A stretch of DNA of 20,905 nt, taken from IMG/VR virus record IMGVR_UViG_3300044971_004086, positions 1-20,905 of that record; one strand, 5' to 3'. The DNA comes from a virus. Shown here one piece after another: positions 1 through 20,905 of the stretch. A program made the translations under genes and the position numbers. How positions within the stretch are numbered: position 1 is the first letter of the stretch; every line of letters starts with the position of its first letter. The notes beneath the pieces are model-generated. The model was not told the origin of the DNA, did no database searches, and saw nothing but the letters and a program-made list of their open reading frames with translations.

Positions 1-381
1 GGGTGAAAACTGGCGATTCATTCCCATTCCAGATGAGCTCATGCCGCCCACACCTCCCATTCCCATGCCCCCACCCATGTTCATTCCAGAATTCATGCCA
101 GCCATCTTCTCCTGGCCTCTAGACCATGCAGCAACACCAAGAACAGCGCCCATCGCAAGATGATACAATCCTGCACCCTGAAGTGTGATTGGATTCCATT
201 GGCTAGTCACCTGACCATTACTGACTGTTTGTAGAATGCTCCAAAGAACAGGAAATAAGATGAAGTCTACAGAGCATGTGATCATGTAGACCCAGCCCAT
301 CATAGGACGCCATTTCTTGCTCATCCAGTCTTCGGCTGGTTTTCCATCTGCTGTTTTAAGTTCTGTCGATACTTCAGGCAT
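1..381 (-). CDS. Putative holin, C-terminus off the left edge (partial)
   Basis: The frame runs from an ATG at 381 and is still open at base 1 (127 codons visible). It has an SD-like GAGGT just upstream. Residues 27-50 (MMGWVYMITCSVDFILFPVL) and about 67-86 are hydrophobic, preceded by a charged WMSKKWRP segment, and the loop between them holds QWNPITLQGAGLYH. This layout matches, from memory, small marine-myovirus proteins annotated as holins. The visible C-terminal part (residues 93-127) is an odd Met/Gly/Ser-rich tail made of GM and MGG steps. It follows the o-spanin, i-spanin and endolysin genes, which supports a role in permeabilising the inner membrane at lysis. A tail or baseplate-associated membrane protein is the alternative. 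Confidence 0.6.
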   Translation of the reverse strand, partial: MPEVSTELKTADGKPAEDWMSKKWRPMMGWVYMITCSVDFILFPVLWSILQTVSNGQVTSQWNPITLQGAGLYHLAMGAVLGVAAWSRGQEKMAGMNSGMNMGGGMGMGGVGGMSSSGMGMNRQFSP

Positions 382-390
382 GACTACCTC

Positions 391-789
391 TTAAAAAATC
401 TTCCAGAAAGGCTTTTTCTCTTCTGGTTTGTCTTCTTTTGGCTCTTCAACTTTCTTTCCATAATAATCTTTGTAGGCGATGATAACTTGTTGCTGCTGGA
501 CAATGAAACGTCTTAGCTCAGCTGTGTTGACACTCAATGCTTCATAGCCTGTTGGGGTCAGTGCAAACAACACAAACATTTGTCCTTTGTCTTCAAAGTC
601 CTTCATAACGTTGTTAATGTTGTCTTTGTTGATAACAACCCAGTCAAATTGAATCTGGTCAACTGGTCGCACCTCTGGAACTATCAACTGGGGACGATCA
701 ACTAGAATAGGTTTCTCAATAATTTTTGGACTTGTTGAACCGCATGCTGCCAGCGACAATGCAGCAACCACCAGCATTATGTACTTCAT
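391..789 (-). CDS. Outer-membrane spanin lipoprotein (Rz1-like)
   Basis: 132 residues. A short hydrophobic signal ends in the lipobox LAAC with the lipidated cysteine at residue 16. A proline-rich stretch follows (SPKIIEKPILVDRPQLIVPEVRPV, residues 20-43), typical of outer-membrane spanin subunits. The C-terminus is rich in Lys, Glu and Pro. Its ATG overlaps the stop of the upstream i-spanin gene in an ATGA junction (786-789), so the two are translationally coupled. Together they should form the complex that spans the periplasm and fuses the two membranes after peptidoglycan is cut. The size is larger than lambda Rz1 but common for separately encoded o-spanins. The call rests on lipobox, proline content and neighbours, not on sequence identity. 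Confidence 0.7.
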   Translation of the reverse strand: MKYIMLVVAALSLAACGSTSPKIIEKPILVDRPQLIVPEVRPVDQIQFDWVVINKDNINNVMKDFEDKGQMFVLFALTPTGYEALSVNTAELRRFIVQQQQVIIAYKDYYGKKVEEPKEDKPEEKKPFWKIF

Positions 790-1250
790 TTGACTTCTTT
801 CTTACTCTTGACTAGCTCTGGGCAAATTGTGTTTTTATCATCTTCAGATTTCAATGAAGCTCCAGTTGCAAGCTCATTGCAACGAAGAGCCATTTTTGTT
901 CCTCTATTAAGTCTTTCTTCTATTTCTCTTGGCTTTTTGTTAGCCATATCACTTAAGTTTCTAGCCTTTCCATTAGACTCTCTGAACTTCTTTTGAAGGT
1001 CTGAGACATCTTTTTGTGCATTGTTGAACTTATTGTTGAGTTCTATGTTTATCTTTCTAATGTTCTCCATGTCTTCTTGCTGTTTCTTCATCACAAGATC
1101 GCGAGCTTTGATAGCGTCTTCAAGTTTCTGTTGTGCCTCTACAGCAGCCTGGAGCTGGTGTCTTAGGCTTTGGACATAGAAATATCCTCCACTGCTGACA
1201 GAGGCTAGAACAACAAAAACGACTGCTTTTGAAGCAAGAAAACCGAACAT
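786..1250 (-). CDS. Inner-membrane spanin (Rz-like)
   Basis: 154 residues from the ATG at 1250; a TTG one codon further up (1253) is also possible. Residues 5-25 form a single N-terminal membrane anchor. The following ~80 residues are highly charged and heptad-like (VEAQQKLEDAIKARD, NIELNNKFNNAQKDVSDLQK), as expected for the periplasmic coiled coil of an i-spanin. Cysteines occur near the C-terminus. The gene sits between the GH19 endolysin, whose stop is 4 bases away, and the o-spanin, with which it overlaps by ATGA. Role: inner-membrane partner of the spanin complex in the last step of host lysis. Architecture and context are strong, while the sequence itself is not diagnostic. Confidence 0.7.
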   Translation of the reverse strand: MFGFLASKAVVFVVLASVSSGGYFYVQSLRHQLQAAVEAQQKLEDAIKARDLVMKKQQEDMENIRKINIELNNKFNNAQKDVSDLQKKFRESNGKARNLSDMANKKPREIEERLNRGTKMALRCNELATGASLKSEDDKNTICPELVKSKKEVK

Positions 1251-1254
1251 CAAC

Positions 1255-1878
1255 TCAGCTCAGATTGTTGAAAACATCGAGTGCGTGATTGTAGTGCTTA
1301 ATTCTATCTTCTAGACCAATGAAGCCCCCATTGATCAGCTTTGTCATCTTCTTAATGTCGCCTGTGTCTGCCACAGCATTAAGATTCCTGCTGTGCCAGA
1401 ACCAAGCAGCAGAACGGGCAGCTCCCTCAGGAGTTTCAAAGTATGATGGATCGTCAATACCAAGTGCCTCCATACATGTATAATAATTGTTCTTCCCAGT
1501 CAACTGAATTAGTCCTCTTCCGCGATAGGCCCAGCCTTCTCCTGATTCCTCAGGACCATTGCCCATTCTGTTTGCATAGACCCTATTTGCAATTGCTTCT
1601 GGGTTACGCTGATACTGCATTGCCGTCTGTTCATTGAAGTACTTCGGAAAAACCTTGACAAGTCCCTGGGCACTGTAGTTAAGATTTTCTTTGACAAAAC
1701 GAAGGTTGCCACTTTCATGACCAACCTGTGCAATGAACGCAGCCAGTCTCATTGGAGTGTTGATTTCAAATTCCGCACATGCAGCGGCCATTGGTTCTGC
1801 AAATGCCTGACATGATTGCATAGAAGCCTCTGGAAGGCACTCTTTAAGGATTTCTGGGGTGATCATTTGAAACTCCAA
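1255..1878 (-). CDS. Endolysin, glycoside hydrolase family 19 (chitinase-like)
   Basis: 207 residues without an obvious signal peptide. The GH19 core is clear: AAFIAQVGHESGNLRFVKEN places the catalytic glutamate at E55 with a second acidic residue at E64, and GEGWAYRGRGLIQLTGKNNY (about 113-132) is the highly conserved GH19 substrate-cleft motif. The family cleaves beta-1,4 glycosidic bonds; phage members degrade peptidoglycan. With no export signal it should depend on the holin to reach the periplasm. It heads the lysis block followed by the two spanins and the putative holin. A second start at M5 is possible. Confidence 0.9.
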   Translation of the reverse strand: MEFQMITPEILKECLPEASMQSCQAFAEPMAAACAEFEINTPMRLAAFIAQVGHESGNLRFVKENLNYSAQGLVKVFPKYFNEQTAMQYQRNPEAIANRVYANRMGNGPEESGEGWAYRGRGLIQLTGKNNYYTCMEALGIDDPSYFETPEGAARSAAWFWHSRNLNAVADTGDIKKMTKLINGGFIGLEDRIKHYNHALDVFNNLS

Positions 1879-1892
1879 TTTTATTAGACAAT

Positions 1893-2456
1893 TTAGCCAG
1901 CTTTCCAGCCGCCACCTTTAGATTTGTACCACTTAGCAGCCCATCCATTTGCATAAGCTGATGGGTACACATCAAACTTCGATCTAGCAAGAGCCTTTGC
2001 TTTTGACCACAGTTGAGGATTAGTAGGTGTGTTTTTCTCTTCTAGATTTTCGATCTGCTCAGTGCGAACATTGATTGGGGATTCGCCTTTGCCTTTTCTA
2101 TCTGCTACAGGATCTTCTCTTCTTTTTCTCTTTGCAGCAGCTGCACGCTTTTCCTTGTCCATGGCTCTTGCTTTTGCCAAAGGAAGACATTTTGGCTTAC
2201 CTTCACCAGGTTCTCTAGCACAATCCCCCTTGATGTTGCCTTTGGTGTCCATGCGAACCCATTTCTCTCGAAACCACTTACGAAGGTCCTCAGAAAATGT
2301 GTGTTCTTCTCTTACATTTTTTACGGCAAGTTTTGGTCTAGACACGTGCTTTCTAAACGTTTTTTTACCAAATCTAGATCCTTTTACAACATCTCTCATG
2401 TGAACAGTGAGATCTTTTGTGATTCTAGGACCTAAAATTTCGTTTAGTGTTTTCAT
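1893..2456 (-). CDS. Conserved phage protein, DUF5872-like, basic
   Basis: 187 residues from the ATG at 2456, which overlaps the upstream stop as ATGA (2453-2456). A longer frame to 2492 exists but is less likely. Two recognisable segments: residues 56-112 with WFREKWVRMDTKG, a Cys pair in CAREPGEGKPKCLP (C79, C90) and a long Lys/Arg/Ala helix, resembling DUF5872-type domains of marine phages and algal viruses; and a C-terminal module (147-183) with NPQLWSKAKALARSKFDVYP followed by SAYANGWAAKWYK. The strong positive charge suggests binding to nucleic acid or to acidic head proteins. Function unknown. It is cotranscribed with the lysis genes. Confidence 0.65.
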   Translation of the reverse strand: MKTLNEILGPRITKDLTVHMRDVVKGSRFGKKTFRKHVSRPKLAVKNVREEHTFSEDLRKWFREKWVRMDTKGNIKGDCAREPGEGKPKCLPLAKARAMDKEKRAAAAKRKRREDPVADRKGKGESPINVRTEQIENLEEKNTPTNPQLWSKAKALARSKFDVYPSAYANGWAAKWYKSKGGGWKAG

Positions 2457-2788
2457 GCTTCTACCTTTGCAGAAGCTCTCCACTGCCTGCAAGACCAGTA
2501 TCTTGCTGACCCTTTATCAGAGGCAGTTGCACAATTGTGTCTTGCACGGAATGACTTGCGGCGAGTTGGGCTGTCTCTTTTGATTGAGAGATTAGGATCA
2601 CCAAACGAAACCTTCTTGACACCTCCAGAACCACTTCTTACATAGACACCAAACTTCTTTTTTGATCCTGATGGGAGTCTGAATGGCTTGTTAAGTGCCA
2701 CAGACTTTCCTCTATGCTCTGCTTCAACAAGAGTGTCACTTGAAAACAAGAAGCTAAAACTAAGATAATCGGTGAATTTGTCAAGCAT
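2453..2788 (-). CDS. Conserved phage protein, Cys-containing basic module
   Basis: 111 residues. The N-terminus (1-20) is hydrophobic and phenylalanine-rich. The middle is basic (PSGSKKKFGVYVR) and is followed by FGDPN (62-66), RDSPTRRKSFRARHNC (71-86) and ARYWSCRQW (95-103), with two cysteines (C86, C100). From memory this block recurs in unannotated proteins of many marine T4-like phages, but I cannot assign a function. Its start overlaps the upstream gene by 8 bases and its stop overlaps the next gene as ATGA, so it belongs to the same late transcript as the lysis genes. A small zinc-binding or nucleic-acid-binding fold is possible but unproven. Confidence 0.6.
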   Translation of the reverse strand: MLDKFTDYLSFSFLFSSDTLVEAEHRGKSVALNKPFRLPSGSKKKFGVYVRSGSGGVKKVSFGDPNLSIKRDSPTRRKSFRARHNCATASDKGSARYWSCRQWRASAKVEA

Positions 2789-3134
2789 ATGTTTTACCTA
2801 GTTTCCAAGATGGTGTAAAATCCCTTGTTGTCAAAGAAGATTTGAACAACTGCGATGAAGGCTTAATGACGTCGTGCTGTGGCTTGTCTTTTGCAAACAT
2901 TTTAGCCTCTGTCTCTGTGTCAAACCTCTTCACAAAAGTATATCCAACTTTCGGATCTCTCTTTGCGACAGTCCATTTAGTTGTGTGGAAGACTTTTTGT
3001 TCTTCGTTTGTGGTTTGAAGTTTTGGCTCAAAGTCGACGAGTCTTTTGTATCGTTTTTTCTCTGATGTGTCGACGTTTGGGGTTCGTTTCCCATCTTTAT
3101 TACCTTTGACGACGGTTGTACTTTGCGTTCCCAT
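2781..3134 (-). CDS. Hypothetical phage protein, charged
   Basis: 117 residues, lysine- and threonine-rich, with no signal peptide or membrane segment. The segment KVFHTTKWTVAKRDPKVGYT with FVKRFDTETEAKMFAKDKP looks like a small folded domain between flexible ends. A good Shine-Dalgarno (GAGGGAG) precedes the ATG. A late-type promoter (GATAAATA, 3160-3167) lies about 26 bases upstream, so this is probably the first gene of a late transcript running down into the lysis cassette. I do not recognise the family. Confidence 0.6.
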   Translation of the reverse strand: MGTQSTTVVKGNKDGKRTPNVDTSEKKRYKRLVDFEPKLQTTNEEQKVFHTTKWTVAKRDPKVGYTFVKRFDTETEAKMFAKDKPQHDVIKPSSQLFKSSLTTRDFTPSWKLGKTYA

Positions 3135-3152
3135 TTTGGCTCCCTCAAACGA

Positions 3153-3806
3153 CTAGTTATATTTATCATCAAAGACATATAGGGTATCAGCACCAGATTT
3201 GCCCTTCACTTCATATCCAAGGCCGATAAGGAAGTCGCATACGTCTTGAACATGACCATTTTCACAAGAAATTGATGGCTTGAAGCGCTTGATTGTTTCG
3301 ATAGCACCTTGAAGGATCTTACCCTCATAGCCCTCAACATCAAGCTGAATGAATCCACAATTGTCTAAATTGAACGAGTCCAGAGTAAGCATAGGAACGT
3401 GTGAGATCTCTTGATCTAGATTTTCTACAACTGTATGAGTGCCTACATTTGAGAAGCCACCTCTTGCAACAGAGATCAGCTTGTTTTCGGCACCAAGAGC
3501 AGCCTGGAACTTATAGACGTTGTTTAGCTGGTTGTTATTGACCAAGCAGTGGAAGTTCAGTGGATCAGGCTCAAATGTGTAGACCCGCTTGAAGTGTTGT
3601 GCAAGTAGGCGTGGATACATTCCACAATTGCCCCCTGCCTGGACTACAACTTCAAGGTTTCTTGCATTTTCAATCCACAAGTGCTTGTGTGCCCTTTCCC
3701 AATCATCTTTAGGGCCATCCCAGGCCCCATCATCTTGTTTCACCCATAGCCAAGGAGAGAGACCATCGACTGGAGTGTCTCTAAACTTCAAAAGATCATC
3801 ATACAT
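3153..3806 (-). CDS. FkbM-family SAM-dependent methyltransferase
   Basis: 217 residues. The Rossmann-fold SAM-binding loop is VVVQAGGNCGMYPRLLA (53-69), followed by VYTFEPDPLNFHCLVNN (75-91) and FIQLDVEGYEGKILQGA (152-168), which is the characteristic FkbM pattern (FEP, then LDVEG.E). Family members usually methylate hydroxyl groups of glycans or small molecules; the phage substrate cannot be read from the sequence. The usual first-motif aspartate is replaced by glutamine (VQAGGN instead of vDvGaN), which is unusual but need not abolish SAM binding. It lies directly after the structural gene 3810-5129 and carries the promoter of the next unit in its 3' end. Modification of a virion or host surface glycan is plausible. 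Confidence 0.8.
   Translation of the reverse strand: MYDDLLKFRDTPVDGLSPWLWVKQDDGAWDGPKDDWERAHKHLWIENARNLEVVVQAGGNCGMYPRLLAQHFKRVYTFEPDPLNFHCLVNNNQLNNVYKFQAALGAENKLISVARGGFSNVGTHTVVENLDQEISHVPMLTLDSFNLDNCGFIQLDVEGYEGKILQGAIETIKRFKPSISCENGHVQDVCDFLIGLGYEVKGKSGADTLYVFDDKYN
3160..3167 (-). promoter_or_regulatory. Candidate late promoter GATAAATA for the lysis-side unit
   Basis: Minus-strand GATAAATA, 7 of 8 matches to TATAAATA, inside the last codons of the FkbM gene. The start near 3154 gives a 20-base leader with GAGGGAG before the ATG at 3134. It could drive everything from 3134 down to the holin. Confidence 0.5.
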
Positions 3807-3809
3807 TTT

Positions 3810-5129
3810 TTACCTCGATATTTCTTCGAAATCCATTGATGCTAGAATGTCGGCACCAGTCAAGCTTGCTGACGCGACAAGAGTTAATTCATAAGGAGTG
3901 CTTGTCAGAGAATTGCGCTCTAGCTGAAACTTGAACAAAGCTTCCTTTAGAATATCAACTGATTGTGTTCCTTGTGCAGATCCAGAAAGAAATCCTGATG
4001 CAAGAATTCTTCCACCACTAAAGGAAGTTCCTGTAATGTTATATTCAACAGAACTATCATTTCCAACACTGACCCAAGTTCCTCCTGTCGTTGTTCCTGA
4101 AGCAATCACCTGCCAGTTGTAGTTTGTATTGTTAGTAACACCCATCATAGATAGCGCTGTAAGAATAACAATTGCATCAAGTCTGTTTGGGCTTGTTTTT
4201 AATCTAATTGAGATTACTGGTGCCAAGGTTCCAGCAGAACCAAGATCAATTGGTGATTCGATTGGTGTTGTAATTGCTCTCTGAGTTCCATAAAGATCGT
4301 AACCACCTTCAGATATCACTGAGGAGCATACTTGTTTCATTGTGCTTGACGATGCAGTGGCCCCACCATTGTTTTTAATCTCATAACGCAAAGGGAGGGA
4401 AGCAGTAGTAATATACGTACCGTCAATAAGATTCGCATGGTGGAAAGAATGGCAATGAATAAATCTGCCGTCAATAACAAAACCTGCTCTAATTGTGCCA
4501 ATTCCCAGCCATTCAATATCAATAAACAAAATTTGAGCTTTGGTGATGTCTAACGTAATTTTTGATGGACTTGAAACAACGTTACCCAACAGCGTGTCTA
4601 TGTTCCAATCCTGCTGAGCAACTCTTGTTTCTGTCATTGTGCCTGTTACATAGGATCTTTCAACAAAGTACAAAGTAGAGTTATCAAGTTCTAGATAAAT
4701 TCCATTGTCGCTACCAAAATACCCTACTCTCTGTCTTAAGTTTGTCTTTGCTGAACTGAAGCAAAACGTGTTCAACACTTGAAGAGATTTACCTGGCTGA
4801 TAAGAAAACACTTTTGTTGTTTCACGAATAATTTCAGCACCAGAGGTTGTCGGCAGTGTCAATTGCACTAAGCCAGCATTTGCGCTGAATGCGACTGTTG
4901 TTCCTGCTGTGTTAGAATAAGCCCAGAGACCGTTATCATTATATCTGTGAGATGAATCAAACAACGTCAATGGGGTAGATTGTCTAGCACGGCCAAAAGC
5001 ATCTACTGCCATTCCTGAAGGATTGCCACTAGATGACATGTTGCCATACTGATCAGCAACCATAACAACTTCGTAGATTGATCTGTTATGATTAAGAAAC
5101 TCGTGTTTGTCAGTTCTGAATTGTGTCAT
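3810..5129 (-). CDS. Virion structural protein (marine T4-like phage type)
   Basis: 439 residues, low in charge, rich in Thr, Ser, Gly and Asn, no cleavable signal. Blocks such as AFGRARQSTPLTLFDSSHRY, FSYQPGKSLQVLNTF, RQRVGYFGSDNGIYLE and ILFIDIEWLGIGTIRAGFVI are, from memory, a strongly conserved set in large structural proteins of marine myophages. The family probably forms a beta-rich virion component (tail, neck or head decoration), but the exact position in the particle is not established here. The adjacent FkbM methyltransferase could modify it or its ligand. The start is the ATG at 5129, one base from the stop of the upstream gene. Confidence 0.75.
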   Translation of the reverse strand: MTQFRTDKHEFLNHNRSIYEVVMVADQYGNMSSSGNPSGMAVDAFGRARQSTPLTLFDSSHRYNDNGLWAYSNTAGTTVAFSANAGLVQLTLPTTSGAEIIRETTKVFSYQPGKSLQVLNTFCFSSAKTNLRQRVGYFGSDNGIYLELDNSTLYFVERSYVTGTMTETRVAQQDWNIDTLLGNVVSSPSKITLDITKAQILFIDIEWLGIGTIRAGFVIDGRFIHCHSFHHANLIDGTYITTASLPLRYEIKNNGGATASSSTMKQVCSSVISEGGYDLYGTQRAITTPIESPIDLGSAGTLAPVISIRLKTSPNRLDAIVILTALSMMGVTNNTNYNWQVIASGTTTGGTWVSVGNDSSVEYNITGTSFSGGRILASGFLSGSAQGTQSVDILKEALFKFQLERNSLTSTPYELTLVASASLTGADILASMDFEEISR

Positions 5130-5130
5130 T

Positions 5131-6147
5131 TTATTCTTTAAACCTGCCCTTACCAGTTGTCTTGATCACGTGAGGGCTAGAATTTGTGCTCTTTGATCTA
5201 ATTTCAAGTGATGCAATTCTTTTGTGAACTGTTCCATCAGGAAGAACGCCATGAAAGTGAATCTTGCCGCCAACAACTTCTGAGTGAATGTCTGAGTATC
5301 TACTTAGCTTTTGATTTCTAACTGTATCCTCATCACTGACCTTGACCTTATATGTTTTAGGATTCATCACAACCTTGGATGTAGAAATAGATTTCTGCCC
5401 AGAACCTGAAATGGCGCTGACCGCAGCTCTTTTTCCTTCAATTGGCATGTCCTTGAATCCAGAATGAAAATGATTTGCAAGTTCTGTTGATCTTTGACGT
5501 GCAATTTCATTTCCCAATTTGTGAACTTCAGGATGTGTTGTTTTAGCTTGTCTAATTACATCAGCTTTTGCTTCCTTCGACAGTTTAGAAAAGCCTTTGT
5601 GAACTGACTCAAATGCATCATCAATCTTTTTGTTGTGATTGTTAATAATTTTGTTTGCACCTTCTTCAGACGAATTGGTTAATTTTGAAATGGAGGGAAT
5701 GCCAGGATTAAGGTCAGTAGGATCTTTGCCATACTTTAAGCTAACACCGTGATGAGAAACTTCGCCGGTCTTCTTGTGTCTCAAATGAACAATAAAATCA
5801 GCATTATCATATTCTGTTTGCTTGCCACCTGTTTTTTGGGTGTTGTGATGTCTTTGTAGATCGCCTTTGTTGCTTGACCATGTTGTGCCGATTACTTCAT
5901 GATGTGGAAAATGATCTCTGACGGCGTCTGCAATCTTTTTGGCATGATCGTGAATTGTTGTTGCCGTTTCTGGTGAAATGATCGAGGTGTGGTGAGCAAG
6001 AGCTTCTGAAGGACCACGACCGGCTTCGTCATTGTAACGAGATGGCATCTTACCGTTATTAAGATGCTTTTGCGTTAGCAACTCAGCTGCAACACCAATA
6101 GAATTCTTTTCGCTGCTTTCCACCAAAAAACTAATGAAATTAAACAT
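5131..6147 (-). CDS. Putative capsid-targeted protein, possible PD-(D/E)XK-like
   Basis: 338 residues from the ATG at 6147. A perfect AGGAGG lies 5 bases upstream, which rules out the GTG two codons earlier. The N-terminus MFNFISFLVESSEK matches the tag seen on three other proteins here and resembles a T4 capsid-targeting sequence with a gp21-type cut after LVE (residue 10). The body is His-, Lys- and Ser-rich. The spacing of E22 (AAELLT), D117 (DNADFIVHL) and K138 (GVSLKYG) resembles the E...D...xK pattern of PD-(D/E)XK nucleases; this is suggestive only. If packaged, it could act on host DNA or defences at entry. I do not recognise a named family. Confidence 0.6.
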   Translation of the reverse strand: MFNFISFLVESSEKNSIGVAAELLTQKHLNNGKMPSRYNDEAGRGPSEALAHHTSIISPETATTIHDHAKKIADAVRDHFPHHEVIGTTWSSNKGDLQRHHNTQKTGGKQTEYDNADFIVHLRHKKTGEVSHHGVSLKYGKDPTDLNPGIPSISKLTNSSEEGANKIINNHNKKIDDAFESVHKGFSKLSKEAKADVIRQAKTTHPEVHKLGNEIARQRSTELANHFHSGFKDMPIEGKRAAVSAISGSGQKSISTSKVVMNPKTYKVKVSDEDTVRNQKLSRYSDIHSEVVGGKIHFHGVLPDGTVHKRIASLEIRSKSTNSSPHVIKTTGKGRFKE

Positions 6148-6166
6148 CGGCACCTCCTGTTTTACA

Positions 6167-6174
6167 TATTTAGC
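6167..6174 (-). promoter_or_regulatory. Candidate late promoter GCTAAATA
   Basis: GCTAAATA on the minus strand matches the T4 late consensus TATAAATA at 6 of 8 positions. The predicted start point near 6160 gives a 13-base leader that keeps the AGGAGG of the 5131-6147 gene. It lies just downstream of the terminator at 6184-6210. Confidence 0.4.
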
Positions 6175-6175
6175 T

Positions 6176-6210
6176 AAAGAAAAAGCCCCAGGAGCAGAAC
6201 CCCTGGGGCT
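6176..6210 (-). terminator. Rho-independent terminator of the small early gene
   Basis: A 9-bp GC-rich stem (AGCCCCAGG at 6184-6192 with CCTGGGGCT at 6202-6210) around a 9-base loop. On the minus strand it is followed by TTTTCTTT. It lies 16 bases after the stop of the gene at 6227-6448 and isolates that gene from the late unit starting at 6147. Confidence 0.85.
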
Positions 6211-6226
6211 GTTTAGCTTGTAAGTG

Positions 6227-6448
6227 TCACATTCCTAGATGACGAGTCTTAAATTCAAGAGGCTGACCGCTTCCATAGTCATTGCGAAGAAACTCTTCAA
6301 ACATCTCGAAGCGGAATGCAGCGTCTTCCAGCCCTTCCTTCTCAAGAGCAGCTCTTGCACTGTGTACATAGTTGACAAGCTGCCTGAAGTCAATCTTGCT
6401 GCCATCACCAAGAGCTGCACTGTGAGTCTTACCTTTACGCTGATTCAT
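6227..6448 (-). CDS. Small protein of unknown function, likely early-expressed
   Basis: 73 residues, soluble and charged: basic N-terminus (NQRKGKTHS), then a helical, Glu/Phe/Arg-rich middle (FRQLVNYVHSARAALEKEGL, FRFEMFEEFLRNDYG). The ATG at 6448 is chosen because GGAG lies 6 bases upstream; a second ATG at 6460 has no such site. It is a single-gene transcription unit with a consensus sigma70 promoter (6478-6505) upstream and a strong terminator downstream, set between two late blocks. This layout is typical of small host-takeover or regulatory proteins. No family recognised. Confidence 0.65.
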   Translation of the reverse strand: MNQRKGKTHSAALGDGSKIDFRQLVNYVHSARAALEKEGLEDAAFRFEMFEEFLRNDYGSGQPLEFKTRHLGM

Positions 6449-6477
6449 ATATTTCTCCATCAGTAGTTGGCAGTTGC

Positions 6478-6505
6478 ATTATACACATAAGAAATTGGGT
6501 GTCAA
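6478..6505 (-). promoter_or_regulatory. Consensus sigma70 promoter (TTGACA-16-TATAAT)
   Basis: On the minus strand, TTGACA (6500-6505) and TATAAT (6478-6483) are both perfect consensus hexamers, separated by 16 bp. Transcription would start near 6471 and read the 73-residue gene. This is the only perfect host-type promoter I noticed in the window. Confidence 0.8.
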
Positions 6506-6513
6506 CATAAATA
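6506..6513 (+). promoter_or_regulatory. Candidate late promoter CATAAATA of the curli operon
   Basis: CATAAATA matches the T4 late promoter TATAAATA at 7 of 8 positions. It abuts the -35 box of the divergent sigma70 promoter. The first ATG (csgF) is 14 bases downstream, so the leader would be very short and would start close to the AGGAGG at 6518-6523. No sigma70-like promoter on the plus strand was found for this operon. Confidence 0.5.
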
Positions 6514-6527
6514 TTGCAGGAGGATCT

Positions 6528-6968
6528 ATGCGCAAAACTCTGCTCCTTGTCATGGTGTTGATCCCTTCGATCTCACAAAGTGAACCACAAACTTTTTCGT
6601 TTAAAAATCCCTCATTCAGCGGAATTGGGTACTCGTCGCACGTTCTGACCATTGAAACAATGGAATCCCAGAGAAGAGAGAAGATCAGAGCGGACGAAGA
6701 CGCAAGACGTCGTGAGGAGCAAAGAAAGATAGACAATTCAAACCTGTCAAAGTTCCTTCTGAACGTAGAAGGAAGAATCTATGCACAAATTAGCAAGCAG
6801 CTTGTAGACACAATGTTCGGCGAAAGTGCAAGCAACAGTGGGTCTGTTGTTGTCGAAGGCAACACTATTTCGTTTATCAAAGATGCTTCATCTGTCACTC
6901 TTTCTATAGTTCAACCAAACGGAAACACGACAACAGTCGAAGTTCCTATCGGCGAGTTCAAATTCTAA
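6528..6968 (+). CDS. csgF: CsgF-like curli assembly factor
   Basis: 146 residues from the ATG at 6528, chosen over the in-frame ATG at 6474 because AGGAGG sits 4 bases before it and the signal peptide starts there (MRKTLLLVMVLIPSISQS). The mature N-terminus PQTFSFKNPSFSG matches the CsgF signature (tFqFrNPnFgG) that plugs into the CsgG channel. A charged linker follows, then SNLSKFLLNVEGRIYAQI and a C-terminal domain with VVVEGNTISF. In curli systems CsgF is a periplasm-exported factor that binds the CsgG pore and positions nucleation of the fibre at the surface. The internal charged stretch (RREKIRADEDARRREEQR) is longer than I expect for E. coli CsgF. Its stop shares a base with the next start (TAATG). 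Confidence 0.85.
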   Translation: MRKTLLLVMVLIPSISQSEPQTFSFKNPSFSGIGYSSHVLTIETMESQRREKIRADEDARRREEQRKIDNSNLSKFLLNVEGRIYAQISKQLVDTMFGESASNSGSVVVEGNTISFIKDASSVTLSIVQPNGNTTTVEVPIGEFKF

Positions 6969-7753
6969 TGAAAAAGTTGTTGTTTTTGCCTCTAGCATTG
7001 CTAGTTGCATCTTGTTCTTTTGTCCCAAAATTCTATGCTCCCTCATCAATGCAGCCAGATGCCACAGTCAAAAAAGAGTTTGAAACTATTGGGGAGATAG
7101 ACGGTCCTCCAGTCGTAGTAGCTGTCTATTCCTATCTCGATAAAACTGGTCAAAGAAAGCCTAGTGATAACGTCGCTCATTTAAGCACTGCTGTCACACA
7201 AGGAGCTGATTCGTGGGTGATAAAGTCTCTTCAAGATGTTGGAAATGGAAAGTGGTTCAAAGTTGTAGAACGCGTGGGTTTAGACAACCTCATAAAAGAG
7301 AGACAGTTGATTAGAACAGCAAGAGAAGCATTTGAAGGTGAGAAGGCAAAAGAACTTAAGCCATTGCTGTTTGCAGGTGTGATTGTTGAGGGAGGAATTA
7401 TTAGTTACGACACAAACATCTCATCTGGAGGCATTGGAGCAAGATACTTGGGAATAGGTGCTTCTACACAGTATAGACAAGATGTCGTCACTGTATTCAT
7501 AAGAATGGTAAGTGTACAGACAGGCGAGATTCTTATCTCTACTGCAGTTCAAAAGACAATCCTAAGCTACAGAACACAAGCAGATGTGTTTAGATTTGTA
7601 GACATGGGCACAAAAGCAGTCGAAACTGAGGTTGGTCTTGCAATGAATGAACCAACAAACTATGCTGTAAAGGCTGCTATAGAACAGTCTGTTGTAGAGT
7701 TAATCAAAGAAGGTGAACGGAAGAAAATCTGGAAAAGAAAGGAAAACACATGA
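6968..7753 (+). CDS. csgG: CsgG-like outer-membrane curli secretion pore
   Basis: 261 residues, close to the E. coli CsgG length. A lipoprotein signal ends in VASC (C16), as expected for outer-membrane anchoring. Strong family blocks: VVVAVYSYLDKTGQRKP (49-65), WFKVVERVGLDNLIKERQLI (96-115), GGIGARYLGIGASTQY (154-169), TGEILISTAVQKTILSYRTQ (185-204) and the VFRF stretch that follows. CsgG forms a nonameric 36-strand barrel that exports curli subunits. In the loop matching the E. coli constriction (PYPASNF before STAV), this protein has PSDNVAHL, so the aromatic ring residues known there appear replaced. Coupled to csgF by TAATG and to the next gene by ATGA. Confidence 0.95.
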   Translation: MKKLLFLPLALLVASCSFVPKFYAPSSMQPDATVKKEFETIGEIDGPPVVVAVYSYLDKTGQRKPSDNVAHLSTAVTQGADSWVIKSLQDVGNGKWFKVVERVGLDNLIKERQLIRTAREAFEGEKAKELKPLLFAGVIVEGGIISYDTNISSGGIGARYLGIGASTQYRQDVVTVFIRMVSVQTGEILISTAVQKTILSYRTQADVFRFVDMGTKAVETEVGLAMNEPTNYAVKAAIEQSVVELIKEGERKKIWKRKENT

Positions 7754-8421
7754 TCAAAAACCTTTTAGTGGGTTGTTTGATTGGTTTGATGTCTAGTGCT
7801 GCACTTGCAACAGAAAGCGAAATCTATATCGAACAAACAGGAGAAGCTCTGACTCTTACAATTACACAACAGAATGGTGCTCTTAACAAGATAAACACCT
7901 CTATCAATCCTGCCATCATTAATGGTGACAACAACACAATCACTGTGATGCAGGATGGAGCAACAAACGTGTTGAATTTTGAGTTGAGAGGAAACACAAA
8001 CATTGTTGATCTAAAGCAAGAAGGTAACTCAAATACAATGGACTTAAAATGCAATGAAGGGGGAGCTTTCAATTGCACAGATGCAAACATCAAGTTCTAT
8101 GACATTGGTGACAACAATACTACTTCTGTTGTAGTGAAGCAAAATCAAATAACTGTTGATGCAACTATCACTGGAGACACGAACACAACAAACCTAACAA
8201 TGAATAGTCAGGGTGGCTCATTGACATTGACAGTGACTGGAAACACAAACACAACATCATTCAATCAATCCGGAGCTCCAGTCGTCCCACATTCTGCTGT
8301 TGTTTCACACACAGGAAACAACGGAACTCTGACGCTTGTTCAATCTGGTAATATTACTAAGACAATGAATGTGACGACAAATGGCAATAATCATACTTCT
8401 ACTATTACTCAGTCTGACTGA
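7750..8421 (+). CDS. Curlin-repeat protein (CsgA/CsgB-like fibre subunit)
   Basis: 223 residues with a Sec signal (cleavage likely after AALA, residue 20). The mature part is almost only Asn, Thr, Ser, Gly, Gln and Val, arranged in about seven units beginning [T/N/I/R]-G-[D/N]-[T/N]-N: GDNNTITVMQDGATN (59-73), GNTNIVDLKQEGNSN (81-95), GDNNTTSVVVKQ (120-131), TGDTNTTNL (141-149), TGNTNTTSFNQSG (163-175), TGNNGTLTLVQSG (188-200) and NGNNHTSTITQSD at the end. The N-x5-Q-x-G-x2-N spacing is that of curlin repeats, which stack into an amyloid beta-solenoid. Two cysteines (C101, C109) break the series and may form a disulfide loop. It is longer than CsgA. CsgG next door should export it. Whether it acts as major fibre or as nucleator is open. 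Confidence 0.8.
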   Translation: MIKNLLVGCLIGLMSSAALATESEIYIEQTGEALTLTITQQNGALNKINTSINPAIINGDNNTITVMQDGATNVLNFELRGNTNIVDLKQEGNSNTMDLKCNEGGAFNCTDANIKFYDIGDNNTTSVVVKQNQITVDATITGDTNTTNLTMNSQGGSLTLTVTGNTNTTSFNQSGAPVVPHSAVVSHTGNNGTLTLVQSGNITKTMNVTTNGNNHTSTITQSD

Positions 8422-9406
8422 AGCAAAGGCCAGTTCTATTGGTGAAATCATCCAACTGACTGGCCCAGCTCAGCTAGACAAAAAATCAGGGTCTTCTGTA
8501 GACGTATCAAAAGGGTCTCAAGTAGAATCGCTAGACACTGTTAGGACAGCTAGAGCAAGAGCCAACATTAAATTCAAAGACGAAACTCAAGTAGCAATTA
8601 CAGAGAACAGCAAGCTTATCATAGACGAATACATCTTTGATCCAAACAAAGGTGTAGGAAAGATGTCTATGAAGATAGCTCTTGGAACAGTTCGATATGC
8701 TTCTGGGGCAATTGCAAAAAACAACAACGAGAATATCAATATTCAGACTCCTGTCGCGACAGTGGGTGTCAGAGGAACATCATTCAGCATGACTGTTGAT
8801 GAGGTTGGCCAAAGTCTTGTGATTCTTCTTCCAAACAATGATGGAACGGTGGGTGAGATTAAAGTAGACACAGATGCAGGACAAGTAATCCTTAACAAAG
8901 CATTCCAATCGACGTTTGTCGCATCAAGTGAAAACAAGCCAGCCTCGCCTGTAATCCTAAACCTCAACGAATCCCAAATTAACAATCTTCTTATAGTTTC
9001 AAAGCCAGAGTCGGTAGATAAAGAAGAAGGTGGCTCACACTTTCTAAGAAACGATTTTCTAGAGTTTACAGAGTTAAACAAGACTGATCTAGACAAAGAA
9101 CTTCTTTTGTTTAATGAATTGGATATTAACAGGTTAGATGTCGATCTTCTTGCTAACGTTCTTGATGAGTTTGATAGTTCATCGGTTGGAAAGGTTGCTG
9201 GGTTCAATGCATCTACACAAATCAACACAATTCTAGAAGGGACAAACATCAAACTTGTGAGAGTGGTTAATGCCACAATGTCACTTAACATTGACAAAGA
9301 CAAGAACTACCAACTACACATAAATCAGGGTCAAGGAGACATCCCAGTTACAATTGGGGATGGTAATTCACCTTATCTGAACAACATAAGGATAATACAA
9401 AAATGA
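8381..9406 (+). CDS. Secreted FecR-domain protein
   Basis: 341 residues. A hydrophobic signal (IIILLLLLSLTEAKA) directs it to the periplasm. Residues 20-140 form a FecR domain: IQLTGPAQLD, SQVESLDTVRTARARANIKF, DETQVAITENSKLIID, IALGTVRYASG and the hallmark TPVATVGVRGTSFSMTV (123-139). There is no cytoplasmic or membrane part, unlike true FecR anti-sigma factors. The C-terminal ~190 residues are acidic, with leucine-rich DxL repeats (about 235-262), and of unknown fold. The start overlaps the curlin gene by 41 bases and the stop overlaps the cyclase start as ATGA. Secreted FecR-domain proteins are often encoded beside CHASE2 cyclases in bacteria, so it is probably the periplasmic partner or ligand of the next gene's sensor. 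Confidence 0.85.
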   Translation: MAIIILLLLLSLTEAKASSIGEIIQLTGPAQLDKKSGSSVDVSKGSQVESLDTVRTARARANIKFKDETQVAITENSKLIIDEYIFDPNKGVGKMSMKIALGTVRYASGAIAKNNNENINIQTPVATVGVRGTSFSMTVDEVGQSLVILLPNNDGTVGEIKVDTDAGQVILNKAFQSTFVASSENKPASPVILNLNESQINNLLIVSKPESVDKEEGGSHFLRNDFLEFTELNKTDLDKELLLFNELDINRLDVDLLANVLDEFDSSSVGKVAGFNASTQINTILEGTNIKLVRVVNATMSLNIDKDKNYQLHINQGQGDIPVTIGDGNSPYLNNIRIIQK

Positions 9407-11475
9407 GTTTCTTCACGTCTTGGAAGATCGTTGCTATTGTTCTACTTGGTCTTGTCGGATTGAGACTTCAGGATGGTTGGTTGGTCGAGACATTAAGACT
9501 AAAGACATTTGATTTCTATCAAATCTCTAAGAATCAAGACAAGAGTGATCAGATTTCAATTGTTGAAATAACGGACGATGACATTGATAATTTTGGCCAA
9601 TGGCCATGGCCTCGCGATAAAGTAGCATCAATTTTGGAAATGATGAAGATGTTCAAACCAGCTGCAATCGTCATGCCAATCATATTTTCGGAACCAGACA
9701 GATTTGGCAAAGACGAAGAACTTGCAGATGCACTAGAAGGAGTCATCATTGCACAAGCGCCATCAAACAAGGCTTCAAAGGTAGAAGGATCGCCAAGAGG
9801 AATTGCTATCGTAGGTCTTGATCCAAACAATTGGCTACAAAGTTTTGTTGGAATAGTACGCCCGCTCAAGATGTTTGAGGACAACGCAGCTGGTGTTGGC
9901 GTGCTTACCGCATCTGGTGAAATAGATGGTGTTGTTAGAAGAATTCCAATGGTTGTAAGAATAGGTGAATTAGACTCGCTTGTATCTCCAAAGATTTATC
10001 CTACACTGTCGCTTGAAGTCATTAGAACACTTGCTGGTGATCGTAGTTATCAAATGAAAGTTGGAATTAATGGTGTAGAATCAGTCAGAATTCCACAATT
10101 TGAAACAATCAATACAGACTCAAATGGTCGCGTTTGGATCAAGTACAACAAGGAGTTTGATAGAAGAACAATATTCCATATGGATGATATTGAAAACAAA
10201 GTAGTCATTCTTACAATTTCTGCAGAAGGATTGGCTACAAATGTACCTACACCATATGGTCTAAAGAATATTGCAGAAGTTCAAGCTGCAATGATTTCCA
10301 CATTAGTCAATGGCGATTCATTGACTAGACTTGATTACGCAGATGCATTGGAACTCGTTACTCTGACGATCATAGGTCTATTGTTCATTGTTCTTGTTCC
10401 AAGATTGATGATTTGGCAAACCATACCTTTTTATGTGGTTTCAGTTGCAGGAATCATTGGATTCTGCTTCTACATGTACGAAATGAATATTCTTTTTGAT
10501 TACTCATTTCCTTTATTTACAATTACTTTAGTCTTCTCATGGCTAGTATTCAATAACTTTGCAAGAGAGTTTAGACTAAAGCAACAGATTAAGAAGCAGT
10601 TTCAATCTTATCTTTCTAAGGAGCTAGTAGAGAAGCTTCAGAAGAATCCAAACTTGCTCAAGCTTGGAGGAGATAGCAGAGAGCTTTCTATTATGTTCAC
10701 TGATGTAAGAGGGTTTACTTCTATCAGCGAGCATTACGGAGACAATGTTCAGGGTCTCACAAACATAATGAATCGATACATGACTGCAATGACAGGAAAG
10801 ATTCTAGACAACTCTGGAACACTTGACAAGTACATTGGTGATGCTCAGATGGCATTCTGGAATGCTCCTTTGGATGACAAGCAGCATGCAAAGAATGCTG
10901 TCAAAACAGCTCTTAGCATGTTGGGAGATCTGGACGACTTTAACAAGAAGATTGCAGAGGAGGGCGTTCCTCCGTTTGGAATGGGCCTTGGAATCAACAC
11001 AGGTACGGTTGTTGTTGGCAACATGGGTAGTGATCAAAGATTCGACTACACGTGCTTAGGAGATGCAGTCAATCTAGCAAGTAGACTAGAAGGCCAGTCA
11101 AAACCTTATGGCGTAAGGATAGTGATTGGTCCTAAGACAGCTGAGTACGTTGCAGACGAGTACTTTATACTTGAACTTGATACAATTGCTGTCAAGGGCA
11201 AGAAGCAAGGTGTGAATATCTATACTGTACTTGGAACAATCAAAGAGATGGAGTTCTTGAACTATGTGCCATTCAGAGTAATGCACAACAATATGCTTGA
11301 TGATTATCGCTCACAAAAGTTTGGAAGCGCAATAATAACGTGTGAAAAATTAAAACGAGCATTCAATGGTGGAATGAAGTCATACTATCAAATGATGGCT
11401 GAAAGATGCGAAGAATACTTAAAGAATCCACCACCAGCTGATTGGGATGGAGTCTATAGAGCTACTTCAAAATGA
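9403..11475 (+). CDS. CHASE2-domain class III adenylate cyclase
   Basis: 690 residues. TM1 (about 8-22), periplasmic CHASE2 sensor (about 25-310, with VEITDDDIDNFGQWPWPR), three membrane helices (317-333, 340-358, 366-384), a linker helix, then a class III cyclase domain (425-605). Catalytic residues are present: metal-binding D434 (FTDVRGFTS) and D480 (DKYIGDAQMAF), adenine-selecting K476 and D548 (RFDYTCLGD), transition-state N557 and R561 (GDAVNLASRLEG). This predicts an active enzyme making cAMP from ATP. The C-terminal tail ends PPPADWDGVYR, as in many bacterial CHASE2 cyclases. The pattern of periplasmic sensor plus cytoplasmic catalysis fits signalling from the upstream FecR protein. 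Substrate assignment to ATP is inference from K476 and D548. Confidence 0.95.
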   Translation: MSFFTSWKIVAIVLLGLVGLRLQDGWLVETLRLKTFDFYQISKNQDKSDQISIVEITDDDIDNFGQWPWPRDKVASILEMMKMFKPAAIVMPIIFSEPDRFGKDEELADALEGVIIAQAPSNKASKVEGSPRGIAIVGLDPNNWLQSFVGIVRPLKMFEDNAAGVGVLTASGEIDGVVRRIPMVVRIGELDSLVSPKIYPTLSLEVIRTLAGDRSYQMKVGINGVESVRIPQFETINTDSNGRVWIKYNKEFDRRTIFHMDDIENKVVILTISAEGLATNVPTPYGLKNIAEVQAAMISTLVNGDSLTRLDYADALELVTLTIIGLLFIVLVPRLMIWQTIPFYVVSVAGIIGFCFYMYEMNILFDYSFPLFTITLVFSWLVFNNFAREFRLKQQIKKQFQSYLSKELVEKLQKNPNLLKLGGDSRELSIMFTDVRGFTSISEHYGDNVQGLTNIMNRYMTAMTGKILDNSGTLDKYIGDAQMAFWNAPLDDKQHAKNAVKTALSMLGDLDDFNKKIAEEGVPPFGMGLGINTGTVVVGNMGSDQRFDYTCLGDAVNLASRLEGQSKPYGVRIVIGPKTAEYVADEYFILELDTIAVKGKKQGVNIYTVLGTIKEMEFLNYVPFRVMHNNMLDDYRSQKFGSAIITCEKLKRAFNGGMKSYYQMMAERCEEYLKNPPPADWDGVYRATSK

Positions 11476-11580
11476 ACATTTGAATAATTGGAAGACAACA
11501 CCAAGAATTATTCCAAGGATGAATCCTATGAATAGTCCGCCCCACATGGCAACGATCATGTCTGATGTCTTATAGGTCAT
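11467..11580 (-). CDS. Possible 37-residue single-pass membrane peptide
   Basis: A short frame from the ATG at 11580, which overlaps the end of the upstream secreted-protein gene by 11 bases. It encodes MTYKTSDMIVAMW followed by a glycine-rich hydrophobic stretch (GGLFIGFILGIILGVVFQLF, residues 14-33) and ends in KCSF. No strong SD is seen (AAAGAAAG). Its last 9 bases overlap the end of the convergent cyclase gene. The clean N-in/TM design and the operon overlap argue for a real gene; the small size argues for caution. Confidence 0.45.
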   Translation of the reverse strand: MTYKTSDMIVAMWGGLFIGFILGIILGVVFQLFKCSF

Positions 11581-11893
11581 TTTCTTTCTTTTGAGTTATC
11601 TTGGTGTAGTCTTGTGAAATACTGATTAAGCAGCTGACTTCTTTGAAATTCTCAACAACTAGAAGTTCATCGTCCTTTAAAAGCAACAAAACGTACCCCA
11701 CTATCCTATCAGTATTATCAAGAACAATTGTAGATTTTCCTATGATTCTATAGTCATCTTTTTTCAGTTGCTCTAGTACTGTCCTTGTTTCACCACACAA
11801 CACCGGCTTTGGTCGCCACATCATCTCTTCTTGAGCGTGTGCTCTGGCGCCAAAAAGCGCCAGAGCTATTGCACATACTATAACGTTTTTCAT
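11570..11893 (-). CDS. Small secreted periplasmic protein, unknown
   Basis: 107 residues. A clear Sec signal (MKNVIVCAIALALFGARAHA, cleavage after residue 20) is followed by QEEMMWRPKPVLCGETRTVLEQLKK. Two cysteines remain in the mature part (CGET near the start and SCLIS near the end) and could form a disulfide. The pattern CG.T..vL..L......igkS with a later Cys resembles short secreted proteins of marine phages and bacteria, though I cannot name the family. Its ATG shares a base with the stop of the autotransporter-like gene (TAATG), so it is translationally coupled to it. A periplasmic helper or quality-control role for the outer-membrane protein is inference only. Confidence 0.7.
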   Translation of the reverse strand: MKNVIVCAIALALFGARAHAQEEMMWRPKPVLCGETRTVLEQLKKDDYRIIGKSTIVLDNTDRIVGYVLLLLKDDELLVVENFKEVSCLISISQDYTKITQKKENDL

Positions 11894-13794
11894 TAGAATA
11901 CAATCCTTATTTGCGCACCTATGATGTTATTTACCACACCATCTTTCTCTTGTACTGCATATTTTAGCAGAATAGATGCACTAGGATCAAATGAGTAGTT
12001 AAATCCCCCAAAGATAGTTTTGGTCTTTGTTGTTTCCAATACTCCCTCAACAACAGCCGTCAAGTCGTTTATTATTTCCTGTTCGTATCGCAATCCACCA
12101 TGACCAGAAGTGATAAAGTCCTTTCTAGCAGCATGATTGACTGCTGTTACAGAAGAACCACTTTCAAAAATGTTATTTCTATAGTCGTATTCAAATTTGA
12201 TCCCTGCAAAAGGTCTAAATCCATAATTATCTGGAGCATACACTCTATTGACAAACCAGACATCGTGGCCAGAAGTTTCTGCTGTGTTTGACAAACTTAA
12301 GTCGCGAATGAAATGATGAGTTTCAAACTCATTGTATGCTGTGCCGAGATTTGTCTTCAATAGCCAATCCTCATAAGACTTTAGCGCGAAGAAGTCTATT
12401 GAATACTTTCTAAGTTCACCACCAGACGCATCTCCTCTAAGATCAGTGACGCCAATGTTTAGCTGACCACCTAGCAATAAAGAATCGTTATACTTTTCTT
12501 CATATCCAATGCCAAAGACATTTGTCGTATACTTGTAAGTGTCCTTGGTACCAGATCGAAGAGAATAACCAGTCACATAGACTTGAGATTGCTTTGTAGG
12601 ATCACTTCTATTCGTAATCTTGTCATTTGCAACCTTGTTTCTTGATAGAGGATCTGTCAATGAGTTTTCATTTTGTAGAGTGCTAATCTTATCAAGCTTT
12701 GCAATTTGATCAATGCGTGTGCCAAAAACAGTGTTCACAGGAGTAGTTATTACTTCGTTTGTTGTTGAAGTTGCAGTCAAAACTTCATTAATTACCGATG
12801 TTGTTGTTACCGGCGATCCATTTACCGTAGTTGTGGAACCATCACTCCATGTCTGGATTGTAGATGGTGTTGTTACTGTTGTTGTTGTGATGGGTGTAGT
12901 GCTTGTGACTACAGTTGTGATTGGTGTTGTTGCAACAGTCGTAATGTTTCTGTTTACAGAAAGTATCTGCTCTCGTCTTGTTGGTGTAAGTGTTGTTGTT
13001 GAAACAGAGTTTGTTGTTCCTCGTGTACTTACACTTGTTGTAGTCGTTTCCCCACGGTTTGACAAGGAAGACACAGCGTCTGGGCCTGGGGCTGTGCTTA
13101 CAATTGTTGGTGATGGATTGCCTGCTGCTGCACCTTGAGCTGGTGTGGCAAGAGTTGTAAAACCTACATTACTAGGTATTGTGCACGATGCTACAGCAAT
13201 CGATGTGTCTGCGCATGGACCAGCATAAACACCAAGTTGCACAGAACTACCATTGCTTGTGTGGTTACCAGAAACTTCAAAACTTAATGTGTAAATTGTA
13301 TTCGATAGTAGGTCTATACCTTGGTAGATACCATCAAATGTTCCGACAGCACCATCATACCAGACACCACCATGTGATCCACCGATGTCTTGCCAAGTTC
13401 CTGCAGCTGCTGGATACGTTCCGTTCTGATACCAAACACCCCAGTTAGTAGGGGCTTGTATTGTGCCTGGTCCATTATTTGTCGTGATGCTGATTGCACC
13501 ACCAGAACTAAATCCTCCATTTGTAAGAAGATTTGTAGAAGATCCTGGAGCCGTCAGAGTTACATTATCAAACGTCCAAAAAGCAGGATCTTGTCTGAAT
13601 GCAAAACCAACGTAGTTTGAGCCAGAGATACTTGGGGTGAAAGAATACGAATAAGGCTGCCACGTGTTTGGCGTGTTATTCGTTACAATTCCAATATATC
13701 CACTTGGAAGAACTTGTGATAATGCAATTGATGTTGTTAGTAATGTGACAAAAAGTAGAAGGCTATTCAGTATCCTTCTTGTCTTTATTTGCAT
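11893..13794 (-). CDS. Autotransporter-like outer-membrane protein, lectin-like passenger
   Basis: 633 residues. Sec signal at 1-27; a beta-rich passenger (about 30-210) whose blocks TWQPYSYSF, FWTFDNVTLT, NLLTNGGFSSGG, FDGIYQGIDL and YTLSFEVSGNHTSNG resemble jelly-roll carbohydrate-binding folds; a Thr/Ser/Val-rich linker (230-355) with runs such as TTTTSVSTRGTTNSVSTTT; a short helix (RIDQIAKLDKISTLQNEN, 360-377) like the alpha-helix that sits in an autotransporter pore; and a C-terminal domain (about 400-633) of alternating amphipathic strands (VFGIGYEEKYNDSLLLGGQL, FRPFAGIKFEYDYR) ending in the outer-membrane signature ...QIRIVF with terminal Phe. Predicted to display its passenger on the host surface. 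It overlaps the upstream small membrane gene by 32 bases. The passenger ligand is unknown. Confidence 0.8.
   Translation of the reverse strand: MQIKTRRILNSLLLFVTLLTTSIALSQVLPSGYIGIVTNNTPNTWQPYSYSFTPSISGSNYVGFAFRQDPAFWTFDNVTLTAPGSSTNLLTNGGFSSGGAISITTNNGPGTIQAPTNWGVWYQNGTYPAAAGTWQDIGGSHGGVWYDGAVGTFDGIYQGIDLLSNTIYTLSFEVSGNHTSNGSSVQLGVYAGPCADTSIAVASCTIPSNVGFTTLATPAQGAAAGNPSPTIVSTAPGPDAVSSLSNRGETTTTSVSTRGTTNSVSTTTLTPTRREQILSVNRNITTVATTPITTVVTSTTPITTTTVTTPSTIQTWSDGSTTTVNGSPVTTTSVINEVLTATSTTNEVITTPVNTVFGTRIDQIAKLDKISTLQNENSLTDPLSRNKVANDKITNRSDPTKQSQVYVTGYSLRSGTKDTYKYTTNVFGIGYEEKYNDSLLLGGQLNIGVTDLRGDASGGELRKYSIDFFALKSYEDWLLKTNLGTAYNEFETHHFIRDLSLSNTAETSGHDVWFVNRVYAPDNYGFRPFAGIKFEYDYRNNIFESGSSVTAVNHAARKDFITSGHGGLRYEQEIINDLTAVVEGVLETTKTKTIFGGFNYSFDPSASILLKYAVQEKDGVVNNIIGAQIRIVF
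12745..13105 (-). repeat. Low-complexity Thr-codon tract encoding the passenger linker
   Basis: The coding strand of the linker is dominated by ACA/ACT/ACC threonine codons, seen on the plus strand as GTTGTT and GTGGTT-like runs. It encodes about 115 residues of mostly Thr, Ser and Val. Such tracts tend to vary in length and would also explain the spurious open frame on the opposite strand. Confidence 0.6.
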
Positions 13795-14023
13795 ATGTCT
13801 CCCTCATCATTAGAACGATGTTTATTTTTTGATTGAGTCTAATCAAATCATTGTCCAACATTCTAACGCGGTCGATCAATGCAATCAGGACTGTGTTTGC
13901 TTCAGATAACACAGGTTTGATTTCTGCTGTAGCCCATTTCCAAACGTAGAAAATCAAGTAACCCATACCGCCAGCAGCGACGATAGGAAATCCGTATTTG
14001 TTGATTAGTTGTACTATATCCAT
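13763..14023 (-). CDS. Small membrane protein, paralogue B of a tandem pair
   Basis: 86 residues. MDIVQLINKYGFPIVAAGGM leads into one membrane helix (about 12-30), followed by a charged amphipathic region ALIDRVRMLDNDLIRLNQKI (48-67). The plan (short helix, GFPI, glycine-rich TM, then D/N-R-x-x-x-x-x-x-D-I/L-x-R-I/L) is repeated in the gene just upstream (14026-14310). The size and layout recall YvrJ- or BhlA-type small phage holin-like proteins, but no family match is claimed. A good AAAGGA lies before the ATG at 14023. The end overlaps the autotransporter-like gene by 32 bases. Confidence 0.65.
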   Translation of the reverse strand: MDIVQLINKYGFPIVAAGGMGYLIFYVWKWATAEIKPVLSEANTVLIALIDRVRMLDNDLIRLNQKINIVLMMRETYANKDKKDTE

Positions 14024-14025
14024 GT

Positions 14026-14310
14026 TCAGTCCTTTCTTGCATCGTTTTTACCGTCAGCTCTTGCGAGTCTGTCGGTATCAGGTCTGACATGTAGTGCTGT
14101 TGAAATCAAAGTGTCAATTCTGACGATGTCGTGATTCATAGTCTTGACGCGATTGTCAAGAGCCATGATAATTCCACTCAATCCCTTCACTGAACTTTGA
14201 ACGCCGGCGAGAATAAACTTTAGCGTAAGAAAAACAAAGTATCCGCCTGCTATTGAAGATGCAATTGGAAATCCAACTTCCGCCACCAGCTTGAAGAATT
14301 CTGCTTCCAT
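14026..14310 (-). CDS. Small membrane protein, paralogue A of a tandem pair
   Basis: 94 residues. MEAEFFKLVAEVGFPIASSI leads into a membrane helix (about 14-36, AGGYFVFLTLKFILAGV), then ALDNRVKTMNHDIVRIDTLI (50-69) and a charged tail ending NDARKD. It shares GFPI, the glycine-rich start of the TM and the D-N/D-R-V-x-x-x-x-x-D-I/L-x-R pattern with the next gene. A GGGGGT SD precedes the ATG. It is the first gene of the minus-strand unit that ends in the small peptide at 11467. Possible roles are a holin-like pore, a membrane scaffold for the outer-membrane protein, or a tail-associated membrane protein; none can be chosen from the sequence. Confidence 0.65.
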   Translation of the reverse strand: MEAEFFKLVAEVGFPIASSIAGGYFVFLTLKFILAGVQSSVKGLSGIIMALDNRVKTMNHDIVRIDTLISTALHVRPDTDRLARADGKNDARKD

Positions 14311-14314
14311 GGTA

Positions 14315-14342
14315 TACCCCCATAATAGCGGTGACAGGGGTA
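14315..14342 (-). promoter_or_regulatory. Small hairpin over the ribosome-binding site of 14026-14310
   Basis: TACCCC (14315-14320) can pair with GGGGTA (14337-14342). On the minus-strand RNA this would cover part of the GGGGGT Shine-Dalgarno. There is no U-tract, so it is not a terminator. If transcription starts at the candidate promoter next to it (start near 14334), the distal arm is not transcribed and the site would be open; only read-through RNA could form it. Confidence 0.25.
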
Positions 14343-14348
14343 TTTAGT
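14341..14348 (-). promoter_or_regulatory. Candidate late promoter ACTAAATA
   Basis: ACTAAATA on the minus strand matches TATAAATA at 6 of 8 positions and overlaps the stop region of the 14344-14955 gene. The start would be near 14334, giving a leader of about 24 bases to the ATG at 14310. The same octamer precedes the metallopeptidase gene (18598-18605). Confidence 0.4.
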
Positions 14349-14955
14349 TGACTCCAAGTCCCTTTCTGACGTCATCGTACAGGGACTTGGCGTGCTTCTC
14401 AGAAACATGAGGAGGAACACCTTTTTTGAACTCGTCAAAATTTCCATTGGCGGCATGTTCACGCATTTTAGAGGCTGACATTCCTTCGACACCCTCGGCA
14501 TCTGGATCTCTTTGACCTGCAGAAACTACATCAATTTTCTTAAAATTGAACTCAGCCTTTTCGTGAGTTCCATTGTACTTGTTCAGCAGATTTCTGTATT
14601 CATCTACCCTATCAGACCCAGCAACCATTGTCAAATGATTATGGCCAGCTTGAAAAAGACGCTTGGCATGATGAATAAGTGAAGGAGCTTCTTTGCTAGA
14701 TCCTACAATGTTTGCCCCTGGAAAGAATCTCTTTGCATGCTTGATTTTATCTTCCTGTGAAAGAGGGTTTTTCTTTGGATCTTGAGAGTGAGAGACAATT
14801 ATTTCATGTGGGGCTTTTTGCTTCTCAGCAACTTCTTTCACCTTGTCTACCAGCTTACTATGACCTGTAGTGGGAGGATTCATTCTCCCAAACGTCATCA
14901 CGACTGGTTTAAGATCACTGTTTTCTAAGATGAATGCTAAGAATTTCTTAATCAT
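14344..14955 (-). CDS. HIGH-superfamily nucleotidyltransferase, possibly capsid-targeted
   Basis: 203 residues from the ATG at 14955, which forms an ATGA overlap with the upstream stop; an ATG four codons earlier is possible. Catalytic blocks: VVMTFGRMNPPTTGHSKLVD (18-37) with the (G)xxNPPTxGH nucleotide-binding signature, VAGSDRVDEY (111-120) and MSASKMREHA (159-168), equivalent to the ISSTxxR motif. The family transfers NMP from an NTP, for example in NMN, pantetheine-phosphate or CTP:alcohol reactions; the substrate is not decided here, though NMN adenylyltransferase-like is plausible. The N-terminus MIKKFLAFILENSDL carries the tag described for 5131-6147, with a possible cut after ILE. 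Coupled to the ligase-like gene upstream. Confidence 0.8.
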   Translation of the reverse strand: MIKKFLAFILENSDLKPVVMTFGRMNPPTTGHSKLVDKVKEVAEKQKAPHEIIVSHSQDPKKNPLSQEDKIKHAKRFFPGANIVGSSKEAPSLIHHAKRLFQAGHNHLTMVAGSDRVDEYRNLLNKYNGTHEKAEFNFKKIDVVSAGQRDPDAEGVEGMSASKMREHAANGNFDEFKKGVPPHVSEKHAKSLYDDVRKGLGVN

Positions 14956-16157
14956 TTTTGCTGCCATTCCTTTGGACGGAGGAAGTTAGCTTTTGCAAAC
15001 TCACCTCTATTAACCAATTTGGTTACTCTGTTTTTGTGCTGTACGACATATCCCTCAGGATCTGTTCCATTACCGTCAATTGTCTGTTTCATTTGGCTTT
15101 GCTTTTGATTAGCAGTGTTTAGACCCTTTATTAACAGATTCTTCGCAGACTGAATGTGATGATGAATCTGAAGTGCCTTTGCAAATGACTTCTCGTGTGT
15201 GTCGTGAAGTGCAAGAGCATTGTTCATTGCCTGAGTCTTATTAGCCTTGCCCTTCTCAGACTTCATTTTGTCAACTTCGTTTGACATTCTTGATTTGATG
15301 TGTTCTCTCAGACCAGCAGTAGTTGGCTTCTCGCCAGTACGTACAGTCTTGTTAATGTATGTTTCCAGATGATCAGCATGCTGGTCAATAATATCGTGGT
15401 GTGTAGAAGAAAGGCCGTTGTGAATTTCTTGAGCCTTTTTAATGTGGTCGTCAACCTTAGCATGTTCTTCTTTTGAAAGATGGGCACCCCTTTCGATCTT
15501 TGTTTCTGGTGAAATCATGTGAACGTCTGCGTGAGGCTTGAACACAGAATGATCCTGAATAGGTGCAGCCCTCATTGTTTCTGGCTGATCAGGATTGCCA
15601 TGAATTTCAGTATGAACAGCAATACCAACCTTAGACTTTACAGCCTTTTTTCCCTCTGAGGTATCCTTGCCAATATGATAGGTGATTGTATTTGGCTTGA
15701 AAGAAACTTCACGATCAGTGTGTTTCAGATCACCGTGGTCATGCATCAAGTCGCCCTGATACATTCCCTTTTTAGGAGCAACCTTTGACAGATGCTCAAA
15801 CGCATTGTGCATCTTCTGTGAAAGCCCAGGATTGTGACCAAAGTGCTGATCAATTTCAGCATGTGAAGAAGCAAATTTAGGTGTCTTGGCAAACGCACCG
15901 TGCTTGGTCGTCACGAAGAATTTGCCTGTCGTTGGATGATGGCCAAATACAATTGCTGGTGCACCATCAAGCTTTGTTGAGACGTGGCTGTCTTCAAACG
16001 ATCCAGTCTTTAGACCGTTTTGAACAGAGCGTAGGGTAGATACAGCATGTTCAAATCCATGCTGACTCTTGATGGCATTATCTTCCGGATGATCCTGGTG
16101 CTTTGCATAGGCGACTTCGTCAGAAGATTCCATTAAAAACGACTTGAATGAGCGCAC
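14952..16157 (-). CDS. KxDG nucleotidyltransferase (ligase-like), possibly capsid-targeted
   Basis: 401 residues from a GTG at 16157 with AGGAG 6 bases upstream. The N-terminal tag MRSFKSFLMESSDE has a possible gp21-type cut after LME. Then come motifs of the covalent nucleotidyltransferase superfamily in order: motif I HVSTKLDGAPAIVFG with nucleophile K62, KGMYQGDLMHD (130-140) near motif III, and DPEGYVVQHKNRVTKLVN (366-383) with E368-G and K380 at motifs IV-V. This order fits RNA/DNA ligases or capping-type enzymes. Between motifs III and IV is a long His/Lys-rich helical insert (about 200-350). I recall similar DUF6267-type proteins in marine phages without assigned activity. The gene follows the transporter terminator and overlaps the nucleotidyltransferase gene by ATGA. 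Confidence 0.65.
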   Translation of the reverse strand: MRSFKSFLMESSDEVAYAKHQDHPEDNAIKSQHGFEHAVSTLRSVQNGLKTGSFEDSHVSTKLDGAPAIVFGHHPTTGKFFVTTKHGAFAKTPKFASSHAEIDQHFGHNPGLSQKMHNAFEHLSKVAPKKGMYQGDLMHDHGDLKHTDREVSFKPNTITYHIGKDTSEGKKAVKSKVGIAVHTEIHGNPDQPETMRAAPIQDHSVFKPHADVHMISPETKIERGAHLSKEEHAKVDDHIKKAQEIHNGLSSTHHDIIDQHADHLETYINKTVRTGEKPTTAGLREHIKSRMSNEVDKMKSEKGKANKTQAMNNALALHDTHEKSFAKALQIHHHIQSAKNLLIKGLNTANQKQSQMKQTIDGNGTDPEGYVVQHKNRVTKLVNRGEFAKANFLRPKEWQQK

Positions 16158-16168
16158 AACAAACTCCT

Positions 16169-16203
16169 AAAAAAATAGCCTGGAGAAGAACTCCAGGCTA
16201 TTT
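16169..16203 (-). terminator. Strong hairpin terminator after the transporter gene
   Basis: An 11-bp perfect stem (ATAGCCTGGAG 16175-16185 with CTCCAGGCTAT 16191-16201), extendable by two A-T pairs, with a 5-base loop. On the minus strand it ends in a run of seven Ts (16176-16170). It is also followed by T-rich sequence on the plus strand, but no plus-strand gene needs it. Confidence 0.9.
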
Positions 16204-16206
16204 ATT
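16199..16206 (-). promoter_or_regulatory. Candidate late promoter AATAAATA embedded in the terminator
   Basis: AATAAATA on the minus strand matches TATAAATA at 7 of 8 positions and overlaps the first arm of the terminator. Initiation 6-7 bases downstream (about 16192-16193) would leave most of the first arm out of the RNA, so the late transcript could not form the terminator and would read the ligase-like gene. Confidence 0.4.
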
Positions 16207-16223
16207 GTTACTGTATTTGTGTT

Positions 16224-16775
16224 TTATTCTGCTTTAGGCAGCTTATTCTCAATCAACTTGAGGAAGAGAACTGCAAGTGCAATCATGTACGTCTTTGCAA
16301 TCAGCTGACCAACGATATACTTCTGGCTTCCAAATGCAATCTGGAGGAACAGGAAGCTGTCAACTGCCATACCAACAAGGCTTGAACCAATAGCTGCAAC
16401 AATTAGACCCTTCTTGATGAGAGGCGCATAGACAGCCGTGTCGATCAATTCTGCAACTAGAAAAGCGACAACTGAAGCGACGACAAGAGCAGGAGGAGAA
16501 AACATCCAACTAAGAACAGCACCGATGCAGATAGCGTAGATGCTGTACGTAAGACCCAAATAACGATGAGTCAAATCTCGAAGAACGAACGCAAGGCCAG
16601 CTGCAAGAACCCCACTGGCAGTGTCATAACCAAAACCAACAGGAATAAGGCAAGGTCCATTAGGAATGCAGACAGTCCCAATGTTAGACACTAGATAGTT
16701 ACTAAGAGGCACCATACCACAGAAAAGGATGAAAGAGATCCATCCAAGGTTTTTGCTATTAAGTTCAAAAGTCAT
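16224..16775 (-). CDS. Queuosine-precursor-type transporter (YhhQ/VUT family)
   Basis: 183 residues, almost entirely membrane-embedded, with about six hydrophobic segments starting at LGWISFILFCGMVPLSNYLV. Family-like features are SNYLVSN early, DTASGVLAAGLAFVLRDLTHRYLG in the second and third segments (RD.TH pattern), and LVAELIDTAVYAPL in the middle. This family (COG1738/YhhQ) takes up 7-deazaguanine precursors such as preQ0/preQ1; phages with deazaguanine-modified DNA can carry related transporters. No other queuosine or dPreQ0 genes lie in this window. AAGGAG lies 6 bases before the ATG. It ends a unit closed by the strong terminator at 16169-16203. Another small-molecule transporter of the VUT group is the alternative. 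Confidence 0.85.
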   Translation of the reverse strand: MTFELNSKNLGWISFILFCGMVPLSNYLVSNIGTVCIPNGPCLIPVGFGYDTASGVLAAGLAFVLRDLTHRYLGLTYSIYAICIGAVLSWMFSPPALVVASVVAFLVAELIDTAVYAPLIKKGLIVAAIGSSLVGMAVDSFLFLQIAFGSQKYIVGQLIAKTYMIALAVLFLKLIENKLPKAE

Positions 16776-16785
16776 ACCAATCTCC

Positions 16786-17376
16786 TTATTTGAGTTTCAT
16801 TCCCGGCTTACCAATCATGAGCTTGGTATGCCACGTACCACCTATCTTTCTCTGATAGAAGTGATCTTTGTATTCTGGGTGTCTTTGAATTTCTGGATCG
16901 TTTTCAGGAGGACGACGGATCTCGTCACTAGAATCTAGATGCTTGTGAACTTGGTGATAAGGAACAACATGCTTTCCAAGTTCATCAGCACCTACAACTT
17001 TTTTGGTGAAAGAAAGGGCAGCTGACGATCTTTCGCCGTAAGCACGACCTCTAGTCAGATCGTCACGGAAGATTTCAGCAACACCCCTCTTGCCCTCTTC
17101 AGAACCATCAGATGCTGTTGCAACTGACTTTCTGCCATCCTTGTCCTTGTAGAAGACAGCAGAAACAATCTTGCCATCCTTCTTCTTCAGCTTCCACATA
17201 GGAATGTTCTTGACCATGTCTTGCTTGTCACGAAACCCAGATCCGTGAATGCCTCCAATTTTCTCATAAGACTTTTGAAGCATACCATGAACTTCATCAG
17301 CGTACTGATGTTTCTTTGGGTCATCATGCAAGAGGTTAATAAACCTCTCATAGAGGAATTGCTTGAAATTGTCCAT
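16786..17376 (-). CDS. Conserved phage protein, possibly GNAT-like and capsid-targeted
   Basis: 196 residues. The tag-like N-terminus MDNFKQFLYERF matches the pattern on three other proteins, with LYE at residues 8-10, though the next residue (Arg) is atypical for a gp21-type cut. The body has YADEVHGMLQKSYEKIGGIH, MWKLKKKDGKIVSAVFYKDK and GRKSVATASDGS, which recall the first strands of acyltransferase-like (GNAT) proteins; this is a weak resemblance. The C-terminus is basic (WHTKLMIGKPGMKLK). No Shine-Dalgarno is seen before the ATG, and a late-promoter-like AATAAATA ends only 5 bases upstream, so the message may be leaderless or the gene may rely on coupling to the SOD gene. Confidence 0.55.
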   Translation of the reverse strand: MDNFKQFLYERFINLLHDDPKKHQYADEVHGMLQKSYEKIGGIHGSGFRDKQDMVKNIPMWKLKKKDGKIVSAVFYKDKDGRKSVATASDGSEEGKRGVAEIFRDDLTRGRAYGERSSAALSFTKKVVGADELGKHVVPYHQVHKHLDSSDEIRRPPENDPEIQRHPEYKDHFYQRKIGGTWHTKLMIGKPGMKLK

Positions 17377-17380
17377 AGAG

Positions 17381-17926
17381 TTATTTATTTACCAGCCTAG
17401 TTTCAATCGTACGCCAATCAGTGATTTTCAACACATTCTCGACGTATACATCGCGTTTACCTGGATAATCATAGATGAATGCATGCTCCCAAAGATCCCA
17501 GATTCCAACTATAGAATTGAACAGAGATTCTGTATATTCGTGATTTTTAATAAGTGTGAGAGCAGGTTTGTTGTCTTGATTGATTAGAACAATCCATCCA
17601 TTACCCTGAAGAGCTTTAGATGTTTCTTTGATTTCTTTCAAGAAATGATTCCATGAATCGTAAGACTCTCCAATCCAATCTACAAAGAATGGAGATGGAT
17701 CCACACGCTTGTCTGTTAGATTCGCCCACCAAAGATTGTGTAATCTGATTCCGTGTTCTTGGAATTCATCCCCTGTTTCAGCAAACTTTTTAGAATAGTT
17801 CTTTGTCAAAATATTGTAATGAACATCGACTGTCTGCCTGCTCATTTTAGGAGCCAAAGCATCGATGTCATATTTAAGATCAAGAACAGGAATCGTCTTT
17901 GTAGAGAACTGATTGAATGCCTTCAT
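17381..17926 (-). CDS. Fe/Mn-type superoxide dismutase
   Basis: 181 residues, close to the usual 190-200. All four metal ligands of the Fe/Mn SOD family can be placed: H36 (VDVHYNIL), H63 (IRLHNLWWANL), D144 and H148 (GIWDLWEHAF). Other family blocks are LKYDIDALAPKMSRQTVDVH, ALQGNGWIVLI and a C-terminal YDYPGKRDVYVENVL. The active-site Tyr is kept (Y44), but the position of the gateway His of bacterial enzymes (four residues after the first ligand) is Leu40. It would convert superoxide to peroxide and oxygen, perhaps protecting replication or cell integrity during infection. MKAFNQF at the start resembles the other tags but lacks the LxE site. Good AAAGGA SD. It sits between the metallopeptidase and the 16786 gene. 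Confidence 0.9.
   Translation of the reverse strand: MKAFNQFSTKTIPVLDLKYDIDALAPKMSRQTVDVHYNILTKNYSKKFAETGDEFQEHGIRLHNLWWANLTDKRVDPSPFFVDWIGESYDSWNHFLKEIKETSKALQGNGWIVLINQDNKPALTLIKNHEYTESLFNSIVGIWDLWEHAFIYDYPGKRDVYVENVLKITDWRTIETRLVNK
17382..17389 (-). promoter_or_regulatory. Late-promoter-like AATAAATA right before an ATG
   Basis: Matches TATAAATA at 7 of 8 positions and overlaps the SOD stop codon. With usual late-promoter geometry the start would fall at or next to the A of the ATG at 17376, which would make the mRNA leaderless. It may equally be a chance AT-rich match. Confidence 0.3.
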
Positions 17927-17953
17927 GGTTGCTGTCCTTTTGAGTTAACTGTA

Positions 17954-18151
17954 TTAAAGTCTATCATATTTCTTCCTCAACTCATAGTAGACTTTGTACC
18001 AGTAATCAACAGCCCACTTGCTTCTACCAAAATGCAGGGAAGAAAAATATGCAAATTTAGAGAAATTGATTCTATTCGTTATCGTATCCGAGTTCGCTGA
18101 ATAGGTTGTATTTTTTGACGAATCTGTAGAGAAGACCGTCTTCTTTTCCAT
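17954..18151 (-). CDS. Possible small ORF with no convincing start
   Basis: The reading frame between the metallopeptidase and SOD genes encodes a protein-like C-terminus (about RINFSKFAYFSSLHFGRSK, then WAVDYWYKVYYELRKKYDRL) outside any other gene. The only ATGs in frame lie inside the metallopeptidase gene (18151 and 18250), where the frame looks like a shadow, and neither has a Shine-Dalgarno. It could be a small gene with a rare start, a remnant, or a frameshifted extension of the metallopeptidase. The coordinates given use the ATG at 18151. Confidence 0.25.
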   Translation of the reverse strand: MEKKTVFSTDSSKNTTYSANSDTITNRINFSKFAYFSSLHFGRSKWAVDYWYKVYYELRKKYDRL

Positions 18152-18569
18152 GGGCTTCAATTTCCCACGGAAGATCCCAGTATTCATCGTTCTCAAACAG
18201 ACTCTTAAACTTTGTGTTCTTCCAGAGAACATATTTTTCATTTCGCCCAAACCTCTCCTTCAATTCACCCTTAGCCATCTGTTTTATATGTACAAACTCA
18301 TGAGCCAAAGACAGGAGAATTCTTTCATATGATTGTTGCTTGTCGCTGTCAATGTCTCGTCTTATTACAATGGAAAACTCTCTTGGTTTCACATAGTCAT
18401 CTTCCCACGTCGTAAGACCGTCTGCCCCAATTCCATCAGAAAGCTCTATTGTTACTTCTAGATTCTTTGAAAGGTTTTTGTGAAGAAGTTTTGATGCATA
18501 AAATTGAGATGCAAGCTTTATGAGCTGGCATAGCTTTTGATCTCTAGTGTTTATAACATGAAGAATCAA
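18072..18569 (-). CDS. Zincin metallopeptidase-like protein (HExxH)
   Basis: 165 residues from a TTG at 18569 with GAGGTG 4 bases upstream. The helix ILLSLAHEFVHIKQMAKGEL contains the zinc motif H90-E91-x-x-H94, and a third ligand is likely E136 or E138 in WEIEAHGKE, an order seen in SprT-like and other short zincins. The N-terminal half is alpha/beta with a strand FSIVIRRDID before the helix. No signal peptide, so it acts in the cytoplasm or the virion. Substrate unknown; anti-host proteolysis or protein processing are options. It starts a unit that continues through SOD to the transporter, read from the candidate late promoter at 18598-18605. Confidence 0.75.
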   Translation of the reverse strand: MILHVINTRDQKLCQLIKLASQFYASKLLHKNLSKNLEVTIELSDGIGADGLTTWEDDYVKPREFSIVIRRDIDSDKQQSYERILLSLAHEFVHIKQMAKGELKERFGRNEKYVLWKNTKFKSLFENDEYWDLPWEIEAHGKEDGLLYRFVKKYNLFSELGYDNE

Positions 18570-18597
18570 ATTTCACCTCAATCTTTAAAACATACAT

Positions 18598-18605
18598 TAT
18601 TTAGT
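18598..18605 (-). promoter_or_regulatory. Candidate late promoter ACTAAATA
   Basis: Minus-strand ACTAAATA, 6 of 8 matches to TATAAATA, identical to the site at 14341-14348. The start near 18591 gives a 22-base leader carrying the GAGGTG of the metallopeptidase gene. It lies just after the terminator at 18622-18658. Confidence 0.4.
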
Positions 18606-18621
18606 GAACCCAGATCAAGAC

Positions 18622-18658
18622 AAAAAAAAGAGGGACAGGTTTGACCCTATCCCTCTTT
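18622..18658 (-). terminator. Rho-independent terminator after the candidate ncRNA
   Basis: A 13-bp stem (18627-18639 with 18646-18658) containing one pair that is G-U on the minus-strand RNA and a mismatch on the plus strand, so it is oriented for the minus strand. The loop has 6 bases. The minus strand continues into eight Ts (18629-18622). It closes the helicase/ncRNA transcript. Confidence 0.9.
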
Positions 18659-18760
18659 ATGGATGTGCAGACAGGAGGAACCCCACCTTGTTTTAAACCC
18701 TGTCAATTCCTAGCTTACGCCACTTGCCTCTTGTGCTGCAGACACAAATACACATCCTAG
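18659..18760 (-). ncRNA. Candidate structured small RNA, unknown family
   Basis: Between helicase stop and terminator there is no ORF, but the minus-strand RNA can fold. The outer stem GGATGTG/CACATCC (18751-18757 with 18661-18667) closes about 83 bases. Inside it are TTGTG/CACAA (18743-18747 with 18731-18735), GACAGG/CCTGTC (18699-18704 with 18670-18675) and a possible inner AAGG/CCTT-type helix next to GTGGGGTTCC. The 5' stem starts within a few bases of the start predicted from the late promoter at 18766-18773, and the terminator follows 2 bases after the 3' stem. tRNA and tmRNA do not fit (no T-arm or anticodon arm spacing). Including its terminator, the transcript would be about 135 nt. 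Confidence 0.45.
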
Positions 18761-18765
18761 TCACA

Positions 18766-18773
18766 TATTTATG
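18766..18773 (-). promoter_or_regulatory. Candidate late promoter CATAAATA of the small RNA
   Basis: CATAAATA, 7 of 8 matches to TATAAATA and the same octamer as the curli-operon promoter. It lies one base after the helicase stop codon and predicts a start at about 18759-18760. Confidence 0.5.
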
Positions 18774-18774
18774 T

Positions 18775-20175
18775 TTATCGAAAGTCGTCAAACAGGTTTT
18801 TTAGCGATTTTGGACCAGAAATTTCCTTGCCTACCTGTGTTTTATCAAACGTAGGTGTGTCGTCTAGGATGTCTTCTTGTGCTGATTGTTCTACATCGTA
18901 CAGCTTCATTTTTGCCCTATCAACACCAATGACAAACCTCTTGTAAAGGCCAGGATCATTGTATCTGTTCTTGAGCTGCTTGACCATGATCTGATTCAGC
19001 TGTTCTAGCTCCTCAGTAGAGATCAATGCAATCATCAGGTCTGCAGTGGCTGGTAGACCAAAGCTCTCAGAAACATCCTCAAGGCCAACGTCTGAGTTAG
19101 TGTAGCCAGAGCGAGTCGTCTGTGTTGCTGAGATCAGCGGAACGTCAAACTCGACAGCAAGACCTCTCAGTTCCTCTGCAATAGCCTTGACGTACGTATA
19201 TGAGTTGATATTTGAACCACTTTTTAACCTAGACGACAAACAAATATTCAAGTAATCAACATATATAATGTCGGGTACGAAGTTCCTCTTAATCTTGAGT
19301 TCGTTCAGAAGATGTCTAAAGTGTCCAGAGCCAGCACACGCAGTTGGATACTCTTTAATAATCAGCTTACCCTTCGTCTTATCGTTCACCCTTGCAATCT
19401 TCTTCTCATATACTTCCTTAGGAAGCATAGTGAGCTCGTCGACTGTTACATTGAGAAGGTTGGCATCAATGCGCTCTGCAATACGTTTTTCCGCCATTTC
19501 CATAGTGATATAAAGTACGTTGAGACCCTGCATGAGATTGCCGGCGGCGCAGTGACACATGAAAAGAGATTTGCCGACACCAGTTCCAGCCATAATGATG
19601 TTAAGCGTCTTGTTGGGTAGTCCACCCTTTGTGATCTTGTTCATATAGTCCAGATCAAACGAGATCCTCTTCTCCTTGGTATGATAGAAGTCAAAACGCT
19701 CCTCATAGTCTTGGAGGAAGTCGTGACCAATATGTGCATCAAATGACACTGCAAGAGCGTCAGAAAGGATCTTTGGAATCGATCCTGTTCCAACGTCTGC
19801 AACCTTCTTGTCCAGGATCTTGATCGATGACATGATCGCATTGTAGATCGCCTTGTCCTGGCAGAACTTCTCCGTCTGATCCAACAACCAATCAAGGTTC
19901 GTCGATGGGTCAATTGACAACGTATCAATCAACTCCATAACGTTCTTGAACTGATCCTCATTGACAGTCGTCAAGTTGTTAGCTTCTACAACAAGAGCCT
20001 CCTTCGTAGGAAACGCATTAAACTTCTTGATGTAGTTGTCGACTATCTCATAGATGATCTTGTCCGTGCCATCCTTGAAGTATTCGTCCTTCAAGAATGG
20101 CAGGACCTTTCTTCCAAACTCCTCGTTGTAGACGAGGTGAGAAAGAATCAAATGTTCAATCACTATCACCCCCAT
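18775..20175 (-). CDS. 41: Replicative DNA helicase (T4 gp41/DnaB-like)
   Basis: 466 residues from the ATG at 20175; a GTG at 20163 after GGGGGTGA is a serious alternative, and the frame reaching further up only overlaps uvsX. N-terminal domain [20 protein letters not shown] (5-25) resembles gp41. The RecA-like motor domain has Walker [14 protein letters not shown] (194-206), [17 protein letters not shown] (220-236) with the catalytic Glu motif, Walker [11 protein letters not shown] (302-311) and the sensor ATQTTR (350-355). The enzyme forms a hexamer that unwinds the fork on the lagging strand with the phage primase. The start overlaps the uvsX 3' end, an order shared with T4-like phages. 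The C-terminus is acidic, as expected for partner binding. Confidence 0.9.
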
Positions 20176-20905
20176 AGCTGAATTCCTTCTTGGCAGCCTC
20201 ATCAAGCTTTGCAAGAATCTGATCAGTAAAGTACTGTTCAGGATTCTCCTTGATCTCTTTGCCAAACACTTTACGGCCATCAGAGAGCTCGTAGCGTGTG
20301 GAAACCTTCTTGATGATCTCATACTTCTCTGCAAGATCCAACAAGCCGTAGTACTTGTCAAGACCCGTATCGTACCTCAGAAGAACCTCAACGTCCTTGT
20401 TCTCACGAGAGAGACGAGACTTGTGCATCCTGACCTTGATGATGTTGCCAATGATCTCATCACCATCACGTTCCTTCTTCTTGGAAAGGAATGCAATAGA
20501 AGATGCAGCATACTTGAGGCCAGTACCACCACCCATTTCCTTTGTAGGAATGTAGGAACCGACGACCTCGTAGACGTGGTTCGTCACGATCATAGGAACC
20601 TTGACCTTGGCAAGCTTTAGGGTCAGCACACGGAATGCTGCTTTGATAACCTGAGCCTTAGTCATGTCCCTCGTCTCTTTGCCCTCTGCAGTGTCTTCCA
20701 TTTCCTTGGTAGTAGAAAGCAGGCCAAGGCTATCGAGGACAAACATCATTGGAGGACGGCTGTCTTCAGGCGTCTTGTCGTATGCATCGAGCATCTTAAG
20801 GGCGTGTGTGCGGAACTTCTGGATTGTGTCTGGCTCGGAAATGATCACGCGAGTCGTGTCAATCCCACGAGACTCCATCATCGACTTAGTGACAGCAGCC
20901 TCAGT
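20156..20905 (-). CDS. uvsX: UvsX RecA-like recombinase, N-terminus off the right edge (partial)
   Basis: The frame is open to base 20905 (TEAAVTKS precedes the first visible Met), so the N-terminal part with Walker A is missing. Visible parts: [15 protein letters not shown], Walker [14 protein letters not shown], a mobile-loop region with [20 protein letters not shown] then [18 protein letters not shown], and [16 protein letters not shown], all in the order of T4 UvsX. It is the strand-exchange protein for recombination-dependent replication and repair. The acidic C-terminus ends EFSYGGDSD and overlaps the helicase start region by up to 20 bases. Confidence 0.95.

Follow-up and report, generated by a model that had tools for sequence, protein, structure and literature searches.

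The run of ten genes at positions 6,478 to 14,310 of IMG/VR virus record IMGVR_UViG_3300044971_004086, nearly all encoding secreted, outer-membrane or membrane-bound proteins, raises the question of what a phage does with such a set and whether its members belong together. The window, that is, the whole stretch of DNA that was analysed, is this 20.9-kb record (20,905 nucleotides), which is probably a fragment of the virus genome. The virus probably infects aquatic bacteria, and its nearest isolates, based on the helicase, are T4-like cyanophages and the Methylophilales phage Melnitz, at about 61-64% identity. Many viruses that infect the most abundant bacteria of the ocean carry curli modules, although none of these phages is known to have been shown to make a fibre. 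An earlier note on this DNA had read the ten genes as one programme, in which two convergent operons display a fibre and an adhesin on the infected cell and feed the state of the envelope back to cytoplasmic cAMP. Our main reading, to which we give a probability of roughly 0.6, is that the window holds a curli (type VIII secretion) module like those known from pelagiphages, which would alter the surface of the infected cell by amyloid display.

Gene content of the locus

The open reading frame map placed all ten genes where the earlier note had put them, and Pfam backed the gene identities. Besides the ten genes, the window carries a complete lysis cassette, separate from the curli module, at 1-1878.

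1-381, holin (lysis cassette)
391-789, o-spanin (lysis cassette)
786-1253, i-spanin (lysis cassette)
1255-1878, endolysin (lysis cassette)
6528-6968, plus strand, CsgF (Pfam CsgF, 3.4e-14; phrog_35372, 2e-44; ATG at 6528 after AGGAGG)
6968-7753, plus strand, CsgG (Pfam CsgG, 1.3e-53; NCBIfam CsgG, 7.5e-56, under its equivalog cut-off)
7750-8421, plus strand, curlin-repeat fibre subunit, CsgA/B-like (Pfam Curlin_rpt, 7.3e-6, above cut-off)
8381-9406, plus strand, FecR-domain protein (Pfam FecR, 3.1e-12, residues 52-147)
9403-11475, plus strand, class III adenylate cyclase with a CHASE2 sensor and TM helices (Pfam CHASE2, 1.2e-38; Guanylate_cyc, 5.2e-20)
11467-11580, minus strand, TM peptide of 37 aa with a single TM (open reading frame; 9-bp overlap with the cyclase stop)
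11570-11893, minus strand, small secreted protein of 107 aa with two conserved Cys (homologues elsewhere)
11893-13794, minus strand, type Va-like autotransporter of 633 aa (AlphaFold model, mean pLDDT 78; Foldseek)
13763-14023, minus strand, TMb, one-TM protein of 86 aa with a conserved ALIDRIRMLDNDLIRL segment (phrog_18771; family alignment)
14026-14310, minus strand, TMa, one-TM protein of 94 aa with a conserved ALDNRVKTMNHD segment and a DGKNDARKD tail (phrog_18771; family alignment)

The plus-strand operon is compact, with overlapping neighbours, and meets the minus-strand operon tail to tail, where the cyclase and the 37-aa peptide genes share 9 bp. The Pfam matches for CsgF, CsgG, the curlin repeat, FecR, CHASE2 and the cyclase all exceed their curated cut-offs. 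The genes for the CsgG pore, CsgF and a curlin-repeat subunit adjoin on the same strand, a combination that marks a curli or type VIII secretion system. From these family matches, CsgG is assigned as the outer-membrane curli secretion pore lipoprotein and CsgF as the periplasmic or surface chaperone of the curli pore; csgF probably starts at the ATG at 6528, with AGGAGG ahead of it, instead of at 6474/6478. The curlin-repeat protein shows six repeat-like motifs by regular expression, and its NCBIfam CsgB/CsgA matches are weak. In the FecR-domain protein, Pfam matched only the FecR domain, at residues 52-147, behind an N-terminal hydrophobic leader, and the protein is probably periplasmic; leaders and signal peptides in all window proteins were assessed by eye only. 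The FecR of E. coli, by comparison, begins with a cytoplasmic anti-sigma N-terminus. Sigma70-like and late-promoter-like matches in the window were overall no more frequent than expected by chance.

The ten proteins scanned with Pfam gave no match to CsgE, CsgC or CsgD of the E. coli type. As the absence of these three is described as usual in alphaproteobacterial and phage modules (PMC9599517), they do not define membership, and the lack of CsgE and CsgC in the window matches other pelagiphages.

Comparison with published phage modules

The earlier note knew of no described phage system with this set, which is incorrect for the plus-strand operon. CsgF and CsgG were reported from pelagimyophages in 2020, together with the idea that they serve the capture of sibling cells (PMC7029224), and a study of 2022 found pelagiphages, both podoviral and myoviral, with the full set of csgF, csgG, csgA/B, FecR and adenylate cyclase, along with the expression of viral type VIII secretion genes in Pacific metatranscriptomes, a proposed transfer of the module between viral families and one or two "histidine kinases" placed before csgF (PMC9599517). 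For these papers and the Melnitz report (PMC9004378), the portions covered yielded no description of the autotransporter or of the small membrane pair as such. What is new here lies chiefly on the minus strand, above all in the TM pair as a partner of the module; new as well is a cyclase without an evident receptor.

The window has the gene content of the pelagiphage module (csgF-csgG-csgA/B-fecR-cyclase plus two small genes), and its plus strand follows the order of HTVC008M and of the HTVC023P type, csgF-csgG-curlin-fecR-(curlin2)-adenylate cyclase. It differs in that the second curlin gene is absent, the autotransporter, small secreted protein and TM peptide are inserted, and the TM pair, which in HTVC008M lies directly upstream of csgF, has moved and stands inverted behind the cyclase. 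Melnitz holds similar contents (TM pair, csgF, csgG, two curlins, FecR and CHASE2 cyclase), but on a single strand, without an autotransporter by HMM search and with Ser in place of the catalytic Asn of the cyclase. The published pelagiphage genome MW574966 has no annotated curli genes within the 45 kb read.

The TM pair is co-inherited with the curli module

Viral loci were gathered by three independent queries (cyclase, autotransporter and CsgG), to which a TMa-only query was added, and their genes were then located with HMMs built up from the proteins of the window. Both TMa and TMb fall into phrog_18771, as paralogues. Of 116 informative csgG loci, 114 contained the pair (from 128 unique loci, 12 of which end early; the two others lack the pair despite full flanks), counts that represent non-independent events, as the sampling leans to close relatives. 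The order was TMa then TMb in their own reading direction without exception, while the placement varied: in 75 loci the pair preceded csgF and shared its strand, in 34 it stood inverted behind the cyclase, and in 5 it lay elsewhere. Searching from either side gave the same picture, with the cyclase found in all 35 informative loci of the TMa-alone query (the whole csgF-csgG-csgA-fecR-cyclase set lay inside the flank in 24 of these) and with TM, csgF, csgA, FecR and cyclase genes in all 17 informative loci of the CsgG-only query. Of 50,697 phage records, only six, from Melnitz and HTVC008M, contained members of the TM family, the same six that hold the full CHASE2 cyclase and curli set. In the fragments that represent one sublineage (L055, L058 and L071), the module is present but the TM pair is not.

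That the pair has moved and flipped repeatedly and yet stayed with the module is good evidence for a common function. The TM pair and the curli/FecR/cyclase operon form one co-inherited set despite their changing geometry, and the convergent layout of the window is a rearrangement of the single-strand order TMa-TMb-(autotransporter)-csgF-csgG-csgA-fecR-cyclase seen in L033 and L043. A two-gene membrane partner that is mobile but almost never parted from the module offers a concrete new handle on these viruses.

Since HTVC008M and Melnitz hold the TM pair at the very place where the 2022 paper put its "histidine kinases", the latter are probably the TM pair, misnamed. We rejected the small genes before csgF as histidine kinases, as their products have only ~90 aa and kinase families were unmatched; the 86-aa and 94-aa TM proteins showed no histidine-kinase domain.

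The autotransporter and the other minus-strand genes come and go

The minus-strand genes next to the TM pair behaved differently, and the notion that the two operons are gained and lost as a unit did not hold. The closest relative (L013/L133, with csgG 99% identical) lacks both the autotransporter and the small secreted protein, while L010 and L011 lack the autotransporter and L010 retains a 30-aa stub of the secreted protein. The idea of a single programme is thus supported in part, by the TM pair and the curli/FecR/cyclase operon and not by the autotransporter and the small secreted protein. Likewise, the two operons occurring at unrelated loci in relatives, which the earlier note had named as contrary evidence, was found for the autotransporter family and not for the TM pair: many autotransporter relatives have no curli genes nearby, in four large contigs the autotransporter and CsgG/curli genes lie roughly 28-76 kb apart, and a 177-kb contig with the autotransporter gave no CsgG match.

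The 633-aa protein, which matched no Pfam or NCBIfam family, had been called autotransporter-like from a sequence impression, and the predicted fold bears this out. Its parts comprise a leader (by eye), a beta-rich passenger at about 28-215, a Thr-rich stalk at about 231-360 and a 12-strand C-terminal barrel at 403-631, which in the AlphaFold model is preceded by a helix; the protein terminates in F. Foldseek placed the NalP translocator first among PDB entries, with E 4e-10 and a target TM-score of 0.81, and further top matches were EstA, AaaA, BrkA, Hbp, EspP and AIDA-I. By its model, the protein is thus a type Va autotransporter. It shares the barrel, the preceding helix and the N-terminal passenger with NalP, EstA, BrkA and AIDA-I, and differs from known members in its low identity of about 10-15%, its Thr-rich stalk and its phage-specific passenger. 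Within curli modules, five placements of the family were seen. It may lie behind the cyclase in convergent orientation, in the interval from TMb to csgF, ahead of csgF when the TM pair is at the opposite side, in the interval from curlin to cyclase, or downstream of the cyclase. These five positions suggest more than one capture, which we consider probable; the autotransporter is an accessory and putative surface protein. Passenger and barrel are swapped between members of the family.

The small secreted protein belongs to a common phage family that is not curli-specific, with homologues near the tmRNA in Melnitz and elsewhere upstream of or within curli modules; its model (mean pLDDT 78) had no PDB match below E 0.001. 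The 37-aa TM peptide is conserved in close relatives only.

The cyclase and its relatives

The window cyclase carries the full class III set of catalytic residues (D434, K476, D480, T550, N557 and R561, that is, the two metal Asp, the adenine Lys with its Asp/Thr partner, Asn and Arg). Its Lys/Thr pair is a mark of class IIIb cyclases. D434, K476, D480 and R561 were invariant in 129 unique phage homologues, which points to selection on cyclase activity; the catalytic Asn was replaced by Ser in 14 of the 129, Melnitz included.

The proposed feedback from the envelope to cytoplasmic cAMP is accordingly plausible as far as synthesis, but a known receptor was lacking in most SAR11-family genomes and in the curli phages searched. 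The search covered the CRP-type domain (PF00027) alone and found it in 4 of 79 SAR11-family genomes, several of which are incomplete and which may not represent the host family of the window phage, and in none of 22 curli-phage records. Class III cyclases at or above the cut-off were found in 2 of the 79 genomes. These 79 share their family with a MAG assigned to Candidatus Pelagibacter, whose title is the source of the family name used here. One tentative idea, which we consider doubtful, is an orphan cAMP circuit. In it, the intact, conserved phage cyclase would signal in hosts mostly without CRP-type receptors, and TMa and TMb, its companions at nearly every locus, would serve curli export or the state of the envelope as an effector or coupling element that has so far gone unnoticed. 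As the cyclase is conserved but has no evident receptor, the role of cAMP in infected SAR11-type cells becomes a testable question.

Among the 80 CsgG loci from the bacterial collection, almost every true bacterial curli operon was without FecR and cyclase inside the flank, and the TM pair was limited to phage-looking contigs binned into MAGs. As the exception, Hyphomonas sp. TMED17 (L220) carries, on a 706-kb contig amid ordinary bacterial genes, a csgF-csgG-curlin-FecR-CHASE2 cyclase operon in the order of the window, on a bacterial chromosome and not in a phage. TMa had no match in the whole Hyphomonas genome, and the autotransporter had none at this locus. The Hyphomonas cyclase joined all phage cyclases in a group (support 100/100) that excluded 23 other CHASE2 cyclases of Alphaproteobacteria, in a tree whose midpoint root serves drawing purposes only. 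Because of this grouping and the operon without TMa, FecR and cyclase probably arrived with a bacterial curli operon, rather than as phage additions, and the TM pair was probably added in phages. Elsewhere in Alphaproteobacteria, a FecR gene adjoined a CHASE2 cyclase in 3 of 29 short loci among the matches listed with the phage-derived HMM.

Alternative explanations and proposed role

For Melnitz, CsgG was read as a lysis pore from synteny and pore modelling (PMC9004378), and one could extend this to the window, with CsgG/CsgF as a pore of the pinholin or secretin kind that would set the time of lysis and the TM pair as its holin-like partners. TMb does match holin phrog_4898 weakly (E 1.4e-4, over 19 residues; no Pfam holin match). 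We set this explanation aside as improbable, because holin, two spanins and endolysin already form a complete cassette of their own at 1-1878; it also leaves unexplained why curlin, FecR and cyclase are retained in all informative CsgG-query modules (17/17), and the GenBank record of Melnitz annotates two curlin-repeat proteins and FecR, whereas the paper states that this phage has no fibre genes. The retention of a curlin-repeat protein in each of these 17 loci equally speaks against CsgG as an import pore for nutrients, cofactors or iron complexes with the fibre as a secondary matter, an idea raised in PMC7029224 and PMC9599517 that could draw on the FecR name and the missing CsgE gate. With a hydrophobic leader on FecR in place of the E. 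coli-type anti-sigma start, and with sigma-factor families unmatched among the proteins scanned from what is probably a fragment, we regard such import as very unlikely.

A better case, although still an unlikely one, can be made for the minus-strand genes as unrelated accessories in a hypervariable region, with no link to curli. The region was called hypervariable in pelagimyophages (PMC7029224), the autotransporter, secreted protein and 37-aa peptide are gained and lost singly, and the autotransporter occurs elsewhere in many phages. The TM pair contradicts this explanation with its linkage in 35/35 and 114/116 loci, and the five positions of the autotransporter inside curli modules suggest repeated capture.

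We favour a curli module that would alter the infected-cell surface, a proposal that builds on the established gene identities, the co-inheritance of TM pair and module, the catalytic residues, the predicted autotransporter fold and the grouping of the phage cyclases with one from a bacterial curli operon. From these we infer export, fibre formation, sensing, a role for TMa and TMb, and a benefit, as follows. During infection, the phage would supply CsgG and CsgF as an outer-membrane pore, and through this pore the curlin-repeat protein would leave the cell to form amyloid on its surface. Periplasmic FecR and the CHASE2 domain might sense the state of the envelope or the curlin traffic, which the cyclase would convert into a cAMP signal, while TMa and TMb, as near-obligate inner-membrane partners, may form a hetero-oligomer that connects the cytoplasm with the cyclase or with curlin export. 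In this lineage, the module would have captured the convergent autotransporter as a further, optional protein of the cell surface. The likeliest benefit would be a changed surface of the infected cell, as a barrier to rival phages or through aggregation with sibling cells.

Against this reading we counted that the Melnitz authors saw no clumping (PMC9004378), the missing CsgE and CsgC, the few CRP-type receptors, the loosely tied autotransporter and the sublineage without the TM pair. In its favour we counted the family matches, the linkage of the TM pair, the conserved catalytic residues, the Hyphomonas operon, the autotransporter fold, the separate lysis cassette and the published expression.

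Curli genes in Hyphomonas and Melnitz

FecR and a CHASE2 cyclase lie inside the chromosomal curli operon of Hyphomonas sp. TMED17 (L220 9453-15476), contradicting a published claim that FecR and cyclase are not part of bacterial T8SS operons. The GenBank record of Melnitz (L213) annotates two curlin-repeat proteins, at 7191-7910 and 8969-9985, in conflict with the statement in PMC9004378 that csgA/csgB are missing from this phage. The cyclase of HTVC008M (L214 10001-11836) lacks the final about 80 residues present in most relatives.

Autotransporter family and further features

The phage autotransporters form a large family with exchangeable passenger and barrel (loci L101-L131; L215 5134-6783), and a distant relative in cyanophage DSL-LC03 adjoins two endolysins. 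In relatives without the autotransporter (L010 3138-3230; L011), the gene for the 107-aa small secreted protein is reduced to a stub adjoining the TM pair, likely the footprint of a deletion that took out the autotransporter.

Other features of the window are:

1-1878 (-), 3-TM holin, a pair of spanins and GH19-type endolysin, together a complete lysis cassette
6478-6505 (-), promoter-like TTGACA-N16-TATAAT, perfect sequence match
16224-16775 (-), membrane transporter of the Vut_1 family (Pfam 2.5e-12)

The candidate promoter would be directed into the leftward genes, away from csgF. Queuosine-precursor transporters are among the Vut_1 family members.

Follow-up and report, generated by a model that had tools for sequence, protein, structure and literature searches.

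A FecR-domain protein and a CHASE2 adenylate cyclase as the candidate sensing arm of a phage curli cassette

On a T4-type phage fragment, a CHASE2 adenylate cyclase is encoded next to an exported protein with a FecR domain, and we tentatively favour the view that the two provide sensing and output for a late-expressed phage curli cassette, FecR serving as the periplasmic input. The fragment is the IMG/VR virus record IMGVR_UViG_3300044971_004086, whose 20,905 nt are referred to below as the window. A first-pass annotation had pointed to a FecR/CHASE2 class III cyclase pair at positions 8381-11475, overlapping via ATGA and located behind curli genes, and both the ORFs and their Pfam matches confirmed this arrangement (Table 1). 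UvsX, gp41-type helicase, endolysin and spanin-like genes are also present. The first-pass annotation was silent on the prior publication of the cassette, on the curlin-like tail of FecR and on the two small membrane genes described below.

Table 1. Features of the curli cassette in the window
Feature	Coordinates	Strand	Basis
T4-type late promoter core CATAAATA	6506..6513	+	14 nt upstream of csgF ATG 6528
csgF (curli pore accessory), signal peptide	6528..6968	+	PF10614 E=3e-14
csgG (outer-membrane curli pore), lipobox LVASC	6968..7753	+	PF03783 E=1e-53
Curlin-repeat fibre protein	7750..8421	+	PF07012 26.3 bits, cut-off 20.7
Exported FecR-fold protein, 341 aa	8381..9406	+	PF04773 E=3e-12, residues 52-147
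CHASE2 class IIIb adenylate cyclase, 690 aa	9403..11475	+	CHASE2 PF05226, Guanylate_cyc PF00211
Small membrane protein 1, 86 aa, obligate companion	13763..14023	-	phrog_18771; co-occurrence
Small membrane protein 2, 94 aa, paralogue	14026..14310	-	phrog_18771; co-occurrence, high conservation

The core parts of a curli (type VIII) system, namely the CsgG pore, CsgF and a curlin-repeat subunit, are all present, and the cassette is arranged in the order csgF, csgG, curlin-repeat ORF, FecR and CHASE2 cyclase. No match to CsgE or CsgD was obtained among the window ORFs scanned, which represent part of the ORFs of a fragment. The start of csgF was revised from the TTG at 6474 to the ATG given in Table 1. 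The exact sequence TATAAATA does not occur in the window and the relaxed core NATAAATA matches it five times, a number that is not significant, so that support for a late promoter rests on the homologues. Upstream of csgF, NATAAATA was found in 53 of 171 homologous loci as compared with 0.8% of random windows, and in the same survey it was seen upstream of csgG or FecR in 0 of 174. T4-type late-promoter cores therefore precede the operon in many homologues, which is consistent with the expression late in infection that had been proposed.

The N-terminus of the FecR protein is signal-peptide-like, with the periplasmic domain following directly. Its structural model (pLDDT 82) comprises an anchoring/FecR domain (residues ~17-204), a low-confidence linker (203-272) and a C-terminal beta module (273-341). 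When the model was compared with known structures, the FecR domain matched PupR (6ovk, Z 15.2) as well as the cell-surface anchoring domain of MpAFP (5ix9, Z 11.3), the latter match spanning residues 17-112 (74/76 residues). The FecR domain match, the PupR-like fold and the possession of the periplasmic FecR domain typical of FecR/PupR regulators would fit the suggestion of Wittmers 2022 that this is a FecIRA-type iron-citrate regulator. However, no N-terminal cytoplasmic anti-sigma domain with a TM helix was found, FecR being the sole family match, and sigma-factor and TonB-receptor genes are absent among the window ORFs scanned; we regard this assignment as very improbable.

Comparison of the FecR tail with phage fibre tails by hhalign gave P values of 1e-4 and 1e-3, as against at least 0.025 for controls and reversed profiles, and the resemblance scored in the C-terminal part of the protein only. 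A curlin-like tail pattern was present in 50 of 59 phage FecRs but in none of the 27 bacterial CHASE2-linked FecR partners. The curlin family PF07012 did not match the tail at an E of 1 or 5, nor was any curlin structure in the PDB matched by sequence. Phage FecR thus appears to end in a curlin-like tail, the profile match being modest, and we found no published report of such a tail.

The cyclase matched CHASE2 (PF05226) with an E-value of 1e-38 over residues 13-326 (133.6 bits, cut-off 26.3) and Guanylate_cyc (PF00211) with 5e-20 over residues 427-609, the modelled catalytic domain extending from 424 to 612. In the model, TM helices are predicted at 7-23 and, after the periplasmic CHASE2 domain, at 313-334, 337-360 and 368-400. 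This matches CHASE2 receptors, in which one TM helix precedes the domain and three come after it. The class IIIb residue set is complete: two metal-binding Asp (D434, D480), the adenine-binding Lys (K476) with its Thr partner (T550; Ser or Asp also qualify at this site) and the transition-state Asn and Arg (N557, R561). Five of these residues, D434, D480, K476, N557 and R561, are as the first-pass annotation had given them, whereas D548, which it had named as the adenine-binding partner of K476, has to be replaced by T550, the position on which the class IIIb substrate-binding Thr falls in the alignment with CyaC (1wc1, RSDFTAIGPSVN). Among 47 phage cyclase homologues D434, K476, D480 and R561 are invariant, position 548 is D in only 32 and position 550 is T, S or D. 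Asn occupies position 557 in 33 of them and Ser in the other 14, and cyclase activity is uncertain in the phage clade carrying Ser for Asn. Judged by its residues, the window enzyme should make cAMP, in line with the earlier expectation of an active adenylate cyclase.

In phage loci with full flanks, the genes for the cyclase, FecR, CsgG and CsgF and the two small genes occurred together in 31/31 loci anchored on the cyclase, 30/30 anchored on FecR and 26/26 anchored on CsgG, with ~10 gene orders of the cassette. Likewise, the cyclase was present in all 31 loci anchored on a small gene. Nine small-gene-anchored loci had no csgG in the flank; in the eight that were checked it was located elsewhere on the record, and the ninth, L314, lies on the same contig as the curli locus L404. 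The FecR/cyclase pair is thus inseparable from curli and the two small membrane proteins in full-flank phage loci, an association of which we found no published report.

Each of the small membrane proteins has one hydrophobic segment, and in a search of 289 alphaproteobacterial genomes, run without a positive control, no homologues were found. Small membrane protein 1 weakly matches the phage holin phrog_4898 (E=1.4e-4, over 19 residues). Holins evolve fast, unlike these proteins, which are the best conserved members of the cassette (median ~62% identity versus 42% for the cyclase). A function in lysis timing, in which the curli pore and two small holin-like proteins would act with cAMP as trigger or by-product (extending Buchholz 2022), could draw on the holin match, on the constant presence of both small proteins and on the pore and lysis role proposed earlier (PMC9004378), but the 19-residue match, the high conservation and the window's own endolysin and spanin-like genes make it improbable.

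As a scan of genome contigs with the phage cyclase returned only three loci, bacterial relatives were collected by Pfam search instead. In Alphaproteobacteria, FecR lay within ~5 kb of a CHASE2-cyclase gene in 30 of 60 loci, with no curli nearby, whereas ~1% would be expected from the 176 FecR genes in 52 genomes. We found no published report of FecR beside half of the alphaproteobacterial CHASE2-cyclase genes in the absence of curli. FecR and CHASE2 thus share a compartment and co-occur strongly in both phages and bacteria, the opposite of the lack of co-occurrence that had been set beforehand to count against the proposal. Five alphaproteobacterial curli operons had neither FecR nor a CHASE2 cyclase nearby, and hence the search did not turn up a bacterium from which the cassette as a whole could have come.

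These neighbourhoods also bear on a purely structural part for FecR, in which it would keep the curli fibre anchored in or at the CsgG pore while the cyclase raises host cAMP independently of it. The MpAFP-like fold, the curlin-like tail and the few phages whose cyclase gene is divergent to FecR or lies apart from it would suit an anchor; yet bacterial FecRs adjoin CHASE2 cyclases where no curli genes are near, and FecR and the cyclase never part by genome in full-flank phage loci, so that we consider the anchor rather unlikely. The proposal that the secreted FecR is the direct ligand of CHASE2 was weakened by the S. meliloti FecR gene smc02177, which lies beside a CHASE2 cyclase and is unneeded for the plant signal (PMC5498481). 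There are nonetheless precedents for the sensing arm that we favour: CyaD1 of the same species produces cAMP constitutively without its CHASE2 (PMC5498481), CHASE2 cyclases have the outer-membrane protein NsrA upstream of them in signalling (PMC13001267) and a Burkholderia biofilm operon combines a LysM-FecR protein with a CHASE2 kinase (PMC5192318). As for interference with nucleotide-signal immunity, which had also been suggested, nothing was found in favour of an anti-defence device beyond the enzyme being a phage nucleotide cyclase; since this membrane sensor goes together with curli and FecR in all full-flank loci and its closest bacterial kin sit in FecR-CHASE2 neighbourhoods, this is the least probable of the explanations considered.

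The catalytic type changed once on the catalytic tree versus 14 times on each of the CHASE2, FecR and CsgG trees, indicating ~13 swaps of the catalytic domain under CHASE2 when FecR and CsgG serve as the reference; again, no published report of this was found. Partial distance correlation was 0.27 for FecR-CHASE2 and 0.03 for FecR-catalytic, and CsgG follows CHASE2 nearly as closely (0.20). Because FecR adjoins that end of the cyclase gene which encodes CHASE2, the shared history of FecR and CHASE2 is partly explicable by linkage, and the ~110 distinct pairs were too few for residue-level co-evolution.

In the sensing arm as we envisage it, periplasmic FecR would be stationed at the curli pore or the base of the fibre, where its tail may engage curlin and its FecR domain may present the export state to CHASE2, which would in turn release or restrain cAMP synthesis. 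The resulting rise in cAMP late in infection would act through a receptor of the host, probably a member of the Crp family, and a Crp-type rewiring of the host is possible; 26 sister phage records (6 + 20, some of them fragments) were searched for a cNMP-binding domain or protein, and none encodes one. A more specific version, which we hold as possible but rather doubtful, is that of a phage amyloid-sensing receptor: the tailed FecR in or at the curli pore or fibre would report export to the CHASE2 cyclase, coupling late curli assembly on a curli-less host to host-wide cAMP through an interchangeable catalytic module. For the curli genes that abundant ocean phages carry, the cassette offers a testable circuit from curli export to cAMP in the infected cell. 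Such a circuit would also suggest a role for FecR proteins in the many bacteria in which they adjoin CHASE2 receptors. The phage cassettes are compact systems for reconstituting FecR-CHASE2 signalling, and the catalytic module, exchanged time and again while the sensor stayed the same, makes them an unusual instance of phage output swapping.

Among known systems, the bacterial FecR/CHASE2 neighbourhoods (S. meliloti cyaD1/smc02177, PMC5498481; Campylobacterota clusters, PMC9239204) share an exported FecR-domain protein adjoining a CHASE2 cyclase, but have no curli nearby, and their FecRs are often far larger and lack the curlin-like tail. The Burkholderia BiofilmReg operon (PMC5192318) likewise has a FecR protein adjoining a CHASE2 sensor and a link to biofilm, although its output is a histidine kinase and response regulator and not cAMP. 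The PupR/FecR cell-surface signalling domain and the MpAFP anchor share the FecR-domain fold, the phage protein being without the anti-sigma part of the former and the RTX adhesin of the latter. The gene arrangement itself is not new: the T8SS-FecR-adenylate cyclase cassette has been published for the pelagiphage HTVC008M and pelagiphages of the HTVC023P type (Wittmers 2022, PMC9599517; Zaragoza-Solas 2020, PMC7029224) and is carried by the OM43 phage Melnitz (PMC9004378). The window has the phage cluster of csgF, csgG, curlin, FecR and cyclase by which Wittmers 2022 described it, in the same order as in Pelagibacter phage HTVC008M and Melnitz and with a cyclase that is 39-42% identical. It differs in its GC content of ~41%, in the location of the small genes downstream on the opposite strand and in having no second fibre gene, owing to which FecR and the cyclase overlap directly.

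ORF and domain calls bore out the pair proposed in the first-pass annotation, a FecR-domain protein and a CHASE2 adenylate cyclase behind curli genes, as both lie in a series of five overlapping or abutting plus-strand genes and share an ATGA (see table). The 20.9-kb IMG/VR virus fragment carries the T4-type genes UvsX, gp41-type helicase and endolysin; a phage-encoded Vut_1 family membrane transporter, an FkbM-type methyltransferase and a cytidyltransferase-like protein share the fragment with the cassette. Two adjoining secreted proteins of 633 and 107 aa had no match in Pfam or PHROG; close relatives keep both genes next to the cassette, at 38-87% identity.

Features in and around the curli-FecR-cyclase cassette
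Feature	Position	Strand	Remark
FkbM-type methyltransferase	3153-3806	-	PF05050
Compact unit	6184-6505	-	divergent from csgF
Strong terminator	6210-6184	-	part of the compact unit
77-aa ORF	6227-6460	-	between perfect sigma-70 promoter and terminator
Sigma-70 promoter	6505-6478	-	perfect consensus TTGACA-16-TATAAT; unit divergent from csgF
csgF	ATG at 6528	+	first of five overlapping/abutting genes
csgG	after csgF	+	same series
Curlin-repeat gene	after csgG, before FecR	+	same series
FecR	8381-9406	+	overlaps cyclase ORF by ATGA
CHASE2 cyclase	9403-11475	+	ATGA common to FecR end and cyclase start
107-aa secreted protein	11570-11893	-	adjoins 633-aa protein
633-aa secreted Thr/Ser-rich protein	11893-13794	-	looks like outer-membrane barrel or autotransporter
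Small membrane protein gene 1	13763-14023		adjacent to small gene 2
Small membrane protein gene 2	14026-14310		adjacent to small gene 1
Cytidyltransferase-like protein	14344-14967	-	PF01467, phrog_3041
Vut_1 family transporter	16224-16775	-	PF02592, E=2.5e-12

The two small membrane proteins were present in exactly six of 50,697 phage records, the same six that hold the cassette. Together with the cyclase, FecR, CsgG and CsgF they formed a complete set in all IMG/VR loci with full flanks, whether anchored on the cyclase (31/31), FecR (30/30) or CsgG (26/26). Anchoring on a small gene recovered the cyclase in 31/31 loci; csgG was absent from the flank in nine of these, being found elsewhere on the record in the eight searched, while the ninth lay on one contig with a curli locus. 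As the cassette genes occur in ten orders and orientations across phage loci, their linkage is not simple synteny. Median identity was ∼62% for the small proteins vs 55% for CsgG, 43% for FecR and 42% for the cyclase.

The cyclase is predicted (mean pLDDT 88) to comprise one transmembrane helix, CHASE2, three transmembrane helices and a class III catalytic domain. Alignment on Arthrospira CyaC (1wc1) upheld the metal aspartates D434 and D480, the adenine lysine K476 and the transition-state pair N557 and R561 listed initially, and replaced D548 as adenine partner by T550, at the class IIIb threonine position; the residue roles given here are those general to class III cyclases. D434, K476, D480 and R561 were invariant in 47 phage homologues, 14 of which have Ser at the N557 position, every time with Asp at 550. 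Of ∼53 bacterial CHASE2 cyclases in which the motif could be read, nearly all carry Asn at this position and none has the Ser form. Judged by its sequence, the window cyclase is of the canonical type. Phage loci L002, L043, L035 and others form a clade whose CHASE2 cyclases carry Ser in place of the transition-state Asn, together with Asp where the Thr would be.

Across 80 distinct cyclases from phages, Asn or Ser type required one change on the catalytic-domain tree, from which the motif had been omitted, vs 14 on the CHASE2 tree and likewise 14 each for FecR and CsgG (∼21 with shuffled labels). Identity within and between types was 0.653 and 0.452 for the catalytic domain, and 0.435 and 0.439 for CHASE2. 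By these counts and identities, the catalytic half has been exchanged repeatedly. FecR distances track CHASE2 (partial r 0.27) and not the catalytic half (0.03), for which physical linkage may account in part, as FecR adjoins the CHASE2-coding end of the cyclase gene.

FecR and CHASE2 go together in bacteria as well as in phages. FecR lay within ∼5 kb of CHASE2 in 30/60 alphaproteobacterial CHASE2 loci, the chance level being ∼1% (176 FecR genes in 52 such genomes), in agreement with published clusters in S. meliloti (PMC5498481), Campylobacterota (PMC9239204) and Burkholderia (PMC5192318). Neither csgG nor csgF occurred near CHASE2 in these 60 loci, and neither FecR nor a CHASE2 cyclase near five alphaproteobacterial curli operons. 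Two contigs filed under a Caulobacteraceae MAG (L163) and a Pirellulales MAG (L164) carry phage-kind FecR and CHASE2 cyclase, L163 also csgF and csgG, and probably represent phage sequence that ended up in bacterial bins.

In the FecR model (mean pLDDT 82), a FecR/anchoring domain at the N terminus is joined through a linker of low confidence (203-272) to a beta module at the C terminus. Residues 49-204 resembled the signalling domain of PupR (Z 15.2); for residues 17-112 the match was to the cell-surface anchoring domain of MpAFP, with Z 11.3 across 74/76 residues. The final ∼50 residues, in which a Q, an I and a second Q position are invariant, resembled phage fibre protein tails (hhalign P 1e-4 and 1e-3; CsgF, CsgG and cyclase tails and reversed profiles, P 0.025-0.85). 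Among tiled windows the C-terminal one alone matched, and column shuffles gave 0/150. The tail pattern, defined post hoc, fits 50/59 phage FecRs vs 0/27 bacterial FecRs beside CHASE2 cyclases. Because the Pfam curlin model found no match in this tail, we regard the similarity as a resemblance and not as proven family membership.

In the window, csgF is preceded at a distance of 14 nt by a T4-type late core, CATAAATA. Across loci it preceded csgF in 53/171, the cyclase in 34/173 and small genes in 95/391 cases, vs a background of 0.8%, and was found before csgG and FecR in 0/174 each. The divergent 77-aa ORF is possibly an early gene. A search of 26 sister phage records (6 + 20, several of them fragments) found no cNMP-binding domain, and a cAMP target would therefore belong to the host.

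The best supported reading, which we hold tentatively, is that, late in infection, FecR would read the state of the fibre or the export of curli on the periplasmic side, and CHASE2 would relay this to the cyclase. What the sequences show directly is the gene content, the domains, the intactness of the residues, the co-inheritance, the resemblance of the FecR tail and the swapping; FecR-CHASE2 contact, the direction of regulation and the effect of cAMP are what we infer. CyaD1 without CHASE2 is constitutively active, a precedent for CHASE2 as a restraint (PMC5498481), and NsrA is one for an upstream outer-membrane protein (PMC13001267). The initial suggestion that FecR could be the ligand of the CHASE2 sensor, taken as a plain ligand role, is counted against by S. 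meliloti smc02177 (FecR), which is dispensable for the plant signal (PMC5498481).

The phage cassette itself is already known. HTVC008M and Melnitz have the order csgF-csgG-curlin-FecR-(second fibre gene)-cyclase, with cyclases 39-42% identical to that of the window. Pelagiphage type VIII secretion genes with FecR and adenylate cyclase, of alphaproteobacterial affinity, were described by Wittmers 2022 (PMC9599517), in whose text CHASE2 goes unmentioned and FecR is an iron-citrate regulator; sibling capture and lysis control were discussed by Zaragoza-Solas 2020 and Buchholz 2022. Wittmers also reports 'histidine kinase' genes, one or two in number, ahead of csgF (PMC9599517). In HTVC008M and Melnitz the small genes occupy this position, and no kinase domain was found in the small proteins, from which we infer that they may be the same genes. 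Cassette-carrying records reach 364 kb, and cassette csgG on virus records of 286-364 kb (L402, L424, L425, L303) is therefore not restricted to ∼140-kb pelagimyophages. New relative to these systems are the obligate small companions, the FecR tail and the swapping of the output domain.

Follow-up and report, generated by a model that had tools for sequence, protein, structure and literature searches.

The window, that is, the whole stretch of DNA that we analyzed, is a virus record of 20.9 kb (20,905 nt) from a T4-like phage, and its last genes lie on the minus strand: uvsX, a gp41-type helicase (PHROGs), and then a gene for a small protein bearing an HExxH motif. Behind the helicase stop, an earlier note on this DNA had placed a late promoter, a foldable element, and a terminator in that order, and all three are indeed present there on the minus strand. 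The features of this interval are as follows.

18775-20163, minus strand: gp41-type DnaB-like replicative helicase (PHROG 19, E 2e-126)
18777-18775, minus strand: TAA stop codon of gp41, directly ahead of the late promoter
18766-18773, minus strand: T4-type late promoter box CATAAATA (from its sequence and its recurrence in the family)
18757-18661, minus strand: folded element of ~97 nt, between box and terminator
18751-18757, minus strand: 5' strand of P1, GGAUGUG, located where the transcript is predicted to begin; pairs with 18667-18661
18731-18747, minus strand: P2 hairpin UUGUG-UCUGCAG-CACAA (covariation in the 79-sequence alignment)
18723-18730, minus strand: conserved junction strand GAGGCAAG (GNGGCAMG in the family; alignments A1 and A2)
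18711-18722, minus strand: P3 hairpin UGGC-GUAA-GCUA, short and variable across the family (folding)
18706-18710, minus strand: conserved junction strand GGAAU (parsed stretches)
18699-18704, minus strand: 5' strand of P4, GACAGG; pairs with 18675-18670
18689-18698, minus strand: 5' bulge between P4 and P5, with an extra hairpin in some members (member lengths)
18676-18688, minus strand: P5 (AGG/CCU), closing the loop UGGGGUU at 18685-18679 (covariation)
18670-18675, minus strand: 3' strand of P4, CCUGUC (covariation)
18661-18667, minus strand: 3' strand of P1, CACAUCC (79-sequence alignment)
18622-18658, minus strand: intrinsic terminator, a 13-bp stem (18658-18627) with a U tract (terminator scan)
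18598-18604, minus strand: another late-type box, CTAAATA, belonging to the gene after the terminator (read from the sequence)
18072-18569, minus strand: next gene, a small protein with HEFVH (HExxH motif)

Transcription behind the box CATAAATA would be expected to start at about 18760 on the minus strand. The succession P1-UA-P2-P3-P4-P1' is cloverleaf-like in layout only, and ARAGORN found no tRNA or tmRNA gene in the window, in agreement with the earlier view that the element is neither. The gene behind the terminator had been called a metallopeptidase; what stands of this assignment is the visible HEFVH motif, whereas Pfam returned nothing for the protein at 0.001 and its PHROG matches were confined to families without a known function.

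Several other features of the window deserve mention. A 690-aa protein with CHASE2 and adenylate/guanylate cyclase domains (9403-11475, plus strand) and an adjoining FecR-domain protein (8381-9406, plus strand; both Pfam) are encoded on the strand opposite to that of the T4-like genes, and both have strong PHROG matches of unknown function. It is unusual for a phage to encode a nucleotide cyclase equipped with a sensor domain. On the minus strand, Pfam also recognized an iron/manganese superoxide dismutase-like protein (17381-17926) and a membrane protein of the Vut_1 family (16224-16775), which includes queuosine-precursor transporters. A sigma-70 consensus promoter, TTGACA-16-TATAAT, with 12/12 matching positions, lies at 6505-6478 (minus strand) near a switch in gene direction, and a strong 13-bp stem, listed on the plus strand at 16173-16203, overlaps a minus-strand ATAAATA box at 16199-16205.

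Taken by itself, the window makes a thin case for an RNA gene. ATAAATA occurs five times in it against 2.4 expected, a count so near expectation that the late box alone is poor evidence. The whole predicted transcript folds with a z of -5.8 relative to shuffles, mostly because of the terminator; without it, the element has a z of -1.9, with 9 of 200 shuffles folding equally well. Free folding of seven members of the family described below gave z values from +0.4 to -2.1, the free fold of one of them (L388) differing from the consensus fold, and we therefore rejected folding energy as evidence. Both the box count and the z of -1.9 would suit the view that an AT-rich box, a foldable spacer, and the terminator of gp41 have come together by chance. 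However, box, element, and terminator recur together in related contigs with strong compensatory changes, and this covariation already refutes the chance reading, whose probability we put at practically nil. The comparative evidence is, in our judgment, decisive.

With gp41 as bait, we retrieved 80 viral loci, and a simple profile built on the element picked up relatives in the corresponding position, after gp41. A covariance model, R1, was built from 35 sequences. Of 81 sources, among them the window, 17 scored at least 42 bits with it, and the next one 15. Four pattern scans of viral contigs then brought the collection to at least 138 distinct member cores. R1 scores were bimodal in a set of 95 loci (54 at 46 bits or more, the remainder at 26 or less); 54 of the 55 loci of another set reached at least 47 bits, and 69 of the 77 of a further set at least 42, with L388 and L397 at 29. 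By construction, P4 is paired at 6/6 positions and P5 at 3/3 in every listed member, and the loop begins with UGG; four loci (L126, L132, L389, and L168) as well as second places in L184, L414, and L418 were removed by hand from 145 parsed cores. Two alignments were used, namely A1 (35 sequences), made from hits that had passed a P4 pairing filter and been cut to the best P1 stem, and A2 (79 sequences), which was fitted to the model.

All listed members have a common architecture, a four-helix junction in which P1 (at least 7 bp), P2, the strand GNGGCAMG, P3, the strand GGAAU, P4 (6 bp), a bulge, and P5 (3 bp) with the loop UGGGGUU follow one another, while on the 3' side P4' leads straight into P1'. 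In the 79-sequence alignment, all 22 pairs changed on both sides, and 86.8% of cells were paired as compared with 61.0% in shuffles and 29-46% (maximum 45.7%) in slid controls. Changes on both sides were found at 7/7 pairs of P1 (93.9% of cells paired), 6/6 pairs of P2 (76.4%), and 3/3 modelled pairs of P3, in which only 64.0% of cells were paired; for P4 the value was 100% in this model-fitted alignment. A MAFFT alignment of 35 sequences gave a weaker signal of the same kind (78.3% vs 61.4%), and its unsupervised consensus fold recovered P4 only. Compensatory changes, which the earlier note had named as the check to be made, are also abundant in 105 distinct stretches chosen by three motifs without any pairing filter: P4 had 6/6 pairs in 90 of them and at most 3/6 in the other 15, four of which (L173, L181, L190, and L221) are members misanchored by the pattern, with R1 scores of 63-78 bits, and the outer pair of P5 was Watson-Crick in 90/90 (AU 40, CG 35, UA 13, and GC 2). 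We regard the covariation of the predicted fold as established, and the G-U pairs in P4 favor an RNA over a DNA hairpin. It is thus almost certain, as far as comparison of relatives can tell, that the locus is a structured RNA gene.

The unpaired parts of the junction are conserved as well, with GGAAUA or GGAAUU in 135 of the 145 parsed stretches, seven of the 145 being chance matches. The 5' bulge between P4 and P5 varies from 4 to 17 nt and measures 13-17 nt in 30 of the 138 listed members. The invariant GGAA and UUCC prompted us to consider a GGAA:UUCC pseudoknot, which we rejected, as L388 and L416 keep GGAA and change UUCC with compensation inside P5.

The element travels with its own transcription signals. 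Of the 129 candidates with full flanks, 128 have a late-type box in the 100 nt preceding the GGC motif, as compared with 3 of 579 control places drawn from the same loci, and the lone candidate lacking one (L168) is a chance match. These upstream boxes read TATAAATA in 91 cases, CTAAATA in 30, and otherwise in seven, and they end 34-64 nt before the GGC motif, so that the expected start lies at or slightly before P1. A terminator-like stem stands behind 117/129 flanked candidates versus 2/579 control places. The motif spacing of the members is out of step with a reading frame, and a short ATG frame of at least 20 codons occurs in 31/133 listed members. Since promoter and terminator accompany the RNA, and since its strand relative to gp41 flips in one clade, it forms its own transcription unit, and the predicted RNA is a gene of its own rather than a leader or a 3' UTR.

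Attenuators nevertheless also consist of a fold with a terminator behind it, and the RNA might act on the downstream gene as its leader or as a riboswitch-like attenuator. The downstream genes, however, form many groups with no relation to one another, in 22/129 cases gp41 is found on the other side and on the opposite strand, and a late box is often found behind the RNA as well, serving the following gene (76/133 listed members; 18604-18598 in the window). An attenuator thus has only a very slim chance of being the right explanation. The diversity of the downstream genes and the 22/129 members head-on to gp41 agree with the earlier statement that no riboswitch is recognizable. The companion argument, that the element cannot be a leader because it ends in its own terminator, holds for most members (117/129) but not for the 12/129 in which the rule we applied found no terminator. 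The central proposal of the earlier note, a dedicated, free-standing late small RNA, gains support from the covariation and the accompanying promoter and terminator, although at the level of sequence.

The 3' end of gp41 adjoins the RNA in 129 of the 138 listed members and lies outside the fetched stretch in the other nine. In 107 members gp41 is upstream on the same strand, and in 22 it is downstream on the opposite strand (convergent); its 3' end faces the RNA in either orientation. L096, L097, L144, and their relatives form a clade in which the RNA lies on the strand opposite to gp41 and is aimed at the gp41 3' end, with an additional hairpin inside its P4-P5 bulge. The gp41 proteins of the members are as little as ~53% identical. 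On a quick, unrooted FastTree phylogeny of 137 gp41 proteins, the presence of the RNA required four changes, as compared with at least 31 in 50 shuffles, and its orientation a single change. The RNA was present in 17 and absent from 40 of the gp41-anchored loci that allowed a judgment, and each of 14 long records held one R1 match above 46 bits (14/14).

One copy per long record and a constant site at the 3' end of gp41, whatever the orientation, could also be expected of a cis-acting genome element beside the helicase gene, such as an RNA primer or R-loop for replication or a mark for packaging. However, neither the terminator right behind the fold (117/129) nor the showing of one invariant loop would be needed by a primer, and vertical inheritance, with its four presence changes on the gp41 tree, suffices to account for the fixed site. 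We consider such an element quite improbable.

How far the family extends was examined with the same model. In 19 whole named-phage records, out of the ~2,900 in which gp41 has a relative, R1 found no credible match (T4, HTVC008M, S-PM2, phiM12, and Melnitz-1 included), although distant similarity would escape this search; the best score, 16.9 bits, fell inside MobD.2a of T4. Likewise, blastn of four elements against 50,697 named-phage records gave no match. One pattern run over 84,980 cellular species produced 57 hits versus ~56 expected by chance according to our own arithmetic, and the best R1 score among these cellular hits was 22.6 bits, while members score at least 29 and mostly above 42. 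A cyanophage origin was considered and rejected, the psbA family (PF00124) being present in 0/14 long member records, all of which are fragments.

An Rfam/Infernal search, suggested by the earlier note, found no Rfam 15 family at the gathering threshold in the window and 20 member loci (124 kb), and a permissive search with two members gave chance-level matches only. The open-licence literature on noncoding, structured, and small RNAs of T4-like phages and cyanophages yielded no description of this RNA. There are several partial likenesses, for which we rely on portions of the cited sources. Like RNAC and RNAD of T4, whose role is described as unknown (PMC3014915), it would be a small RNA of a T4-type phage, but those two sit in the T4 tRNA region. 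The manA, wcaG, PhotoRC-II, and glnA RNAs are likewise conserved structured RNAs of marine T4-like phages; in the excerpts that we draw on (PMC2864571, PMC9964418), they are reported as leaders or cis-regulatory elements and have Rfam models, whereas the present RNA is free-standing and matches none of them. The abiF RNA (RF03085) of cyanophage S-CREM1 is another small RNA that has been reported from the genome of a T4-like cyanophage (PMC9964418), but its Rfam model has no match here. Phage Melnitz, a marine T4-like phage, has a structured RNA in its two-piece tmRNA (PMC9004378, in part); in contrast, the window has neither tmRNA nor tRNA, and R1 scores at most 14.6 bits in the Melnitz-1 record. 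We regard the candidate RNA family as categorically new, a term that covers the family only and not its mode of action.

A conspicuous conserved part is the loop. Of the 138 listed members, 136 have exactly UGGGGUU there and two (L343 and L395) an 8-nt loop, but this count overstates its invariance because most members were fetched by patterns containing the loop. A first loop-free pattern retrieved 48 distinct stretches, comprising 41 with the exact 11-mer GGUGGGGUUCC, one variant (L343), one that is cut off (L337), and five non-members, which gives the exact 11-mer in 41 of 42 readable members. A second one retrieved at least 77 stretches; among the matches listed, 59 were exact, and the 18 others comprised four members (L343, L388, L395, and L416), two that are cut off (L337 and L428), and 12 non-members. 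In two members P5 is replaced with compensation (CAC/GUG in L388 and CCG/CGG in L416) while the loop is unchanged, and a structural stem can thus be separated from a functional loop. E. coli tRNA-Tyr begins with exactly this 11-mer (PMC7695249). We hold the identity to be coincidental, since the bases form an acceptor strand there and a hairpin with a varying stem here.

A short, near-invariant unpaired loop on a covarying stem, together with a U-tailed terminator, is typical of base-pairing small RNAs, and UGGGGUU could serve as a seed that pairs with an RNA of the host or of the phage itself. Conceivable targets include mRNA leaders and the 16S rRNA 3' end, whose ACCUC can pair with GGGGU using one G-U. 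However, near 915 phage gene starts, which cover phage genes only, the loop complement AACCCCA had no occurrence and AACCCC had two, as compared with a permutation mean of 2.5, and was thus not enriched. Moreover, a seed has no need of invariant junction strands remote from it, and the match to the anti-Shine-Dalgarno sequence is imperfect even though a perfect GAGGU would be a change of one base away. A seed-type small RNA therefore seems unlikely.

We suggest instead that, in a large lineage of uncultured T4-like phages, the locus encodes a structured, non-coding RNA that stands on its own and acts in trans. A single copy, its own transcription signals, a compact fold, and the kept loop and junction make this the best explanation as a whole, and we give it a probability of roughly 0.6; its weak points are P3, at 64% paired, and the folding z of +0.4 to -2.1. 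We infer that late in infection a gp55-type late RNA polymerase would produce a transcript of ~135 nt. The coaxial P1-P4-P5 stack and the junction (GNGGCAMG and GGAAU) would form a rigid scaffold that presents UGGGGUU to a conserved partner in trans, and the likely effect might be that the partner is sequestered or redirected late in infection. Such a display of the loop to a partner we consider somewhat probable. As to the partner, we favor a protein or ribonucleoprotein over an mRNA, since conservation extends beyond the loop to unpaired junction bases and the complement of the loop shows no enrichment at the starts of phage genes.

A further idea concerns the ribosome. In one E. coli rRNA operon, the sole hairpin with a 3-bp stem and a 7-nt loop starting with UGGGG is UGGGGCG at 2249-2255, closed by GAC/GUC, which we take to be helix 80 (the P loop) of 23S rRNA. 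Helix 80 holds the CCA end of tRNA. Its geometry of 3 bp and 7 nt is the same, and the loops are identical at 5/7 positions, a match of a size that lies within chance (~0.2-0.6 expected by our own estimate from some 250 candidate hairpins), the comparison covering this one hairpin of domain V. It is tempting, though very much a long shot, to see in the RNA a mimic of the ribosomal P loop whose UGGGGUU hairpin imitates helix 80. If so, it might capture tRNA 3' ends, or a factor acting on them, late in infection, and thereby steer translation or protect tRNAs against CCA-modifying defence enzymes of the host.

In the portion of a review of post-transcriptional control in T4 on which we draw, no small trans-acting regulatory RNA from T4 is described as functionally characterized, and relatives are hoped to offer candidates (PMC3014915); the RNA described here would be a candidate of that kind. 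Its family has been inherited with the replicative helicase across a broad lineage, with a fold backed by covariation, and its invariant loop and junction name the exact bases to mutate. The preserved shape and exposed loop across a large phage lineage suggest that this RNA has an important job.
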